In this document: positions 1 to 64,000 of the stretch, in pieces | How positions within the stretch are numbered: position 1 is the stretch's first letter | Layout: the number at the start of each line of letters is the position of its first letter | From: Parafrankia irregularis | GTDB lineage: Bacteria; Actinomycetota; Actinomycetes; Frankiales; Frankiaceae | DNA: 64,000 nt | NCBI RefSeq assembly: GCF_001536285.1 | Contig: NZ_FAOZ01000009.1 | Span: 186,001 to 250,000 of the forward strand | Direction: 5' to 3' | Position numbers and translations under genes: made by a program | The notes under the pieces: generated by a model | The model's database searches: none | What the model was told of the DNA's origin: nothing | Seen by the model: the letters and a program-made list of their open reading frames with translations, nothing else

Positions 1-664
1 CGAGGATCGTCTCGCCGGTGCTCGCCTCGGTGCTGACCCGCCCGTTGTAGGGCGTGCCGTCGGCGGCGCGCAGCGTGATGGTCCTCTCCAGCACCGCCCT
101 GCCGTCGACGAGCCTGAACTTCCCGATCTTCGGGGCGAAGGACGGCAGCGGCTCGATCTTCACACCGCCCGGGCCGTCGACGTTCGGGCCACGGTCGGTC
201 AGGCCGTAGAACTCGTTCCTGGAGCCGGGCACGGGGTACACGGACGACCCGTAGGCGCCGCCGGAGATGGTGACGCCGCCGATGGTGGCGAGCGGGGCGA
301 CCTGTGTCTGGTAGACGCTGACCGCGTCACTGACGGTGTAGCTGAAGCTGTCGGTACCGGTGAAGCCGGCCTTCGGCGTGTAGCTGAAGGAGCCGTCGGC
401 GGCGAGACTCAGCGTTCCGTTCGTGGGCGTGGTGTTCGAAACCAGGGTGACGGGCTCGCCGTTGTCGTTACGAAGGATGCCCCCGGCACGTATCGAGAGC
501 GTCTTTCCGGCCGACACGCTGTAGGTGTCGTTACGAGCCTGCAGCCTTTCGCCGGGACGCGATCCACCCCCGCCGGCCTGGGCGGCACCGGCGACGGCAC
601 CGGCGCCGAGCAGTGCGACAGCCAGCGCGCCAGCGGTCACGCTGGTCCGGCTCGGTCGATTCAT
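1..664 (-). CDS. Secreted phytase-like esterase with Ig-like domain, partial
   Basis: The gene starts at ATG 664 on the complement and runs off the left edge, so 221 residues are visible. Residues 1-31 are a Sec signal peptide (MNRPSRTS, a hydrophobic stretch, then AAQA). Residues about 40-112 look like a bacterial Ig/VCBS-type domain (FSYTPKAGFTGTDSFSYTV). From about residue 120 the text (FYGLTDRGPNVDGPG) matches the opening of the esterase-like activity of phytase family, exported beta-propeller enzymes thought to act on phosphoesters. The run AAGGGGGGG at 678-670, five bases before the ATG, supports this start. With PhoX nearby, a role in phosphate scavenging is plausible but inferred. The catalytic part is mostly outside the window. 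Confidence 0.75.
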   Translation of the reverse strand, partial: MNRPSRTSVTAGALAVALLGAGAVAGAAQAGGGGSRPGERLQARNDTYSVSAGKTLSIRAGGILRNDNGEPVTLVSNTTPTNGTLSLAADGSFSYTPKAGFTGTDSFSYTVSDAVSVYQTQVAPLATIGGVTISGGAYGSSVYPVPGSRNEFYGLTDRGPNVDGPGGVKIEPLPSFAPKIGKFRLVDGRAVLERTITLRAADGTPYNGRVSTEASTGETIL

Positions 665-1399
665 ATGTTCCCCCCCTTGTCGGTCGCGGGCCCGATGGCA
701 CGCGCCGTAGAGCTTCTGCCGCCGTGATGGACGCCGGGCATCCCGCAAATGGACCATCCGTAAACCGCGCCTGACATGTCGATGATCGGCAACGGTCTGA
801 CCTGCGGTGATTCATCTGTTCCGGCGCGCCCGCGGTGATGGTCCGGTGGCGCTCCGATGCGTTCCCGGTGCGGTTCGGCGGGGCCTCGGGGAGGTGTGGG
901 CGTGACGGCGGCCCGGAGGTGCGCCGCGCGGCCGCGCCGGTCGGTTGTGGCCGGTGTGGCGGTGCACCGGCGCGCCGGTGCCGCGGTGAGGATCTTCGCG
1001 GCCTTCCCTGCGGCCGCAGGGAGTCCGCCGGTACCTCTAGATGATTAAGTGTTACTTGCGTCTCATCTAACTCGTCTATAGCCTAAAGCAGTCGACTTGT
1101 ATGACTGGTGGGGGTGCGTGCGGCGCAGGTCGTGATCCATTTCCCGCATGATTCCGACGAGTGACCAGGGAGCTGTCCCTCGCCTGTCCGCCGTGAACGT
1201 CGGGATTCGAGTGTGGAGCCTGCGGCGAGTGAAGTCCGGTCCCGGTCGATGCGCCTGAGCGGCATCGACCCCACGCCGCGCGGGTCGCCTCTCAACCGGA
1301 AATGCCGGACGGTCGTGCAGTATACGTCGTGACAAATCCATGGGCTGGTTGCGCTCGGCCGCACTGCTTTCGAGCGCCTGGAACCGAAGGACTGACCAC
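665..1399. other. Gene-free 735-bp region between divergent genes
   Basis: No convincing gene is seen; the open frames here lack ribosome sites and family resemblance. The stretch 1035-1095 is clearly poorer in GC than its surroundings and contains TATAGC (1077-1082), a possible -10 for the rightward binding-protein gene. The left part must hold the promoter of the leftward phytase-like gene. Confidence 0.5.
745..766 (-). promoter_or_regulatory. Possible PHO-box-like direct repeat
   Basis: On the complement two adjacent 11-base units read GGTTTACGGAT (766-756) and GGTCCATTTGC (755-745), about 80 bases upstream of the phytase-like start. The 11-base period and the GGTYYA core resemble actinobacterial PhoP sites (GTTCAYY type), but the match is weak and is listed mainly because of the gene it precedes. 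Confidence 0.25.
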
Positions 1400-2749
1400 G
1401 TGCCTGTGAAGAGGCTTGAACTCCACTTAGGGCGGCTGGTGGCACTGGTCGCCGCGCTGGGCGTCCTGCTCGTCGCATGCTCCAATTCGTCGGGATCGGA
1501 CTCGACGGAGAACAAGGGCGGCAGCGGCGGAGCGGTGGTCTCGAACAGCGCGCCCGGGGTGACCGCGGACGCGATCAACTTCTCCATGCTTGCCACCAAG
1601 AGCAACAACCCGACCGGCGCCTGCATCTACGACTGCTACGCCCAGGGTATCGAGGCCTATTTCGCCTTCCGGAACAGCGAGGGCGGGGTTCACGGCCGCA
1701 AGCTCGCGCTGACCGAGAAGATCGATGACCAGCTCGGCCAGAACAAGCAGGGCGCGCTTAAGATCATCAACGACAACAACACCTTCGGCACCTTCAGCGC
1801 CGCCCAGCTTCCCCTGGGATGGGGTGACCTGGCGGAGGCCGGTGTTCCGCAGTACGTGTGGGCCATCCAGCCGGCGGCCATGGCCGGCCACGACGACATC
1901 TGGGGCAACGCGGGCATCATCTGCCTGGACTGCACGGCACGCTACTACCCGTACGCCGCAACGCTGGTCGGCGCGAAGAAGATCGCGGCGCTGGGCTACG
2001 GAGTCTCGGACAGCTCGAAGCGGTGCACCCAGTCGGTGCGCGACTCGATCGAGCTCTACAAGGCGGACACCGGGCAGGAAGTCGTCTACTACAACGAGGG
2101 CCTGGCGTTCGGCCTGCCGAACGGAGTCGGCCCCGAGGTGTCGGCGATAAAGCGCGCCGGGGCCGATATGGTCATTACCTGCTTCGACCTGAACGGTCAG
2201 AAGACTCTCGCCCAGGAACTGCAGCGCCAGGGCCTCGCGGACGTCAAGCTCCTGCACCCGAACTCCTACGACCAGAAGTTCGTGGAGGAGGCCGGTGACC
2301 TGTTCGAGGGCGACATCGTGCAGGTGCAGTTCCGCCCCTTCGAGGCGGACGCCGGTGACAGCGGCCTCGGCGACTTCAAGAAGTGGATGGAGAAGACCGG
2401 CGCGGAGATCTCCGAGGTCGCGATGATCGGCTGGATCGACGCCGACATCGCCTACCAGGGAATCCTCAAGGCCGGCCCGTCCTTCACTCGTCAGAGCGTG
2501 ATCGACGCGACGAACAAGATCACCGATTACACCGCCGACGGTCTGATCGCGCCCATCGACTGGACCCGGATGCACGAGAGCGCGACCCAGGAGGATCCGA
2601 CGACCCACGGCGCCAAGCAGGAATGCACGAGTTTCGTCCAGATCAAGGGCGGGAAGTTCCAGATGGTCGGTGCGACGAAGGAGAAGCCCTGGGTCTGCTG
2701 GTCCAACGCGAACCGCGACTGGGCCGAGCCGACGAAGACCTCCTTCTGA
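1400..2749 (+). CDS. Branched-chain-type ABC substrate-binding lipoprotein
   Basis: This 449-residue extracytoplasmic binding protein belongs to the Peripla_BP_6 (LivJ-like) group. The N-terminus (VPVKRLELHLGRL, then a hydrophobic run ending VLLVAC) is a lipoprotein signal with the lipid-modified Cys near residue 28. A low-complexity Ser/Gly/Asn tether follows, and the two-lobed ligand fold begins at about residue 50 (GVTADAINFSMLATKSNN). GTG 1400 is chosen because AAGG lies at 1387-1390; GTG 1406 is an alternative. The frame is open upstream to an ATG at 1340, but that would put 20 non-signal residues before the lipoprotein signal. No permease or ATPase gene is adjacent, so it is an orphan receptor here. 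The ligand cannot be read from sequence; relatives bind amino acids, amides or aromatic and fatty carboxylates. Confidence 0.88.
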   Translation: MPVKRLELHLGRLVALVAALGVLLVACSNSSGSDSTENKGGSGGAVVSNSAPGVTADAINFSMLATKSNNPTGACIYDCYAQGIEAYFAFRNSEGGVHGRKLALTEKIDDQLGQNKQGALKIINDNNTFGTFSAAQLPLGWGDLAEAGVPQYVWAIQPAAMAGHDDIWGNAGIICLDCTARYYPYAATLVGAKKIAALGYGVSDSSKRCTQSVRDSIELYKADTGQEVVYYNEGLAFGLPNGVGPEVSAIKRAGADMVITCFDLNGQKTLAQELQRQGLADVKLLHPNSYDQKFVEEAGDLFEGDIVQVQFRPFEADAGDSGLGDFKKWMEKTGAEISEVAMIGWIDADIAYQGILKAGPSFTRQSVIDATNKITDYTADGLIAPIDWTRMHESATQEDPTTHGAKQECTSFVQIKGGKFQMVGATKEKPWVCWSNANRDWAEPTKTSF

Positions 2750-2795
2750 GATCCGCGGAGTAGTTCTCGTCAGACGGGTTCCTCCCCCCTGAGCC

Positions 2796-2829
2796 ACGGG
2801 CTGGCAGGCAGCGTTGCCGGCCAGCCCGT
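2796..2829 (+). terminator. Hairpin downstream of the binding-protein gene
   Basis: ACGGGCTGGC (2796-2805) pairs perfectly with GCCAGCCCGT (2820-2829) around a 14-base loop, 47 bases after the stop codon. There is no U-tract, which is usual for GC-rich actinobacterial terminators. Confidence 0.6.
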
Positions 2830-3004
2830 CCGCGTCTGGTTCGTCGATGTGCACTTCCCGACGTCGCCGGCGGCGGTCTGGTCCGCCAGGCACGCGCCCG
2901 GTCGGCACTCCTCGCGGATCGTGCCGCGACCGGGAAGTCGACCGGGCGCGATCCGACCTATTTTCGACCAGAATGATCTGTGGACCCCTCAACGTTGGCC
3001 TGCG

Positions 3005-3036
3005 GTTCACCCGCGGTTCGTTCACAGGTTCTTCAC
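3005..3036 (+). promoter_or_regulatory. Candidate PHO boxes upstream of phoX
   Basis: GTTCAC occurs at 3005-3010 and 3020-3025, and CTTCAC at 3031-3036. The last two are exactly 11 bases apart, the period of PhoP direct-repeat units in streptomycetes and relatives (core GTTCAYY). The cluster ends 60 bases before the GTG of a PhoX-family phosphatase, a classic PhoP target class. The motif is seen; binding is inferred. Confidence 0.5.
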
Positions 3037-3096
3037 AGCAACACGGGGGCTTATTAGCGTCGGCGGAGAGCGAGGAAGACTCACGACGGAGGAATT

Positions 3097-5043
3097 GTGC
3101 GCGACACTGATGACGCCGCTTCAAACCCCACCGATAACCCGAGCCTTTCCGACATCATCGCCACCCGGCTGAGCCGTCGGACGCTTGTCGGTGGCGGAAT
3201 CGCGGCGGTAACCGCGGGATTCCTCGGCGTGGCCGGCGCGGGTGCCGCCGGCGCGAGCGGTCCGGCGGTGGGCCGGCCCGGCGGCGGCATCGGCAGTGGC
3301 GGCAGCGGCCACGGGAGTTCCAGGCTGTTGGGCTTCGCCGAGGTGCCGATCAGCACGGCCGACGCCGTCGTGGTGCCGGAGGGCTACACCGTCCAGGTGC
3401 TCATTCCCTGGGGAACGCCGCTCGCCAGAAACGGCCCGGCCTGGAAGAAGGACGGCTCGAACTCCGCTGCCGACCAGACGCTCCAGGTCGGAATGCACCA
3501 TGATGGAATGCATTTCTTCCCGACCGGCCGCGGTTCCGACGCGAACCGTGAGGGCCTGCTGGTCGTGAACCACGAGTATGTCGACCAGAAGCTGCTTTTC
3601 CCGGACGGTGACGCGGTGCTCACCCCGGAGAAGGTCGGCAAGGCGCTCGCCGCGCACGGTGTCAGCGTGATCGCCATCCGCCAGCAGGGCGGGAAGTGGA
3701 CCAACGTCGACTCCCGTTACAACCGTCGGGTCACCGGTGCCACGCCGGTCACCTTCTCCGGCCCGGTCACGCTGCGGCACGCCGAGCTGGCGTCGAACAA
3801 CGCCGCCCTCGGCACGCTGAACAACTGTGCCAACGGCCACACCCCGTGGGGCACCTACCTCACCTGTGAGGAGAACTGGAACAGCTACTTCGGAACCACC
3901 GACACCACCTGGACGCCGAGCGCGGCCCAGTCCCGGTACGGCGTGAGCGCGGCCGGCGGTGGCTACAAGTGGCACACCGCGGACGCCCGTTTCGATGTGG
4001 CGAAGAACCCGAAGGAGCTCAACCGCTTCGGCTGGGTTGTCGAGATCGACCCGTTCGCCCCCAAGTCGACCCCGGTGAAGCGCACGGCGCTCGGGCGCAT
4101 CAAGCACGAGGGCGCGACCGTCGTCGAGCACGACGAGCGGATCGTCGTCTACACCGGGGATGACGAGAACGGCGAGTACCTCTACAAGTTCGTCGGCTCG
4201 CAGTCGTGGAAGAAGCTGCGCCGCGAGGGCCGGAGCCCGCTCGACCACGGCACGCTGTACGTCGCCACGTTCGCGGACAACGGCACGGGCACCTGGGTGC
4301 CGCTGGTGTTCGGCCAGGGCAGGCTCACCGCCGCGGCCGGCTTCACCGACCAGGCGGACGTCCTGCTGCGCACCCGCCAGGCGGCGGACGCGGTGGGCGC
4401 CACCAAGCTCGACCGGCCCGAGTGGGTCACGGTGCACCCCAGGACCGGCGACGTCTTCGTCAGCCTCACCAACGGGACGTCCGGCTCGACGGCCGTGAAC
4501 CCGCGCAAGACCAACATCTACGGGCACATCCTGCGGTTCCGTGAGAAGAAGGGCAACTGCACCGAGCTGTCCTTCACCTGGGACATCGCGTTCTACGCCG
4601 GTGACCCGTCCTATCTGCCCGAGGGCGAGTTCGTGCCGGCGAACCAGCCGCTGTTCGGCTCCCCGGACGGTCTGTGGGTCGACCCGGACGGCCGGCTGTG
4701 GATCGAGACCGACGTCTCGAACAGCTCGCAGAACCTCGCCACCCGCAAGTACGACCACATCGGCAACAACCAGATGCTCGCCGCCGACCCCGGCACGGGC
4801 GAGATCCGCCGGTTCCTCACCGGCCCGCGCGGCAGCGAGATCACCGGCATCACCGCGACGCCCGACGGGACGTCGCTGTTCGTCAACATCCAGCACCCGG
4901 GTGAGGCCACCGCGTTCTTCGGTGAGCCGACGCCGGCGAACCCGCGTGCGGTCAGCAACTGGCCGGACTTCGACCCGGCCGGCCGCCCCCGCGCGGCGAC
5001 CGTCGTCATCCGCCGCAAGGACGGCAGGAAGATCGGCTCCTGA
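3097..5043 (+). CDS. phoX: Tat-exported PhoX-family alkaline phosphatase
   Basis: This 648-residue protein belongs to the PhoX (DUF839) family, Ca/Fe-dependent alkaline phosphatases that release phosphate from organic esters outside the membrane. A twin-arginine signal is clear: SRRTLVGGG at residues 26-34 followed by an Ala/Gly-rich hydrophobic run. The body carries family-typical text such as NNCANGHTPWGTYLTCEENW, DDENGEYLYKFV and NPRKTNIYGHILRF, and its length is normal for PhoX. The GTG start follows GGAGG by 5 bases. Candidate PHO boxes lie just upstream, a strong hairpin lies downstream, and it seems to be a single-gene unit. With the phytase-like gene to the left it suggests a phosphate-starvation locus. 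Confidence 0.9.
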   Translation: MRDTDDAASNPTDNPSLSDIIATRLSRRTLVGGGIAAVTAGFLGVAGAGAAGASGPAVGRPGGGIGSGGSGHGSSRLLGFAEVPISTADAVVVPEGYTVQVLIPWGTPLARNGPAWKKDGSNSAADQTLQVGMHHDGMHFFPTGRGSDANREGLLVVNHEYVDQKLLFPDGDAVLTPEKVGKALAAHGVSVIAIRQQGGKWTNVDSRYNRRVTGATPVTFSGPVTLRHAELASNNAALGTLNNCANGHTPWGTYLTCEENWNSYFGTTDTTWTPSAAQSRYGVSAAGGGYKWHTADARFDVAKNPKELNRFGWVVEIDPFAPKSTPVKRTALGRIKHEGATVVEHDERIVVYTGDDENGEYLYKFVGSQSWKKLRREGRSPLDHGTLYVATFADNGTGTWVPLVFGQGRLTAAAGFTDQADVLLRTRQAADAVGATKLDRPEWVTVHPRTGDVFVSLTNGTSGSTAVNPRKTNIYGHILRFREKKGNCTELSFTWDIAFYAGDPSYLPEGEFVPANQPLFGSPDGLWVDPDGRLWIETDVSNSSQNLATRKYDHIGNNQMLAADPGTGEIRRFLTGPRGSEITGITATPDGTSLFVNIQHPGEATAFFGEPTPANPRAVSNWPDFDPAGRPRAATVVIRRKDGRKIGS

Positions 5044-5047
5044 TCCG

Positions 5048-5097
5048 CCTGAACCGCACTCCGCACTCCGCACTCCGCGCTCAGCGCTCAGCGCTCC
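5048..5097 (+). repeat. Short tandem heptamers after phoX
   Basis: Three copies of a CGCACTC-type heptamer are followed by two of GCGCTCA just after the phoX stop and before its hairpin. It looks like slippage-generated sequence with no evident function. Confidence 0.5.
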
Positions 5098-5099
5098 CG

Positions 5100-5135
5100 C
5101 AGGCCCACCGGTCGGTTGTCCGTCCGGTGGGCCTG
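5100..5135 (+). terminator. Strong hairpin terminator after phoX
   Basis: CAGGCCCACCGG (5100-5111) pairs perfectly with CCGGTGGGCCTG (5124-5135) across a 12-base loop, 57 bases past the phoX stop. Because it is symmetrical it would fold on either strand. Confidence 0.75.
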
Positions 5136-5270
5136 TCGCTGTCGACACCCGCCCGGGTGACCGACCGGAGCGTGAACGCGTCCGTTGGGCGGAGGCCGGC
5201 AGCGATGGCAGCGGCTGAGAATCGGTGTGGCACACCCAGCGGTATCGCCGCCCGGATCAGGAGGACATCC

Positions 5271-5573
5271 GTGTTCATCGCCATCGTCGACTTCAGTACG
5301 TCCGTGGATGACCGTCCGGCCGCCCTCGCCGAGCTCGATCACGAGCGGGATGAGGTTCGCGCGATGCCTGGCAACCTGAGCTTCCGGGTGCACGCGTCGC
5401 GTGAGGACGAGAACCAGATCACGATTGTGCACGAATGGGATGGGCCGGAGTCGTTCGCGGCCTATCTGGAGTCCGCTTCGTTCGCGCGCATGGGCAACGC
5501 GCTACGGCCCATGATGACCGCCGCGCCGGTGAGTCGTCGTTTCGACGCGCGGCTGCTGGAGACGGTCGCCTGA
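5271..5573 (+). CDS. ABM-domain (antibiotic biosynthesis monooxygenase) protein
   Basis: This is a 100-residue single-domain protein of the dimeric alpha/beta-barrel ABM superfamily. Residues 1-75 show the usual pattern: FIAIVDFSTSVDD, then FRVHASREDENQITIVHEWD and SFAAYLESASFARM. Family members include cofactor-free quinone-forming monooxygenases and many small proteins of unknown role. Start GTG 5271 is set by AGGAGG at 5259-5264. It sits 63 bases before an AraC-type regulator on the same strand, so the two may be co-transcribed. The substrate is unknown. Confidence 0.78.
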   Translation: MFIAIVDFSTSVDDRPAALAELDHERDEVRAMPGNLSFRVHASREDENQITIVHEWDGPESFAAYLESASFARMGNALRPMMTAAPVSRRFDARLLETVA

Positions 5574-5636
5574 CGCGCCCGCCGTCACCGGCGGTTTCCT
5601 ACGATCGGGCAATGGCAGGCTTCCGGTGACCCGCGA

Positions 5637-6389
5637 GTGACCCGCGAGGCCTACAGCTTTGTGCGGACGTTCCGGCCGGAGCCGGCGCGTGAGCTCCGGG
5701 TGGACCGTCACTATCTGCTCTGCGCCTCCGCCGGCGCCCTGCGGCTCGAGGCGGGAAACCAGTCGTGGCTGCTGCCACCCGCCCGGGCCGCGCTGATCGA
5801 GGCGGGTCAGCCGATCACGGTCAGCATCCCGCAGCCGGTCACCAGCGCCTCGGTGCTGTTCGACCGGGGATTCGTCCCGGCGCCGGCGGCGCCGCTGGCG
5901 GTGTTCGATCTCAGCCCACTGGCGCGGGCGCTCGTCGCCGAGTGCGGTGCCTGGGGCGAGGGCGACGAGCCGCTCACCGACTACGCCCGGGCGCTGTTCG
6001 CGGCGCTCGCCGCGGTGACCTGGCGGCTCGCCACCCAGCCGAGCCCGATGGTCGTGCCGGCCGGGCGTTCGCCGGAGGTACGGCGGGCCCTGCGCCTGAC
6101 CGGGGAGCGACTGGCCGACGAGGTGCGTTTCGAGGACGTGGCGCACGAGGTCGGTCTCACCCCGAGGTCGCTGGCCCGGAGGTTCGAGACCGAGATCGGC
6201 ATGAGCTGGCGCGCGGTGCTCCGGCGGCTCCGGGTGATCCGTGCGATCGAACGGCTTGCCGCCGACGACACCTCGGTCACGGCGATCGGCCTCGGCGTGG
6301 GCTACGCGTCGCTCTCGGCGTTCAACGCCGCCTTCCGGGAGCTGACCGGCCTCACCCCGACCCAGTACCGGGCCACCTTCCGGCCCTGA
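5637..6389 (+). CDS. AraC-family transcriptional regulator
   Basis: This 250-residue regulator has an N-terminal cupin-like sensing half (about residues 15-95, with LLPPARAALIEAGQPITV) and a C-terminal AraC double helix-turn-helix (about 150-250: FEDVAHEVGLTPRSLARRF and GVGYASLSAFNAAFRELTG). The final PTQYR is the family signature. Start GTG 5637 follows a TGA in the same frame; no strong ribosome site is visible. The ABM gene lies just upstream and a ketoacyl synthase downstream; which one it controls is unknown. Confidence 0.85.
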   Translation: MTREAYSFVRTFRPEPARELRVDRHYLLCASAGALRLEAGNQSWLLPPARAALIEAGQPITVSIPQPVTSASVLFDRGFVPAPAAPLAVFDLSPLARALVAECGAWGEGDEPLTDYARALFAALAAVTWRLATQPSPMVVPAGRSPEVRRALRLTGERLADEVRFEDVAHEVGLTPRSLARRFETEIGMSWRAVLRRLRVIRAIERLAADDTSVTAIGLGVGYASLSAFNAAFRELTGLTPTQYRATFRP

Positions 6390-6413
6390 ACCGAACCGGC
6401 CCTGAACCGAACC
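6382..6413 (+). repeat. 16-bp tandem duplication across a stop codon
   Basis: GGCCCTGAACCGAACC is present twice head to tail (6382-6397 and 6398-6413). The first copy contains the TGA of the AraC-type gene, so the duplication leaves the protein unchanged. Confidence 0.8.
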
Positions 6414-6713
6414 GGCTGCGGGCGCCCGGCCCCGTTTCGCGCGCGCCGGTCGGATCGCCCGTTCGAAACATCGAATCGATGGCGGGTAGTGAGGCCGGCC
6501 CGCGGATGGAACCGGTGCCCGACTCCTATTCTGGGCTCTGGTCGGTCAGCGCATTCGTGGGATGGTCTCCGCCGGGCCGGGCCTGGTTTCCGGTGGACGG
6601 CATTTCCTGACCGAACGCGGACAGCTCGGATCGGCTGGCGTTCCGCCGCGACCTTCGTGGCGCGGGAATGCCCGGATGCGAAACGGTCCGAACGCGGGGA
6701 AGGAAACCCGGAG
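6390..6713. other. Intergenic 324-bp region
   Basis: No gene is supported. It contains the second half of the tandem duplication and GTTTCG/CGAAAC arms at about 6435-6470; neither suggests a specific function. It presumably carries the promoter of the ketoacyl synthase gene. Confidence 0.4.
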
Positions 6714-8024
6714 ATGACGTCCTACAGCCCGCAGGAAATGACGAGCTCCGACGAATCCGAATACTCCGACGACACCGACGGCACCGGGAACCGCGGCCGT
6801 GGCGGCGGGGGGCGACAGGTGGTCGTCACCGGGGTCGGGCTGACGACGCCGCTCGGCGGTGACGTGGCCGACTCGTGGGCGGGGGTGCTCGCCGGGCGCA
6901 GCGGCGTGCGGGCGCTGACCGCGCCGTGGGCGAGCGAGCTGCCGGTCCGGATCGCCGCGCCGGTCGCCGTCGAGCCTCCGCTTGCCCGGGTCGAGGCCCG
7001 CAGCCTGGACCGCGGCCAGCAACTGGCCGTCGTCGCGGCCCGTGAGGCCTGGGCGGACGCGGGCGATCCGGCACTCGAGCCGGAGCGGCTCGCGGTCGTG
7101 ATCGGCTCCGGGGTCGGGGGCGTCACCACCCTGCTCTCCCAGAGCGACATCTTCCGCGACCGTGGGCACCGGCGGGTCTCCCCGTTCCTGGTTCCGATGA
7201 TCATGCCGAACGGGCCGGCGTCCGCGGTCGGCCTGGCACTCGGTGCCCGGGCGGGTGTGCACGCGCCGGTCAGCGCCTGCGCGTCCGGTGCCGAGGCGAT
7301 CGCCTACGCGCTGGACCTCATCCAGCTCGGCCGGGCGGACGTCGTCGTCGCCGGTGGCACCGAGGCGGCGGTCCACCCGCTGCCGCTGACCGGGTTCGCC
7401 CAGATGCAGGCGCTGTCGCGGCGCAACGACGATCCGGGGTCGGCGTCACGGCCGTTCGACAAGTCCCGGGACGGCTTCGTGCTCGGCGAGGGCGCGGGGG
7501 TGCTCGTGCTCGAGGCCGCCGAGCACGCCGCCGCGCGGGGAGCCAGGGTCCTCGCGACCCTCGGTGGCGCAGGTATCAGCTCCGACGCGCATCACGTCGC
7601 CGCTCCCGACCCGACCGGCGCCGGTGCCGCCCGGGCCATCCGGCACGCCCTGACCGCCGCCGGGATCGGCCCGGCCGACGTGGTCCACGTGAACGCGCAC
7701 GCGTCGGCGACACCGGCCGGCGACGTGGCCGAGAGCCGTGGGCTGCGCGCCGCCCTCGGCCCAGCGCTCGACGGCGTCGCGGTGACCTCGACGAAGTCGA
7801 TGACCGGTCATCTGCTCGGCGCGTCCGGTGCCGTCGAGGCGGTGTTCGCGGTCCTGTCGCTGCGGGACGGGCTCGCCCCGGCCACCCGCAACCTCACCTC
7901 GCTGGACGACGAGATACACCTCGACGTCGTCGCCGTCGACAACAGGCCGCTGCGCCCAGGCGCCGTGCTCTCGACGTCCTTCGGCTTCGGTGGCCACGAC
8001 GTGTGCCTGGTGTTCGTCCGGTGA
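6714..8024 (+). CDS. Beta-ketoacyl-ACP synthase II-like condensing enzyme
   Basis: This 436-residue FabF/KAS II-type thiolase-fold enzyme performs decarboxylative condensation of malonyl-ACP with an acyl chain. The catalytic triad is complete: Cys189 in SACASG, His329 in VNAHASATPAGD and His366 in SMTGHLLGASG. The fold proper begins at VVVTGVGL (about residue 37). The preceding 35 residues are acidic, Ser/Asp-rich and low-complexity, unusual for the family. GTG 6819, in frame and after a G-rich run, would remove them, so the start is uncertain. No ACP, ketoreductase or chain-length factor gene is adjacent, so it is a stand-alone synthase, perhaps for a specialised lipid. Confidence 0.88.
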   Translation: MTSYSPQEMTSSDESEYSDDTDGTGNRGRGGGGRQVVVTGVGLTTPLGGDVADSWAGVLAGRSGVRALTAPWASELPVRIAAPVAVEPPLARVEARSLDRGQQLAVVAAREAWADAGDPALEPERLAVVIGSGVGGVTTLLSQSDIFRDRGHRRVSPFLVPMIMPNGPASAVGLALGARAGVHAPVSACASGAEAIAYALDLIQLGRADVVVAGGTEAAVHPLPLTGFAQMQALSRRNDDPGSASRPFDKSRDGFVLGEGAGVLVLEAAEHAAARGARVLATLGGAGISSDAHHVAAPDPTGAGAARAIRHALTAAGIGPADVVHVNAHASATPAGDVAESRGLRAALGPALDGVAVTSTKSMTGHLLGASGAVEAVFAVLSLRDGLAPATRNLTSLDDEIHLDVVAVDNRPLRPGAVLSTSFGFGGHDVCLVFVR

Positions 8025-8025
8025 C

Positions 8026-8042
8026 GGCGGTGCGTCACCGCC
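8026..8042. terminator. Short hairpin between convergent genes
   Basis: GGCGGTG (8026-8032) pairs with CACCGCC (8036-8042) around a 3-base loop, exactly at the junction of the convergent ketoacyl synthase and TetR genes. It could act on both. Confidence 0.45.
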
Positions 8043-8826
8043 CGCCCGACCGGTGACCTGGCCGGTCCGGCGGGTCGTGGCGGTCGCGGAGATACTGCAG
8101 GCCGGCCACGACGAAGTCCAGTTCCAGCTCGAAGGGCTGCGGGACGCCGTCACGCAGGACCCGGCGCAGGTGCGGCACCTGCTCGGCGGGGAGCTCCGCG
8201 AGGGCGCGGCGGACCTCGGTGACCGTCGGATGTTCCCCGAAGTGCCTGGCGACCAGAATGTCCTTGGCGTTGGCGAAGACCATCCGGGTCACCAGGTTGA
8301 GGGCGATCATGGCGTCGCCCTCGTCGAAGCCGCCGTCGACCAGCCTGTCGACCAACGCCTCGGCCGGCATCAGGACGCCGGCTCCCGGCAGCCGGGTGAT
8401 CAGCAGCGACAGCGAGGCCTCACGCAGCAGCACGCGCCGGACGCCCCGCGCGTAGACGCGGACGGCGTCACGCCAGTCGCCTGTGGGCAGGGCCAGGTGC
8501 TCGAGCTCGTGCGCCAGCGTCTGCGCGGTGATGAGCTCGAGGAGCTCCTCGCGGCCGGACACGTAGTAGCTGACGGCCTTGCGGTCCACGCCGAGCCGGT
8601 CCGCGACGGCCTGGATGGTCACGTTCGCGGGGGTGAGGGCGGCGGCCGCGTCGACGACCATCTGCCGGCTGATCCGTGCCGGTCGACCGGCACGGCGCCG
8701 GGAGCTCCCCTCCACGACCGCCGGGGTGACGTTCCGCGGCCCGGAGCTGGTGCTGTCCGCCTTGACATCCTCCCCGGTCTGAAGGCCCGGGATGCCCACC
8801 CTCGCGGGCGGGTTTTCCTGCTTCAT
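8035..8826 (-). CDS. TetR-family regulator with N-terminus derived from an IS end
   Basis: From ATG 8826 this is a 263-residue TetR-type repressor. The DNA-binding domain starts near residue 45 (RRRAGRPARISRQMVVDAAA) with the helix-turn-helix IQAVADRLGVDRKAVSYY; the C-terminal ligand half resembles TetR_C domains (GFDEGDAMIALNLVTRM). The first 21 or so codons lie inside the right end of the neighbouring IS200/IS605-type element, which ends at about 8762, and the Shine-Dalgarno GGGAGG (8841-8836) is also in the element. The native N-terminus was therefore probably replaced by insertion, leaving a fused but apparently translatable gene. The frame is open back to 8877. The target is unknown. Confidence 0.75.
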   Translation of the reverse strand: MKQENPPARVGIPGLQTGEDVKADSTSSGPRNVTPAVVEGSSRRRAGRPARISRQMVVDAAAALTPANVTIQAVADRLGVDRKAVSYYVSGREELLELITAQTLAHELEHLALPTGDWRDAVRVYARGVRRVLLREASLSLLITRLPGAGVLMPAEALVDRLVDGGFDEGDAMIALNLVTRMVFANAKDILVARHFGEHPTVTEVRRALAELPAEQVPHLRRVLRDGVPQPFELELDFVVAGLQYLRDRHDPPDRPGHRSGGR

Positions 8827-8900
8827 CGACAGATGCCTCCCTGTTCTAGGAACGGGGTGGTCTGACTCCGTCTCCACAGGCTGACACCGTGAGCCCCACG
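8762..8900 (-). ncRNA. Candidate omega-RNA region at the tnpB 3' end
   Basis: TnpB nucleases of IS200/IS605 elements use an RNA made from the 3' end of tnpB and the right end of the element. Here that region ends in an imperfect hairpin (8773-8777 with 8787-8791 on the + strand) followed on the complement by GAGGATGTCAA, the typical terminus of this element group. Sequence beyond 8762 would supply the guide. The placement follows family knowledge; transcription is not demonstrated. Confidence 0.35.
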
Positions 8901-9988
8901 GCCAGAATGTTCCGTGCCGCGTTCACGTCCCGGTCGTGCACCACACCGCAGCGGCAGGCCCACTCCCGGACGTTCAACGGCAGGGATTCGACCTGTGCCC
9001 CGCAGGACGAGCAGGTCTTCGAGCTTGGATACCAGCGGTCGACGGCGATGACCTCCCGGCCGTACCAGTCGGCCTTGTACTCCAGCATTCGCCGCAGCTC
9101 CGACCACGACGCGTCGGAGATCGCCCGGGCCAGCGAACGATTCCGGACCATGTTCCGGACCGCCAGGTCCTCGATGACCACCGTTTGGTTCTCGCGGATG
9201 ATCCTCGTGGACAGCTTGTGGAGATGATCGCGGCGCCGGTCGGCGATCCGGCCATGGACCTGGGTGACCCTCCGCCGGGCTTTCGCCCGGTTCGCCGAGC
9301 CCTTCGCCTTGCGGGACAGCGCCCGCTGAGCGCGGGCGAGGCGTTCCCGATCCCGCTTCTCGTGCTTCGGGTTGGCGACCTTCTCCCCGGTCGACAGCGT
9401 GACCAGCGATGTAACCCCGGCGTCGATCCCCACCCGTCCCGCCGACGCCGGCAGGGTGGAGATGGCCTCCTCGACCAGGATCGAGACGTGGTACTGGCCA
9501 CGGCTGTTCCGGGACACCGTGACCTGCGACGGCACCGCACCAGCCGGCAACGGACGAGACCACACGATGTCCAACGGCCGGTCCTGCTTCGCCAGCGTGA
9601 CCCGACCATCCCGGAAGGTGAAACAGTTCCGAAAATAGGTCGCCGAGTCGGTGGTCTTCCCTTTCCTCTTGAAGGTCGGGTAGCCCGCCCGCTTCGCCCA
9701 AAAGTTCACATATGCGGCCTGCAGGTGCCGTAGCGTCGCCTGTAGCGGCCCCTTCGACGGCTCGGCCAGCCACAACGTGTCGGGCTCGCGTTTCCACGCC
9801 GTGAGTAGCCGATCGGTCTCGGCATGGCCGATCCGGCGCTGTTCCTCGGTCCAGGCGCGGTGCCGTTCGGCCAGCGCACGGTTGTACACATAGCGCACGC
9901 AGCCAAAAGTTTTCGCGAGATTCTCTACCTGTTCTGGATTTGGGTAGAAGCGGTACCTGTATGACCGCTTCGCTACCCAATTCCCCAT
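8846..9988 (-). CDS. tnpB: TnpB, RNA-guided nuclease of IS200/IS605-type element
   Basis: This 380-residue OrfB/TnpB protein starts at ATG 9988 (MGNWVAKRSYRYRFYPNPEQ). The N-terminal helix-turn-helix and OrfB_IS605 region are followed by a RuvC-like domain with its three acidic residues in place: Asp189 (GIDAG), Glu273 (IEDLAV) and Asp353 (HDRDVNAARN). A zinc ribbon lies between the last two (CSSCG and CRCG). The nuclease therefore looks catalytically intact. The stop at 8846 comes before the tail often seen in relatives, and a related tail is readable in the overlapping TetR frame. The family acts as an RNA-guided endonuclease that favours retention of the element. Confidence 0.92.
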   Translation of the reverse strand: MGNWVAKRSYRYRFYPNPEQVENLAKTFGCVRYVYNRALAERHRAWTEEQRRIGHAETDRLLTAWKREPDTLWLAEPSKGPLQATLRHLQAAYVNFWAKRAGYPTFKRKGKTTDSATYFRNCFTFRDGRVTLAKQDRPLDIVWSRPLPAGAVPSQVTVSRNSRGQYHVSILVEEAISTLPASAGRVGIDAGVTSLVTLSTGEKVANPKHEKRDRERLARAQRALSRKAKGSANRAKARRRVTQVHGRIADRRRDHLHKLSTRIIRENQTVVIEDLAVRNMVRNRSLARAISDASWSELRRMLEYKADWYGREVIAVDRWYPSSKTCSSCGAQVESLPLNVREWACRCGVVHDRDVNAARNILAVGLTVSACGDGVRPPRS

Positions 9989-10144
9989 AGCCGGAAGAAT
10001 ACACCGCGGAACCTGACGCGACAGTGGAGGGATGCGCTGACCCCGCGCTGAAGGAGGGGGCCTGCGCACTACCTTTATCGGTCACGATTCTCCCAGGCTT
10101 TTCGAGGGGGCGAGGCGCTGTGTGCTCGGTAGGTATGGCGGCCT

Positions 10145-11113
10145 TTAGGGTCTCCGGCGACGGCTGCGGCCGTCGGGCCGGCGACTTTGGGGAGGCCTCG
10201 TCCGTCGCGCGCCCGGCCGGCTCCCAACAGCGCCGCCGCCACCGCCACTGGCCCTGCGACCGCCGCCGTCCGCATGCCGGCGCGGCCTTCCCGTGGTCTG
10301 CTGGAACCGCTGCCAGCGCGCCGCCTGATGCGTGGCCGGCGCGATCGGGATCGGATCGGGCCCGGGCCACCGCCACTCGCAGCCGAACCGGGGGACCGGG
10401 ATGTCACGGCCGCCCTCGCCGCGCTCGGTGATCCGCCCCTGCTCCAGGAAGGCGATGTGATGCGAGATGCGGCGCACCGCGGCGAGATCGGGGGAGAAGA
10501 AGACGTAGGCGGTCCCGGTGGATTCCTGGACCTCCATGAGTAGCTCGAGCAGGGCGTGCCCGGCCCGCGGGTCGAGGGCCGAGAGCGGGTCATCGCAGAT
10601 GATCAGTTCTGGCGAGAGTGTCAGCGCGCGGGCGATCGCGATGCGCTGGCGTTGGTCGCCGCTGAGCTCGCCGGGTAACCGCTGGCCGGCCCCGGCCGGG
10701 ACGCCGACCTGGTTGAGCAGCTCCCGGACCCGTCGGGCCGCCGCGCCGGCCGGCACGTGCTCGGCGCGCAGCGGTTCGGTGAGCGCCGCCTCGACTGTGG
10801 CCGCGGGGTCGAGCGAGCCGTGCGCATCCCGGAACACCGCCTGGATCTTCTCGTCGAGGCGGCGCCGCTGGGGGTGCGAGAGCGCCACGATGTCCCGGCC
10901 CTTGAAACGGATGGAGCCGGAGGCGACCGGGGCCTGCCCGAGCACCGCGCGGCCGAGGGTGGTCTTGCCAGCTCCGTGGCTGCCGACGATCCCGAGGCAT
11001 TCGCCTGGCTGGACCGCGATCGAGACGCCCCGCAGCACGGCCGCCGGGCCGCCGCGATGGTCTTCGGCCGGGTATTCGACGACGAGGTCCTCGATGTCGA
11101 GCAGTGCGCTCAT
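10145..11113 (-). CDS. Decayed oligopeptide-type ABC ATPase, orphan
   Basis: This 322-residue protein aligns along its first 240 residues with OppF/DppF-type ATPases. Walker A is present (GSHGAGKTT, about residues 44-52), but other catalytic parts are altered: the Q-loop reads VFRDAHGSLDP instead of VFQDP, the signature is LSGDQRQR, Walker B ends CDDPLSALD with Asp for the catalytic Glu, and the H-loop reads FFSPDL instead of SHDL. The last 80 residues are Arg/Gly/Pro-rich with no family resemblance. No permease or binding protein is adjacent. ATP hydrolysis is unlikely; it is a relic or a non-transport derivative. ATG 11113 is preferred over an upstream TTG. Confidence 0.7.
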   Translation of the reverse strand: MSALLDIEDLVVEYPAEDHRGGPAAVLRGVSIAVQPGECLGIVGSHGAGKTTLGRAVLGQAPVASGSIRFKGRDIVALSHPQRRRLDEKIQAVFRDAHGSLDPAATVEAALTEPLRAEHVPAGAAARRVRELLNQVGVPAGAGQRLPGELSGDQRQRIAIARALTLSPELIICDDPLSALDPRAGHALLELLMEVQESTGTAYVFFSPDLAAVRRISHHIAFLEQGRITERGEGGRDIPVPRFGCEWRWPGPDPIPIAPATHQAARWQRFQQTTGRPRRHADGGGRRASGGGGGAVGSRPGARRTRPPQSRRPDGRSRRRRP

Positions 11114-11476
11114 CCTTCGGCCTTTCAAGGACGTGGGTCCGCGACTGTCGTGGTGGTCTGTCGGGCATGCTGGTGGCCGGTGCCACGGTGGTGCCCGGAG
11201 GCCGCGCCGGGGCGCTGCCTACTTTTTCCCGTCCGGGAAAAAGTAGAGTACCGGTCGGTCGAGGGTCAAGCCCGTGCCGCCGAGCGACCGCGCGCCCTTC
11301 CCGTGCCCTGCCGTGTCATGCCGCGCCGCGTTGTGCCGCGGACGTCCAGAAACGACGATCGCCGCGGCTGGGAGAAGCCGCGGCGATGCGTGTGGTGCCC
11401 GCCCGCCAGGGGCGTCGTGCTCCGTGCGAGGGGGAGGGCTCCGTGCGAGGGAGAAGGCTCCGTGTGAGGAGAAGGC
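11114..11476. other. Intergenic 363-bp region
   Basis: The region contains a striking 26-bp palindrome (11220-11245) and a TACCGGTCGGT element beside it, but no gene that I can support. Confidence 0.5.
11220..11245. promoter_or_regulatory. Perfect 26-bp palindrome, likely operator
   Basis: TACTTTTTCCCG (11220-11231) is an exact inverted copy of CGGGAAAAAGTA (11234-11245), separated by two bases. AT-rich arms of this length are unlikely by chance in GC-rich DNA. It lies 107 bases upstream of the leftward ABC ATPase start. The two-base centre suits a dimeric repressor better than a terminator, though on RNA it could fold with a four-base loop. A second motif, TACCGGTCGGT, starts at 11249. Confidence 0.5.
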
Positions 11477-12244
11477 TCAGTGGCCGGACATCCCTCCGTC
11501 GACCGCGAGGGTCGTTCCGGTGATGTAGGAGGCGCCCGGCCCGGCCAGGAAGACCACAGCCGCGTCCAGCTCGCGCTGCTCACCGAGACGGCCCAGCGGG
11601 GTCGTGTTCGTGATGAACGTCATCAGCTGGTCCCGGGGGATCTCGTCCGTCATCTCGCTGGCGAAGTAGCCGGGGGCGATGGCGTTGACCCGGATGCCGC
11701 GGCGGCCCGACCACTGCTGGGACAGGTCGCGGGTCAGCCCGATCAGCCCGGCCTTGCTCGCGGAGTAGGCCGCCTGCGGCGCGTACGACTTGACCAGGCC
11801 GAGCACACTCGCGATGTTGACGATGCTCGACCCCGGCTTCATGACCCGGGCGCAGGCCTGTGCCGCCCAGTAGGCGCCGTTGAGGTTTATGTCGAGCACC
11901 CGGCGGAACTCGTCGGGCTGCTCGCGCAGCGCCGGCACCGCGGTGCCGAACCCGGCGTTGTTGATCAGGATGTCGACCCGGCCGAACTCCGCCGTCGCGG
12001 CCTCGGCCATCGCGGTGCACTGCTCCGGGCTGGACACGTCGGTGGCGACGGTGAGCGCCCGCCGGCCGGTCTCCCGCACCGATTTCGCCACCACCTCCAG
12101 CCGGTCGGCGCGGCGGGCGGCGAGCACGATGTCGGCGCCGGCCTCGGCGAGCGCCCGGGCGAACCCGGCCCCCAGACCGGAGCTCGCGCCGGTGACCACG
12201 GCCACCCGGCCGTCCAGCCGGAACAGATCAAGAATTTCGCTCAT
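11477..12244 (-). CDS. Short-chain dehydrogenase/reductase (SDR)
   Basis: This 255-residue classical SDR uses NAD(P)H to interconvert alcohols and ketones. It has TGASSGLG (residues 18-25) for nucleotide binding, NNAG (95-98), the catalytic Ser146, Tyr160 and Lys164 (YSASK), and the usual end TGTTLAVDGGMSG. It is the last gene of a leftward operon, 6 bases after the phosphotransferase gene. The partnership with an acyl-CoA dehydrogenase suggests a 3-hydroxyacyl or sterol-type substrate, which is inference. Confidence 0.9.
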   Translation of the reverse strand: MSEILDLFRLDGRVAVVTGASSGLGAGFARALAEAGADIVLAARRADRLEVVAKSVRETGRRALTVATDVSSPEQCTAMAEAATAEFGRVDILINNAGFGTAVPALREQPDEFRRVLDINLNGAYWAAQACARVMKPGSSIVNIASVLGLVKSYAPQAAYSASKAGLIGLTRDLSQQWSGRRGIRVNAIAPGYFASEMTDEIPRDQLMTFITNTTPLGRLGEQRELDAAVVFLAGPGASYITGTTLAVDGGMSGH

Positions 12245-12250
12245 CGCTCT

Positions 12251-13282
12251 CTATCGCCTCTCCAGATTGCCACTCAGGGCACGCAGCCCGGCGGCGGCCA
12301 GCGGGGCCGTGGCCGCACCGGCGCCCTCGAAGCCGTCACCCCGGGTCACCCCGGCCAGGAACCGCGCGTAGATACCCTCGGCGATCACAGCCACCTTGAA
12401 GTAGCCCAGCGCAAGATAGAACGGGAAGTCGCTCAGATCCCGGCCGGTCGTCTCGGCGTACCGGCGCGCCGTCGCCTCGGTGCCCGGCAGCCGCGGGCTC
12501 GTCGACGCCGCCGACCCGGCCAGCACGTGGGCGAAGGCCGGATCCGAGTAGACGATGTGCACGCCCAGGTCGGCGAGCGGGTCGCCGAGCGTGGACATCT
12601 CCCAGTCGACGACCGCCCGGATGGTCCCGGGGTCCTCCGGTGCCAGGATCACGTTGTCGATGCGGAAGTCGCCGTGCACGATCGACGCGTCGCCTTCGGC
12701 CGGCTGGGCCTCGGCGAGCCCGGCGTGCAGGGCGTCGATGTCGGGCAGGTCCCGCGTGTGCACCCGCTGCCACTGGTCGTACCAGCGCCGGATCTGGCGG
12801 CCCACATAGCCCTGCGGGCGGCCGAAGTCGCCGAGCCCGACCTTCTCCGGTGCGAGGGCGTGCAGTCGGGCCAGGACGTCCACCAGCGCGTGCGCGCAGC
12901 GGTCGATGTCGTCCTGCGCCAGCGCGTGCAACTGCTCCTCGGTGCGGATGACCGGGCCGGCCACGTGCTCGACCAGCGAGAACGGAGCACCGATCACCGC
13001 GCCGGAGTCGTGGGCGATCGCCCGCGCCACCGGCACCTCGCTGTCGGAAAGGGCCTCGACCACCCGGTGCTCGCGCAGCACGTCGTGCGCCGACGGGGTG
13101 AGTCCGCCCAGCGGCGGACGGCGCAGCACCCACCGGCCCTGCCCATCCGTCAGCAGGTAGGTCAGGTTCGACCGGCCGCCCGCGAGCAGGGTGGCGGTGA
13201 GCTCGCCTGTGAATCCGGGTACCCGCTCGGCGAAGAACCGCTCGAGCGCAGGCAGGTCCAGGCCTTCGATCGGGGTGCTCAC
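12251..13282 (-). CDS. APH-family phosphotransferase (FadE-linked type)
   Basis: This 343-residue aminoglycoside-phosphotransferase-fold kinase has the Brenner motif VHGDFRIDN (202-210) and the metal-binding DWE (226-228). It belongs to the group of APH proteins encoded beside acyl-CoA dehydrogenases in actinobacteria, related to the kinase-like half of ACAD10/11, where a hydroxyacyl-CoA is phosphorylated before elimination. Start GTG 13282 overlaps the dehydrogenase stop as GTGA, so translation is probably coupled. Antibiotic resistance is not indicated by the context. Confidence 0.87.
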   Translation of the reverse strand: MSTPIEGLDLPALERFFAERVPGFTGELTATLLAGGRSNLTYLLTDGQGRWVLRRPPLGGLTPSAHDVLREHRVVEALSDSEVPVARAIAHDSGAVIGAPFSLVEHVAGPVIRTEEQLHALAQDDIDRCAHALVDVLARLHALAPEKVGLGDFGRPQGYVGRQIRRWYDQWQRVHTRDLPDIDALHAGLAEAQPAEGDASIVHGDFRIDNVILAPEDPGTIRAVVDWEMSTLGDPLADLGVHIVYSDPAFAHVLAGSAASTSPRLPGTEATARRYAETTGRDLSDFPFYLALGYFKVAVIAEGIYARFLAGVTRGDGFEGAGAATAPLAAAGLRALSGNLERR

Positions 13283-14562
13283 TGGGCCGGTGCCCCAGCC
13301 GGTGCCCCAGCCGGTGCGTCGGCCTGGGTGGCTGCCGTGGCCTGCGCGGATGTCTGGGCCTGCGCTGCTGTCTCGGCCTGCGCGGTCGTGTGCCGCCGCA
13401 GCGTGCGCCGCGCGATCGCCCAGCGGTGCGTCTCCGACGGGCCGTCGTAGATGCGGAAGGGCCGCACCTCCCGCAGGAACCGGCTCAGCGCGATGTCGCC
13501 GGAGACACCGAGCGCCCCGCAGATCTGCAGGGAGCGGTCGACGACCCGCCACACCGCCTCGGCGCAGAAGGTCTTGGCGATCGCGGTGGACTGCCCGCCC
13601 GAGCGGCCCTGGTCGAGCTCCCAGCAGGCCTGCAGGATGAGGCCGCGGGACGCGGCGATGTCGATCTCGCTGTCGGCGATCGCCTGCTGGGTCATGCCGA
13701 GGTCGCCGAGCCGGGAGCCGAACAGCTCGCGCTCGGCGGCGCGGCGCACGGCGAGGTCCTGGGCGTGGCGGGCGATGCCGAGCCAGCGCATGCAGTGCGT
13801 CATCCGGGCCGGGCCGAGCCGGACCTGGGCGTACTGGAAGCCCTGGTCCACCGCGCCGAGAACGGCTTCGTCGGGCACCTCGCAGTTCTCGAAGAGCATC
13901 TCGACGTGCCCGCCGAACAGGCTCTCGTCCAGCGTCTCGATGTGGCGCACGATCTTCATGCCCGGGTTGTCGGCGTCGACGAGGAACATGGTCGCGCCGC
14001 CGGCGTCCCCGGGCGTGCCGGAGGTACGGGCCATGCAGATCGCGAAGCCGGCGCCGTCGGCGCCGGTGATGAACCACTTGTGCCCCTGGATGCGCCAGCC
14101 GCCGTCGATCCGCTCCGCGCGGGTGGCCAGCGCCCGGGGGTCCGACCCGGCGCCGGGGGCGGGCTCGGTCATCGCGAAGCAGGAGCGGATCTCGCCGGTG
14201 GCCAGCGGGCGCAGGTAGCGCTCCTTCTGCTCCTCGGTGGCGACCGCCTCCAGCAGGTGCATGTTGCCCTCGTCGGGGGCGGCGATGTTCAGCGCCAGCG
14301 GGCCGAGCAGCGAGTACCCGGCCTCCTCGAACACGGCGGCCCGGCCGCGCATGTCCAGGCCGTGGCCGCCGTACTCGGCGCTGACGTGCGGGGCGAACAC
14401 GCCCGCGGCGCGTGCGGCGTCCTGCAGCTCGCGGCGCAGGGCCTCCGACGGCACCGCGGAACGGTTCCGCTCCTCGGCCGGGAGCACCACCTCGCGGACG
14501 AACTGGGCGGTGCGCCGGGCCAGGTCGGCGACGTGGGGCGGATGGGCGAGATCGACAGCCAT
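13279..14562 (-). CDS. Acyl-CoA dehydrogenase (FadE type)
   Basis: This 427-residue flavoprotein performs alpha,beta-dehydrogenation of acyl-CoA. The family features are present: CFAMTEPAPGAGSDP in the middle beta domain, WFITGADGAGFAICMARTS, and the C-terminal IYDGPSETHRWAIARR. The last 35 residues (TAQAETAAQAQTSAQATAAT and on) are an Ala/Gln/Pro-rich repeat unlike the family. ATG 14562 follows GGAGGTCC. First gene of a three-gene leftward operon with an APH-type kinase and an SDR, an arrangement that resembles 4-hydroxyacyl-CoA catabolism by ACAD10/11-like systems. Its promoter carries a palindrome shared with the TetR gene at 18051. Confidence 0.92.
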   Translation of the reverse strand: MAVDLAHPPHVADLARRTAQFVREVVLPAEERNRSAVPSEALRRELQDAARAAGVFAPHVSAEYGGHGLDMRGRAAVFEEAGYSLLGPLALNIAAPDEGNMHLLEAVATEEQKERYLRPLATGEIRSCFAMTEPAPGAGSDPRALATRAERIDGGWRIQGHKWFITGADGAGFAICMARTSGTPGDAGGATMFLVDADNPGMKIVRHIETLDESLFGGHVEMLFENCEVPDEAVLGAVDQGFQYAQVRLGPARMTHCMRWLGIARHAQDLAVRRAAERELFGSRLGDLGMTQQAIADSEIDIAASRGLILQACWELDQGRSGGQSTAIAKTFCAEAVWRVVDRSLQICGALGVSGDIALSRFLREVRPFRIYDGPSETHRWAIARRTLRRHTTAQAETAAQAQTSAQATAATQADAPAGAPAGAPAQ

Positions 14563-14678
14563 CGGACCTCCAGGGTCTGGTCGGTGGGTATCCCGGCAGG
14601 CCTGTCTGGCAGCCGACCGCCGGTCGTCAGACAGGCCGTCGCCATCGCCACCGCGTTCATGGTCGACGGGAAGCGTTG

Positions 14679-14694
14679 GCTAACAGCTATTAGC
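14679..14694. promoter_or_regulatory. TetR-type operator copy 1
   Basis: GCTAACAGCTATTAGC is a 16-bp near-perfect palindrome. It begins four bases downstream of the -10 of the leftward dehydrogenase promoter, covering the start-point region, the position expected of a repressor site. Related copies lie at 14777, 17934 and 18022. Confidence 0.65.
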
Positions 14695-14697
14695 TGG

Positions 14698-14727
14698 ATC
14701 GTAGCGGCGATCTTGTTCCTGTCGCAA
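14698..14727 (-). promoter_or_regulatory. Promoter of the dehydrogenase operon
   Basis: On the complement, TTGCGA (14727-14722) and TACGAT (14703-14698) are 18 bases apart, a good housekeeping-sigma match for an actinobacterium. The predicted start lies in operator copy 1, giving a leader of about 130 bases. Confidence 0.55.
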
Positions 14728-14776
14728 GACATGCGGACTGCAAGGCGGGATAACCACTGCGGCCCAGGCGGATCAG

Positions 14777-14792
14777 GCTATTGAGTGTTAGC
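14777..14792. promoter_or_regulatory. TetR-type operator copy 2
   Basis: GCTATTGAGTGTTAGC has the same outer GCTA and GTTAGC and the same 16-base length as copies 1, 3 and 4. It lies between the two divergent operons and could serve the LuxE/LuxC-like genes or assist copy 1. Confidence 0.5.
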
Positions 14793-15263
14793 GGGAGGCG
14801 GTGTGGCCCCGCTCGGCCTGGCCAGCCCAGCCCAGCTCAGCCCGGGGTCGTCCGGCTCGCGTGGGCCTGGGTGGCCAGGGCGTGCCCCCTGCCCTTGTCT
14901 CTGCCGCCGGGCGGGCCCGGCGCCGAGTCGCCTGGGATGGCACGGTCGAACGCCCTCGATGCCTGCCGACCCGGCTGTCATGCCAGGAGGCGCGCAGATC
15001 GTCGCGGCTTGTTACGCTGGGGAATCCTCGTATTCTCGCCGGGCGATTCCTTCCGTGAATGCGGCCCGGCGATTCGCCTGGATCGCGGTGATGTCGCGGC
15101 CGGCGACGGGGGGTGCGTCTGCGGCCGTTGTCAAGGATCCCAGTGTGCGAACGGCTTCATGTGATCGGGCTATTGGATTGCCGGTGCCGGGGTGGCGGGG
15201 ATTTCGAACACGGAGAGGATTGGTCGTGCCGAGGTTCACGACCGCATGCAGCGGAGGCCATCA

Positions 15264-16409
15264 ATGTTTCCCGCCATTCTCGACCTCACCTCGACACAAT
15301 TAGCGGCCGCCGAACCCGACGAATACATCCGGGCCCTGATGCGCTGGCATTTCGGGGAGGAGACCGGCAGCCCCTTCTGGCTGCGCCGGGCCCGGTCGCT
15401 GGACTTCGACCCGATCGCCGATGTCCGCACCTACGCGGACCTGTCCCTCTTCCCGAACGTCGTCGACGAGTTCCGCGAGGCCGCGGTGGAGGACCTGATC
15501 CCGCGCGGCCTGCGCGGCGAGGACCGGGCCGTCGCCGGCGTCTTCGAGAGCGGCGGGACGACCGGGGCTCCGAAGAGGTTCGTGATGTTCGAGAGCTGGG
15601 CCGAGTTCGCGCTGGGCTGGGACGAGTTCCACTACTCCGGCCTCGGAACGGCGAACCTGCTGGCGGTCGCGCCGAGCGGGCCGCACATGTTCGGGGACTT
15701 CGCGCAGCGGCGGGCCCGCCGCCAGAACGGCCTGAAGTTCACCGTCGACCTCGACCCCCGCTGGATCAAGCAGCTCATCGGCCGGGGAGCCATGGACGAG
15801 GTCGAGCGCTACACCGAGCACCTCGTCGACCAGGCGGCGCACATCATGACGACCCAGTCCGTCGGCATTCTCGTCACGACCCCGCCGCTGCTCGAACGGA
15901 TCGCCCGCCGCGAGGAACTGGTCGAGCGGATCCGTAAGGACGTCCGGTTCATCTGCTGGAGCGGTGCGCACATGGACGCCGACTCGCGGGACATCTTCCG
16001 CCGGGAGATCTTCCCCGGCATCCCGCTCAAGGGCCTGTACGGGAGCACCACCGTCCTCGGAATGTCGCGTGAGCGCCCCTGGCAGCACCCGGATGGCCCG
16101 GTTGGTCCGGTTGGTCCGGTTGGCCCGGACGGCGCGGCGGAGCTGGACGCCCCGGCCGTGTTCGACCCGCCGAGCCCCTATATCACCTTCCAGGTGGTGG
16201 ATCCCGAGACCCGTACCGAGGTCGCCGTCGGTGAACGCGGCCAGGTCGTGATGAACCACCTCACCAAGTACGCGCTCATCCCCAACAACCTCGAGCGCGA
16301 CCTGGCGCGGCGGGTCGATCCGCTGCCGGGCACGCTCGGCTGCGCCGTGTCCGATGTGGCCCCCGTGTCGACCTTCGGCAGCCAGACCGTCATCGAGGGG
16401 GTCTACTGA
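15264..16409 (+). CDS. LuxE-like acyl-protein synthetase / AMP-forming ligase-type enzyme
   Basis: This 381-residue enzyme of the LuxE/phenylacetate-CoA-ligase type activates a carboxylate as acyl-AMP. The nucleotide loop ESGGTTGAPKR (about 95-105) is clear, and YGSTTVLGMSRERPW fits the adenylate-forming fold. In bioluminescent bacteria LuxE passes a fatty acid to LuxC for reduction, and a LuxC-like gene follows here. ATG 15264 has GGAGG at 15253-15257; ATG 15246 lies upstream in frame. A 9-base tandem repeat near 16098 encodes GPVGPVGPVGP. The stop overlaps the next start (TGATG), so the pair is probably coupled. The substrate is unknown. Confidence 0.75.
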   Translation: MFPAILDLTSTQLAAAEPDEYIRALMRWHFGEETGSPFWLRRARSLDFDPIADVRTYADLSLFPNVVDEFREAAVEDLIPRGLRGEDRAVAGVFESGGTTGAPKRFVMFESWAEFALGWDEFHYSGLGTANLLAVAPSGPHMFGDFAQRRARRQNGLKFTVDLDPRWIKQLIGRGAMDEVERYTEHLVDQAAHIMTTQSVGILVTTPPLLERIARREELVERIRKDVRFICWSGAHMDADSRDIFRREIFPGIPLKGLYGSTTVLGMSRERPWQHPDGPVGPVGPVGPDGAAELDAPAVFDPPSPYITFQVVDPETRTEVAVGERGQVVMNHLTKYALIPNNLERDLARRVDPLPGTLGCAVSDVAPVSTFGSQTVIEGVY

Positions 16410-17824
16410 TGGGAGCCGTACCCGCCGGCGAGCCGGTGTACATCGACGCGCTCGGCCCCACCGGCCCGGAGCCCTTCCGCGCCCGGGAACGCCGGCCCCT
16501 GACCACCCTGGCCGGCGAGCCCGTCGGCGAGATCAGCCAGGTACCGGCGTTGTACGTGCGCCGGGCGATCAGCGCCATGCGCGCCGCCCCGACCACACCG
16601 GCCGCCCAGCGGTTCGCCGCGCTGGACAAGGCCGCCGACCTGTTCGAGGGCGCCGCGGTGGCGGGGCTCCATCCCGACGACTACGCGCACCTCGTGTCGC
16701 GGGCGTCGGGCGTACCGCTCGGTGTGGTCCGCGCGTCCATCGCCTGGGTCGCGGACGTCCTGCGGACCCAGCGCCGCACGGTGGAGCTCGCGATGCCACG
16801 GGGAGTGGTCGCCGACTGGCGTGACCCGGCCACCACGGCGGGCGCGGCGGTCTGGACGCGCCGCGGGGAGGTCTTCGCGGTCCACGCGGCCGGAAACACC
16901 CCGGCGGTGCACGGGCTGTGGCCCGAGGCGCTCGCGCTCGGCTACAAGGTGGCGCTGCGGCCGTCGACCCGCGAGCCGTTCACCGCGTTCCGGCTGGTGA
17001 GCGCGCTGCGCGACGCCGGGATCCCGCCGGCGACGCTGACCCTGCTGCCTACCGACCACGCCGTCGCGGACGTCATCATCGCGGAGGCCGACCAGGCGAT
17101 CGTCTACGGCGGGCAGGACGTCGTCGCGAAGTACGAGGCGAACCCGCGCGTTCTCACCCAGGGCCCGGGGCGCTCGAAGATCCTCGTCACCGCCGACGTC
17201 GACTGGCGTGAGAAGATCGACATCATCGCCGGTTCTGTCAGCCATCTCGGCGGCACCGCGTGCACCTGCGCCACCGCAGTCCTCGTCGAGGGCGACCCGG
17301 AGCCGCTCGCACGGGCGCTCGCCGACCGGCTGAGCCTGATCCCCAGCCTGCCACCGGAGCACCCCGACGCGACCCTGACCGTGCAGCCGACCGACGTGTC
17401 CGCCGGGATCGACCGCTACCTGCACACCGTCGCCGGGGACGCCCGGGCGTTGCTCGGCGGCGACACGATCGTGGACGAGCTTCCGTCCGGCGGCTCGGTC
17501 CTGCGACCGGCGGTGCACCTCGTCGCCTCGAGCACGGCTCCGCAGCTGGGCGTCGAGCTGCCGTTCCCGTGCGTCTGGGTCGGGCCCTGGCACGAGCGGG
17601 ACGGCATCGCCCCGCTGCGCGACTCCCTCGTCCTCACCGCGATGACGACGCGGGAGAAGCTCATCGAAGCGCTGCTGAACGAGCCCTCGATCACGAACCT
17701 CTACCTCGGCGACAATCCCACGACATGGCTGCGCCCGGGAATCCCCCACGACGGCTACCTCGGGGAGTTCCTCATGCGCACCAAGGCGATGATCCGCTCC
17801 GTGCCGGCGGCCGGCAGCCCCTGA
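16409..17824 (+). CDS. LuxC-like acyl reductase (aldehyde dehydrogenase superfamily)
   Basis: This 471-residue protein is of the LuxC/acyl-CoA reductase type, which reduces an acyl group bound to a partner or to CoA to an aldehyde with NAD(P)H. The nucleophile is Cys285 or Cys287 in GGTACTCAT; AVHAAGNTPAVHGLWPEALALG fits the nucleotide-binding region in shortened quotation (core GNTPAVHG). The start overlaps the LuxE-like stop by one base. No luxAB-like luciferase pair is adjacent, so light production is not indicated; an aldehyde-forming module for a specialised lipid or metabolite is likelier. Confidence 0.78.
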   Translation: MGAVPAGEPVYIDALGPTGPEPFRARERRPLTTLAGEPVGEISQVPALYVRRAISAMRAAPTTPAAQRFAALDKAADLFEGAAVAGLHPDDYAHLVSRASGVPLGVVRASIAWVADVLRTQRRTVELAMPRGVVADWRDPATTAGAAVWTRRGEVFAVHAAGNTPAVHGLWPEALALGYKVALRPSTREPFTAFRLVSALRDAGIPPATLTLLPTDHAVADVIIAEADQAIVYGGQDVVAKYEANPRVLTQGPGRSKILVTADVDWREKIDIIAGSVSHLGGTACTCATAVLVEGDPEPLARALADRLSLIPSLPPEHPDATLTVQPTDVSAGIDRYLHTVAGDARALLGGDTIVDELPSGGSVLRPAVHLVASSTAPQLGVELPFPCVWVGPWHERDGIAPLRDSLVLTAMTTREKLIEALLNEPSITNLYLGDNPTTWLRPGIPHDGYLGEFLMRTKAMIRSVPAAGSP

Positions 17825-17849
17825 GCGAGGCGGGCCGGCGGGCTCCGGC

Positions 17850-17869
17850 GGCCGCGGGACTTCGCGGCC
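17850..17869 (+). terminator. Hairpin after the LuxC-like gene
   Basis: GGCCGCG (17850-17856) pairs with CGCGGCC (17863-17869) around a 6-base loop, 26 bases past the stop. It is flanked by longer GCGGGCCGG/CCGGCCCGC arms that could extend it. Confidence 0.5.
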
Positions 17870-17933
17870 TCGCCCCCACCGGCCCGCTCAGCCGTCGGCG
17901 ACGCCCCCGACGCGTCATCGCGGCGTCCGTTGC

Positions 17934-17949
17934 GCTAACGCCTGTTAGG
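17934..17949. promoter_or_regulatory. TetR-type operator copy 3
   Basis: GCTAACGCCTGTTAGG matches the 16-bp palindrome of copies 1, 2 and 4 with one outer mismatch. It lies 101 bases upstream of the TetR start. Confidence 0.55.
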
Positions 17950-18021
17950 CCCTCTCGAGGACCCTTCCATCCTGGCCGCAAGCAACTCGCGTATCATCCG
18001 GCTGAGTAGCAGTCGAGATCG

Positions 18022-18037
18022 GCTATTAATCGTTAGC
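18022..18037. promoter_or_regulatory. TetR-type operator copy 4 (autoregulatory position)
   Basis: GCTATTAATCGTTAGC ends 13 bases before the GTG of the TetR gene, where a bound repressor would block its own expression. The spacing and sequence match the other three copies. Confidence 0.6.
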
Positions 18038-18050
18038 CGCCGGGGGAGAT

Positions 18051-18632
18051 GTGGTCCGGGCCAGTTCGCCGCGTTCCGCGGAGATCCGCGCCGCCGCCCT
18101 CGACCTGTTCACCCGCCTCGGCTACGAGGCGACCACGATGGCCGACCTCGGCGCCGCCGTGGGCATGCGCGGGCCCAGCCTCTACAAGCACGTGGCCTCC
18201 AAGCAGGACGTCCTGGTGGAGATCATGACGGGAACCATGGAGGCGTTGCTGGCGGCGCACCGGTCCGCGGTGGCCAGCACCGACGACCCGGTGGAGCGGC
18301 TGCGGCGGGCGACCGAGGCCCACGTGCGCTACCACGCCAGGCACCGCCAGGAGGCGTTCGTCGGCAACCGCGAGCTGCGCAGCCTCGTCCAGCCGCACCG
18401 CGACCGTGTGCTGGGCCTGCGCGCCGAGTACGAGCGGTGCTTCCGGGAGCTGATCGAGGCGGGGGCGCAGGCGGGGCACTTCACGGTCGGCTCCGCGTCG
18501 CTGGCCTCGTTCGCGATCCTCGACCTGGGGATGGGCCTCGCCGCCTGGTATCGCGAGGACGGTGAGCTGACGGAGGACGCCGTCGTCTGGCAGTACAGCC
18601 AGTTCGCCCTGCGCATCGTCGGCCTGCGGTAG
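18051..18632 (+). CDS. TetR-family regulator, likely local regulator of the lipid/Lux-like block
   Basis: This 193-residue TetR-family repressor has its helix-turn-helix at about residues 27-50 (TTMADLGAAVGMRGPSLYKH) and a C-terminal TetR_C-type ligand domain rich in Glu and Arg (LRSLVQPHRDRVLGLRAEYE). GTG 18051 follows GGGGGAG. Two copies of the 16-bp palindrome lie before its start and two more before the dehydrogenase operon, so it is the obvious candidate to bind them. Acyl-CoA is a common ligand in this family, but the ligand here is unknown. Confidence 0.87.
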   Translation: MVRASSPRSAEIRAAALDLFTRLGYEATTMADLGAAVGMRGPSLYKHVASKQDVLVEIMTGTMEALLAAHRSAVASTDDPVERLRRATEAHVRYHARHRQEAFVGNRELRSLVQPHRDRVLGLRAEYERCFRELIEAGAQAGHFTVGSASLASFAILDLGMGLAAWYREDGELTEDAVVWQYSQFALRIVGLR

Positions 18633-18924
18633 TCACTGGTGGCCTTGGCCGCCGCCTCGAGCCGATACTGTGACCGCCGCCGCCGCATCGGGATTCGGGT
18701 TGCTGTTGCTGGCGGGTAGGAGTCGAGGATCCTGGTCGCTGGAGAGCGCGTGGTGAAATTCCGAGAACTGGCGGATCCGGCTCCCGGATATTGACCTGGC
18801 GGTCCGCGCCACTCCGTTTCATCGGCCGCGCGGCGACCTGTCAGGAATCCCGCGCTGCCCGCGCGGCGCCAGCAATTCGCCAATAGGTGCAAATGGGGCA
18901 TGGGGTCGCTTGGTGATCCGCAAG

Positions 18925-18955
18925 AATTGAGGATTTCGGTTGCTGCTCCTCAATT
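18925..18955. repeat. 9-bp inverted repeat
   Basis: AATTGAGGA (18925-18933) is the inverted copy of TCCTCAATT (18947-18955), with a 13-base loop. It overlaps the start of the first diverged direct repeat. Confidence 0.6.
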
Positions 18956-19002
18956 TTGACACGAAACTGACGTGAGTCGCGGGTCGGGGCTTGATGGGCC
19001 AG
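18949..19002 (+). repeat. Diverged direct repeat, copy A
   Basis: This roughly 54-base segment matches 19286-19341 at most positions, including the identical block CGCGGGTCGGGG followed by TGAT and GGCCAG. The two copies flank the 22-bp stem and the 18-base tandem array. Confidence 0.6.
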
Positions 19003-19037
19003 CCGCGCCGGCCCCCGCCCGCCGGCGCGGCGACACC

Positions 19038-19096
19038 CGACCGCCACCGCGTCCGCGGCCGCCACCGCGTCCGCGGCCGCCACCGCGTCCGCGGTT
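19038..19096 (+). repeat. 18-bp tandem repeats
   Basis: About three copies of the 18-base unit CCACCGCGTCCGCGGCCG run head to tail. Units are contiguous with no spacers, so this is not a CRISPR array. Confidence 0.75.
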
Positions 19097-19106
19097 GCTA
19101 TCAGAC

Positions 19107-19154
19107 AAGATCAAGGGATTTTGGTCGTCACAACGACCAAAATCCCTTGATCTT
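19107..19154. repeat. Perfect 22-bp stem, REP/BIME-like
   Basis: Bases 19107-19128 are an exact inverted copy of 19133-19154, with the 4-base loop CACA. The stem is AT-rich in the middle (GGGATTTTGGTCGT on one arm). It is far from the neighbouring stop codons, so a repeated extragenic palindrome is likelier than an ordinary terminator; that depends on whether it recurs in the genome. Confidence 0.75.
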
Positions 19155-19285
19155 CCCGGCCTCCAACCCCTCCCACTCCCCATAGCCGCCGGGTAGTAGC
19201 TGGTAGTGGTCACATCCCGCCAAAGCCCGGCTGGTGCCATCCCGCTGCCCGCTCCCCACCGACCAGAGGACCAGACGACCAGATC

Positions 19286-19341
19286 CTCAACTCTGACCCG
19301 AGAAACCGACGCGAACCGCGGGTCGGGGCCTGATCGGCCAG
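19286..19341 (+). repeat. Diverged direct repeat, copy B
   Basis: The partner of 18949-19002; see copy A. Its start is CTCAACTCTGACCCGAGAAA. Confidence 0.6.
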
Positions 19342-19440
19342 GTGGGGCGGCCCTGTTCCTCCCTGCATCCGTGGAGGCCGGCGCAGTGGCCTGGCGCCCC
19401 TTGCTCGAAAGCAGCGGCAGCGGCAGCCGCGGCGGCGGCA

Positions 19441-19466
19441 GCGGTGACGGTGACGGTGACGGTGAC
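19441..19466 (+). repeat. 6-bp tandem repeat (GGTGAC)
   Basis: Four contiguous copies of GGTGAC or its phase variant sit just before the 3' end of the leftward CoA-transferase gene. It appears to be a simple-sequence tract. Confidence 0.6.
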
Positions 19467-19524
19467 GGAAGCCCGAAGCTCGGGATTCCGCGGTTGTCGT
19501 CGCCGCCCGAGATGACGCCGGTGG

Positions 19525-20739
19525 CTACGCCACGACGCCCTTGATCTTCAGGTTGAGGATCTCGTCCCAGTCGAGGCCGAGGCTCTGCAGGATCTCGTCG
19601 CCGTGCTCGTTCAGGTCGGGGGCGCGGCCGGCGGGCGCGGGCTGCTCGTCGTACTGCACCGGGGCCGCCACCAGCCGGAACGGCGTGCCGGCCGAGGTCT
19701 GGACGTCCTGCAGATAGCCGTTGTCCATCGCCTGCGGGTCCGTCGTGATCTCCAGCGTGGTCTGGGAGACCGCCCACTGGCCGCTGAAGTCGCGCAGCGT
19801 CTCGCGCCACTGCTCCAGCGTCCGCTGGGCGAACACCTCGGCGAGGATGTCGAAGGCCGCGTCGGTGTTCGCGCTGATCGCCGCGTGGTCGACGAAACGG
19901 GGGTCGGTGACCAGGTCGGGGCGGCCCACCAGCGTGCAGAGCTCCGGCCAGTAGCGGGCGGCCTGCAGGCAGGAGAAGACCAGGAACCGGTCGTCGCCGG
20001 TCCGGTAGGTCCCGACCAGCGGGTTGCCGGAGCGGCCGGTCGGCGGCTGCCCGAGGGGGCGCTGGAGCTGGTCGGCGAGTGCGATGCCCTGCCCCATCGA
20101 CCACATGCCCGCCCCCAGCAGGGAGACGTCGACGATCGTCGCCTCCCCGGTGCGCTCCCGGTGGAACAGGGCGCCCATGAGGCCGCCGGCGATGGTCATC
20201 GCGCCGATCGAGTCACCGAAGCCGGGGGCCGGTGGGAAGCGGATCTGCTCGTCGCCCTCGTTCATCAGGGCGGCTGCGATGCCGGCGCGGGCCCAGAAGG
20301 CGAGGAAGTCGTACGAGCCGCGGTCGGCGTCCGCGCCGCGCTCGCCCTGGCCCGTCCCGCGGGCGTAGATGATGTTCGGGTTGTGGGCGCGGATGTGCTC
20401 CACATCGATCTTCAGCTTCGCCCGCACCCTGGGCAGCTTGTTGGTCAGGAAGATGTCGCACGTCGTGGCGAGGCGGTAGAGGATGTCGAGGCCCTCGTCG
20501 CTGGTCAGGTCCAGTGCGAGGCTCTTCTTGTGCCGGTTGGAGTGCTCGAGCAGCACGTGGACCGAGCCGGAGACGGGGCTGGTGCCGGTCGAGGCCAGGC
20601 CGCGCATCGCGTCGCCGCGCTCGACGTGCTCGATCTTGATGACCTCGGCGCCCCAGTCGGCCAGCAGCGCCGACGCCGCGGGGACGAAGGTGTGCTCCGC
20701 CACCTCGAGGACACGAACACCTTTCATCACTGCGGTCAT
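19525..20739 (-). CDS. CaiB/BaiF-family (class III) CoA transferase
   Basis: This 404-residue class III CoA transferase moves CoA between carboxylates. MKGVRVLEVAEHTFVPAA opens the Rossmann-type domain, and RGSYDFLAFWARAG contains Asp144, at the place of the family's catalytic aspartate. The C-terminal part (GNPLVGTYRTGDDRFLVF) is typical. ATG 20739 follows GAGGAAA by a usable distance. It is divergent from a pair of acyl-CoA dehydrogenases, with a palindromic motif in between, and probably supplies CoA thioesters for them. Confidence 0.9.
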   Translation of the reverse strand: MTAVMKGVRVLEVAEHTFVPAASALLADWGAEVIKIEHVERGDAMRGLASTGTSPVSGSVHVLLEHSNRHKKSLALDLTSDEGLDILYRLATTCDIFLTNKLPRVRAKLKIDVEHIRAHNPNIIYARGTGQGERGADADRGSYDFLAFWARAGIAAALMNEGDEQIRFPPAPGFGDSIGAMTIAGGLMGALFHRERTGEATIVDVSLLGAGMWSMGQGIALADQLQRPLGQPPTGRSGNPLVGTYRTGDDRFLVFSCLQAARYWPELCTLVGRPDLVTDPRFVDHAAISANTDAAFDILAEVFAQRTLEQWRETLRDFSGQWAVSQTTLEITTDPQAMDNGYLQDVQTSAGTPFRLVAAPVQYDEQPAPAGRAPDLNEHGDEILQSLGLDWDEILNLKIKGVVA

Positions 20740-20820
20740 TTCGGTGTTTCCTCCGACGGTGGACGCCCTGTGCCGGCGAAGTGTCCTGTGCCGGCGATGT
20801 GGTCTATGCTCACGATGTCC

Positions 20821-20848
20821 ATGTTGACGTCGACATCGATTTTTAGAC
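20821..20848. promoter_or_regulatory. Shared operator-like motif, copy 1
   Basis: ATGTTGACGTCGACAT (20821-20836) is a palindrome with one mismatched pair, and the block TCGACATCGAT within 20830-20840 recurs upstream of the P450 gene. It lies between the divergent CoA-transferase and acyl-CoA dehydrogenase starts, 82 and 136 bases away. Confidence 0.55.
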
Positions 20849-20983
20849 CCTAGCCGGACGGTGGCGCGGCTGGCAAGATCCGACGATTCTGGACGATGTT
20901 CGCCGCTGCCGCCAGGGGGCGACCCCGCGGCCGCGGTCCCGGCAGGCTCGCCGTCGCCGAGATGACCCACCCGGAGGGCATGG

Positions 20984-22210
20984 ATGGAAGTGGGACTCAG
21001 TGCTGACCAGGAGCTTCTGGTAAGCACGACCCGGAAGTACCTGCGGGCCAGCGTGCCCCCCGAGGTGCTGCGCGAGCTGCGCGACAGCCCCGTCGGCTAC
21101 GAGCCGGACTTCTGGCGGACCGGCGCCGAGCTGGGCTGGACGTCGCTGCTCGTCGCCGAGGAGCACGGCGGAGGCAGCGTCAGCGGCGCGGGGCTGCGTG
21201 ATCTCGCGCTGGTCGCCTACGAGTTCGGCCGCCACGCCGCCCCCGGCCCGCTGCTGACCTCCAACGTCGTCGCGGCGGCCCTGTCGGGCGCGTTGTCGGC
21301 GGCCGGCGGCGAGGCGGGCGGCGATGTGCTCGAGCGGATCTGTGCGGGGGAGGCGGTCGCGGCCTGGTGCTTCGGCGAGCCGGTGCCGCACGACGGGCTG
21401 GGCGAGGTCACCACGACGGTCCTCGCCGCCGGCTCCGACCTGGTGCTCTCCGGGGTGAAGGCGCCGGTGGAGCACGGAGCCCAGGCGGACTACTTCCTGG
21501 TCACGGCACGCGGGGCCGACGGCGGCCTGGCGCAGCTGCTCGTGCCCGCCGACGCGCCCGGCGTGACGGTGACACCGCTGCGCACGCTCGACCTGACCCG
21601 CCGGTTCGCGCGGGTGGAGTTCTCCGACGTCCGGCTGCCCGCGGCGGCACTCGTCGGTGACCTGGGCGGGGCGTCCGCGGCCGTCGAGCGGCAGCTGTCG
21701 ATCGCGCTGGTCATCCAGACCGCCGAGATGGTCGGGGCGATGGACCGGGCGTTCGAGCTGACCGTCGCCTGGGCGGCGGACCGCTACTCGTTCGGCCGGC
21801 CACTGGCCTCCTACCAGGCGCTGAAGCACCGCTTCGCCGACCTGAAGATGTGGCTGGAGGCCAGCCACGCCCTCGCCGACGCCGCGGCCGTCGCCGTGCA
21901 GGACGACGACGGCCGCGCGGCGGAGCTGGCCAGCGTGGCGAAGGCGTACATCGGGCACTACGGCCCCGAGCTCTGCCAGGACTGCGTCCAGCTGCACGGT
22001 GGTATCGGTGTGACCTTCGAGCACGACCTGCACCTCTACCTGCGGCGCACCGTCGTCGGCAGCGCGCTGCTGGGCACGCCGCGCGAACATCGGCTGCGGA
22101 TCGCCAGCATCCTCGAAGCACGGGGCGGCGAGGCAGGCGCCGGCGAGGCAGGCGCGGGAGAGTCAGGCACGGGTGAGGCCGGCGACGGCGCGCGGGAGGC
22201 GGCGGCGTGA
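20984..22210 (+). CDS. Acyl-CoA dehydrogenase, first subunit of a coupled pair
   Basis: This 408-residue acyl-CoA dehydrogenase-fold protein begins MEVGLSADQELLVSTTRKYL and carries the C-terminal signature CVQLHGGIGVTFEHDLHLYL. The middle domain is shortened and lacks the usual TEPxxGSD motif, as in one partner of the alpha2-beta2 dehydrogenases of actinobacterial steroid side-chain catabolism (ChsE type). The last 25 residues are a Gly/Glu/Ala repeat (GEAGAGEAGAGESGTGEAGD). It overlaps the next dehydrogenase as GTGA. Heterotetramer formation is inferred from order and overlap. Confidence 0.88.
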   Translation: MEVGLSADQELLVSTTRKYLRASVPPEVLRELRDSPVGYEPDFWRTGAELGWTSLLVAEEHGGGSVSGAGLRDLALVAYEFGRHAAPGPLLTSNVVAAALSGALSAAGGEAGGDVLERICAGEAVAAWCFGEPVPHDGLGEVTTTVLAAGSDLVLSGVKAPVEHGAQADYFLVTARGADGGLAQLLVPADAPGVTVTPLRTLDLTRRFARVEFSDVRLPAAALVGDLGGASAAVERQLSIALVIQTAEMVGAMDRAFELTVAWAADRYSFGRPLASYQALKHRFADLKMWLEASHALADAAAVAVQDDDGRAAELASVAKAYIGHYGPELCQDCVQLHGGIGVTFEHDLHLYLRRTVVGSALLGTPREHRLRIASILEARGGEAGAGEAGAGESGTGEAGDGAREAAA

Positions 22211-23487
22211 GCAGCGACGAGATCGAGTCGGTCGAGGACTTCCGCCTGCGGGCACGCACCTGGCTGCGGGAGAACATGCCGCGCCTCGAAGCGGGCGGCG
22301 GCCGGCGGCTCGTTGTGCGGCCCGACGAGGAGGAGCTCGCCGAGGTCGCCGAGGACCGTCGCCTGCAGCGGCTGCTCTTCGACGGCGGGTTCGCCGGGCT
22401 GTGCTTCCCGAAGGAGTACGGCGGCCAGGGGCTCACCCCCGCGCATGCCGAGGCGTTCAACGCCGAGCTCGTCGGCTACCGGTATCCGTCGCGGCTGCAG
22501 GTGCCGACCATGACGCCGTGCGCGGCGGTGATCGCGGAGTTCGGCACCGAGGAGCAGAAGCGCCGGCACCTGCCTGCGATCCTGCGCGGCGAGGAGCTGT
22601 GGATGCAGTTCCTGTCCGAGCCCGGGGCGGGGTCGGACGTCGCCGGGGCGAAGACGAGTGCCGTGCGCGAGGGCGACGAGTGGGTGCTCAACGGCTCCAA
22701 GATCTGGACGACGGGCGCCTGGTGGTCCGACTGGGGGCTGTGCCTGGCGCGCACGAACTGGGATGTGCCCAAGCACCGTGGGCTCACCGTGTTCATGCTG
22801 CCGATCCACCAGGAGGGCGTCGAGGTCTCCCGGATCGAGATGCTCGACGGCAACAAGGAGTTCTGCCAGGAGTTCCTGACCGACGTCCGGGTGCCTGACA
22901 GTGCCCGGATCGGTGCCGTCGACGACGGCTGGACGGTGGCGACCCGCTGGCTGTTCTACGAGCGGTCGTTCAGCTCGTCCCCGTTCGCGTTGCGGCCCGC
23001 CGGTGACGTGGAGACGTTCGGCGACCCGGGCACCGGCCTGCTGCAGATCGCCGAGCAGGCCGGGCGCCTGCACGACCCGGCGGCGCGCGAGCTGGTGGGG
23101 GAGGCGCACATGCTCCGGACGGCGATGCGTGAGCTCGACGGACGCCTGCACGCCCTCATCGCGACGGGCAGGTCCTCGGACCAGATCGCCGCGGTCGGCC
23201 GGCTCATGCACGGCGTCACGATGGGCCGGCTGGCGACGATCGGGTTCGAGCTGGCCGGCGCGAGCGCGGTGGCCGCCGGCGACGACGAGCAGGCCGGCGC
23301 GCTGGGGACGAGCTATCTGCTGCGCCAGATCGGCTCGATCGGCGGCGGGACCACGGAGATCGCCCGCAACGTGATCAGCGAACGGGTGCTGGGGATGCCG
23401 CGGGAGCTGGCCCTGGACCGCAACGTGCCGTACCGGGAGGTGCGCACGGCCCCCTCCTCCGGAGGCGGGGCGGCGTCCCGCTCCTGA
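22207..23487 (+). CDS. Acyl-CoA dehydrogenase, second subunit of a coupled pair
   Basis: This 426-residue acyl-CoA dehydrogenase contains QFLSEPGAGSDVAGAKTSAV for FAD and substrate binding, WTTGAWWSDWGLCLARTN, and the C-terminal IGGGTTEIARNVISERVLG. GTG 22207 overlaps the upstream stop by four bases. It retains the features expected of the catalytic partner, while the upstream protein looks like the companion subunit. Expected reaction: dehydrogenation of a bulky acyl-CoA. Inserted text near residues 255-275 (FALRPAGDVETFGDPG) differs from typical single-subunit enzymes. Confidence 0.9.
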   Translation: MSSDEIESVEDFRLRARTWLRENMPRLEAGGGRRLVVRPDEEELAEVAEDRRLQRLLFDGGFAGLCFPKEYGGQGLTPAHAEAFNAELVGYRYPSRLQVPTMTPCAAVIAEFGTEEQKRRHLPAILRGEELWMQFLSEPGAGSDVAGAKTSAVREGDEWVLNGSKIWTTGAWWSDWGLCLARTNWDVPKHRGLTVFMLPIHQEGVEVSRIEMLDGNKEFCQEFLTDVRVPDSARIGAVDDGWTVATRWLFYERSFSSSPFALRPAGDVETFGDPGTGLLQIAEQAGRLHDPAARELVGEAHMLRTAMRELDGRLHALIATGRSSDQIAAVGRLMHGVTMGRLATIGFELAGASAVAAGDDEQAGALGTSYLLRQIGSIGGGTTEIARNVISERVLGMPRELALDRNVPYREVRTAPSSGGGAASRS

Positions 23488-23518
23488 CTGCCGCTGGCCG
23501 CACCCGCCCGCACCCCTG

Positions 23519-23547
23519 TTGTTGAACTCGACATCGATGTTAATGTC
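23519..23547 (+). promoter_or_regulatory. P450 promoter with shared operator-like motif, copy 2
   Basis: TTGTTG (23519-23524) and TAATGT (23541-23546), 16 bases apart, form a plausible promoter. Between them lies TCGACATCGAT (23528-23538), the block also found at 20830-20840; the wider sequence TGTTGA-N2-TCGACATCGAT is common to both sites. Confidence 0.55.
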
Positions 23548-23639
23548 CGAGATGAGGCGCAGCCGGGAGCGGGCGGGCCGGGAGTCGAAGGGTGCTGCCG
23601 TGGTCAGCTGGCCCGGTAGAGGATTGCGAAGGGACCAGC

Positions 23640-24866
23640 ATGGACATCGCGGCCGCGGCCAGTGTCTTCACCGATCCACGGGCGTACGCGGATGACGCGC
23701 GGTTCCACGCGGCGGCCGCGCTGCTGCGGCGGGAGTCGCCGGTGCACCTCGTCGAGCACGAGAAGTTCCACCCGTTCTACGCGATCACCAAGCACGAGGA
23801 CGTCATGTCCATCTCGCGGGCGTCCGACATCTGGCTGAACGCCCCCCGCCCGGCGCTCGGCCCCAAGTCGAAGGACGCCGACCGGGAGAACATTCCGATC
23901 CGCTCCCTGGTCCAGATGGACGACCCGGACCACACTGTCTACCGCCACGTGAGCGCGGACTGGTTCAAACCGGCCGGTGTTCGCCGGCTGCGCGACCGCA
24001 TCGCGGCGCTGGCGAAGCGGTATGTCGACCACATGGCCGACCTGGGCGGTGAATGCGACTTCTTCGTCGACGTCACCTCGCACTATCCGCTTTATGTGAT
24101 CCTCTCGCTGCTCGGGCTGCCCGAGGAGGACTTCCCGCGGATGCTGAAGCTCACCCAGGAGCTTTTCGGCGCCGACGACGAGGAACTCGCCCGTGACGGC
24201 GACAAGCACGCCCAGATGGCCGCGCTGATCGATTTCTTCAACTACTTCCAGGCGCTGATCGCCGAACGCCGCAAGAAGCCGACCGACGACCTCGGCTCGG
24301 TCATCGCGAACGCGATGATCCGTGATGTGCAGATCGGTGAGCTGGAAGCCGCCGGCTACTACACCCTGATCGCGACGGCGGGGCACGACACCACCAGCGC
24401 GGCGCTCGCCGGCGGGCTGCACGCCATGCTGGAGAATCCCGAGCAGTGGCAGCGTCTGGCCGCGGACCCGTCCCTGGTGCCGACCGCGGTCGACGAGGCC
24501 ATCCGCTGGGTCTCGCCGGTCAAGCAGTTCATGCGCACCACCACCGAGGACACGGTGGTTCGTGGTGTGCCCATCGCCGCCGGCGAATCGGTGCTGCTCT
24601 CCTACCCCTCGGCCAACCGCGACGAGGACGTCTTCGACAACCCGAACACCTTCGACGTCGGCCGGTCCCCGAACCGCCACGTCGCCTTCGGTTTCGGCGC
24701 GCACTACTGCCTGGGCACCCACCTGGCCCGGCTGGAGGGCCAGGCGCTCTACGCCGAGCTGAGATCGCGGGTGCGCTCGATCGAGCTCGCCGGGACGCCG
24801 GAATACATGGAGGCGTTGTTCGTCGGCGGCCCGAAGCGTGTTCCCATCCGCTACGAGATGGCCTGA
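23640..24866 (+). CDS. Cytochrome P450
   Basis: This 408-residue soluble bacterial P450 has all core motifs: the I-helix oxygen-activation segment AGHDTTS (about 245-251), the ExxR pair in DEAIRW (about 285-290), and the heme loop FGFGAHYCLGTHLAR with the axial Cys near 355. It hydroxylates an unknown substrate using electrons from a ferredoxin not encoded nearby. ATG 23640 is the first start after GGGACCAG. It is followed closely by two SnoaL-fold genes and is probably the first gene of an operon of oxidative catabolic enzymes; resemblance to terpene/sterol/fatty-acid P450s is suggested by context only. Confidence 0.95.
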   Translation: MDIAAAASVFTDPRAYADDARFHAAAALLRRESPVHLVEHEKFHPFYAITKHEDVMSISRASDIWLNAPRPALGPKSKDADRENIPIRSLVQMDDPDHTVYRHVSADWFKPAGVRRLRDRIAALAKRYVDHMADLGGECDFFVDVTSHYPLYVILSLLGLPEEDFPRMLKLTQELFGADDEELARDGDKHAQMAALIDFFNYFQALIAERRKKPTDDLGSVIANAMIRDVQIGELEAAGYYTLIATAGHDTTSAALAGGLHAMLENPEQWQRLAADPSLVPTAVDEAIRWVSPVKQFMRTTTEDTVVRGVPIAAGESVLLSYPSANRDEDVFDNPNTFDVGRSPNRHVAFGFGAHYCLGTHLARLEGQALYAELRSRVRSIELAGTPEYMEALFVGGPKRVPIRYEMA

Positions 24867-24876
24867 CCGGACTGAC

Positions 24877-25293
24877 ATGAGCGAGATCGCGGAGAACATG
24901 GCGGCCTGTATCGACGAGCTCGCGGTCCAGTCGGTGCTGGCCCGCTACTGCCACCGCTGCGACGACGGCGACTTCGCCGGCCTCGTCGACCTGTTCACCC
25001 CGGACGGCGTCTTCACCTACGGCGACCGGACGGCGCACGGCCGCGCCGAGCTGCTCGCGTTCTTCCAGGGCACCCAGGGGCGGCCCGACCAGCGCGGCAA
25101 ACACCTGACGTTCAACCTGGACGTCCGCCCGGACGGAGACACCGCCCGCAGCGTCTCGGACTACGTCTTCCTGCGCACCAGCGCGCACGGCCCGGTCCTC
25201 AGGCTCGCCGGGCGGTACCACGACGAGCTGCGCCGGGTCGACGGCCAGTGGCGCATCGCCCGGCGAGACGTGATCAACCTGGAGGTGCCCTGA
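24877..25293 (+). CDS. SnoaL/NTF2-fold protein 1
   Basis: This 138-residue SnoaL-like protein of the cone-shaped alpha+beta barrel fold opens with a helix (IDELAVQSVLARYCHRCDDG) and shows the family pattern FTPDGVFTYGDRTAHGRAEL and GQWRIARRDVINLEV. Relatives include isomerases, dehydratases, aromatic-ring hydroxylase small subunits and sterol isomerase-like proteins. It lies 10 bases after the P450 and overlaps the next gene as TGATG. The exact reaction cannot be assigned. Confidence 0.8.
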   Translation: MSEIAENMAACIDELAVQSVLARYCHRCDDGDFAGLVDLFTPDGVFTYGDRTAHGRAELLAFFQGTQGRPDQRGKHLTFNLDVRPDGDTARSVSDYVFLRTSAHGPVLRLAGRYHDELRRVDGQWRIARRDVINLEVP

Positions 25294-25694
25294 TGCTTCC
25301 CTCTCCGGCGGACCAGGTGGCCATCGGCGACCTGCTGGCCAGGTACTGCCTGACCCTCGACCTCGACGACGTCGACGGCTGGGTCGCGCTGTTCACCGAG
25401 GACGCCAGCTACCAGGTGTACGGGCGTTCCTTCGACGGCCACGCGGGGCTGCGCAAGATGATGGGCGCGGCACCGGGCGGGCTGCACCTCGGCGGCCCGC
25501 CCGTCATCGAGATGGACGGTGCCGACACCGCGCACACCCGGCGCAACCTGCTGTTCGTCGACCGCACCGACGGCGTCTCCCGCAGCGCGGTGTACACCGA
25601 CGAGCTCGTGCGCACGCCCGAGGGCTGGCGGATCAGGAACACCCGATGCCGCTTCATCACCGCGGACGGCCTCGCCGACCGGCCAGCCCGCTGA
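25293..25694 (+). CDS. SnoaL/NTF2-fold protein 2
   Basis: This 133-residue SnoaL-like protein is paralogous in layout to the previous gene (IGDLLARYCLTLDLDDVDGW, FTEDASYQVYGRSFDG, GWRIRNTRCRFI). Start ATG 25293 shares a base with the upstream stop, so the two are probably made together and may form a heteromer, like two-chain MaoC or SnoaL partners elsewhere. Function unknown beyond the fold. Confidence 0.78.
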   Translation: MLPSPADQVAIGDLLARYCLTLDLDDVDGWVALFTEDASYQVYGRSFDGHAGLRKMMGAAPGGLHLGGPPVIEMDGADTAHTRRNLLFVDRTDGVSRSAVYTDELVRTPEGWRIRNTRCRFITADGLADRPAR

Positions 25695-25810
25695 ACCACG
25701 GGCCCGCGCGGCGGGTCATGGAGCACAGTGTGGAGCTGTGACAAGTCCGCGTCGAGTCGGTGGCCGCAGCCCGGCATCGGTCGGCGACGGGCAACGGAGA
25801 GGGGTTTCCT

Positions 25811-26677
25811 GTGCAGTTCCACCTGTACCTACCGCAGATGCGGTTAAGTCCCGCGCAGCTGGTCGAACGCGCCCAGGCGGCCGAAGCCGCCGGCTTCGAC
25901 GGCATCGCCGGGATGGACCACATGGCGCCACCGCTCGCGGAGGGCCAGCCGATGTTCTCCGCGTCCGTCACGAACACCTGGCTGGCGGCACACACGACCC
26001 GGCTGACCGTCGGATCGCTGGTGCTGTGCGACGTCTTCCGCAACCCGGCGCTGCTCGCCCAGGAGTCCGTGTCACTCGACCACCTCTCACGCGGGCGTTA
26101 CGAACTCGGCCTCGGGACGGGCTCGGTTCCCCGCGAGATCACCTCCTACGGCCTGGCGCTGCCCGAGGGCCGGCTGCGGGTGCGGCGGCTGCGCGAGACG
26201 CTGGAGATCCTGCGGGCGCTGTGGACCGGTGAACCGGTCGACTACGACGGGGAGTTCTTCCAGCTGCGCGGTGCCCGGCAGGCGCCGACGCCGCTGGGAA
26301 GCATCCCGATCCAGATCGGGGGCGCCGGCCCGAAGACGATGGAGCTGGTCGCCGCGCACGCGGACTGGTGGAACGTCCACATCGGGATCCTCGACAAGCT
26401 CGACGAGATGCGCCCACGCGCCGGGCGGGCCCGGGTGTCGATCCAGGAGCGGGTCGCCTTCGTCCCGTCGGAGGACCAGCGCGCGGCGGTGGCGGAGCTG
26501 GCGCGGCGGCGCTTCGGCCGGACCGGTGTGGTCGTGGGCGACGCAGAGCAGCTCGTCGAGCATTTCGGCACGCTTTCCGAACGCGGGATCGAGCGCTCCT
26601 ACACCTGGTTCTGCGACTTCGCGCAGCCGGAGACACTCGCCGCGTTCGGCGAGTCGGTCATCGCGAAGGTGCGCTGA
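25811..26677 (+). CDS. LLM-class (F420-type) oxidoreductase
   Basis: This 288-residue TIM-barrel protein is of the luciferase-like monooxygenase class. Typical text includes LVERAQAAEAAGFDGIAGMD near the start, VFRNPALLAQESVSLDHLS, GRYELGLGTGSVPREITSYG and IPIQIGGAGPKTMELVAAHA. In actinobacteria most such proteins use coenzyme F420; FMN is possible. GTG 25811 follows GAGAGGGG. Only 6 bases separate it from the next gene. It likely carries out a redox step in the same pathway as the P450 and dehydrogenases. Confidence 0.88.
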   Translation: MQFHLYLPQMRLSPAQLVERAQAAEAAGFDGIAGMDHMAPPLAEGQPMFSASVTNTWLAAHTTRLTVGSLVLCDVFRNPALLAQESVSLDHLSRGRYELGLGTGSVPREITSYGLALPEGRLRVRRLRETLEILRALWTGEPVDYDGEFFQLRGARQAPTPLGSIPIQIGGAGPKTMELVAAHADWWNVHIGILDKLDEMRPRAGRARVSIQERVAFVPSEDQRAAVAELARRRFGRTGVVVGDAEQLVEHFGTLSERGIERSYTWFCDFAQPETLAAFGESVIAKVR

Positions 26678-26683
26678 CCGCAG

Positions 26684-27589
26684 GTGAACCTCGACGCGAT
26701 CGGAACAGTCGCCGGCCCGGTGGAACGGAGCTGGTCCGCCAGGGACACCATGCTCTACGCGGTCGGTGTGGGCGCCGGGTACCCCGACCCCGGCGAGGAG
26801 CTCGCGTTCACCACGGAGAACTCCGCCGGCGTGGAACCGCGGGTGCTGCCGACCTTCGCGCTGCTGTTCACCGCGGAGGGCCCGCTGGACCTGGGCGTGG
26901 TCGGGCCGCACGACCCGGGAATGGTCGTGCACGGCGAACAGCGCATCGAGTGGTTCGGGCCGCTGCGACCGGACGGGCGGGTGCTGCTCACCGGGCGGAT
27001 CGTCGACATCCTCGACAAGCGGTCCGGCGCCCTCGTGGTGACCGAGACGACGGCCAGTGATCCCGAGTCGGGCACCGCCGTCGTGCGCACCCGCACCGGG
27101 GTCTTCATCCGCGGCGCCGGCGGCTTCGGCACCCGGACGACCGCCGCGGTGCCGGCCGCACCGGCTGTGCCTGTCACGCCGGATGCGCCGCCCGGGCGGG
27201 CGCCGGATCACTCGGTGACCTACCAGACCCTGCCCAACCAGGCCCTGCTCTACCGGCTCTCGGGTGACCGCAACCCGCTGCACTCCGATCCGGTGTTCGC
27301 GGCCGGCCGCGGCTACGACCGGCCCATCCTGCACGGCCTGTGCACCTACGGATTCACCTGCCGGGCTCTGCTGCGCACGCTCTGCGGCTCCGACTCGAGC
27401 CGGCTCCGCTCCATGTACGGCCGCTTCAGCCGGCCCGTCCTCCCCGGCCAGGCGCTCACGATCGACATCTGGGTCGACGGCCCCGATGCCGACGGCGGCC
27501 CGGCCACCTCGGCCACCTTCCGGACCAGCGCGGACGGAATGCCCGTCCTGGAGCGCGGCCGGTGCACGTTCACCGCGGCCGGCGCATGA
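26684..27589 (+). CDS. MaoC-like enoyl-CoA hydratase (double hotdog)
   Basis: This 301-residue double-hotdog protein is of the 2-enoyl-CoA hydratase 2/MaoC type. The N-terminal half (residues 1-130) is a degenerate hotdog, joined by a Pro/Ala-rich linker to the catalytic half, which has the hydratase motif YRLSGDRNPLHSDP with Asp and His, then GYDRPILHGLCTYG. It would hydrate trans-2-enoyl-CoA after the dehydrogenases. Start GTG 26684 is 6 bases after the LLM stop, and its stop overlaps the next gene as ATGA. Confidence 0.88.
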   Translation: MNLDAIGTVAGPVERSWSARDTMLYAVGVGAGYPDPGEELAFTTENSAGVEPRVLPTFALLFTAEGPLDLGVVGPHDPGMVVHGEQRIEWFGPLRPDGRVLLTGRIVDILDKRSGALVVTETTASDPESGTAVVRTRTGVFIRGAGGFGTRTTAAVPAAPAVPVTPDAPPGRAPDHSVTYQTLPNQALLYRLSGDRNPLHSDPVFAAGRGYDRPILHGLCTYGFTCRALLRTLCGSDSSRLRSMYGRFSRPVLPGQALTIDIWVDGPDADGGPATSATFRTSADGMPVLERGRCTFTAAGA

Positions 27590-28515
27590 CGGCGCCCGGC
27601 CTGACCGGAGCCGAGGCGACGGCTCCGCGCTCGTCGGCACTGGCGGACCTCGGGATCCTGATAGAGGAGCAGGGCTCGGTCCTGAAGGCGACCATGCCCG
27701 CGGTGGCGAACCTGGCGGTGCCCGGTACCACCGCGATGCGGATCTGCGCGCTCTGCGCGCTGGCCGACACCCAGCTGGGCCTGCTGGCGGTGCGCGAGCT
27801 CGGGCCCCGCGTCCCGGTGACGCTCGCACTTGACGTCCACCTGTTCCAGCCGGTGCCGGTCTCACTGCCGCCAGCGCGTGCCGAGGGGCCGGCGGGCGCG
27901 GCGGGGTCGGTGGGCGCGGCGGGGCCGGTGAGCATGGTGCACGCGACCGGCCGGGTGGTGAAGGCCGGGCGGGCCGTGCTCGTGACCGCCATCGAGTTCG
28001 CCGACGACACCGGCCGTCCCCTGGGCGTCGGGACGGCGCTGTTCATGGTCGCGCCGGACCCGATGCTGCTGATGCCGCCGGGCATGCGCCCCCTCGACCT
28101 GTTCGCCACGACGAGTGGGGAGCTGGCACAGCCGTACGCTCAGCGGCTTGGCTGCCGGCGGGTCGGGGCGGGGGTGGCGTCCCTGCCGTTCACCGACGAC
28201 GTCGTGAACGCCTCGGGGACGCTCAACGGCGGCATCCTGCCGCTCGCCGTCGAGGAGGCGGTGCTGTCAGCGGCACCCGGGTCGTATCTGACCTCGCTGA
28301 GCCTGCAGTACCTTCGCCCGGTGCGCCGCGGCCCGGCGGTGGCGCGGGCCGAGGTCCGCGGCGACGTCGGCACCGTCGAGGTGCACGACGCCGGCACCGA
28401 CGCGCTCGCGGTCGTAGCGACGGCCCGGACGTCGCCCGCCCACACCGTCACGCGAACCTCCGCGGACGCGGCCGGTGCCTCCGCGCCGGCGCCCGAACAA
28501 CGATCTCGCGGGTAG
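27586..28515 (+). CDS. Double-hotdog acyl-CoA thioesterase-like protein
   Basis: This 309-residue protein has two hotdog domains: residues about 15-165 (LGILIEEQGSVLKATMPAVA) and about 180-290 (GILPLAVEEAVLSAAPGSYL, then SLQYLRPVRRGPAVARAEV). The architecture matches PaaI-like or acyl-CoA thioesterases that release CoA from thioesters. An Ala/Gly/Ser-rich insertion (EGPAGAAGSVGAAGPV) splits the first domain. It is the last gene of the rightward catabolic operon and is translationally coupled to the MaoC gene; its substrate is unknown. Confidence 0.75.
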   Translation: MTAPGLTGAEATAPRSSALADLGILIEEQGSVLKATMPAVANLAVPGTTAMRICALCALADTQLGLLAVRELGPRVPVTLALDVHLFQPVPVSLPPARAEGPAGAAGSVGAAGPVSMVHATGRVVKAGRAVLVTAIEFADDTGRPLGVGTALFMVAPDPMLLMPPGMRPLDLFATTSGELAQPYAQRLGCRRVGAGVASLPFTDDVVNASGTLNGGILPLAVEEAVLSAAPGSYLTSLSLQYLRPVRRGPAVARAEVRGDVGTVEVHDAGTDALAVVATARTSPAHTVTRTSADAAGASAPAPEQRSRG

Positions 28516-28549
28516 CCGGCTCCCCGGCCAGCAGGACCGGGAAGCCGGC
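28515..28549. terminator. Bidirectional hairpin between convergent operons
   Basis: 28515-28527 pairs with 28537-28549 over 13 positions with one mismatch (GCCGGCT...CCGG arms) and a 9-base loop. It sits between the thioesterase stop and the convergent livF stop, so it can end both transcripts. Confidence 0.65.
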
Positions 28550-28567
28550 GGACGCCGCGACCGTGCG

Positions 28568-29302
28568 TCAGGACGCGGAGGCTCCCGCGACCTCCTCCTG
28601 GTGGATGCCGAGGTAGGCGCCTTCCAGGAGCTCGGGGGAGGCGGCCAGTTCCTCGGCCGCCCCCCGCAGCACGATGCGGCCGCGGTTGAGCACGGCGGCG
28701 CTGTCGGCGACCTCGAGGGCCAGGTTGACGTGCTGCTCGACCAGGATCACCGCGCATTTGTGGTCGGCGGCGATGGCGCTGACGGTCTTGAACAGATCCT
28801 CGACGATCAGGGGCGCGAGACCCATGCTGAGTTCGTCGATGAGCAGCACCCGGGGTTGCTGGACCAGGGCTCGCGCCATCACCAGCATCTGCTGCTCACC
28901 GCCGGAGAGGGCCCCCGCGGGCAGGTTCCACCGCTTCTCGAGCGCCGGGAAGGTCTCGAGAAGGCTCTTCGGCTTCGGGCCGTTGCGCCGGGCCGCGACC
29001 CGGATGTTCTCCTCGACGGTCAGGGTGGTGAACAGAGCGCGGTTGTCGGGGACGAGAACCACGCCGGCCGCGTTCGCGGCGGCGGGCCGGCCGTTGCGCA
29101 GCCGGGTGCCGTCCACGCTGATGGTGCCGCCCTGGGCCGGCAGCAGGCCGGCCAGGGTCAGCAGCAGCGTGGTCTTGCCGGCGCCGTTCGGCCCTAGCAG
29201 GGCCAGCACGCTGCCTTCCTCGACGGTGAGATCGACGTTGCGGAACGCGGTGGCGCTGCCGCGGCCGCCGCTGAGGTCGGTGCATTCCAGCCGGGTGCTC
29301 AC
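28568..29302 (-). CDS. livF: Liv-type ABC transporter ATPase LivF
   Basis: This 244-residue ATPase is of the branched-chain-type importer family. Walker A GPNGAGKTT (37-45), signature LSGGEQQM, Walker B LLIDELSMGLAP with the catalytic Glu, and H-loop LVEQHV are all intact. GTG 29302 overlaps the stop of the fused LivH-LivM-LivG gene as GTGA, so it is the second ATPase of that transporter. It is the last gene of the leftward operon. Confidence 0.93.
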   Translation of the reverse strand: MSTRLECTDLSGGRGSATAFRNVDLTVEEGSVLALLGPNGAGKTTLLLTLAGLLPAQGGTISVDGTRLRNGRPAAANAAGVVLVPDNRALFTTLTVEENIRVAARRNGPKPKSLLETFPALEKRWNLPAGALSGGEQQMLVMARALVQQPRVLLIDELSMGLAPLIVEDLFKTVSAIAADHKCAVILVEQHVNLALEVADSAAVLNRGRIVLRGAAEELAASPELLEGAYLGIHQEEVAGASAS

Positions 29303-32300
29303 TTCGTCACCGCCGAAGAGGTCGTCACGGTCGCAGAGGTGGTCGTGGCCGCGGCGGCTGCCGCGGACGCCGTCAGCGGCTCGGCGATCTCCGGTGCCGC
29401 CGGGTCCTGGGGCGTCGCGGGGGCGGCGGGTGCCGTCGCGTCCACTGGTGTTGCCGGGTCCGGTGCTGTCGGGTCCGCCGGTGGCGCCGGGTCGGCCGGT
29501 GGCGCCAGATCGGTCGGTGCCACCGGGTCGGCCGCAGGTGCCGGGTCGGCCGGTGCCGCCTCCGTCGCCGGGGGCTCGTCGGCCAGGGCGTCGTGCACGG
29601 AGCCGAGGTAGGCGTCGGCGACGGCACGGTTCGCGCGGATCGCGGCCGGGTCTCCCTCGGCGATGACCTTGCCGAAGTCGAGGACGTAGATGTAGTCGCA
29701 GACGGACAGCACGAGCGAGACGTCGTGGTCCACGAGGATCACGCCGACTCCGGTGGCGCTGATGGAGCGGATGCGTTCACCGAGCCAGACCGACTCGGTG
29801 GTGTCCAGGCCGGCGGCGGGTTCGTCCAGGAGCAGGGCCTTAGGCCCGGTGGCGCACGCCCGGGCGATCGAGACCAGCTGCCGTTCGCCCTGGCTGAGCT
29901 CGCCGGCGTGCCGGCCGGCCCGGTCGGCCAGCCCGACCAGGTCGAGCGCGGAGGCCAGGGCACGGTGGCGTTCGTCGCCGCTGGCGCCGAACAGGGCCGC
30001 GCTGACGTTCTCCTCGACGGTGAGGTCGTCGTAGAGCTCCAGGGACTGGAACGTGCGGGCCAGGCCGCGGCGCACCCGGCTGTGCGTGGGCAGCCCCTCG
30101 ATCTGGGTGCCGGCGAGCCTGACAGTGCCGTCGGCCCGGGTGAAACCGGTCGTCGCGTCGATCACGCTGGTCTTGCCCGCGCCGTTCGGCCCGATGAGGC
30201 CGACGATCTGGCCGGCGCTCACCCGCAGCGAGACCTCGGACACCGCCGTCACACCGCCGTAGCGGACGGTCAGCCCGTCGACCTCGAGCACCAGGCCTGC
30301 CGGCGCCACCTGCGCGGTCGGCTTCGCCGGGTCGGCCTCCACGGCCGTGCCGGGCTTGGCCAGCCCCGCCAGCACCACCGTCTCGGCGGAGGGCTCGGCC
30401 GTTTCAGCCGGTGTGCTCAGTTCGCCCGCTGCCGGCGCCGCGGCCTGCTTCGCAGGGCTGTGGCCGAAGCGGCGGCGGCGTAGTCGATCCAGCCGGTCGG
30501 CGAGGTCGTGACCGCCGCTGGCGAATCCTTCGGGGTGGCCGATGAGGGCGACGAGCAGGAGGACGCCGGTGATGACGGGGAACCAGTCACCGAGGTGGAC
30601 CCAGCGGTCCATCGCGATGAAGGTGATGCCGGTCGAGGCCATCACACCGGCGAGGATGCCGCCGTAGACGGAGGTGACTCCGGCGAGGTAGGCGGTGGAG
30701 AGCAGGGAGAGCCCACCGAGCGCGGTGAACGAGGCGAAGGTGACGGTGTTGAGCCGGTAGGCCAGCAGGCTGCCGCCGAGGCCGGCGATGAACGACGCGA
30801 TCGCGAAGCTGGCGACCTTGACCGCGACGACGTTGATCCCGATGCCGGCGGCGGACTGCTCGTTGGCGCGGACGGCGAGCATGGCCGAGCCGAGCGCGCT
30901 GGTCCGGAGCTTGGCGACGCCGAAGGCCACCGCGACCAGCACGGCCAGGCACAGCAGGCCGAAGGGAAGGCGTGGGAAGGCGTGGCCGGTGCCGACGCTG
31001 AGGTCGAGGCCGAACAGCTTCGGCTGGGTGACCTGGGCGCCGTCGCTGTCGACGATGTCGGTGTTACGGAACCACACGGCCTCGATCGTGTAGGCCAGCG
31101 CGAGGGTGACGATGCCGAGCGTCAGGCCTTTGAGTCGCAGGGCGGGCAGACCGATCACCACACCGAGGACGGTGGCCGCGAGGGCCGCGAGCAGCGGTGC
31201 GAACGGGAACGGGACGTGCCAGCTCTGGGTCAGGCCGCTCAGCGTGAACGCGGCACTGCCGGCGAGCGCCAGCTGGGCGAGCGAGACCTGGCCGGCGTAG
31301 CCCGTCACGACGACGAGCGACAGGCCGATGATCGCGGCGATGAAGGTGCCGATGACCGCGGCCCGCCAGGTTCCGGTGGTGACCAGCAGGCCGAGCACAC
31401 CGAGGGCGGTGCCGGACAGTGTCGGCAGCGTCAGGGACCGCGGCCGGGGCGCCCGGCCCAGCGGCTGGCGGAGCAGGCCGCCGCGGACCGTCAGGCCCCG
31501 TCCGGTGATCAGCAGTGCGACCAGGATGACGACCAGCGGGATGAGTTCCGACGAGCCGGTCTTCGGCAGCCAGGAGACGTCCTCGGAGACCAGGGACTGG
31601 GCTTCGGCCTGGAGCATGCCGATCACGATGCCGGCCGCGACCGTCGGGATGAGGTTCTTGAACCCGCCGACCACGGCGGCGGCCAGCGCCGGCACGACGA
31701 ACAGCGTGTACGTGGTCGGGGACAGTGGGCTCAGCGGCGCGATGAGGATGCCGGCGGCACCGGCGGTCACCCCGCTGATCATCCAGTTGAACAGGGCGAT
31801 CCGGTCCGGTGAGACGCCGCTGACGTAGGCGCCGGTCTGGGACTCCGCGACCGCCCTGGTGAGCAGGCCGAACCGGGTGAAGCGGTAGACCGCGGTCAGC
31901 ACCAGGGTCAGGACCACCACGGCGACGACCAGGTAGAAGCGGTCCGACAGGAGCTTCGCGTCGCCGAACTCCCATCGCTCCGCGGGGAAGATCGCGCTGA
32001 CGCTGACGGGAGAGGTACCGAGCCGGATCGCCATCGTCGACTGGATGACGACCAGGACGCCGAGGGAGGCCACCGCCCGGGCGAGTGGGGGTGCCTCACG
32101 CAACGGCCGGAAGACCGCCAGGTACAGGATCGCGCCCAGCAGGGCCCCGAGCAGCAGGGAGAGCGCGGCCGCCGGGGCCAGCGGCCAGGATCCGCCGATG
32201 TCGACCGACTCGGGCAGGCCGGGTAACAGGACGAGCAGCTGCCCGTCACGTAAGAAGGCGTAGGAGTAGGCGACGTAGAGCGCCACGGCTCCGGTCGCGA

Positions 32301-32409
32301 AGTTGATGACTCCCGAGCTCCGATAGGTGAGCACGAGGGCCAGGCCCAACGCCGCGTACACCCCGCCGTTTCCCAGGCCGAGAAGCAGCGAACCTATATG
32401 TTCCATCAC
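29299..32409 (-). CDS. Fused LivH-LivM-LivG ABC importer protein
   Basis: This 1036-residue single polypeptide combines three usually separate subunits. Residues 1-300 are a LivH permease (NGGVYAALGLALVLTYRSSG), about 340-640 a LivM permease (GYAGQVSLAQLALAGSAAF), and about 700-945 a LivG ATPase with Walker A GPNGAGKTS, LSQGERQLVSIARA and LLLDEPAAGLD. A 60-residue Ala/Glu/Pro linker joins LivM to LivG, and a 90-residue Pro/Asp/Ala tail (ADPAPPADPTAPDPATPVDA) ends it. Permease-ATPase fusions are known, but the three-way HMG fusion is unusual. LivF is coupled downstream and the binding protein lies upstream, so the importer is complete. Confidence 0.92.
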   Translation of the reverse strand: MMEHIGSLLLGLGNGGVYAALGLALVLTYRSSGVINFATGAVALYVAYSYAFLRDGQLLVLLPGLPESVDIGGSWPLAPAAALSLLLGALLGAILYLAVFRPLREAPPLARAVASLGVLVVIQSTMAIRLGTSPVSVSAIFPAERWEFGDAKLLSDRFYLVVAVVVLTLVLTAVYRFTRFGLLTRAVAESQTGAYVSGVSPDRIALFNWMISGVTAGAAGILIAPLSPLSPTTYTLFVVPALAAAVVGGFKNLIPTVAAGIVIGMLQAEAQSLVSEDVSWLPKTGSSELIPLVVILVALLITGRGLTVRGGLLRQPLGRAPRPRSLTLPTLSGTALGVLGLLVTTGTWRAAVIGTFIAAIIGLSLVVVTGYAGQVSLAQLALAGSAAFTLSGLTQSWHVPFPFAPLLAALAATVLGVVIGLPALRLKGLTLGIVTLALAYTIEAVWFRNTDIVDSDGAQVTQPKLFGLDLSVGTGHAFPRLPFGLLCLAVLVAVAFGVAKLRTSALGSAMLAVRANEQSAAGIGINVVAVKVASFAIASFIAGLGGSLLAYRLNTVTFASFTALGGLSLLSTAYLAGVTSVYGGILAGVMASTGITFIAMDRWVHLGDWFPVITGVLLLVALIGHPEGFASGGHDLADRLDRLRRRRFGHSPAKQAAAPAAGELSTPAETAEPSAETVVLAGLAKPGTAVEADPAKPTAQVAPAGLVLEVDGLTVRYGGVTAVSEVSLRVSAGQIVGLIGPNGAGKTSVIDATTGFTRADGTVRLAGTQIEGLPTHSRVRRGLARTFQSLELYDDLTVEENVSAALFGASGDERHRALASALDLVGLADRAGRHAGELSQGERQLVSIARACATGPKALLLDEPAAGLDTTESVWLGERIRSISATGVGVILVDHDVSLVLSVCDYIYVLDFGKVIAEGDPAAIRANRAVADAYLGSVHDALADEPPATEAAPADPAPAADPVAPTDLAPPADPAPPADPTAPDPATPVDATAPAAPATPQDPAAPEIAEPLTASAAAAAATTTSATVTTSSAVTK

Positions 32410-32493
32410 GATCTCCCGGCATCTTCCGGATCAGTTCTGCGAGCCGTCAGGCTGGTACGGCCCCGCCCACGTGTCAACGCCTGACGGAGCGGT

Positions 32494-32532
32494 CGAACCG
32501 GCCGTCGAGGGGGCACCTCGACGACCGGTTCG
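32494..32532 (-). terminator. 17-bp hairpin between binding-protein and permease genes
   Basis: CGAACCGGCCGTCGAGG (32494-32510) pairs with 32516-32532 with one mismatch and a 5-base loop. It lies 30 bases after the stop of the binding-protein gene and before the transporter start. Partial termination or message protection here would give more binding protein than membrane complex. Confidence 0.65.
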
Positions 32533-32561
32533 TTTGCTGGATCATCTCATCGGTTCGAGAT

Positions 32562-33845
32562 CTAGGAGTTTCCTCGCACCGTGTACGCCGTCGGCTCACC
32601 CTTGCCGTCGAGCTCGGTCGTCAGCCCACCCTTCACACAGGCGGCCGGGGTCTCCGGGTAGGCCTTGCCGCCGCACTGGAACTTCAGCCCGCCGGCGCCC
32701 GGCAGTTCCTTCTCCGGCATCGCCTTGATGGCCGCGGTGACCGTCGCCGGGGTGATCTCACCGGTGATGTCCTCGAGGGACGCCGCGAGGCCGGCGAACG
32801 TCACGAACATGCCCCGGCCCGCGGACGAGTCGGGCTCGATGTCCTTCCCGTAGGTATCGACCACCGAGTTGTAGAGAAGGCTGGACGGATCGTCTCCGCC
32901 GACCGGGACGGAGGCACCGATGGTCATCCCCTCCAGCGCGTCTCCCGGCACCGCCTTGCGGGTGGCGTCGGTGATGCACTGCGAGATGGCGCTGACCTTG
33001 CCGTCGTACCCGACGGACCGCAGACCGTTGATCGCGCTGATGCAGAACGAGTCGTTGCCGATGATGAACACCAGCCCGGACTCGTTGCTCACGACGCTCT
33101 GCATCTGCGGCGTCATGTCGGCGGTGCCCGGAGCGATGCGGATCAGCTGGTACTCGAGACCCGCCTTCTTCATCAGGCCGGGTGCGACCTCCTCCGCGCT
33201 GTGCAGCGCGGCCGGCACGTCGATGACCACCGTCGTGACCTTCTTGATGCCCTCGTCCTTCGCCAGGCTGATGGGCAGGTTCAGCACCGCGAAGTTCGGG
33301 TCGCCCACGGTGAAGCTCGTGGGGTCGGACAGGATCGACGGGCTGCCGGCGCCGAAGAACATCGTCGGGATGTCCGCGTCGGACAACGGCTTCCAGACAG
33401 CCTCGGCGACGGCGGACTCGCCGACCGCGACCGCGACGACGTTCTTCTCGACCAGCTGGTTGCCGCAGTCGGTGCCCTTGGCCGGGTCCGCCTGGGTCTC
33501 GCAGGTCACCACCTCGACGGGCCGGCCGCCGATGCCCCCGCGGTGCTCGTTCAGGTACTTGGCGGTGGCGTCAGCGACGGCGAACTGCACGGAGTTGTCG
33601 ATGCCGGCGGACTTGCCGTCCGAGACGATGCCGATCTTGACGGGCTCGCCCGCGGCCTTGTCGACCGGGCCGAGCGCGCCCGCGGCCGCGCTCGCGTCCG
33701 CCGGGCTGGGCGTGGTCTCCTCGTCCGAGCCGCAGGCGGCGACGAACAGGAGCGCGGCTAACGGGGCGGCTAAGCCCGCCCGCACCAACCGCCGCCGCGC
33801 CCCTCTCTGTGTCGGCCGGCCGCCGGGGGCCACCGTGTGCTGCAT
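32562..33845 (-). CDS. Liv-type ABC substrate-binding lipoprotein
   Basis: This 427-residue binding lipoprotein begins MQHTVAPGGRPTQRGARRRL, with the lipobox FVAAC at about residues 34-38. The mature part is a Peripla_BP_6 fold (EPVKIGIVSDGKSAGID, then GGRPVEVVTCETQADP). ATG 33845 follows GGAGAGG. It is the first gene of the transporter operon. The ligand is not evident; conserved disulfide-type Cys pairs (VTCETQADPAKGTDC) are seen. Neighbouring catabolic genes suggest an organic acid or lipid-derived compound rather than an amino acid, which is inference. Confidence 0.9.
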   Translation of the reverse strand: MQHTVAPGGRPTQRGARRRLVRAGLAAPLAALLFVAACGSDEETTPSPADASAAAGALGPVDKAAGEPVKIGIVSDGKSAGIDNSVQFAVADATAKYLNEHRGGIGGRPVEVVTCETQADPAKGTDCGNQLVEKNVVAVAVGESAVAEAVWKPLSDADIPTMFFGAGSPSILSDPTSFTVGDPNFAVLNLPISLAKDEGIKKVTTVVIDVPAALHSAEEVAPGLMKKAGLEYQLIRIAPGTADMTPQMQSVVSNESGLVFIIGNDSFCISAINGLRSVGYDGKVSAISQCITDATRKAVPGDALEGMTIGASVPVGGDDPSSLLYNSVVDTYGKDIEPDSSAGRGMFVTFAGLAASLEDITGEITPATVTAAIKAMPEKELPGAGGLKFQCGGKAYPETPAACVKGGLTTELDGKGEPTAYTVRGNS

Positions 33846-33910
33846 ATACCTCTCCTCAAAGTCGTCGGAACCGCCGCACCATGGAGCATGAGAAATACAT
33901 ACCTGTGGGG

Positions 33911-33922
33911 GACCGGCCGGTC
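33911..33922. promoter_or_regulatory. 12-bp palindrome upstream of the binding-protein gene
   Basis: GACCGGCCGGTC is a perfect palindrome 66 bases upstream of the ATG at 33845. Its position suits an operator of the transporter operon, but a GC-only 12-mer palindrome may be chance in this DNA. Confidence 0.3.
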
Positions 33923-34415
33923 TCACAAGCCCGCATTCAGATTGGCTGAACATTGTCCGGGGCGAAGGTGGGCACATGCTCCCAACTTTTGACGTGGGCG
34001 TCAACGTGTCGGTCGCGCGCGACGAATACCCAGGTGTTGGAACTCGCCGAGGGTGCCTCCGACAGGAGGTCCCGGTCGCCTCCAGCGGCCCGCAACACCC
34101 GCCCAGGGGGCCGAGATGGTATCTGCACCGGCGGTGTCGACATGGCCCGGCCGGGCGGACATCGAGACTTTGCGCCATGAACCCGCCCCTGGTGTGGAAC
34201 GGGTTTCAGGTCTTCCGGCGGACCGGGCCTCCCGGCCCGAGAGCGCTTTACTGTTTTTGGCGGACGCACAGATCTTTGGCGTACGCACGGTCGCGTCCGG
34301 GTGCGAAAGGCAGGCACCTTTGTGCTCCCGCACAAGGTCCGCCCCCCGTATCCGCCGCCGCGGTTCGCGCGGATCCGCGTGCCACGAGGACGGCCGGCGA
34401 ACACGCGGCCCCGGT

Positions 34416-34490
34416 GCGGGCACGGCGCGCGGGCACGGGTGCGGGTGCGGCGTGCGGGCACGGGTGCGGGTGCGGCGTGCGGGAGGGGAA
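34416..34490 (+). repeat. 25-bp G-rich tandem repeats, possible G-quadruplex
   Basis: About two and a half copies of a 25-base unit (start phase CGTGCGGGCACGGGTGCGGG) run through this stretch. GGG tracts lie at 34431, 34437, 34443, 34456, 34462, 34468 and 34481 with loops mostly of 3 bases, which could fold as a quadruplex on the + strand. Confidence 0.55.
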
Positions 34491-34692
34491 CGCGGGGTGC
34501 GGGTGTGGCACGCGGGGCGCGAATGACCGCCCGCGTCCTGCCGGGGGACACCGGTACCACCGCTGTCCGCCCCGGCAGGAGTACTGCATGCCGGCGGGTG
34601 TCGCTATGCCGGCGGGCGTCGCTCGTCAGCCGCGACGCGGCTCGGTGTCGGTCACCTCGGTGTCGGTCAGCGACTCCGGCCGACGGTGACGG

Positions 34693-35715
34693 TCAGCGGC
34701 GGCGCAGCGCGGAGTCGGCGAGGGCCGGCGGGACGTAGCCGGCGTCCTCCGGGTTGACGTTGACGCCGGGCGGGACGATCTCGTCGATCCGGTCCAGGGT
34801 CGCGGTGTCCAGGGTGATGTCGGCGGCGGTGAGCTGGCTTTCCAGGTGATCCATCGTGCGCGGGCCGATGATCGCCGAGGTCACCGCCGGATGGCGCAGC
34901 ACGAACGCCAGCGCCAGCTCGATCAGGCTGATGCCGACCTCGGCGGCGAGGTCCCCGAAGGCGATCGCGGCCTCGACCTTGCGCTGGTTCGCCGGGACGG
35001 ACAGATCGAACCGGCCCGGCACCCGCGCTGTCCGCGTGCTCGTGACCTCACCGCCGTCGCGGGTGTAGCGCCCGGAGAGGAAGCCGCCGGCGAGCGGGCT
35101 CCACGGCAGCACCCCGAGCCCGTACCGCTGCGCCACCGGCAGCAGGTCGGCCTCGATGCCGCGCACCAGCAGCGAGTACGGCGGCTGCTCGGTGACGAAC
35201 CGCTCGCGGTTGCGGCGCTCGGCGACCCACTGCGCCTCGACGACCTCGTGCGCGGGGAACGTCGAACTGCCGAAGTAGCGGATCTTGCCGGCCCGGACCA
35301 GGTCGGTCAGCGCGCTGAGCGTCTCGTCGATGTCGGTCGACGGGTCGGGGCGGTGCACCTGGTAGAGGTCGATCCAGTCGGTGCCGAGGCGCCGCAGGCT
35401 GTTCTCCACCTCGGTGACGATCCAGCGCCGCGACAGCCCGCGCTGGTTGGTGTCCGGCCCCATCGGCATGAACAGCTTGGTCGCGAGCACCACGTCGTCG
35501 CGGCGGCCGGCGAGTGCCTTGCCGACGATCTGCTCCGACTCGCCGTTCGAGTAGATGTCGGCGGTGTCGATGAAGTTGACCCCGGCGTCGAGCGCCCGGT
35601 GGATGATCTTTGCGGAGTCGTCGTGGTCCTGGTTGCCCCAGGCGCCGAACATCATCGCGCCCAGGCAGAGTGGGGAGACCCGCACGCCGGTGCGGCCAAG
35701 TACTCGGTAGTCCAT
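34693..35715 (-). CDS. Aldo/keto reductase
   Basis: This 340-residue (alpha/beta)8-barrel AKR reduces aldehydes or ketones with NADPH. The catalytic tetrad is in place: Asp50 and Tyr55 (FIDTADIYSNGESE), Lys80 (VVLATK) and His121 (LYQVHRPDP). The C-terminal cofactor-binding segment (SAIIGPRTMDHLESQL) is typical of the AKR11/12-like group. ATG 35715 is chosen. It is transcribed alone, leftward; the substrate is unknown. Confidence 0.92.
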   Translation of the reverse strand: MDYRVLGRTGVRVSPLCLGAMMFGAWGNQDHDDSAKIIHRALDAGVNFIDTADIYSNGESEQIVGKALAGRRDDVVLATKLFMPMGPDTNQRGLSRRWIVTEVENSLRRLGTDWIDLYQVHRPDPSTDIDETLSALTDLVRAGKIRYFGSSTFPAHEVVEAQWVAERRNRERFVTEQPPYSLLVRGIEADLLPVAQRYGLGVLPWSPLAGGFLSGRYTRDGGEVTSTRTARVPGRFDLSVPANQRKVEAAIAFGDLAAEVGISLIELALAFVLRHPAVTSAIIGPRTMDHLESQLTAADITLDTATLDRIDEIVPPGVNVNPEDAGYVPPALADSALRRR

Positions 35716-35840
35716 GTCGACGAGCTTTCGCCGTTGATCAACAGGGCGCAATCCCTCTGGTGAAAATTTCACCATGTCGATCGGGAAATGCCAGTTATCG
35801 GAGTTCGTCGCTCTCTGGCACCGCTCGGCGATTCGCCGAG

Positions 35841-36485
35841 CTACGGGGCGGCGCTCGGAGTAACCGTGCCGAGCAGGTGGTCGAGGTGATCGAGGATGCC
35901 TGCGCGCACGTCCCGGTAGGGCTCGATGCCGCCGGCGGCCCGGCAGAGCAGGACCGCGCCCTCGACCGCCGCCACGGTCATCGCGGCGAAGCGGGCTGCG
36001 CGTGCGGTGTCGACCCCATAGCTGGTGAGGCAGCCGGCGATCGCCGCCCGCCACCGGTCGAAGGCGTCGTTGGCGACAGCGCGCAGCGTGCCGTCGGTGT
36101 CCTCGGCGCTCAGGGCGACCGCGGCCACCGGGCACCCGGCCGGCCCACCGCCGCCGATCAGGATCTGCTCGGCGAGGTCGAGCACGGCGCGGACGGCGTC
36201 GCCGGGCGCGGCGTCGGCGCAGGCGGCCTCGATGTGCTGCGCGACCCGGTCGCCAGCCCACCGTGCGGCGTCCACCCCGATCTGGGTCTTGCCGCCGGGG
36301 AAGTGGTGGTAGATCGCACCACGGGCGGCGTGGGCGCGGGCCACGACATCGCGGCACCCGGTGCCGTCGTAGCCGCGTTCGCGGAACAGCTCCGCCGCCG
36401 CCACGACCATTCGCGCCCTGGTGTCCCGGCGGCCGGCGGGAGGTGCGCCGCCGCTGCCGACCGGCTGCCCCGTGCGGTCTGCCAT
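35841..36485 (-). CDS. TetR-family regulator (LmrA/YxaF-like)
   Basis: This 214-residue TetR-family regulator begins MADRTGQPVGSGGAPPAGRR, has its helix-turn-helix at about 35-60 (GCRDVVARAHAARGAIYHHF) and a C-terminal half of the LmrA/YxaF type (GGPAGCPVAAVALSAED). It is divergent from a thioesterase-like gene, and a perfect 20-bp palindrome with a weaker second copy lies between them. It probably represses both itself and the neighbour. ATG 36485 gives the usual family length. Confidence 0.85.
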   Translation of the reverse strand: MADRTGQPVGSGGAPPAGRRDTRARMVVAAAELFRERGYDGTGCRDVVARAHAARGAIYHHFPGGKTQIGVDAARWAGDRVAQHIEAACADAAPGDAVRAVLDLAEQILIGGGGPAGCPVAAVALSAEDTDGTLRAVANDAFDRWRAAIAGCLTSYGVDTARAARFAAMTVAAVEGAVLLCRAAGGIEPYRDVRAGILDHLDHLLGTVTPSAAP

Positions 36486-36606
36486 CCGTTCCGTCCTCTC
36501 CGGCCTCTCCGGTCCGCGAGCGTGTGGCTGGCTGGGCCCCGGCCGACGCCGACGATCCGTCGCCTCTCGCGGGTGCCCCGCGGCGCAGTGGCGCCATTCC
36601 AGCTTG

Positions 36607-36624
36607 ACTAGGACAAGCGTCCTC
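36607..36624. promoter_or_regulatory. Imperfect second operator copy
   Basis: CTAGGACAAGCGTCCTCG resembles the perfect site at 36632 (CTAGGACA-N2-TGTCCTAG) with two mismatches, 26 bases away. TTGACT at 36604-36609 may be a -35 for the rightward gene. Confidence 0.4.
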
Positions 36625-36631
36625 GGCAAGC

Positions 36632-36651
36632 TCTAGGACAACTGTCCTAGA
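36632..36651. promoter_or_regulatory. Perfect 20-bp operator palindrome
   Basis: TCTAGGACA (36632-36640) and TGTCCTAGA (36643-36651) are exact inverted copies with a 2-base centre, in the divergent region between the TetR gene and the thioesterase-like gene. This layout is typical for a TetR-family dimer site. Confidence 0.65.
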
Positions 36652-36696
36652 ACCTGCTTCGTCCTCATCGGACGGACGTGGCCATCGAGGTGATCC

Positions 36697-37560
36697 GTGA
36701 ACACGTCGGACCAGGCCTTCTTCCTCCCCGTCGGCACGCTGCCCGCCGGAGCCGGAGCCGGAGCCGGCGCTGACTCCGCGGGCGCGGCGGTCCTGCGCGC
36801 GACCCCCACGAGCCATGGCCCCTGGTCGGATCGGCAGCAACACGGCGGGGCGACCAGCGCCGTGCTCACCCGGGCCCTCGAACAGGCAGCGGACGAGGCC
36901 GGCCTGGTGGGCGGCCACCTGGCCAGGATCGCGGTCGACTTCCTGGCACCCGTCCCCGTCGGGGACGTCCAGGTCAGGGCGGCAGTGGTTCGGCCCGGCC
37001 GGAAGGTGGCGCTGCTGCGGGCCGAGGTGGGCGATGGCAAGCGGACCTGGGCGAGCGCCCAGGCCTGGTGGCGACGGGTCGCCCCGGGAACCGTGCCGGA
37101 TCTCGGCCTCACCCAGCTCGAGCCCCTGCCGGCACCCGAGACGGTGCCTTCGGCCATCCCGGACAGTGACATCGCCCGGTTCCTCGCCCGCGGCTACATC
37201 GCCGCCGTGGACTGGCGTCCCGTGGACGGGCACGTCGTCGAACCCGGCCCGTGCACGGTCTGGGCTCGTCCGCAGGTCCCGCTGGTGGCCGGGGAGACCA
37301 TCAGCCCGACCCAGCTGACGATGCTCCTCGCCGACGCGGGCAGCGGGGTGAGCGCCGTGCTCGACCCCCGCACCCACCTGTTCACGAACGTCGACCTCGT
37401 CGCCAGCCTGCTGCGCCAGCCCGAGGGCGAGTGGATCAGCATGCGCGCGACGACCATGGTCGACAACGCCGGCGGCGGCACCACCACGACCGTGCTCGGA
37501 GACGTGAAAGGAACGTTCGGCCAGACGCTGCACACCCTGTTCGTCGCACCGCACGGCTGA
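36697..37560 (+). CDS. Thioesterase-like (TesB/4HBT-type) hotdog protein
   Basis: This 287-residue double-hotdog thioesterase-family protein has HGGATSAVLTRALEQAADEA and RIAVDFLAPVPVGDVQVRAA in the first half, and LVAGETISPTQLTMLLADAG and FTNVDLVASLLRQPEGEWIS in the second. It resembles the actinobacterial thioesterase family proteins related to TesB. GTG 36697 follows GAGGTGAT. It is expressed divergently from a TetR regulator under a shared operator. Its acyl-CoA substrate is unknown. Confidence 0.82.
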   Translation: MNTSDQAFFLPVGTLPAGAGAGAGADSAGAAVLRATPTSHGPWSDRQQHGGATSAVLTRALEQAADEAGLVGGHLARIAVDFLAPVPVGDVQVRAAVVRPGRKVALLRAEVGDGKRTWASAQAWWRRVAPGTVPDLGLTQLEPLPAPETVPSAIPDSDIARFLARGYIAAVDWRPVDGHVVEPGPCTVWARPQVPLVAGETISPTQLTMLLADAGSGVSAVLDPRTHLFTNVDLVASLLRQPEGEWISMRATTMVDNAGGGTTTTVLGDVKGTFGQTLHTLFVAPHG

Positions 37561-37611
37561 GTACGCCGCACCATGCGGCCGACGCCGGACCGCACGGCTG
37601 GCGCCTTCCCG

Positions 37612-39411
37612 CTATGGGAGGAGGCCGTCGAGCAGGGGGCTGGTGAAGATGCGGTGTGGGTCGCAGGAGTTGAGCGTGCTGCGGGCGGTGTCCCAGTTGT
37701 CGGTGGCGGGCTGGCCGGCGCGGTAGGCGTTGGGGATGGTCGTGCCGATCGTCGGGCCGTCGGCCCAGGCGGCCGCGGTGGTGTAGGCCCAGCCCTTCGA
37801 CCATTCGGGGCGCACGGCGGCGTAGTTCCCGCTGAAGTTGCCGAAGATCCAGGCCTCCACCTCGCGGAAGAACTGGTTTGAGTAGGGCGTGCCGGGCACC
37901 GTGAGAATGTCGAGCCAGACGGCCACATCCCAGTCGGAGTGGTCCGCCCGTGGCCGGACCGCGGACAGCTGTGGTGAACCGGCCGAGGTGACCCCGACAT
38001 CGCCGGTGGCGTCCAGCCCGGTGACCCGGATCTCCACCGGGCCGTTCATGGGATAACGCCCCTGATCCTGGTAGGCCGTGAGCCGGGACCGGTAGTACGT
38101 GCAGAACTCGTTGACCACCCGCTGTATGTTCGCGCGGCTGGTGAGAACGGCGTAGCCGTTCGCGGTGACCCGCAGCGTCGTCGGGCGCACGTACAACAGC
38201 AGGTTCTTCGACCAGCCCCAGATGTCATAGGTCGCGGTCGTGATGAGGCCGGTGCCGACGAGCGCGATCTGGGTCTGCCCGAACGTCGGCGTGAGTGACC
38301 CGTTTCCACCGATGATCTGCGCGATCAGGTCGGTGGCCTGCTTCGGCAGACTGTCGGAGAACCCGTAGTTGTAAGGGCTGTTGACCTGGCGGGAGAAGAA
38401 CGGCTTCGACGGGCTGCGGCTCCAGACCTTGAGCCACGGATTGTCGGTGAACGGGAACCAGATGGCCTCGACCCGGCCGGCGCTCTCCGCGTAGCTGGCG
38501 AACGTCCGCGTCGCCCCGGAGCCGGGAGCGGCGAACAGCTGCGTCCACGGGATGTCGAACCAGCTCTGGCAGCGTAACCGCTGGTTGGCCCCGACCTGCA
38601 GCACGACCTCGGTGAGGAACGCCCGGCCAAGGTGGGTGAGGAACGCCTTCGACGCCGCCTCGGAGCGGCTGAAGGTGCGCAGCGCGTACGCGTTCGCCGA
38701 CGAATCCCAGACGACCGCGGTGAACGAGACGATCAGATTGCTCAGCGAGCCGTAGGTCGTGCCCGGCACCGGGGTCTCGCCGGTGGCCGGAATGGCTGTG
38801 CCATGGCCACCGATGGCCAGCACGCCGCCGACGGTCAGATCTCCGGGCGCGGGGGTGGCGGTCAGGCCGTAGCCGGCGGTCTCCAGCCGGGTGAGCAGGG
38901 TTTCCATGGTCACACCGGTCTGGGTGCGCACAGTGGCGGGGGAACCGGCGGCGACGGTGACGGCGGTGAGATGCTCGGTGGTGTCCACGAGGACGACACC
39001 GGCTCCCTGCGAGCCGGCGGGCAGGATCAGCGGCGACCAGTTGTGGCCGCTGCCCCGGGCGCGGATGCGGTAGCCGTTGGCATGGGCCCAGTTGGCGATG
39101 GTGACGACGTCCGCCGGGGAGGCCGGTGCCGCGGTCCACACGTCATCGACGGCGATCTCGCCGGACCAGTTCTCGTAGGCCTGCCGGTAAAGCGGTATCG
39201 CGGCGGGGAAGTCCGGCGGGGTCGGGGTCGCTGCGGCGGCGGCGGAGATCCGGGACAGCGGTGTCCAACCCGCGAGGCCGGCCGCCGCGGCGGCGAGCAC
39301 CGACCGGCGCGACGTCTTCCTGGCCCGCGGGGCTGCCGCGGGCTCCGCCGCCGGCCCGAATTCGGCCACGTGGTCCTCATGGTCCTCGTGCGCAACATGA
39401 CGCGATTCCAT
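37612..39411 (-). CDS. Tat-exported FAD oxidoreductase, type II cholesterol-oxidase-like
   Basis: This 599-residue protein is of the VAO/FAD-linked oxidase family with a C-terminal cholesterol-oxidase substrate-binding-like domain. A twin-arginine signal is visible (KTSRRSVLAAAAAGLAGW, about 31-50). The FAD half begins near residue 85, and His123 in GSGHNWSP is at the position of the covalent histidyl-FAD link of type II (BCO) cholesterol oxidases; VGGVLAIGGHGTAIP is also typical. ATG 39411 follows AAAGGGAG. Expected role is oxidation of a sterol or related alcohol outside the cell with H2O2 release. The specificity is inferred from family resemblance. Confidence 0.8.
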   Translation of the reverse strand: MESRHVAHEDHEDHVAEFGPAAEPAAAPRARKTSRRSVLAAAAAGLAGWTPLSRISAAAAATPTPPDFPAAIPLYRQAYENWSGEIAVDDVWTAAPASPADVVTIANWAHANGYRIRARGSGHNWSPLILPAGSQGAGVVLVDTTEHLTAVTVAAGSPATVRTQTGVTMETLLTRLETAGYGLTATPAPGDLTVGGVLAIGGHGTAIPATGETPVPGTTYGSLSNLIVSFTAVVWDSSANAYALRTFSRSEAASKAFLTHLGRAFLTEVVLQVGANQRLRCQSWFDIPWTQLFAAPGSGATRTFASYAESAGRVEAIWFPFTDNPWLKVWSRSPSKPFFSRQVNSPYNYGFSDSLPKQATDLIAQIIGGNGSLTPTFGQTQIALVGTGLITTATYDIWGWSKNLLLYVRPTTLRVTANGYAVLTSRANIQRVVNEFCTYYRSRLTAYQDQGRYPMNGPVEIRVTGLDATGDVGVTSAGSPQLSAVRPRADHSDWDVAVWLDILTVPGTPYSNQFFREVEAWIFGNFSGNYAAVRPEWSKGWAYTTAAAWADGPTIGTTIPNAYRAGQPATDNWDTARSTLNSCDPHRIFTSPLLDGLLP

Positions 39412-39692
39412 CGCAGGCTCCCTTTGCATGCGGACGAAATGAGGCGTGTCGATGCGCCGACACGCCGTCCGAATATCTGCTGGCCATGGGAAATGGTCGC
39501 GTTGCCAGTGTTCCGAGTGTAAGGAATGTGGTCAAAGAAAACCAGGGTGAAGTAGTGGGTGAGGGTAAATCGACGGCCGCCCGCAGTGGTGTTTCGGTGG
39601 TGACCGATCCGGCCGAATTCTTAACTTGATGTGGAGTGGCAGTAAATGTCTGGTATGCCGGGCTCCGGGCGGCGGCGACGCTGCGGATGTGC

Positions 39693-40496
39693 TCAGCCGA
39701 TGAGGGAACGGACCAGTGGGGTGTAGCCGTTGGCGTAACCCGCACGGGTGGGGTGGTAGGACTCGCCGAGGGCCGAAATCACCAGGCCGTTGGTGAAAGG
39801 CGTGCTGGCGCATACATCGTGCCCGGCCCAGGCGGGATTCGGGTTCCCGTAGACGAACCCGGCGGCCTGGGCCCGGTCCGCCAGGACTGCGTCGAGGTTG
39901 TCCACCAGGTTGTTGAGGGCGGCCTGCTTCGCAACGGTCACCCCGGGCGCCGCGGAGCACGTACGGTCCGCGAACGGCCGTGGATATCCGAGCACGACGA
40001 CGGTGGCGGACGGCGCCTTCGACCTGATGGCCGCGAACGTGGTGTCGAGCTTCGCCGGAAGCTCGCCGGTGATCCGTGCGTTCGAGGTGTCGACCGTGGA
40101 CGTGCAGTCGGAAAGCGTGCAACTGCGCACCAGGTCGCCGAACCCGATGTCGTTTCCGCCGATGGTGATGGTGACGTACTTCGTCTCCGGGGTGAGGGCG
40201 TTCACCTGTGAGTCGGTCACGTCCGAGGTGACCGCCCCGCCACACGCGGCGAGGGTGAGCTCGGTGCCGGGCCGCTGACTGGCGACGAGAGAGGGGTAGG
40301 AATAGGTGCTGCGGGCGCAGTCGGCGTCGAGATCGCTGCTTCCCGCTCCACTGCCCGAGGAGTAGGAGTCCCCGAGGGCCACGTACCGGTCAGGCGTCGC
40401 GGCCTGGGCGGGAGCGGTGCTCACGGACCCCGAGAACGCCGCGACGAGGGTGGTGACGGCGGGCGCGAGCACACGCCGACGAAAGAAGTTCTCCAC
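39693..40496 (-). CDS. Secreted SGNH-hydrolase lipase/esterase
   Basis: This 267-residue exported SGNH hydrolase has a Sec signal at residues 1-32 (VENFFRRRVLAPAV, ending APAQA), the block I nucleophile Ser44 in ALGDSYSSG, block III GGNDIGF, and the block V pair Asp/His in SYHPTRAGY. The six or so Cys residues match the disulfide-rich extracellular lipases of Streptomyces. GTG 40496 is preceded by GAAGGGA. It would hydrolyse ester lipids outside the cell, consistent with the lipid theme of this region. Confidence 0.9.
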   Translation of the reverse strand: MENFFRRRVLAPAVTTLVAAFSGSVSTAPAQAATPDRYVALGDSYSSGSGAGSSDLDADCARSTYSYPSLVASQRPGTELTLAACGGAVTSDVTDSQVNALTPETKYVTITIGGNDIGFGDLVRSCTLSDCTSTVDTSNARITGELPAKLDTTFAAIRSKAPSATVVVLGYPRPFADRTCSAAPGVTVAKQAALNNLVDNLDAVLADRAQAAGFVYGNPNPAWAGHDVCASTPFTNGLVISALGESYHPTRAGYANGYTPLVRSLIG

Positions 40497-40870
40497 GTTT
40501 TCCCTTCGTCCTGGTGATGCCTGGTGATGCCTGGCGAAAGGAAAATCCAGCGTGCGGGTGCGGGGACGGGGCCTCAGCGCGAGACCGATGGCCCCGGACC
40601 GGCTGTCGTCAGCCCCCGCGGTGGCGGCGTCGAGGCGCCGTCGGCCGTCTGTTCCGGAGCACGCGACCAGCCCGCTCCGACCGACGGCTCGCCCGGTAGA
40701 TCGTATGCGAGCGCGACGCCTGCCGGACCGGTGCCGTCGCCGCCGAGAGCGCGCCGTCGCCGCGGTCGGTGACCCGGCCGGCGGCGCGCCGGTGCCGTGG
40801 CGTACCGGCCGCCCACCGGCGCGGCGGCGGGGGGAGGGGCCCGCCGCCGCGCCTCGTGGTGGGGCCGCCG
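40497..40870. other. Intergenic 374-bp region
   Basis: The region contains short direct repeats (CTGGTGATGC twice, 40511-40530) before the lipase gene. No gene is supported; several open frames are compositional. Confidence 0.45.
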
Positions 40871-42868
40871 CTACGTGCGGTTCGCCGGCTGCCGGTAGGC
40901 CTTGCCGTCGATGGTGGTCGTCAGGGTGCCGGTCGCCTCGAAGATGTTGGTCAGGACGTCGATCGTCAGGTGGAACCCGTCCGGGCTGCTCTTCTTCGTG
41001 TTGGTCGTCGTGGTCCCGTCCTTCGCCCGGACGGTCTGGGTCAGGTCGGAGAACCAGTCGACCTTCGACGTCGTCAACGCCGGGACGGTCACCGTCACCT
41101 TCTCGGTGCCGTTGAGGGTGCTGACACCGTCGTTGGTGAAGTCGGTGTAGGCCACGGCGACGGTCTCGACCGCGACCTTGTCTGCGCTCTCGGTGACCTC
41201 GACCTTCGCCGAGCCGCCCCTGGCGCCGGTGACGGTGTAGGTGCCCGCCGGCACGTGCGGCCGGCTCGGGATCGCGCTGCCCGGGACGTACTTCACGCCC
41301 CACGGGACGTCGTCCGAGATCGGCGCCACCTTCGGCGCCGGCGCGGGCCCGCGGCTGGTCAGCTCGGCGATCATCATCCGGTACGTGCGGCCGCCCTGAG
41401 CGGTGGACGTCTCGCACGGCAGCGGGTTCTCGCCGCCGCAGGCGGGGGAGGTGGCCAACGCCTGCCAGTAGACGATGGCCGTGCCGTCGGGCGACCACCT
41501 CGGGTCGGCCATGCCGTTCCAGTTCGGGTCGTTCACGCTGCCCGGGCTGCCGTCACCCGCGGCGTTGATCCGCTGGCCCTGGTAGTCGCCGCGGTCGCCG
41601 TAGCGGTCGATGAGGATCGGCTGGAAGAACCGCCGCATCCCGTTGTTGCGGGTGGACGAGGTCGCGCTGGTGGTGACCATGTCGGTGATCGGCGGGACGT
41701 CCCGCATGGCCGCCAGGAACATCTGCCGGTCGGAGCCGCGGGTGTCCATCGCGACCGTCCAGTTGCCGTCGGGGGAGAGGTCGATCGGGTCGACGTACTC
41801 CGGGTTCGCGGTCAGGCGGCGTACCTTGCCCGTGGTCAGGTCGGCGGCGAAGACGTCGATGTTGGACGACTCCTCGGGATACCCGATGTAGGTGACCTCC
41901 TTCCCGTCGGCGCTGAAACCACGCAGCTCGCCGACGGACAGCGCGTCGCGGTCGTAGACCAGCGTGGCGGGGTCCGAGGCGTCGACGGACATCGGCTGGG
42001 TGTCGGCCGGGTCGAAAAGCCGGGTCACTTTGACGACGTCGTAGCGCGGCGCCAGCGGTGTGCCGGTGGTCGGGGCCGGGTCGAACTCCAGCCGCCCCAG
42101 GTAGGCGAACTGGCCGAACCGGCCGTTGCCGATCGTGAAGCTGCTGAACCCGAGGTGGACGTCATCCGGGTGGATGCGCAGCTCGCGCAGGCTCCCGCCC
42201 TTGCCGGAGCCGTCCGCGGTGTTCTCCCACCGGATCGGGTAGATGTGGGTCTCGGCCGGGGTGCACGCCTCGTCGGCGAGCGGATGCTCCCCGCAGTCGA
42301 GGATGTTGGTGCCGAACAGCACGCGCTTTCCGTCGCGGAAGGGCTGCGGGTAGTCCATCGCCTGGTTGGTGCTCACCGCGTTCGCCGCCGGCACACCGCA
42401 GGTGAGGCATTTCCACGCGTCACCGCCCGCGAAGGTCTTCCCGTCCGTCCGCACGATGATCAGCTGGCTGCCGCTGTAGACGCTCGCGGGATCGGGCGCG
42501 GCGGGCGCGCCGGCGAAGGTGACCCGGGCGGTGACGCTTTTCCCGTCCGGCAGATAGCCGCCGGACTGGAAGCCGCCGCGCCCGGCGAGACAGCCCGTGT
42601 GATGCGGGTTCACGGCTGCCGTGCAGGCGCCCGGATCATCGCTGGGCGCGACCGGTGGAAGCGGCAGTTCGCGCACGGAAATCGGCTCGGCCCTGGGCGG
42701 CGCGGGAATCCCGCCGGTCGCGTTCCCGGTGGCGGCCGGTTTTCCCGGCTCGTCCGGCTTCGAATCCGAACAGGCCGGAACGGCGAGCAGGATCGCGGCC
42801 AGCCCCAGTGGTAACCACCGCGACCATCGCCTTCGTGGTCCCGGTGATATGGACGTCGCTTTCGGCAT
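40871..42868 (-). CDS. Lipoprotein with TolB/WD40-like beta-propeller
   Basis: This 665-residue cell-surface lipoprotein has the signal MPKATSISPGPRRRWSRWLP followed by a lipobox AVPACS. A Pro/Ala-rich tether leads to repeats of the TolB/PD40 type, recognisable in DLSPDGNWTVAMDTRG, FSADGKEVTYIG and PRWSPDGTAIVYWQ. The C-terminal part (KVEVTESADKVAVETVAVAY) is Ig-like. It probably binds a ligand or partner at the cell surface; no enzyme residues stand out. ATG 42868 follows AAGGAG. It follows the two-component genes on the same strand with a 164-base gap and may be in their regulon. Confidence 0.75.
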   Translation of the reverse strand: MPKATSISPGPRRRWSRWLPLGLAAILLAVPACSDSKPDEPGKPAATGNATGGIPAPPRAEPISVRELPLPPVAPSDDPGACTAAVNPHHTGCLAGRGGFQSGGYLPDGKSVTARVTFAGAPAAPDPASVYSGSQLIIVRTDGKTFAGGDAWKCLTCGVPAANAVSTNQAMDYPQPFRDGKRVLFGTNILDCGEHPLADEACTPAETHIYPIRWENTADGSGKGGSLRELRIHPDDVHLGFSSFTIGNGRFGQFAYLGRLEFDPAPTTGTPLAPRYDVVKVTRLFDPADTQPMSVDASDPATLVYDRDALSVGELRGFSADGKEVTYIGYPEESSNIDVFAADLTTGKVRRLTANPEYVDPIDLSPDGNWTVAMDTRGSDRQMFLAAMRDVPPITDMVTTSATSSTRNNGMRRFFQPILIDRYGDRGDYQGQRINAAGDGSPGSVNDPNWNGMADPRWSPDGTAIVYWQALATSPACGGENPLPCETSTAQGGRTYRMMIAELTSRGPAPAPKVAPISDDVPWGVKYVPGSAIPSRPHVPAGTYTVTGARGGSAKVEVTESADKVAVETVAVAYTDFTNDGVSTLNGTEKVTVTVPALTTSKVDWFSDLTQTVRAKDGTTTTNTKKSSPDGFHLTIDVLTNIFEATGTLTTTIDGKAYRQPANRT

Positions 42869-43032
42869 CGGCGCGCTCCTTGGAGAAAACGCCCTGCGCA
42901 CCCGGGGGAGTCACGGCGGGGACGGCCCACGGACTCCGATGTCGCCAACGCGAGTGGTACGGCCCCCGCCGTCCTCCAGCCGGTCTGGCAGGACTACTGG
43001 ACGGAATCGGCGGAAACCTACCGAGCGCCGTG

Positions 43033-44436
43033 TTAGCTGGGCGTTAGCTCGCCGCTCGCCGCCTGGCCGGCCATGGCGAGGGCGGACGGCCGGGCGCTGG
43101 CAGCGGACGGGAGCCGGACGAGGGCTGTCACCTCGCCGGGGCCGCGGCTCCAGGTGATGGTCCCGCCGTGTGCCTGCAGGACCGCGTTGACGATGGACAG
43201 CCCCGTACCCGCCGGCCCGGGCACGGCAGCCGGCTCCCCAGCGGGGAGGGCAGCCGGCGTGCCTGCGCCGTCCAGGGCGGGTTCGGCGGCCTGGGTGCGC
43301 TCGGCGTCTTGGGCGGGCCCGGCGTCTTGGGCGGGCTCGGTGTCCTGGGTTGGCTCGGCGACCGAGTTGGCGATGCGAAGGCACACGACGGCGGAGTCGG
43401 GGCCGCCGGTGCCGGTGCCGGTGCTGAGGGCGGGGGCGGCCGCGTCGATGCCAGGGTCCGTGAACTGTTCTCCGTGCGCTGTGCCGACGCTGACCCGGAC
43501 CCAGCCGTCGGGCCGGTTGTGCCGCGCGCTGTTGTCGAGCAGGTTGCGCACGAGGCTTTCCAGCAGCGCACGGTCGCATTCGACGTCCGCGCTGTGCAGG
43601 TCGACGTCCAGGCGCAGCCGGGAGAAGGCCGGCGCCTCCACGACCCGGCCCAGGACGTTGCCGACCAGCTCGTCGAGCGCGAACCGTGACGTCTCCAGCG
43701 CCTGCGGGTCGGTGCGGGAGAGCACGAGCAGCCGTGACACGAGCCGTTCGCCGCGGTCGACGGCGTCGGAGACGGCCCGCAGCCGGGCGGTGACGTCGGG
43801 GTCGGCCGTGTCGTCGAGCAGCATCGCGATCTCGGTCCTGCTGGTGGCCAGCGGTGTGCGCAGCTCATGGGCGACCTGGGAGGCGAACCGGCGTTGCGCG
43901 TCGAACGCGACCGCGAGCCGGTCGAGCATCGCGTCGAAGGTGTCGGCCAGCTCCTTGATCTCGTCGTTCGGGCCGGTGGCCGCCACCCTGTCCCCGAGGT
44001 CCGACGCGGATGCCGACCGGGCGCGGGCGGTCATCTTCCGGATCGGCCGCAGGATGCCGCCGGCCAGCGCCCAGGCCGCCCCCACCGCGCCGACGAGCAC
44101 CACCAGCAGGCCCACGAACGACCAGCGCCGCGCGCTCGCGAGTGCCTCGTCGAGCGGGCGCTGCTGGATCGCGCGGCCCACGTCACCGACTGTCCGGCCA
44201 TCCGGCAGGGGCTGTTCGTCGAACCGGGAGGCGAAAAGGTCCTCCGGATGCTGGCGAATGTATTCGACCACGGTGGGCCGCGAAATGTTCAGCTCCTCCA
44301 GCAGGGAACTGTTGAACGAGTACACCGACGGATACCTGACGTTTCTCAGCACGATCGTGTTGACCACCAACGTGAAGGATCCGGCGACGACCAGCGCGAT
44401 CGAGATCATAACGGTGATACGGATTCTGAACGTCAT
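43033..44436 (-). CDS. Sensor histidine kinase with altered ATP-binding domain
   Basis: This 467-residue membrane kinase has two transmembrane segments (about residues 8-28 and 105-130) around an extracytoplasmic loop, then a HAMP domain and the dimerisation box with phospho-acceptor His190 (FASQVAHELRTPLA). The N box (LVRNLLDNSARHN) is present, but the G1 box (DxGxG) is absent. In its place, residues about 355-407 are a Pro/Ala/Asp/Gln repeat (EPTQDTEPAQDAGPAQDAER and similar), after which PAGTGLSIVNAVLQAHGG resumes as G2. ATP binding is doubtful. It overlaps the response regulator gene as ATGA. Confidence 0.85.
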   Translation of the reverse strand: MTFRIRITVMISIALVVAGSFTLVVNTIVLRNVRYPSVYSFNSSLLEELNISRPTVVEYIRQHPEDLFASRFDEQPLPDGRTVGDVGRAIQQRPLDEALASARRWSFVGLLVVLVGAVGAAWALAGGILRPIRKMTARARSASASDLGDRVAATGPNDEIKELADTFDAMLDRLAVAFDAQRRFASQVAHELRTPLATSRTEIAMLLDDTADPDVTARLRAVSDAVDRGERLVSRLLVLSRTDPQALETSRFALDELVGNVLGRVVEAPAFSRLRLDVDLHSADVECDRALLESLVRNLLDNSARHNRPDGWVRVSVGTAHGEQFTDPGIDAAAPALSTGTGTGGPDSAVVCLRIANSVAEPTQDTEPAQDAGPAQDAERTQAAEPALDGAGTPAALPAGEPAAVPGPAGTGLSIVNAVLQAHGGTITWSRGPGEVTALVRLPSAASARPSALAMAGQAASGELTPS

Positions 44437-45089
44437 GAGAGGTGGTACCCCGCTGCCGGAATGGTCATGACGACGGGCGGATCCCCGAGTTTGCGGCGCA
44501 GGGTCAGGACGGTGACGCGGACCGCGTTGCTGAACGCGTCGAGCCGGTCGTCCCACACGCTCTCCATCAGCTGCTCCGCGCTGAGCACGGCGCCGTCGGC
44601 GAGCATCAGCGTCTCGAGCAGTGCGAACTCGCGGTTTGTCAGCCGCAGGTCGCGGTCCCCGCGCAGAGCTGTTCGCCGGGCGGAGTCCAGGGTGATGTCC
44701 CGCCATCGCAGCACCGGTGGTGCGGCACGGTGGGCACGTCGGCCGAGTGCCCGGATCCGCGCCACCAGCTCCCGCATGTCGAACGGCTTCGGGAGATAGT
44801 CATCCGCCCCGAGCATGAGCCCCTCGACCCGCTCGGAGACGTCGTCCGACGCCGTCAGCATGAGAATGCGCGCCGGCCGCCGCTCACCCACGATCCGCTC
44901 GCAGACGGTGTCGCCGGGCAGACCGGGGAGGTTGCGGTCGAGAACCACGATCTCGTAGTCGACGAGCGCGATCCGGTCGAGCGCGCCCTCGCCGTCATGG
45001 ACCACGTCGACGGCGAAACGCTCCCGGCGCAGGCCGCGCGCCACCGCGTCGGCCAGCGGCGCGTCGTCCTCCACGAGCAGTAACCGCAT
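44433..45089 (-). CDS. OmpR-type response regulator
   Basis: This 218-residue response regulator has a receiver domain with acidic pocket Asp8/Asp9, phospho-acceptor Asp51 (VVLDRNLPG) and the conserved Lys (LPKPFD), then a winged-helix OmpR/PhoB DNA-binding domain (residues 120-218: LTNREFALLETLMLADGAVL, VTVLTLRRKLG, AGYHLS). ATG 45089 follows AGGGAGGGAC. It overlaps the kinase gene and is first in the operon. Its targets are unknown; the neighbouring propeller lipoprotein and lipase are candidates. Confidence 0.93.
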   Translation of the reverse strand: MRLLLVEDDAPLADAVARGLRRERFAVDVVHDGEGALDRIALVDYEIVVLDRNLPGLPGDTVCERIVGERRPARILMLTASDDVSERVEGLMLGADDYLPKPFDMRELVARIRALGRRAHRAAPPVLRWRDITLDSARRTALRGDRDLRLTNREFALLETLMLADGAVLSAEQLMESVWDDRLDAFSNAVRVTVLTLRRKLGDPPVVMTIPAAGYHLS

Positions 45090-45302
45090 CGTCCCTCCCT
45101 GACCTGGCCTCCGTCCGCGTCGCCGTCCCGCGATGCTGCGGACGCTGCGATGGTGCCAGGGCCGACCGTGCCGGCGCCGATGGGCCGGGCCAGTTCGTGC
45201 GCCCATGACCGTGATGGGCGATCCTGCTCCGGTGCCCGGCGCGGCCAGGGGAGGCGATCCGACGGCTCTCCGTGGCCGGTGCCCCCCGACGGAGAGGTGC
45301 CC

Positions 45303-45707
45303 ATGGACGACATCGAACAGATCAGGCAGCTCAAGGCCCGGTACTGCCGATTGCTCGACACCAAGAGCTGGGACGAGTTCCGCGCGCTGTTCACCGACGA
45401 CGCGGTGCTGGACTCGACCGACTCCGGCGGTGACGTCATCACCGGTGCCGACGCGTTCCTGGAGTTCCTGCGGCCGGCGCTGTCCGAGAGTGTGACCGTG
45501 CACCACTGCCACACTCCGGAGATCGCGGTGACCGCGCCGTCCACGGCGACCGGCATCTGGGCGATGGAGGACCGCATCCGCTTCCCGGACGGCTCCGAGC
45601 TGATCGGCTTCGGGCACTACCACGAGACGTACGAGAAGGCCGACGGAGCCTGGCGGATCAGGTCGCAGAAGCTGACCCGCCTGCGGATGGACTTCACGAA
45701 GCCCTGA
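45303..45707 (+). CDS. SnoaL/NTF2-fold protein 3
   Basis: This 134-residue SnoaL-like protein opens with MDDIEQIRQLKARYCRLLDT and shows FTDDAVLDSTDSGGDVITGA and AWRIRSQKLTRLRM. It resembles small proteins that act as isomerases or dehydratases on lipid-like or aromatic compounds, but no active-site assignment is safe. ATG 45303 follows GAGAGG. It is transcribed alone, divergent from the two-component operon and 307 bases before an amidohydrolase. Confidence 0.78.
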   Translation: MDDIEQIRQLKARYCRLLDTKSWDEFRALFTDDAVLDSTDSGGDVITGADAFLEFLRPALSESVTVHHCHTPEIAVTAPSTATGIWAMEDRIRFPDGSELIGFGHYHETYEKADGAWRIRSQKLTRLRMDFTKP

Positions 45708-46014
45708 CTCGCCGCGGACCGGGCAGTACCGCCGGGGCCCGGGTGACCCGGTGACGGGGCCGGGCCCGGTGGTCCGGTGGCCGCCGGCAGCGGGGTGCTC
45801 GGGCGGCGCTGCTGCCCGGGCGGCCGGGCATCCCGCCGAGGTAGGACTTTCGTCCGGTGCCAAGGTGTGAAAATCTGATGCTCTCAAGCTGAGAACCTGG
45901 TTTCTGCTGGCGGTGGCGCTGTGGTGCGGCCGCGGGGTCGGCCGGCGACGAGGCGCGACGGCGCTGCGACGAGGCAGCACCGCGACGACGAGGCACTGCG
46001 ACGAGGAGGACGCG
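45708..46014. other. Intergenic 307-bp region
   Basis: GGGCCCGG (45735-45742) and CCGGGCCC (45760-45767) form an 8-bp stem with a 17-base loop, a possible terminator for the SnoaL gene. A CGACGAGG-type repetitive run lies at about 45945-46010, before the amidohydrolase start. No gene is supported. Confidence 0.45.
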
Positions 46015-47226
46015 ATGTTGACGCTCAAGGCCGCTGGCCTGCTCGATGTCGACACCGGGGAGATCATCCGGCCCGGGATCGTGAAGATCGAGGGCGAGCG
46101 GATCGTCGGCCTCGGCGGCAGGCCGGAGGGCGAGGTCCTGGACCTCGGTGACCTGACCCTGCTGCCCGGCTTGATGGACATGGAGCTCAACCTGCTGATG
46201 GGCGGGCCCGGTGAGCACCAGCTCACCAGCCAGACGCGGGACGACCCGCCGACCCGGATGATGCGGGCCACCCAGAACGCCCGCCGTACCCTGCGGGCCG
46301 GCTTCACCACGGTCCGCAACCTGGGCCTGTTCTGCAAGACCGGCGGCTACCTGCTCGACGTGGCGCTGAAGAACGCGATCGACGTCGGCTGGATCGACGG
46401 CCCGCGCATCGTCCCCGCCGGTCACGCCATCACGCCGACCGGCGGCCACCTCGACCCGACGATGTTCGGCAAGTTCGCGCCGCACATTCTGCAGCTGAGC
46501 GTCGAGGAGGGCCTGGCGAACGGGGTGGAGGAGATCCGCAAGGCCGTCCGCCACCAGATCAAGCACGGCGCCGAGGTCATCAAGATGTGCGGTTCCGGTG
46601 GGGCGATGTCCCACTCGGGACCATCCGGCGCACGGCACTACTCCGACGAGGAGGTGCGGGCGATCACCGACGAGGCGCACCGGCGTGGGCTGCGGGTCGC
46701 GGCGCACACCCACGGCTCGGTCGCCGTCCGCCAGATGGTCGAGTGCGGTGTCGACTGCATCGAGCACGCCTTCATGATCGACGATGACACGATCAACCTG
46801 CTGGTCAAGGAGGGCACCTGGGTCGTCGCGACGCAGGCGCTGATCGACGGCATGCCGGTGCTGCAGAGCGCGGAGCCGGAGATCCAGGCCAAGGCGGCGC
46901 TGATCTTCCCGAAGGCCAAGATCTCGATCCGCAACGCGATCGAGGCCGGGGTGAAGATCGCGGTCGGCAGTGACGCGCCGGCGATCCCGCACGGGAAGAA
47001 CGCCCTGGAGCTGGTCGCGCTGGTCGACCGCGGGATGACCCCGCTGCAGGCGATCCAGGCGGCGACGATCGTGGGCGCGGACCTGATCGACGTCACCGAC
47101 CGCGGGCGCCTGGCCGAGGGCCTGCTCGCGGACATCATCGGCGTGGCGGGCAACCCGCTGGAGGACATCAACGTGCTGCGCCGGGTGCCGTTCGTGATGA
47201 AGGGCGGCAAGCAGTTCATCTACTGA
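46015..47226 (+). CDS. Amidohydrolase-superfamily protein lacking the first HxH
   Basis: This 403-residue amidohydrolase-superfamily TIM barrel resembles Xaa-Pro dipeptidases and imidazolonepropionase-like enzymes. Lys190 (AEVIKMCGSGG, the carboxylated lysine), His231/His233 (VAAHTHG), His251 (CIEHAF) and Asp320 (AVGSDAP) are in place. The first metal motif, normally DxHxH after the first strand, reads LMDMELNLL, with Glu57 and Asn59 where His are expected. The enzyme may use one metal or a non-hydrolytic mechanism. ATG 46015 follows GAGGAGG. The substrate is unknown. Confidence 0.85.
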   Translation: MLTLKAAGLLDVDTGEIIRPGIVKIEGERIVGLGGRPEGEVLDLGDLTLLPGLMDMELNLLMGGPGEHQLTSQTRDDPPTRMMRATQNARRTLRAGFTTVRNLGLFCKTGGYLLDVALKNAIDVGWIDGPRIVPAGHAITPTGGHLDPTMFGKFAPHILQLSVEEGLANGVEEIRKAVRHQIKHGAEVIKMCGSGGAMSHSGPSGARHYSDEEVRAITDEAHRRGLRVAAHTHGSVAVRQMVECGVDCIEHAFMIDDDTINLLVKEGTWVVATQALIDGMPVLQSAEPEIQAKAALIFPKAKISIRNAIEAGVKIAVGSDAPAIPHGKNALELVALVDRGMTPLQAIQAATIVGADLIDVTDRGRLAEGLLADIIGVAGNPLEDINVLRRVPFVMKGGKQFIY

Positions 47227-47415
47227 CCCGCCACGGATAGCCCGCCGACCGGTCACCAGCCGCCCGCTGATCCGTCACGGACCGTCCGCTGACCCGCCAA
47301 CGGGTCGCCACCCGCCGCGCGGCCGCCGCCGTCGACCTGCCCGAACCCGCCTGGACTAGGGTTCGTCGCGAACGGAGGAATCCGTGGCGGCGGGTGGACG
47401 AAGGCGGGATGCCAG

Positions 47416-48414
47416 ATGCGGGTGGCGGTTTTCTCGGCCAAGGACTACGACCGCCGTTTCCTCGGCGCGGCCCGGCCGGCGGGCATCGACCTGGACTTTC
47501 TCGAACACCGCCTCACCGCGCGTACGGCCGGCCTCGCCCGGGGGTTCGACGCGGTCTGCGTGTTCGTCGAGGACGACGTCTCGGCCCCGGTGCTCGACGC
47601 GCTGGCCGCGGGCGGAATCCGGCTGGTCGTGCTGCGATCGGCCGGCTATGACAACGTGGACCTCGCCCATGCCGGGGTGGTCGGTGTCACCGTCGCGCGG
47701 GTTCCCGCCTACAGCCCGCACGCGGTGGCGGAACACGCGGTCGCGCTCATCCTGGCCCTGAACCGGCACCTGTGCCGGGCCTACAACCGGGTCCGGGAGT
47801 ACAACTTCGCGCTGACCGGCCTGCTCGGCTTCGACCTGCACGGCCGCACCGTCGGCGTGGTCGGCACCGGCGAGATCGGCACGGTCTTCACCCGCATCAT
47901 GACCGGCTTCGGGTGCCGCGTGCTCGCGCACGACATCCGGGTGAACCCGGTCTGCGCCGAGCTGGGAGCCGAGTACGTCGACCTCGACCGGCTGCTGGCC
48001 GACGCGGACATCATCTCGCTGCACTGCCCGCTCACCCAGGACACCCACCACTTCCTGGACTCCGCCGCGCTGGCGCGGACGAAACCGGGCGTGATGGTGA
48101 TCAACACCAGCCGCGGCGGGCTGCTCGACACCGGCGCGGTCGTCGCGGCCCTCAAGAAGGGCCGGATCGGCGCACTCGGCATCGACGTCTACGAGGAGGA
48201 GAGCGCGCTGTTCTTCGAGGACCGCTCCGAGCACGGAGCGTTCGACGACGACGTGTTCGCGCGGCTGCTCACCTTTCCGAACGTGCTGGTGACCGGCCAT
48301 CAGGGCTTCTTCACCGTGGACGCCCTCACCCGCATCGCCGAGGTGACGATGGCCAACCTCAGCGGTTTCGCCGCCGGTACCGGCCCCGTACACCCGGTGA
48401 CCCTCGTCGGCTGA
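47416..48414 (+). CDS. D-2-hydroxyacid dehydrogenase (LdhA-like)
   Basis: This 332-residue NAD-dependent dehydrogenase is of the D-lactate/2-hydroxyacid type. The Rossmann motif is VGTGEIG (149-155), and the catalytic residues Arg233 (NTSRGGLLD), a Glu in DVYEEES (260-262) and His295 (TGHQGFFT) are present. Sequence around FFEDRSEHGAFDD is the LdhA-subfamily insert. It would convert D-lactate and pyruvate or a related pair. It is transcribed alone; ATG 47416. Confidence 0.92.
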   Translation: MRVAVFSAKDYDRRFLGAARPAGIDLDFLEHRLTARTAGLARGFDAVCVFVEDDVSAPVLDALAAGGIRLVVLRSAGYDNVDLAHAGVVGVTVARVPAYSPHAVAEHAVALILALNRHLCRAYNRVREYNFALTGLLGFDLHGRTVGVVGTGEIGTVFTRIMTGFGCRVLAHDIRVNPVCAELGAEYVDLDRLLADADIISLHCPLTQDTHHFLDSAALARTKPGVMVINTSRGGLLDTGAVVAALKKGRIGALGIDVYEEESALFFEDRSEHGAFDDDVFARLLTFPNVLVTGHQGFFTVDALTRIAEVTMANLSGFAAGTGPVHPVTLVG

Positions 48415-48420
48415 CCCGAG

Positions 48421-48439
48421 CCGTCCCGTTCGGGAACGG
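48421..48439. terminator. Hairpin after the dehydrogenase
   Basis: CCGTCCC (48421-48427) pairs with GGGAACGG (48432-48439) with one bulged base and a GTTC loop, 6 bases past the stop. It lies between convergent genes. Confidence 0.5.
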
Positions 48440-48533
48440 TCCTTGGATCGGAGCGGTCCGGATCAGGGCGCCGTCCCAGACCGGGTGGCGGCCTCAACCC
48501 GGGTGGCGGTCCCCGCCGGGGAGGCGGCCCGGA

Positions 48534-49856
48534 TCAGGGGCGGGCGAGGCTGGGAGCCAGCGCGAGCAGGCCGGCGGCGAGCCGCTCGTCGCCCTCGACC
48601 CGGGCGGTGACCGCGCTCGCGGGCCTGCGATCGCCGACGAGCAGGCAGAACTCGACGATCTCGACGGTCAGGGTGCCCGAGGCCGGGCGCGGATCGGCTG
48701 GTACCGCGCGCGGATCGGATCGGGCCTGGTGTACCTGTGCGCCGTCCGGCCCGAGTGACCAGGTGCCGCCGCCTCGCCCCGTCAACGTCACCGTGAGCGT
48801 CCCTTCCGGCGGGGGCACGGTCGCTGCGGCTGTCGCGGCTGCCCAGGGCACGGACAGCAGACGCAGGGCGAGATCGGCCATCGCGTGCAGGTCGTCCGCG
48901 CCGGGGTTCGGCACCGTGATTCCCGCGGCCGCGGCGATGTCCCGGGTGTGAATCCACGTCTCGAACGCGCGGGAGGTCAGATGATCGCCGGGCGCGGCCG
49001 TCCAGCCATCGACCGTCACGGTGAGGGGCGCCTGGCTCCGTTCGGCCCGTTCGGTGGCGGCGCAGAGCTGTTCCGCCTGCTCGTACCAGCGTTGCCGCAC
49101 CTTCTCGACCGGCCAGTCCCGGGCGGCGTCCAGGACGATGCCGGTCCGGGTCAGGGCGTCCTCCCGCACGTCCTGCACGTAGTGCGCGTTTCCGTCCTCG
49201 GCATGTTCGTCCCTGCCGCCTGCGGCGTCGTGCGCCCCGGTGGGGGCGGGTCGGGCGCCTGGGGGGACGAGGGCGGCCAGCAGCAGGCCGTCGACGGCGT
49301 GGAGGTGCAGCACGAGCTCACGGACCGACCAGCCGGTCGCGGTGGGCAGGTGCCAGTGCTTCGCCTCGAGCTCGATCAGCAGCCGGTCCAGCGCGCCGAC
49401 CCGGTTGCCATAGCAGGGGACGCCCGCGGCGCCGACCAGCCCCGGCCGGTGCCCCGGCTCTGTCGAGGCCGCTCCCGGCATACGCGCACCCGGCGCCGCC
49501 TGGCGGGCCCCGGGCGCGGCCGGGCGGACCGCGAGCGCTGCGGCGAGGATGGCGGCGAGCGAGCCAGGGCCGTCGGCCGGCGGGGCGAGGTGGCCCTCCG
49601 ACGCGCCCGGCAGCCCCGGGGCCCGCGGTGCCGGGGCCTGCCGCGCCGGGGCCTGCCGCGCCCGGGTCTGCCGTGCCGGGGCCTGTGGGGCTCCCGGGAG
49701 GAGGGCCGCGGCGTCGGTGGAGCAGGCCGCGCAGCTGCCGAGGTGCTTCTCGACGGCGTCGGCCTCGGCCGGGGTGCAGCTGCCCAGCAGGTAGGCGCCC
49801 AACAGGTCGCCCACACAGGTGCCGGACGTCCGCGCGACCGGCGGTTCGATCGTCAC
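48534..49856 (-). CDS. Anti-sigma zinc finger fused to mycothiol-dependent isomerase (MDMPI) domain
   Basis: This 440-residue soluble fusion protein. Residues 10-50 carry a zf-HC2/ZAS motif, His38-x3-Cys42-x2-Cys45 (KHLGSCAACS), with further Cys14 and Cys27; this type of finger holds ECF sigma factors. An Ala/Pro/Arg-rich linker follows to about 150. Residues about 155-300 are an MDMPI-type DinB-fold domain with WSVRELVLHLHAVDGLL and ETWIHTRDI, giving the His, Glu and His metal ligands of mycothiol-dependent maleylpyruvate isomerase. A C-terminal MDMPI_C-like domain ends it. GTG 49856 overlaps the sigma factor stop (GTGA). I infer an anti-sigma factor with a possible thiol-sensing part. Confidence 0.82.
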   Translation of the reverse strand: MTIEPPVARTSGTCVGDLLGAYLLGSCTPAEADAVEKHLGSCAACSTDAAALLPGAPQAPARQTRARQAPARQAPAPRAPGLPGASEGHLAPPADGPGSLAAILAAALAVRPAAPGARQAAPGARMPGAASTEPGHRPGLVGAAGVPCYGNRVGALDRLLIELEAKHWHLPTATGWSVRELVLHLHAVDGLLLAALVPPGARPAPTGAHDAAGGRDEHAEDGNAHYVQDVREDALTRTGIVLDAARDWPVEKVRQRWYEQAEQLCAATERAERSQAPLTVTVDGWTAAPGDHLTSRAFETWIHTRDIAAAAGITVPNPGADDLHAMADLALRLLSVPWAAATAAATVPPPEGTLTVTLTGRGGGTWSLGPDGAQVHQARSDPRAVPADPRPASGTLTVEIVEFCLLVGDRRPASAVTARVEGDERLAAGLLALAPSLARP

Positions 49857-50509
49857 GGTGCTACTCCCTGATGGGTAAGGGTACGGGCGAGGGTGGCGAG
49901 AGCGGCGCGCATCCGCGACTTCGCGGTCCCCTCGGGGATCGCGAGCTTGGTCGCGATGTCACGGTAGGTCAGCTCTGTGTAGTACGCCAGCTCCACGACC
50001 TCACGCTGTTTCGGTGGCAGCGCGGCCACGGCGGCCCGCACCGCGTCCGTGTCCTCGCGGGCGAGCAGGTCGTCATCGGGCGCGGCCTCGTCGACGTGCT
50101 GGACGAGGCCACGGGCGGCCCGTTCGGTGGTGCGCCGAGAGGACTCCCGGCGCACCCAGTCGACGGCCCGTCGGTGTGCCAGCACGGCGAGCCAGGTGCG
50201 CAGCCCACCCCGGTTCGGATCGAACCGGAGCGGATGCTGCCAGAAGGTGACCAGCACCTCCTGCAGGACGTCTCGGGCGGCGTCGGCGTCACCGGTGACC
50301 CGTACGGCGACGGCGAGCAGGTAGTGGGCATGCCGCTGGTGCACCTCGGCGAGCGCGGCCGGATCACCGGAGACCACCCGACCGTGCAGGTCGACGATGT
50401 CGTGGTCGGGGTGGCGAGTGGGCGTGGGCGCCGAGCCCCTGTGCGGCCGGTCGGCCGCCCTGTCCGGGCTGTGCACGATGGGCATGGTAGCGCACACACT
50501 CCGCATCAT
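49853..50509 (-). CDS. ECF sigma factor
   Basis: This ECF-group sigma factor is about 218 residues long. Region 2 spans roughly 60-130 (AARDVLQEVLVTFWQHPLRF, then GGLRTWLAVLAHRRAVDWVR), and region 4 about 160-210 (LPPKQREVVELAYYTELTYR, IPEGTAKSRMRAALATLA). The start is uncertain: ATG 50509, 50506 and 50485 are all possible and none has a strong ribosome site. The downstream gene, overlapping by four bases, encodes a zinc-finger anti-sigma fusion, so the two form a regulatory pair. Confidence 0.88.
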   Translation of the reverse strand: MMRSVCATMPIVHSPDRAADRPHRGSAPTPTRHPDHDIVDLHGRVVSGDPAALAEVHQRHAHYLLAVAVRVTGDADAARDVLQEVLVTFWQHPLRFDPNRGGLRTWLAVLAHRRAVDWVRRESSRRTTERAARGLVQHVDEAAPDDDLLAREDTDAVRAAVAALPPKQREVVELAYYTELTYRDIATKLAIPEGTAKSRMRAALATLARTLTHQGVAP

Positions 50510-50552
50510 CCGGTCCCGCTCGCCCGATCTCGTCGCTCGCCGTACCCTCTGC

Positions 50553-52235
50553 TCACGCAATGACCTGGACGCCGGCGCGCAGGGCCACCGTCGCGCCGAC
50601 GACGACGATCAGTGCGGCGCTCGCCACCGGAGCCCAGTACAGGCCCGCGGTAAGCCCCGGAGCCGCGGCGCGCACCCGGCGCAGCAGGGGGACGAGCGTG
50701 CGGTCGAGCAGGAAACCCGCCCCGATCAGGGTCAGCGCCATGCCCGCGCCGTAGGCGAGGACGAGCAGAAGCCCGAACCACGCCCGTCCCAGCGCGACCG
50801 CACCGAGCAGTACGACGATCGCCGACGGCGTCGGCACCATCCCGCCGGCGAATCCGGCGGCGAGCAGGCTCCGCAGCTGCGACCCGTCGGCCGCCGGATG
50901 TGGATGTGTATGCCAGCGCCCCCCGTGCCCGTGCCCGTGCCCGTGCCCGTGCGTGTGCGTGTGTCCGTGTCCGTGTCCGTTTGCGCCGCTGTGGCTGTGG
51001 CGATGGTGGGTGTGAGCGGGGGCCAGGGCCTGGTGGTCCAGGCCCGCTACCGACGGGCTGAGCAGCCCGGATGCGCCGGCGAGCCTCGATCGCAGCAGGC
51101 TCGCGCCGATCCCGGCTATCAGCAGGCCGCTCGCGACGCCGAGCCAGGGATATATCCGCTCCGGAGCGAAGCCACTCGACGCTGACAGCACGATCGCGAG
51201 GATCAGCACACCGCAGGTATGGGTGAGCGTCACCGCCGTCGCGGTGGCGGCCAGCTGCCGCCCGGTCACCGAGCCGCCGACGATCCGGGCCGCCATGACC
51301 GTCTTGCCATGCCCCGGGGCGAACGCATGGGCGGTGCCCAGCACGAATGCGGCGAGCAGGGCGAGCAGGGCCACCCCGACGGTGAGCGAATCCCGCCTGA
51401 CCAGGCCGTCGACCCAGCCGGTGAGGCCGTCATCCCCGCCCTGTGCCCGCCGCGCCTGTTCGGCCGCACCGGTTCCGGGTGTGCCGGTTCCCGGTGCACC
51501 GGCGCCGGCCGCGGGGCCCGTCAGCGGGTCCGTTGCCGCGGGCCCGCCGGGACGCACGGTCAGGGTGGCGCTGGTGACGTCCGACGGCCCGCGCAGAGGA
51601 TCGTCCGGGTATCGGGTGAGCAGATCGGTGGGCGAGCGGTCGGGCACGTCCGAGGCGAGCAGCGTCGTGCCGTCCCCGACGGCGACCGTCTCCCGCCAGC
51701 CGATCCGGTCGGTGTAGGCGGCCAGCCGGAACTGGACCTCGCCCACCGGACCACCGGTCGGGGCGGAGTACCGGCAGACCAGTCGCATCGTCGCGAGCCC
51801 GCCGGACCCGGGCGGGAACGTCACCGAGCCTCCGGCGCCGACGAGCGGGCTGACCTGGCTGTCGAGCACGAGCCTGGTCTGCCTGGACGTCCGGGCGCAT
51901 TCGGCCTCCTGCCAGCGTGCGGGGCCCAGGGCGTCCACATCGGGCCGCAGCTGCGCGGTCGGGATCTCGGCGAAGTCGACGACCACGTCGACGTGAACCG
52001 TCTCGACGCCGACCCGCAGCACACTGGCGCTGTTGACCGTGAAGTTGCCCAGCGGATGCGCGGACGCGGCGCCGCTGCCCGCCAGTACCAGCGCGACCAC
52101 AGCCGTGGCGAGGGCGGCCGCCCGGCGCGGCCAGGTCCAGGTCCAGGCCCAGGCCCAGGTCCGGGTCCGGGTCCGGGAGCGGTGACGGGGATGGGGACGG
52201 ATCCAGGTCCGGGTCGGGGCCTCGGCGCGGGTCAT
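50553..52235 (-). CDS. NicO/RcnA-type nickel-cobalt transporter with His-rich loop
   Basis: This 560-residue membrane protein begins with a signal region and an extracellular domain (HPLGNFTVNSASVLRVGVET) to about residue 250. The transport part begins near 290 (LLALLAAFVLGTAHAFAPGH), with the NicO-family motif GTAHAFAPGHGKT. A His-rich cytoplasmic loop (THTHGHGHGHGHGGRWHTH) separates two helix groups, which ends with about six segments in total. A 6-base tandem repeat near the start encodes TRTRTWAWAWTWTW. ATG 52235 overlaps the TPR gene (ATGA). It probably moves Ni or Co; export or import cannot be told from sequence. Confidence 0.88.
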   Translation of the reverse strand: MTRAEAPTRTWIRPHPRHRSRTRTRTWAWAWTWTWPRRAAALATAVVALVLAGSGAASAHPLGNFTVNSASVLRVGVETVHVDVVVDFAEIPTAQLRPDVDALGPARWQEAECARTSRQTRLVLDSQVSPLVGAGGSVTFPPGSGGLATMRLVCRYSAPTGGPVGEVQFRLAAYTDRIGWRETVAVGDGTTLLASDVPDRSPTDLLTRYPDDPLRGPSDVTSATLTVRPGGPAATDPLTGPAAGAGAPGTGTPGTGAAEQARRAQGGDDGLTGWVDGLVRRDSLTVGVALLALLAAFVLGTAHAFAPGHGKTVMAARIVGGSVTGRQLAATATAVTLTHTCGVLILAIVLSASSGFAPERIYPWLGVASGLLIAGIGASLLRSRLAGASGLLSPSVAGLDHQALAPAHTHHRHSHSGANGHGHGHTHTHGHGHGHGHGGRWHTHPHPAADGSQLRSLLAAGFAGGMVPTPSAIVVLLGAVALGRAWFGLLLVLAYGAGMALTLIGAGFLLDRTLVPLLRRVRAAAPGLTAGLYWAPVASAALIVVVGATVALRAGVQVIA

Positions 52236-53671
52236 CGGGTGCCGCCTTCGAGGGAGGTGAGCAGGGTGCGTGCCCGGGGCACATGCAGCGGCGAGAAATG
52301 CGGGTCGGTCTCCAACGCCGTGCGCAGGTCGCTGATCGCGGCGTCGGTCTGCCCGAGCGCCGCCCGCACGACGCCACGGTGGTAGAGGAACAGCGCCCGA
52401 CGCAGGCCGAGTCCGAGTGCCGAGTCCGCGCTGGCCAGGGCCTCGTCGTCCCGCCCGAGCCGGTGCAGCACCCAGCCGCGGGCGTCGTCGACGAACACAC
52501 CGGCCCGTCGCGGCTCCGTGCCAAGGCCCGTGTCGGGCGCGGTGCTGGGGGCCGGTGGCGCCAGCGCCGTCCACGCGGTGGCCGGCTCGCCGTGGTCGGC
52601 CTCGAACAGGGCCAGCTCGACGTCCACCTCGACGCCCTGGGCGCGCAGCAGCGCCGCGGTCGAGCGCACCAGGTCGTACTGGCGCCGCGCCTCGTCCATC
52701 CGGCCGGCCGCTTCGAGCAGCTCGCCGTGCTCGGCGACGATCCACGGCTGTGGGCTGCGGGTGGTGGCGACGCGGTAGTCGGCCAGCGCGGCCTCGATCT
52801 CACCGCGGGCGGCGGCGACCCGGGCACGGCCGACGAGAAGCTGCACCGACGACGGGTCCTGGACGAGCCCGCGCCGGTAGGCGTCGGCCGCGCCGTCGAG
52901 ATCGCCGCGGTTGCGGGCCAGCTCTCCGAGGTGGAAGCAGGCGAACGCGGCGTCGGCCGGGGATGTCGCGTCGGCGATGACCCGCCGCAGCGTCTCGGCC
53001 GCGGGCTCCGGCTGCCCACGCAGCTCGTACGCGTAGGCGACCCGGGCCAGCGACGCCACATCGGGACGCAGATCGACCGCGGTCTGTGCCGCCGGCCAGG
53101 CCTCGGGGTAGCGCCCGAGCTCGACGAGGGCGTCGAACCGCACCCCGTGAGCTGTCGCGTTGAACGGATTGACGGCGATGGCGGCGTCCGCGGCGCGCAG
53201 CGCGCCGGGGAAGTCGTGACGCGCGGCGGCGAGCGCGGCCCGCCCGGCGAGCGCGGTGTCGTTGCCCTCGGGCCGCAGTGCCAGCGAGCGGGCGAAGGCG
53301 CTCTCGGCCCGCGGGTAGGACGTCGGGTCGCCGGTGCGTCGGGCCAGCTCGACGTAGGCGAGGCCGAGCTCGGCCCAGGCCGGCCAGTCGCCGGGCACCC
53401 GGCCCAGCCGGTCCTGCAGGCGTGCGACGGAAGCGTCCTGCGTACCTGTCACCGCTCGGGCTGTTCTGGATGCCCCGGCTGCTCGGTGATTCGGCGGTGC
53501 GGAGCCGGTGCCTTCGCCCGCCTGTGTGCCCGCCGTCCCGCCGATCGCGGTCAGGGCCCCCGCCGTCAGGACGACTGCCGTCAGGACAACCGCACAGACC
53601 ACGCCGGTGAGCCTCAACGCCCTGCTCGGCCCCGCCCTTTTCGCAGCCCTTGTTCCGCGCCACCACCACAT
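52232..53671 (-). CDS. TPR-repeat secreted or membrane-anchored protein
   Basis: This 479-residue protein has an N-terminal membrane segment (LTGVVCAVVLTAVVLTAGAL, about 22-41) followed by at least eight TPR-like repeats from about residue 85 (WAELGLAYVELARRTGDPTS, ACFHLGELARNRGDLDGAAD). TPRs mediate protein-protein contacts, so it may be a scaffold. ATG 53671 and the ATGA overlap with the NicO gene place it first in the leftward operon of NicO, sigma and anti-sigma genes. Its partner could be the DUF4331 protein encoded divergently. Confidence 0.85.
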   Translation of the reverse strand: MWWWRGTRAAKRAGPSRALRLTGVVCAVVLTAVVLTAGALTAIGGTAGTQAGEGTGSAPPNHRAAGASRTARAVTGTQDASVARLQDRLGRVPGDWPAWAELGLAYVELARRTGDPTSYPRAESAFARSLALRPEGNDTALAGRAALAAARHDFPGALRAADAAIAVNPFNATAHGVRFDALVELGRYPEAWPAAQTAVDLRPDVASLARVAYAYELRGQPEPAAETLRRVIADATSPADAAFACFHLGELARNRGDLDGAADAYRRGLVQDPSSVQLLVGRARVAAARGEIEAALADYRVATTRSPQPWIVAEHGELLEAAGRMDEARRQYDLVRSTAALLRAQGVEVDVELALFEADHGEPATAWTALAPPAPSTAPDTGLGTEPRRAGVFVDDARGWVLHRLGRDDEALASADSALGLGLRRALFLYHRGVVRAALGQTDAAISDLRTALETDPHFSPLHVPRARTLLTSLEGGTR

Positions 53672-53886
53672 GGCCGTCCTCCCCGCGTCCGCGTCCGCCG
53701 TCCAGGCGCCAGGCGGTACAGCCAGGCGTCCAGCAGCGGTTCGGCGCCGTCAGGCCCGCGGACCGGTGCGGGCGGCGACCAAAAACGTCGGGTAGCCGAC
53801 ACGATCCGCGCGGTCTCCACCGCCGAACCACCGGCGTTGATCGGACCGGCGCTCAGGACCGGTCCCGCGATCCCCCAGGGGGAAGC

Positions 53887-55347
53887 ATGAGCAGGCAGAA
53901 GGCTGCCCGCGCCGGCGCAGGTGTCCGCCATCCGCGGCGGGCGCGGCTGTTCCGGCGGCGCCGTGGCGTCGTCGGCGTGGCCGCGCTCGTCGTCGGCGCC
54001 ACGGCCGCCGCGCTGGTGGTCCCACCGATCGCCGCCGAGGCGTCGAGCCATCGGGAGGCCCCGCTGATCAGCGGCGACCCGGCGGTCGACAACACCGACA
54101 CCTACGCCTTCGTCAGCCCCGACGACCCGAACACGGTGACGCTCGTCGCCAACTGGCTGCCCTTCCAGGAACCGGCTGGCGGGCCGAACTTCTACCCGTT
54201 CTCCACCGATGCCCGGTACGACATCAACGTCGACAACAACGGTGACGCGAAGCCCGACATCACCTACCGCTGGACCTTCGCCAGCAGCTACCGCAACCAG
54301 AACACGTTCCTCTACAACACCGGACCGGTGACCTCCCTCGACGACCCGGACCTGAACTTCCGCCAGACCTACCGGCTGGAACGGATCAGCGGCGGGAAGT
54401 CCACGGTGGTCGCCGACAAGGTGCCGGTCGCGCCGTCGTATGTCGGCAACGCGTCGATGCCGGACTACCTCGCGCTGCGCACGGCGTCGCTCACCCCGCT
54501 ACCGGGCGGCGGCAAGACGTTCGCCGGGCAGGCCGACGACCCGTTCTTCCTGGACCTGAGGGTGTTCGACCTGCTGTACGGGGGCAACCTCTCCGAGGTC
54601 GGCCAGGACAGCCTCGCCGGGTTCAACGTGAACTCGATCGTGCTGCAGGTGCCGAAGGCCGATCTCGCGCTCAGGGGCGACCCGGCGCGGAACCCGGTGA
54701 TCGGAGTGTGGAGCAGCACCCAGCGGCGCAGCGCCTCGTTGTACGGGCCGACCGACGGCTCCGGCCAGCAGCTGGCCTTCGGTGGCTGGTCGCAGGTCTC
54801 GCGGCTCGGCGCGCCGCTGGTCAACGAGGTGGTCGTGCCGCTGGGGCAGAAGGACCGGTTCAACGCCTCCACCCCGGCCCGCGACGCCCAGTTCCTGAAG
54901 TTCGTCACCGACCCCGAGCTGCCGAAGCTCATCCAGGCGATCTACAAGATCCCCGCGCCACCGACGCCGCGCAACGATCTGGTCGCGGTCTTCCTGACCG
55001 GTGTCAGCAAGGACAACCTCGGTGTCGACCTGAACGCTCACGCGCTGAACGCCGATGCCGACCGGGCGACGATCGCACCGTCGGAACAGCTGCGGCTGAA
55101 CATGTCCATCCCGCCGACCGCGACGCCGAACCGGCTTGGCGTCCTCGGCGGTGACACGGCGGGCTACCCGAACGGCCGCCGGCTCGGTGACGACGTCGTC
55201 GACATCTCGCTGCAGGCTGTGGAAGGCGCTCTGCTGCCGAAGCCGCCGGCCGCGGTCACCGGCCTCGGTGACGGTGTCGACGGGCCCGACGTGCGCTTCC
55301 GGGGCTGGTTCCCCTACGTCGGCCTGCCCACCTCGGGCTCGAGCTGA
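53887..55347 (+). CDS. Secreted DUF4331 protein
   Basis: This 486-residue exported protein has a basic N-terminus, a hydrophobic segment (GVVGVAALVVGATAAALVVP) and then the DUF4331 opening ASSHREAPLISGDPAVDNTD. Other family text includes YPFSTDARYDINVDNNGDAK and GYPNGRRLGDDVVDISLQA. DUF4331 proteins are exported and of unknown biochemical function; the fold may be beta-rich. ATG 53887 follows GGGGGAAGC. The gene is divergent from the TPR-NicO-sigma operon, an association I recall recurring in actinobacteria but could not check here. Confidence 0.88.
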   Translation: MSRQKAARAGAGVRHPRRARLFRRRRGVVGVAALVVGATAAALVVPPIAAEASSHREAPLISGDPAVDNTDTYAFVSPDDPNTVTLVANWLPFQEPAGGPNFYPFSTDARYDINVDNNGDAKPDITYRWTFASSYRNQNTFLYNTGPVTSLDDPDLNFRQTYRLERISGGKSTVVADKVPVAPSYVGNASMPDYLALRTASLTPLPGGGKTFAGQADDPFFLDLRVFDLLYGGNLSEVGQDSLAGFNVNSIVLQVPKADLALRGDPARNPVIGVWSSTQRRSASLYGPTDGSGQQLAFGGWSQVSRLGAPLVNEVVVPLGQKDRFNASTPARDAQFLKFVTDPELPKLIQAIYKIPAPPTPRNDLVAVFLTGVSKDNLGVDLNAHALNADADRATIAPSEQLRLNMSIPPTATPNRLGVLGGDTAGYPNGRRLGDDVVDISLQAVEGALLPKPPAAVTGLGDGVDGPDVRFRGWFPYVGLPTSGSS

Positions 55348-55361
55348 CGGGCGGCGACGAC

Positions 55362-55793
55362 ATGCGCGCAATCCCGCGCGGCGGCCACCGCGGCGGCCAC
55401 GCATCCTTACTCGCCGCCGTCCTCGCTCTCGGCGTCGTCGTCGCCGGAACGACCGCCTGCTCGGATGACGGCCCACCGCCGCTGCCCGAGGCCGGTGCGT
55501 TCGCCGCCGGCGTCTGCCGGGACCTGGCTCCGGACCTGATCGAGACGCTGCGGCTCACCCAGTCGGCGCCCGGCGCCGCGGACGGGATCGCGACGCTCGC
55601 CCGCGACCTCGTGCCGTCCCAGGAGAAGCTCTACAACCAGATCGGGGCCGCGGGGGAGTACGCCGGCGATCTGGAGCGGGTCACCACCGCGGTCGGTTTC
55701 CTTCGGCTGCGGGTGGACGCCGGAACCTACGAACCGGCCCTGCTCACGGAGGTGACGACGAGCACCCGGCAGCTGGTGGAGCGCTGTACCTGA
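55362..55793 (+). CDS. Small lipoprotein of unknown function
   Basis: This 143-residue protein carries a lipoprotein signal: MRAIPRGGHRGGHAS, a hydrophobic run and the lipobox AGTTACS (Cys at about 33). The mature part is helical and lacks recognisable motifs (FAAGVCRDLAPDLIETLRLT). It begins 14 bases after the DUF4331 stop, so it is very likely co-transcribed with it and exported to the same place. I do not recognise a family. Confidence 0.7.
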   Translation: MRAIPRGGHRGGHASLLAAVLALGVVVAGTTACSDDGPPPLPEAGAFAAGVCRDLAPDLIETLRLTQSAPGAADGIATLARDLVPSQEKLYNQIGAAGEYAGDLERVTTAVGFLRLRVDAGTYEPALLTEVTTSTRQLVERCT

Positions 55794-55822
55794 CCGGCGG
55801 TCACAGGCACTCGGCAGAGCCA

Positions 55823-55863
55823 CTGGTCCCCCGTTTCGCCGCTGCGGCGGGACGGGGAACCAG
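55823..55863 (+). terminator. Strong hairpin after the DUF4331 operon
   Basis: CTGGTCCCCCGT (55823-55834) pairs with ACGGGGAACCAG (55852-55863) with one mismatch, and an inner CGCCG/CGGCG stem (55837-55849) stacks inside. It lies 30 bases past the small-lipoprotein stop. Confidence 0.7.
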
Positions 55864-55974
55864 TCGATCCCAGGCCCTGGGAACATCGGCCAGGGCGCCG
55901 GCGTGTTGTCGAGAAGCGGACAGAAGGCGCGCAAATCCGGCATCCATCCCGTGGTGGTCGCTAGGGTCGTCACT

Positions 55975-56601
55975 GTGAGTGGTCGGGGATCTCTTGGTCT
56001 GTCCAGCAGTATCGGTCTGTCCAGCAGGCTTGGTCTGTCCAGCAGGCTTGGCCTGGCGGTAGTCGCGTGTGTCGCCTTCGCGGGATGCTCCGGGGAATCC
56101 GACCGGGAAACCGCGCCGGACGCCCGCGCGACGGTGTCGAACGCGCCCGACGCGAGCGCGACCGGCGAGGCGGCGCCAACGCCGTCGCCGGCGCCGCAGG
56201 CTCTTCCGCCGTCACCACTGCCGACCACGGCCTACCCGCCGTTGCCCGGCTTCGGTACGGCGCACGATTTCGGCAGCGTGACGGCTGTCTCCGGCACCGA
56301 CGCCGCCGGTGGTGCCACGCTGACTCTCGACCGGTTGGCCTACATCCACTGCACACCGCAGCCGAACCAGCTGGAGGAGTGCCTCGACGGTTACCGCGTC
56401 GAGCCGGTGGACGCGGGCCGGCGCCAGTACCCGGTGGCATCGACCGTCAAGGTCACCCTGGTCGTGCAACCCGAGATGTACCGGGACGGCACGCTCGCCG
56501 ACCTGCGGGCGTTCGTCGCCGAACGGCCGTCCAACCTGATGCTCCTGCGCCTCGACGAGGCGGGCCGGGTCGTCGCCGTCGGCCAGCCCTGGGTGCCCTG
56601 A
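55975..56601 (+). CDS. Lipoprotein of unknown function with repeat-built signal peptide
   Basis: This 208-residue lipoprotein is predicted from GTG 55975. Its signal region is built of 18-base repeats that encode SSSIGLSSRLGLSSRLGLA, ending in a hydrophobic run and lipobox VAFAGCS. An Ala/Pro-rich tether (about 40-75) is followed by a compact domain containing ATLTLDRLAYIHCTPQP and VKVTLVVQPEMYRDG. No family was recognised. The upstream GTG codons at 55951 and 55954 are alternatives. It lies past the terminator of the DUF4331 unit, so it may have its own promoter. Confidence 0.65.
   Translation: MSGRGSLGLSSSIGLSSRLGLSSRLGLAVVACVAFAGCSGESDRETAPDARATVSNAPDASATGEAAPTPSPAPQALPPSPLPTTAYPPLPGFGTAHDFGSVTAVSGTDAAGGATLTLDRLAYIHCTPQPNQLEECLDGYRVEPVDAGRRQYPVASTVKVTLVVQPEMYRDGTLADLRAFVAERPSNLMLLRLDEAGRVVAVGQPWVP
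55985..56041 (+). repeat. 18-bp tandem repeat in a coding region
   Basis: Three copies of a unit close to GGTCTGTCCAGCAGGCTT run in frame through the N-terminal signal region of the lipoprotein gene. Copy-number change would lengthen or shorten the signal peptide by six residues without breaking the frame. Confidence 0.7.
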
Positions 56602-56631
56602 CCTGGCCGAGGGCTGAGTACCCACCGGCGC

Positions 56632-57300
56632 TCAGCTGCGGAGCTCCCTGCTGGGACGGATCAGGTGGAAGCCGCTGACAGCTCCGTGCAGAACGAGCGA
56701 CCACCTGGTGTCCCCGGCCGAGGACCACCGAAGGGACCACCACGTCAGCGAGGCGTGGGCGACGGAGAAGCCGAACGGCATGCGCACGGTCGGCGGGATG
56801 CCCAGGTGGAGCCGATGGGCCGCCTCCACCGTCTCGCCGTGCGCGATGACGAGGACACGCTGGCCCTCGTGCCGGGCGATCATCTCCTGCAGGCAACCGC
56901 CGGCCCGGGTGAGGAACTGGCTCCAGCTCTCCGACCCCGGGGCGAAGGGCTCCTCGGGCCGGTCGGAGGGATGGCCGCCGAACTCGGCGATGATGTCGGC
57001 CCACGGTCGGCCGTCCGCCTCGCCGTGATCGGGCCCCGTCAGCCGTGGCTCGATCCGCACCGGCAGCGTGAGCTCGTCGCTGACGGCCTGCGTGGTCTCC
57101 CTGACCCGCAACCGGGGTGATGCGTAGAGGGCGTCGATGGGGCGGTCGTCGTGCAGCGGCCGCAGGGCCCTGGCGAGGTCCGCCGCCTGGGTGCGGCCGC
57201 GCTGTGTCAGGCCGGTGCAGCCCAGGTCGCCGCCGGCGATCCAAGCGATGTTGCAGTGCGCCTCGCCGTGCCGCACCAGCAGCAAATCTGTGTCGGGCAC
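56632..57300 (-). CDS. Histidine phosphatase (phosphoglycerate mutase-like)
   Basis: This 222-residue protein of the histidine phosphatase superfamily has the nucleophile motif LLVRHGEAHCN (about residues 7-17), the second His in VIAHGETVEAAH, and conserved Arg residues in RETTQAV. GTG 57300 follows AGGAG by 8 bases. It would remove phosphate from a small molecule or act as a mutase; substrate unknown. It is transcribed alone, converging on the lipoprotein gene. Confidence 0.9.
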   Translation of the reverse strand: MPDTDLLLVRHGEAHCNIAWIAGGDLGCTGLTQRGRTQAADLARALRPLHDDRPIDALYASPRLRVRETTQAVSDELTLPVRIEPRLTGPDHGEADGRPWADIIAEFGGHPSDRPEEPFAPGSESWSQFLTRAGGCLQEMIARHEGQRVLVIAHGETVEAAHRLHLGIPPTVRMPFGFSVAHASLTWWSLRWSSAGDTRWSLVLHGAVSGFHLIRPSRELRS

Positions 57301-57934
57301 GCATGTACTCCTGTGGGCTTCGGTGGCAGTACCAGTGAGTTTGACTCATGGCGGCCAGCCAGGTCCTGGGATTCGTGGGAATGATCCAGAGAAGCGCCGA
57401 GTCGTGATCGGGATAATCGGACCGATCGTGGCTCGTCGGGAGCGTGAAGCCGGAGGTCCGGTGTGGGGGAATTGTTGTGCAGGCCCACCGCGCATCTGGG
57501 TTGACATCGCGGCGGCGAGTCGTGGTGAATTTGTCGTCATTCCCGCCCGATTTCGACCTGGCGGATAGCTCGTGCCCACGGTGACCGATTTCTGTAAATG
57601 TCTGTCGAGACATCCTGTGCTGTTGGCCGTGGAAATCGTCTAAAGAAGTCGCGCGACATCGAATTCGATTGATGATTCGGGAAGTTGTTGGTGTCGACGG
57701 TGGCGGTGCGCGTTCGTGGGCCAGTCGGGGGGCGGATCATTCTTCTGGTCGGTGTGAGAATTCGAGGTTGGCCGCTGGAGGTCGGGTTGTCAAGGCGGTC
57801 GAAGTGGCGGTGGAACTCGTTGTGTCCTCCCTCTTCTGGTGCGGTCAACCCGCCTGATTCTGGGGCTAGCATCGCCGTTGTGATCGAACGTCCGTTCGAT
57901 TGGGTGGAGCGTGATCAGAGCGGAGGTCAGTGCC
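57301..57934. other. Intergenic 634-bp region
   Basis: The middle (about 57570-57700) is lower in GC than the rest of the window. Apart from the SOS box near 57884 I found no assigned feature. Open frames here lack ribosome sites. It may hold an unrecognised RNA or old mobile DNA, which cannot be decided by eye. Confidence 0.45.
57867..57900 (+). promoter_or_regulatory. SOS (LexA) box at the DUF222-HNH promoter
   Basis: TCGAAC-N4-GTTCGA (57884-57899) is a perfect match to the mycobacterial/actinobacterial LexA site, inside an 18-bp palindrome 57883-57900. TAGCAT (57867-57872) just upstream may be the -10, so bound LexA would cover the start region. The gene follows 35 bases later. Confidence 0.8.
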
Positions 57935-59260
57935 ATGGCTGCCAGCGCACCGTCGGCCGTACTCGACCCGACCAGCCTGTCCTCGGTGTCTGATGCGGGT
58001 GGGGAGGAGGAGATGCCGGCCGAGCATCAGGTGTTCGAGGGCTGGCTGAAGGAACGGTTGGACAGGTTGGGGGTGGCGGTGGCAGGGATCGCGGTGGCGC
58101 AGGCAGAGGCCATCCGGGTTCAGGCAGAGCTGGCTGCGGCCCGGCCGCCGGCGGGCTATGACCGGCTCGACCTGTTCGATTCGGCGGTGGCGGGTGAGGT
58201 AGCGGGGGTGATGCGGATCTCGACCGGGTCGGCGGAGTGGCATCTGGATTTCGCGGATCAGGTCTGCCGTCGCCTGCCTGCGGGGTTGGGGGCGCTGGCG
58301 GCGGGGGTGTTGGATCTGCCCCGCCTGAAGGCGTTGGAGCATGCGACCGCTGTGCTGGACGACGCCGATCTGGCTGGTCGGGTCGCGGAGCATGTACTCG
58401 CGAAGGGGCCGCGGGCGCATCGGGCGGCGTTCACGGCGGCGTGTCGCCGGGCGGTCATTCGGCTTGATCCCGAGGGCGCGGCGAAGCGGAGGGAGGAGCG
58501 GTGTCGAGAGCGGCGGGTGTGGGTGGCGCCGGAGGAGGACGGGATGGCGGTGCTGGGGGCGTTCCTGGCCGCGGAGGATGCGCTGGCGTGCCGGGCACGG
58601 ATTGATGAGGTCGCCGACCGAAATCCTGCCGGGAAGGAGAAGGCGGATGGTCGGAGTCGGGATGAGATCCGCGCGGACACCCTCGTTGATCTGATCATGG
58701 GCCGTTGTGGGCAGCCGGGACCCGTCGGCGCGCTGGGCGCGGACGTGCAGGTGATCGTCCCGATCGGGACGCTGCTCGGGCTGGACGGGGAGCCGGGTGA
58801 GCTGGCCGGGTACGGCCCGATCCCGGCGGCGGTAGCGCGGGAGATCGCATTGCGGCCGGGGTCGACATGGCGGCGGATGCTGACGGATCCGCGGGGCCAT
58901 CTGGTGGAGTTGGGGGAGCGGCGGTATCCGAGTCCGGCGCAGAGGCGTCATGCGCAGGCGCGGAATCCGTGTTGTGTGTTCCCTCATTGCACGAGGCGGG
59001 CGTGGCGTTGCGAGCTGGACCATACCCGGCCGTACGCATCCGGTGGGAAGACGCTGGTGGAGAATCTGGGCCCGCTCTGTAAGAGGCACCATCGAGTGCG
59101 TCATCACGGTCGGTGGCGGGTGACTCAGCCGCGGCCGGGCGTCTTCCGGTGGACGAGTCCGACCGGCCGGCGGTCCGAGGTGCGTCCACATTCATATCTC
59201 GACCGGGATTGCGCCACCGTCGATCGCGCTGATCGCGGTGAAAGCGACCGGTCGTGGTGA
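57935..59260 (+). CDS. DUF222-HNH endonuclease family protein (13E12-type)
   Basis: This 441-residue protein has an N-terminal DUF222 helical domain (about 20-300) and a C-terminal HNH nuclease motif: CVFPHCTRR, CELDHTRPYASGGKTLVEN and LCKRHHRVRHHG supply the Cys, His and Asn residues. Relatives in Mycobacterium (13E12 repeat family) include genes with SOS boxes, and here a perfect LexA site lies upstream. ATG 57935 follows GGAGG (57922-57926); an upstream GTG at 57911 is also in frame. Its role in DNA damage is likely, but the substrate is unknown. Confidence 0.9.
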   Translation: MAASAPSAVLDPTSLSSVSDAGGEEEMPAEHQVFEGWLKERLDRLGVAVAGIAVAQAEAIRVQAELAAARPPAGYDRLDLFDSAVAGEVAGVMRISTGSAEWHLDFADQVCRRLPAGLGALAAGVLDLPRLKALEHATAVLDDADLAGRVAEHVLAKGPRAHRAAFTAACRRAVIRLDPEGAAKRREERCRERRVWVAPEEDGMAVLGAFLAAEDALACRARIDEVADRNPAGKEKADGRSRDEIRADTLVDLIMGRCGQPGPVGALGADVQVIVPIGTLLGLDGEPGELAGYGPIPAAVAREIALRPGSTWRRMLTDPRGHLVELGERRYPSPAQRRHAQARNPCCVFPHCTRRAWRCELDHTRPYASGGKTLVENLGPLCKRHHRVRHHGRWRVTQPRPGVFRWTSPTGRRSEVRPHSYLDRDCATVDRADRGESDRSW

Positions 59261-59508
59261 AGGGGACGATCGCCGGCCAGGGGTCGGGCCGATGAAAAGG
59301 GCGTCACTGCCGGGTGCGTGGATCCGGTATCGGCTACTGAGCAGAAACCTGCATGCCTTCCACGCTGACGTTGTTCATCGACTACCCGTCACAGTGGCGA
59401 TGGCGTGTGGGCTGAGTCGCTGAACGGGATATGTTTTTGGCGTCGCGGAACCGTCATTGGGGTTCTGGGACCGTGCGTCAGGCGCCGCGCTTCTGACGGT
59501 CACACGGA

Positions 59509-60018
59509 TCACCTGTGCGCCGAGTCGTTGTCGGTGGTCGGGTGAGAGCGGGTCGAGGCGATGATGCCGTCGTGGTCGCCGGGGCCGGCGATCGCCCGTA
59601 GGTCGCGCGGGCCGACCGGCTCCCCGCACTGTGAGCAGGTCAGGGCGGTGTGCATGATCTCCCCGCAGCCGGTGTGCCGCAGCTGCAGCGGAGGTCCGTC
59701 TGGTGCCGCGTACTGGTCGCCCCACTCCCGCATGGCGGTCAGGACGGGCCACAGCGCGCGGCCCTTGTCGGTCAGCCGGTAGTCGTACCGCACCGGATGG
59801 TCCTGGTAGGGCATCCGGGCCAGCACCCCTGCCTCGACGAGCCCCGCGAGGCGTTGGTTGAGCACGTTGCGGGAGATCCCGAGCCGCCGCTGGAACTCGT
59901 CGAAGCGGGTCACGCCGAGGAAGGCGTCCCGGACGATCAGCATCGTCCACCACTCGCCGATGACCTCGAGGCACTGCGCGACGGAGCAGTGCATGTCGGC
60001 GAAGCTCTTGCGCTCCAT
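59509..60018 (-). CDS. HxlR-family transcriptional regulator
   Basis: This 169-residue HxlR-family winged helix-turn-helix protein begins MERKSFADMHCSVAQCLEVI and contains the family-typical GEWWTMLIVRDAFLGVTRFD and NVLNQRLAGLVEAGVLARM, ending with a C-terminal zinc-ribbon-like CSQCGEPVGPRDL. It is divergent from the MFS exporter gene with a 54-base shared promoter region, so it most likely controls that exporter. Effector unknown; HxlR proteins often sense aldehydes, quinones or reactive species. Confidence 0.9.
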   Translation of the reverse strand: MERKSFADMHCSVAQCLEVIGEWWTMLIVRDAFLGVTRFDEFQRRLGISRNVLNQRLAGLVEAGVLARMPYQDHPVRYDYRLTDKGRALWPVLTAMREWGDQYAAPDGPPLQLRHTGCGEIMHTALTCSQCGEPVGPRDLRAIAGPGDHDGIIASTRSHPTTDNDSAHR

Positions 60019-60032
60019 GTCCTCACGCTAGT

Positions 60033-60065
60033 GGGTTGCTTGATAGAACTGCAAACCCCTACGGT
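60033..60065 (+). promoter_or_regulatory. Exporter promoter with inverted repeat
   Basis: TTGCTT (60036-60041) and TACGGT (60060-60065), 18 bases apart, form a promoter whose start is predicted at or next to the ATG at 60073, so the transcript may be leaderless. GGGTTGC (60033-60039) and GCAAACCC (60051-60058) form an inverted repeat with one extra base, covering the spacer, a likely HxlR site. Confidence 0.5.
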
Positions 60066-60072
60066 GAGTCCT

Positions 60073-61509
60073 ATGACAGAACTCATGGTGGGGCGGCGGC
60101 GCGGCGCGTCGTCGGGCCGGATCGCTCCTCGCCGGGGCGCCGCGGCGTCCGGGCGCGAGGTGCTGCTGATCGTGTGCGCCGGCGTGGTGCTGGTGAACCT
60201 CGACCTGTTCGTGGTCAATGTGGCCCTGCCGCAGATCGCCCGCGACCTCGGCGAACGTGACCTCGGCACGCTGTCCTGGGTGCTGAACGGGTACGCCGTG
60301 GTCTACGCGGCGCTGTTGGTCTTCTTCGGCCGCCTCGCCGACCGGTACCGGCGCGACCTCGGTTTCCTGCTCGGCGTCGCGGTGTTCACGGTGGCCTCGG
60401 CCGCCTGCGCCGCGGCAACCAGCGTCGCGATGCTGATCGGTTTCCGGCTGCTGCAGGCCGTCGGCGCCGCGCTGGTCACCCCGACCTCGCTGGGCCTGGT
60501 GCTCGCGGCTCATTCCGCCGAGCGCCGCCAGGGCGCGGTCCGCGCCTGGACCGCTGTCGGCGGCATGGCGGCGGCGGTCGGCCCGGTGGTCGGCGGCCTG
60601 CTCGTCGCCGCGAGCTGGCGCTGGACGTTCCTGGTGAACATCCCGATCGGCGTCGCGGCCCTCGCGGTCGGCTACCGCAGGCTGCCGCATCTGGCCGGCC
60701 AGCCGACAGAACGCCCCGACGCGCTCGGCGTGCTGCTGGCGACGGGGGGAGTGGGGCTGCTGACCGCCGGGCTCGTGCGCGGCGGTGACTGGGGCTGGTC
60801 GTCGCCGCCGCTGCTCGCCACCCTGCTCGGCGGCGCGGTGCTGGTGGCGCTGTTCGCGGCGCACTGCGCGGCGAGTCGGAACCCGCTGGTCGCGCCGGCG
60901 CTGTTCACGAACCGAGCCTTCACCGGTGCATCGGCGGTGGCGGTCCTGTTCTCGGCGTCCTTCGCCGGGATGCTGCTGTCGATCGTGCTCTGGGTGCAGG
61001 GGTACTGGGGCTGGTCGGCGCTGCGCGCGGGCCTGGCGATCGCCCCGGGGCCGCTGATGGTCCCGCTGGTGTCCTTCGGTGTCGCCGGTGCCCTGATCGC
61101 GCGCTTCGGGCCGGCGGTCGTCATGGCTTCCGGCAGCGCCGTGTTCGGCGCAGGACTGGCCTGGTGGGCGCTGGCGATCACCGTTGAGCCGAACTACGTC
61201 TCCGGCATGCTCGGCGGCATGATCCTCACCGGGGTCGGTGTCGGCCTGACGCTGCCGACCCTGATGGCCGCCGCGGCCGCGTCGCTGCCGCCGCAGGCGT
61301 TCGCAACCGGGTCCGCCGTCGTCAACATGATCCGCCAGATCGGTTTCGTGCTGGGAGTGGCCGTCATCATCGCCGTGATCGGTGGGTCGTCCGCTGGCGC
61401 GGGCGTGCCGCTGGGTGTCTTCCGGAACGCGTGGTGGGTGGCCGCCGCGCTCGCCTTCGCCGGCATCGTTCCCACAGTCCTGCTGGCGCGCATTCGTCCG
61501 CGACCATAG
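60073..61509 (+). CDS. MFS drug/metabolite exporter (DHA2/EmrB-QacA type)
   Basis: This 478-residue transporter of the major facilitator superfamily has 14 predicted membrane segments. Motif A-like GRLADRYRRDLGFLLG (loop 2-3) and the DHA2 motif C-like GGMAAAVGPVVGGLLVAA are present, and the N-terminal LVNLDLFVVNVALPQIA is typical of the family. It exports a drug or metabolite with protons. It is divergent from an HxlR regulator, a common arrangement for inducible exporters. Confidence 0.9.
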   Translation: MTELMVGRRRGASSGRIAPRRGAAASGREVLLIVCAGVVLVNLDLFVVNVALPQIARDLGERDLGTLSWVLNGYAVVYAALLVFFGRLADRYRRDLGFLLGVAVFTVASAACAAATSVAMLIGFRLLQAVGAALVTPTSLGLVLAAHSAERRQGAVRAWTAVGGMAAAVGPVVGGLLVAASWRWTFLVNIPIGVAALAVGYRRLPHLAGQPTERPDALGVLLATGGVGLLTAGLVRGGDWGWSSPPLLATLLGGAVLVALFAAHCAASRNPLVAPALFTNRAFTGASAVAVLFSASFAGMLLSIVLWVQGYWGWSALRAGLAIAPGPLMVPLVSFGVAGALIARFGPAVVMASGSAVFGAGLAWWALAITVEPNYVSGMLGGMILTGVGVGLTLPTLMAAAAASLPPQAFATGSAVVNMIRQIGFVLGVAVIIAVIGGSSAGAGVPLGVFRNAWWVAAALAFAGIVPTVLLARIRPRP

Positions 61510-61529
61510 CGCCACCATCCGCGCCAGTA

Positions 61530-61560
61530 TTGACACTGCTGAGTGCCACATACGACACTC
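61530..61560 (+). promoter_or_regulatory. Possible promoter/operator before the D-aminoacylase gene
   Basis: TTGACA (61530-61535) is a perfect -35 hexamer, but no strong -10 follows at the right distance. GAGTG (61541-61545) and CACTC (61556-61560) form an inverted repeat in the same region, about 100 bases upstream of the ATG. Confidence 0.35.
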
Positions 61561-61660
61561 CTCGATGCCCATTGTGTCGGGTGTCACGGAAGGTGGCAGC
61601 GGGTGGTGTTGCCTCCGGCTCGGCCCGGGCGAGATCGCATCCGAGGGAGGCGCTGAGGCA

Positions 61661-63385
61661 ATGTCCTTATATGATCTTGTGATCAAGGGTGGGACCGTCA
61701 TCGACGGCCTGCAGACCCCGCGTTACCGGGCTGATGTCGCCATCAGGGGCGGCCAGGTCGTGCAGATCGGTCGGGTGAGCGCGTCGGACGGCGCCGAGGT
61801 CGTCGACGCGTCCGGCAAGGTCGTGGCGCCCGGGTTCGTCGACCTGCACACCCACTACGACAGCCAGGTCTTCTGGGACCCGTGGTGCACGATGTCCGGC
61901 TGGCACGGCGTGACGAGCGTCGTGATCGGCAACTGCGGCTTCGGGTTCGCGCCCTGCAAGCCGGCCGACCGCGAGCGGGCGATGCTGAGCCTGTCGCGCA
62001 ACGAGGCCGTCCCGATGGAGACGATGCGGGTCGGGATGCCGTGGGACTGGGAGACGTTCCCCGAGTTCCTCGACAGCGTCGACCGCACGCCCAAGGGCGT
62101 GAACGTGATGTCGTTCGTGCCGCTTTCGCCGCTCTACGGCTACGTCGTCGGCCTGGACGAGGCCAAGTCCCGGACGGTGACCGACGATGAGCTGGCCCGG
62201 ATGTGTGCGCTGCTCGTCCAGGCGATGGAGGCTGGCGCCTGCGGGCTGAGCGCCCAGATCCTCGGCGAGGTCGGCAACGTCCAGCTCGACTACGACGGCA
62301 CCCCGATGGTCACCGACCTGATGAGCGAGCGGGAGGTGCGCGCGTTCTGCCGGGCGCTGGGCTCGCTGGGCCGCGGCGTCGCCCAGGTCACCTCCCCGCT
62401 GGAGACGGCGGCCTTCATGGCCCGCGAGAGCGGCCGGCCGATCATCTGGAACGCGCTGCTCGCCGACGGCGCCCTCAACCAGCACGGCGGCCAGATGATC
62501 ACGCACCGGGACGCGCTGAAGCGGCTCGCCGAGCTCAACGAGGACGAGGGCGTACGCGTCTTCGCGCAGGCGTTGACCACCAACTTCGCCTCCGAGTTCA
62601 CGTTCGAGGAGTACAACCTCGCCGACGCCATCCCCTGCTGGAAGGAGGCGCTGCTCGGCACGGTCGAGGAGAAGCGGGTCAAGCTGTCCGACCCGGCCCG
62701 GCGGGCGGCGATGAAGGAGGTCCACGAGCAGCGGGGCGGCCTCTTCGGCGCCGGCTACCCGCTCAACGACATCAAGGTGCACTGGATCTCCAGCGACGTC
62801 TCCCGCGCCCGCCACCTCAAGGACACCTACGAGGGCTACACCGTCGGCGAGATCGCCGCCCGGGAGGGCAAGCACCCCATCGACGCCATGCTCGACGTCG
62901 CCGTCGCCGGTGAGCTGCGGGTCGGGTTCGCGACGCCGCTGCTGGAGACGCCGCCCGAGTCCATGCGGGAGATCGCCAACGCGCCCGTCGCGCTGCCCGG
63001 CGTCAGCGACGGCGGCGCGCACACGAAGTTCGTCACCACAGCGCGCTACCCCAGCGAGCTGCTCGGCCTGTGGGTGCGCGAGCACGGGATCATGTCGCTG
63101 GAGCAGGCGCACTGGCGGCTGTCGGCCTACCCGGCCGCCGCCGCCGGGCTGAAGGGCCGGGGTTTCCTCGCCGAGGGGGCGCCGGCCGACGTGATCGTCT
63201 ACGACCCGCAGACCGTGGACAGCCTGCCCGCCGAGAGGGTGTGGGACTACCCGGCCGGCGAATGGCGCCTCATCCAGAAGGCCGTCGGCTACGACCGGAT
63301 CATCGTCAACGGAAGGACGACGTTCGTCGACGGTGAATGCACCGAGGAAACACCGGGCCGGCTGCTCCGCCACGGCACGGACTGA
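61661..63385 (+). CDS. N-acyl-D-amino-acid deacylase-like amidohydrolase
   Basis: This 574-residue amidohydrolase is of the D-aminoacylase/N-acyl-D-amino-acid deacylase group. The first metal motif DLHTHYD is intact (His63, His65), and IGNCGFGFAPCKPADRE, SPLETAAFMARESGRP and PGVSDGGAHTKF (metal-binding Asp) match the family. GGGAGG lies upstream of ATG 61661. Relatives hydrolyse N-acyl-D-amino acids or related amides, but many uncharacterised actinobacterial members occur in catabolic clusters. The next gene, 16 bases on, is another amidohydrolase, so the pair may act in sequence. Confidence 0.88.
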   Translation: MSLYDLVIKGGTVIDGLQTPRYRADVAIRGGQVVQIGRVSASDGAEVVDASGKVVAPGFVDLHTHYDSQVFWDPWCTMSGWHGVTSVVIGNCGFGFAPCKPADRERAMLSLSRNEAVPMETMRVGMPWDWETFPEFLDSVDRTPKGVNVMSFVPLSPLYGYVVGLDEAKSRTVTDDELARMCALLVQAMEAGACGLSAQILGEVGNVQLDYDGTPMVTDLMSEREVRAFCRALGSLGRGVAQVTSPLETAAFMARESGRPIIWNALLADGALNQHGGQMITHRDALKRLAELNEDEGVRVFAQALTTNFASEFTFEEYNLADAIPCWKEALLGTVEEKRVKLSDPARRAAMKEVHEQRGGLFGAGYPLNDIKVHWISSDVSRARHLKDTYEGYTVGEIAAREGKHPIDAMLDVAVAGELRVGFATPLLETPPESMREIANAPVALPGVSDGGAHTKFVTTARYPSELLGLWVREHGIMSLEQAHWRLSAYPAAAAGLKGRGFLAEGAPADVIVYDPQTVDSLPAERVWDYPAGEWRLIQKAVGYDRIIVNGRTTFVDGECTEETPGRLLRHGTD

Positions 63386-63401
63386 AAGCGGGATGACAGT
63401 C

Positions 63402-64000
63402 ATGGCAGCTGGCACCGGCTCATCGGGTATAGACACGGTTTTCGACGCCGACAACCACTACTGGGAGTCGAGCGACGCCTTCACCCGCCACCGCGACCCG
63501 CGGTTCGCCGACCGTGGCCTACGTGTGGTCGAGGTCGACGGCACCCCACGCTATTTTCTCGGTGATCGCGCGCACCCCATCCTGCCCGGCCCGGGAGATG
63601 CGCATCCGCGACCGCGCCCGGGCGCGTTGTTCGACTACTTCAGCGGGCGTTCGGACAAGGGCTCGATCGGCCACGAGCTTTCCTGCGAGGTGCCCGCCGA
63701 GCATCCGGAGTGGTTCGACCGTGACGCCAGGCTGGCCTGTATGGACGCCCAGGGCGTCGAGGCGGTCTGGATGTTCCCGTCCCACGCCGTGTGCATCGAG
63801 GGGCCGATGCAGCCGGACATCGAGGGCGCGCTGGAGGTGCTTCGCGCCTTCAACCGCTGGGTCGACGACGACTGGGGCTTCGCATACAAGAACCGGATCT
63901 TCGGCGCGCCCTTCCTGTCGCTGTCCGATCCGGATGGCGCCGTCGCCGAGCTGGAATGGGCACTGGAACGCGGCGCGCGGGTGGTCAGCATTCGCAACGG
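63402..64000 (+). CDS. Amidohydrolase-2 family protein, cut by the right edge
   Basis: The start (ATG 63402, or 63393 in frame) gives about 199 visible residues without a stop. FDADNHYWESSDAFTRHRDP is the characteristic opening of the amidohydrolase family 2 (PF04909) proteins of actinobacteria, with a His where the HxH would begin; VEAVWMFPSHAVCIEGPM follows. Expected activity is metal-dependent hydrolysis or decarboxylation of a carboxylate or lactone, for example in aromatic breakdown. It likely shares an operon with the preceding D-aminoacylase-like gene. Confidence 0.8.
   Translation, partial: MAAGTGSSGIDTVFDADNHYWESSDAFTRHRDPRFADRGLRVVEVDGTPRYFLGDRAHPILPGPGDAHPRPRPGALFDYFSGRSDKGSIGHELSCEVPAEHPEWFDRDARLACMDAQGVEAVWMFPSHAVCIEGPMQPDIEGALEVLRAFNRWVDDDWGFAYKNRIFGAPFLSLSDPDGAVAELEWALERGARVVSIRN

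Follow-up and report, generated by a model that had tools for sequence, protein, structure and literature searches.

The four 16-bp palindromes in the window (the whole 64-kb stretch of the Parafrankia irregularis genome that was analysed) are real and specific, and very probably serve a single TetR-type repressor as docking sites. They form two pairs, each composed of a site O1 and a site O2, with start-to-start distances of 98 bp (copy A) and 88 bp (copy B). With high confidence, they can be regarded as the operators through which the neighbouring TetR protein would repress both its own gene and an operon encoding an acyl-CoA dehydrogenase (ACAD), an APH-family kinase and an SDR oxidoreductase, a reading that includes the pairing and the two-copy layout. 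The pairing and the proposed role in 4-hydroxyacyl-CoA catabolism are additions to the initial annotation of this DNA.

All four 16-mers occur where that annotation had placed them, at 14679, 14777, 17934 and 18022 (copies 1 to 4). O1 of copy A (GCTAACAGCTATTAGC, 14679..14694, 25.9 bits) spans the position where the operon transcript is expected to begin, and is accompanied by O2 (GCTATTGAGTGTTAGC, 14777..14792, 23.2 bits). In copy B, O1 (GCTAACGCCTGTTAGG, 17934..17949, 15.2 bits) is the weakest of the four and has G instead of C as its final base, while O2 (GCTATTAATCGTTAGC, 18022..18037, 25.2 bits) ends 13 bp before the GTG start of tetR, as had been noted. In Parafrankia sp. EUN1f, O1 of copy A is the same, inside a long identical block; 13 of the 16 bases of O2 of copy A are common to both strains, including the GCTA and GTTAGC ends, as are 14 of 16 in O1 of copy B.

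The scores derive from a matrix trained on orthologue loci with this strain left out: the four sites reach 15-26 bits, and the next-best place in the window 3.7. Many equally good matches would have spoken against the sites, and pattern searches of the window and genome did not return them. With up to one mismatch, GCTANNNNNNNTTAGC gives nine strand-matches in the window, eight of which are the four sites (mean 1.52 and maximum 6 in 100 shuffles). The pattern GCTA-N8-TAG[CG] occurs at exactly four places in the 64 kb, against 0.13 expected for the window and 0.007 for the 3.36-kb span of the sites under a first-order Markov model; the Poisson probability of at least four (about 1e-10) is flattering, the pattern having been derived from the sites. 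In the 9.54-Mb genome, GCTAWYRNNNRWTAGC with up to one mismatch matches the four sites, C17:42360 (on both strands) and, on one strand only, five further places. With 17 forward and 12 reverse matches in the backward control of this search, the loose single-strand matches are attributed to chance; C17:42360, around which no clear gene is seen, was put aside. Without mismatch, GCTAWYRNNNRWTAGC matches only copies 1, 2 and 4 in the whole genome.

The tetR gene (18051..18632, plus strand) encodes a predicted repressor of 193 aa, with TetR_N and TetR_C_24 domains (PF00440 and PF17932, above cut-off). Pfam, the AlphaFold model (pLDDT 94.3) and fold matches agree on a helix-turn-helix and an alpha-helical ligand domain, and the fold neighbours PfmR, KstR2 and AibR are regulators of acyl-CoA type. 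The operon lies on the minus strand. Its first gene (13279..14562) encodes an LvaC-like dehydrogenase of ACAD10/11 type, with ACAD11 among the best PDB matches. The protein carries the motif R....R..HCMR at residue 248 (RLGPARMTHCMR), upstream arginine included, and a catalytic aspartate in place of glutamate (IYDG at 371), a combination reported for enzymes acting on 4-phosphoacyl-CoA in the account consulted (PMC12440821). The HCMR motif is present in 42 of 44 orthologue ACAD matches and the aspartate in 41, the misses being partial alignments; neither feature occurs in ACAD2 and ACAD3, which also lie in the window. The second gene (12251..13282, PF01636) encodes a kinase resembling LvaA and the ACAD10-11 kinase domain: it matches ACAD11 at 1e-46 and has the catalytic HGD....N signature (HGDFRIDN at 203). 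The third (11477..12244, PF13561/PF00106) encodes the SDR oxidoreductase. The operon thus looks like a split ACAD10/ACAD11 of LvaC-LvaA type, enzymes that degrade 4-hydroxy fatty acids, and, together with the conservation of the sites, therefore leads to the prediction that TetR represses 4-hydroxyacyl-CoA catabolism and itself.

This conservation extends over many genera. Of 47 TetR-orthologue loci, 46 have a site upstream of tetR at a distance of at most 300 bp, as expected of a TetR-family autorepressor with a divergent target operon, and the ACAD gene is directly divergent from tetR in 43. In these loci, relatives that keep tetR have generally not lost the sites, and the comparison supports the earlier proposal that TetR would control the dehydrogenase operon and itself. 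The top-scoring place of the locus is upstream of tetR in 46 of 47 cases, the exception being EUN1f, where it is the strain's own copy-A O1. An APH gene is found in 39 of the 47 loci and an SDR copy (at least 65% identical) in 24, while tetR has no adjoining ACAD gene in L035, L049 and L057. Of 18 Frankiaceae loci compared, 11 adjoin this ACAD gene, six (L090, L096, L097, L099, L100, L103) have none of the three genes and L086 has a partial TetR-like match only. The exact O1 pattern occurs in 44 of 46 orthologue genomes, and is confined to the tetR locus in at least 41 of these. The term "self-contained regulon" used previously fits most orthologue genomes, but has to be relaxed for five of the 46, which have a further exact match elsewhere: in three it precedes another ACAD gene of ACAD10/11-type kind, and in G073 and G055 no such gene lies alongside. 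Phylum-wide scans for the pair pattern matched 0 of 396 and 1 of 396 genomes, the latter being the own genome, because an even draw contained few relatives. Family-centred scans matched 21 of 297, 2 of 345 and 7 of 297 genomes, with backward controls all at zero; they overlook weaker O2 sites, and the pair-bearing centre genome G042 was unmatched in one of them. Searches of open-licence publications listed none that deals with this regulon or its motif.

It is very improbable that the palindromes belong to another regulator and that common ancestry has left them near tetR by chance. Sequence is what ties the sites to TetR, and there is a third TetR clade, at a greater distance, that has kept the gene pair but not the motif: in Mycobacteriaceae-type relatives, a 31-36% identical TetR is near a 59-64% identical ACAD in 4 of 13 loci, and none of the 13 has the site. 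Against this, the motif stays with tetR across 53-99% TetR identity. It is present at both partners in Pseudonocardia kunmingensis (L136), where operon and tetR are 7 kb apart, and recurs in two Streptomyces at a paralogous locus, where a second TetR (49-52% identical) beside SDR-ACAD-APH genes has the same kind of site pair. More open to debate is whether the two dimers of a pair would interact. In the orthologue loci, O1 and O2 are 54-110 bp apart, and this distance changes in steps of about 11 bp, which point to interacting dimers on one face of the DNA. Phasing at 11 bp is pronounced in 47 loci (R=0.70, p 1e-10; L011, L035 and L057 left out, L134-L136 added) and is also seen in 14 new loci (p=0.004). 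Strict sets of 43, 13 and 56 loci, from which L016, L052, L053 and L054 (weak second site) and L189 (no TetR or ACAD match) were dropped, give p=3e-9, 0.008 and 4e-11, with 55 of the 56 spacings at most 3 bp off a multiple of 11. The main competing possibility, which we take seriously but favour less, is that the TetR dimers bind independently, one to each site, and that the 11-bp steps reflect shared descent together with indels that the promoter geometry allows. BkaR offers a precedent, with one operator per divergent promoter and a dimer on each palindrome as far as it is described (PMC3920632), and loops are not common knowledge for the TetR family. Grouping loci into 32, 19, 10 and 4 TetR-identity clusters gives p=3e-8, 1e-4, 0.003 and 0.07, and with the four independent clusters the phasing is not significant. 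However, O1 and O2 lie in two different promoters, which only contact or a shared bend should bring into phase, and the periodicity persists when each 80% cluster is represented once (p=1e-4), as well as in the 13 loci whose discovery made no use of spacing phase. Paired dimers would therefore probably aid each other's binding across the promoter DNA between them.

The promoter elements bear on the second feature, the two copies. As previously noted, copy 1 directly follows a -10-like element: TACGAT (14703-14698, minus strand), preceded by a -35-like TTGCGA (14727-14722) with an 18-bp spacer. ANNNTA lies at most 16 bp from O1 in 33 of 44 orthologue loci, against 0.6% of random places, and GCAA occupies the operon -35 place in 24 of 44. 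The candidate tetR -10 is TATCAT (17992..17997, plus strand), with TATGAT or TACCAT at the same place in related Frankiaceae; a tetR -10 was counted in 35 loci, and in 26 of these it is inside O2 and hence not independent of the operator. The operon -10 is kept in copy A and absent from copy B; the tetR -10 is kept in copy B and absent from copy A. The ancestral bidirectional control region thus seems to be present twice in this strain, with two genes between. These are a LuxE-like AMP-binding protein gene (15264..16409, PF00501) and the gene of its LuxC-like acyl-CoA reductase/aldehyde dehydrogenase partner (16409..17824, PF00171 and PF05893), both on the plus strand.

The initial annotation had counted this pair among the probable targets of TetR, and here the comparison leads elsewhere. 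O2 of copy A is indeed upstream of luxE on the same strand, with ends kept in EUN1f. However, 471 bp separate copy 2 from the start of luxE, no plus-strand -10 is found near this site in either strain, and luxE-luxC lies between site pairs only here and in EUN1f (1 of 47 loci). The 20 best of 41 luxE matches include this locus and EUN1f; none of the 18 other Frankiaceae loci among them has a GCTA...TAGC site within 1.5-kb flanks; one of them, L158, has a weak match with two mismatches some 600 bp upstream. Control of luxE-luxC by TetR is therefore rejected as the main reading and appears unlikely; the LuxE-like gene is probably not a target. As to the origin of the second pair, it is possible, if somewhat doubtful, that it comes from a second locus of TetR-ACAD type, brought with luxE-luxC or recombined here, and not from duplication. 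Outside the sites, copies A and B are no more alike than shuffles (local alignment 26, against a mean of 22.5 and a maximum of 33; inner alignment z=1.1), and a common origin by duplication therefore has only the layout in its favour. Streptomyces paralogous loci with the same pair could illustrate such a source. Yet Parafrankia relatives have a single control region to which both copies bear a weak resemblance (z 3.5 and 2.8 against L012), and no second locus was found in the own genome. Direct repeats flanking the luxE-luxC insert are absent beyond chance-like ones.

Several known systems provide a framework. BkaR (Rv2506/MSMEG_4718) of mycobacteria is described as binding as a dimer to each of two palindromes between divergent genes (PMC3920632). 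It resembles the predicted TetR dimer in having a palindromic core of 16 bp, two copies of it in the intergenic region of a divergent acyl-CoA operon, auto-repression and the same fold (6yj2, TM 0.83). However, identity in the fold alignment is about 20%, the core is GTTA(N)T(N4)A(N)TAAC and not GCTAAY(N4)RTTAGC, and BkaR acts on branched-chain keto-acid genes, not on ACAD10/11-type, APH and SDR genes; with GCTA...TAG(C/G) sites and other neighbours, membership of the BkaR regulon is rejected. KstR2, which is reported to work from intergenic palindromes (PMC3068626), has the motif AnCAAGnnCTTGnT, and KstR2, AibR and PfmR serve other pathways at 24-33% identity. QsdR of Rhodococcus, likened here by description only, is another actinobacterial TetR repressor; it is reported to respond to gamma-caprolactone, the lactone of 4-hydroxyhexanoate (PMC6476934), but controls a lactonase operon. 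ACAD10/ACAD11 and LvaA-LvaC, as characterised in the accounts consulted (PMC12440821, PMC11342911), share the HCMR motif, upstream arginine, catalytic aspartate and APH-family partner. Unlike these, the present system has two separate genes, an SDR gene and an adjoining TetR as predicted regulator. The Pseudomonas lva operon is described as driven by LvaR, which is of sigma-54 type.

From these elements we infer the following course of events. TetR would bind each palindrome as a dimer, repressing the divergent operon and tetR. The inducer would probably be an acyl-CoA intermediate, most likely a 4-hydroxyacyl-CoA. On 4-hydroxyacyl-CoAs, the kinase would phosphorylate the 4-hydroxyl; elimination of the phosphate by the atypical dehydrogenase would then yield a 2-enoyl-CoA for beta-oxidation. 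With the operon starting at O1, tetR at O2 and a near-whole number of helical turns between, the two dimers would probably assist each other. In most relatives a single pair would serve both genes; in the Parafrankia lineage, copy A would serve the operon and copy B tetR, each having lost the other -10. The complete scenario is advanced tentatively: phased dimers that span 5 to 10 turns, whole turns gained or lost in evolution, and an operator region serving both directions that was doubled, with complementary promoter loss, when a two-gene cassette split regulator and operon.

These observations provide the bacterial counterpart of ACAD10/ACAD11, a pathway whose mammalian description dates from 2024-2025, with a regulator, an operator and a local regulon, all of them predicted. 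The prediction applies to genera that include Frankia, Amycolatopsis, Prauserella, Pseudonocardia and Streptomyces. Thanks to the phased spacing, the idea that a TetR-family repressor binds cooperatively or by looping is open to direct test, and the two-copy layout may represent a naturally occurring example of how a common control region splits its tasks.

Four 16-bp palindromes start at 14679, 14777, 17934 and 18022, as the initial annotation had proposed, and a pattern search of the window for GCTA-N8-TAG[CG] returns only these. A palindromic matrix trained on 76 sites of 46 orthologue loci, this strain and Parafrankia sp. EUN1f being excluded, gives them 25.9, 23.2, 15.2 and 25.2 bits, respectively, and the next-best place in the window scores 3.7 bits. 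When one mismatch to the consensus is allowed, the rest of the 9.54-Mb genome adds one two-strand and five single-strand places; since the backward control gives 17 and 12 matches, such loose matches are attributable to chance.

The sites follow the regulator gene across genomes. A search for related loci gave 60, of which 47 (L011-L057, 53-99% identity) were counted as orthologues, the remaining 13, short or weak matches, being left out of the counts. With up to two mismatches to GCTAAC-N4-GTTAGC allowed, 46/47 loci have a site in the 300 bp upstream of tetR; the exception (L047) has a three-mismatch site of 22 bits. In a matrix scan, two sites upstream of tetR outscore all other places of the locus in 43/47. 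The exact pattern of O1, the predicted operator at the operon start, is found in 44/46 orthologue genomes (backward control: 11/46). Exact matches outside a tetR locus were seen in five of the 46; the match precedes an acyl-CoA dehydrogenase (ACAD) gene of the ACAD1 kind in three (G053, G061, G059) and does not in G073 and G055. The GCTA...TAGC motif is absent from every locus of a separate set, 13 more distant ones of Mycobacteriaceae type, which bounds the regulon; the four of these with an ACAD gene nearby (L195, L196, L197, L202; TetR 31-36%, ACAD 59-64% identity) probably use another operator.

O1 and O2, the latter at the tetR start, are 98 bp apart (start to start) in the operon-side pair (14679 and 14777, copy A) and 88 bp in the tetR-side pair (17934 and 18022, copy B). 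Spacings in the loci compared fall at 54-56, 64-68, 76-80, 84-91, 99 and 109-110 bp, with an 11 bp period (47 loci, a set without L011, L035 and L057 and with L134-L136: Rayleigh R 0.70, p 1e-10; 24 distinct values only, p 1e-4; jitter null, 0/2000). At this already chosen period, 14 further loci from family-centred genome scans give p 0.004. Removal of four loci with a weak second site and of L189 leaves p 3e-9 (43 loci), 0.008 (13 loci) and 4e-11 (56 loci); 55/56 spacings differ from a multiple of 11 by no more than 3 bp (7/11 residues, 64% expected) and 48/56 by no more than 2.75 bp. Thinned to one locus per TetR-identity cluster, the data give p 3e-8 for 32 clusters, 1e-4 for 19, 0.003 for 10 and 0.07 for 4. 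Such phasing between sites of two separate promoters, O1 and O2, suggests contact between two TetR dimers. L189 (G1374:C27) itself has a phased GCTAAT...ATTAGC pair at a spacing of 76 bp and neither a TetR nor an ACAD1 match within 1.5 kb. L086 (G002:C346), from another Frankiaceae genome, carries GCTATCATACGATAGC close to another TetR-like reading frame, a partial one (48%).

A minus-strand -10-like element lies at most 16 bp after O1 in 33/44 orthologue loci, against 0.6% of random places, and a plus-strand one near O2 in 35/44, against 2.6%; this plus-strand element falls inside O2 in 26 of the 35. Both in this strain and in EUN1f, the operon element is present and the tetR element missing in copy A, with the reverse in copy B, and the copy A block of O1, -10 and -35 is unchanged between the two strains. 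Duplication of one ancestral control region is the simplest reading of this layout. It is no more than that, since alignment found no similarity between copies A and B outside the sites, a dissimilarity that favours the rival possibility that a second, related control region was imported. Among five other Parafrankia genomes in the family scan, four (L091, L092, L093, L095) have tetR directly divergent from ACAD1 and the fifth, EUN1f, has the split layout.

The luxE-luxC pair between the operator pairs is probably a passenger. Other Frankiaceae also have this pair, with LuxE matches at 1e-30 in 26/35 genomes, and luxE is present at 1/47 orthologue loci, that of EUN1f. Of the best 20 of 41 luxE matches, two are this locus and EUN1f; the 1.5-kb flanks (shorter for L149) of the other 18 all lack GCTA...TAGC, with one weak match in L158, and no site was found near the LuxC paralogue of this genome. 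These results argue against the earlier proposal that TetR probably controls the pair. Beyond tetR, the intergenic stretch holds a perfect 22-bp inverted repeat with a 4-nt loop (19107-19154), adjoined by three 18-bp tandem units (19038-19094); a 407-aa reading frame at 8846-10069 (minus strand) resembles, by eye from its translation, an IS200/IS605-type TnpB.

Of the operon genes (ACAD-APH-SDR, minus strand), ACAD1 stands directly divergent to tetR at 43/47 orthologue loci; the kinase-like APH gene is present at 39/47, and 24/47 have an SDR with 65% identity or more. Rearranged loci keep the sites. In Pseudonocardia kunmingensis (L136), 7 kb separate ACAD-APH from tetR; there is a single site before tetR, and before ACAD there are two at a distance of 56 bp. 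In two Streptomyces (L134, L135), a paralogous TetR (49 and 52%) and SDR-ACAD-APH form a second locus, 16.6 kb away from the main one, that has a site pair of this kind with a spacing of 80 bp; by eye, the genes next to it look like a CoA-transferase pair and an acyl-CoA synthetase.

Among the open-licence papers listed by a literature search, none deals with this TetR/ACAD10/11-type regulon. The closest described operator layout is that of BkaR (PMC3920632), which is also among the fold matches of the TetR model (pLDDT 94.3), with 3him, PfmR, KstR2 and AibR with isovaleryl-CoA. These matches make an acyl-CoA the likely effector. PMC6476934 describes an actinobacterial TetR, QsdR, that responds to a 4-hydroxy-acid lactone. 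In ACAD11, R626, H634, R637 and the catalytic Asp are assigned by PMC12440821 to 4-phosphoacyl-CoA handling, and the same paper reports these residues in ACAD10/11 and LvaC and their absence from conventional ACADs. ACAD1 shares this likeness, having the HCMR-type motif RLGPARMTHCMR and the Asp of IYDG; the window's ACAD2 and ACAD3 have no HCMR. The APH partner of ACAD1 matches ACAD11 structures at 1e-46, two bacterial structures matching better. Burkholderia orthologues are reported in PMC11342911 to replace ACAD10 domains. From the ACAD1 motifs and the APH match, a split ACAD10/11 pathway is most likely what the operon encodes.
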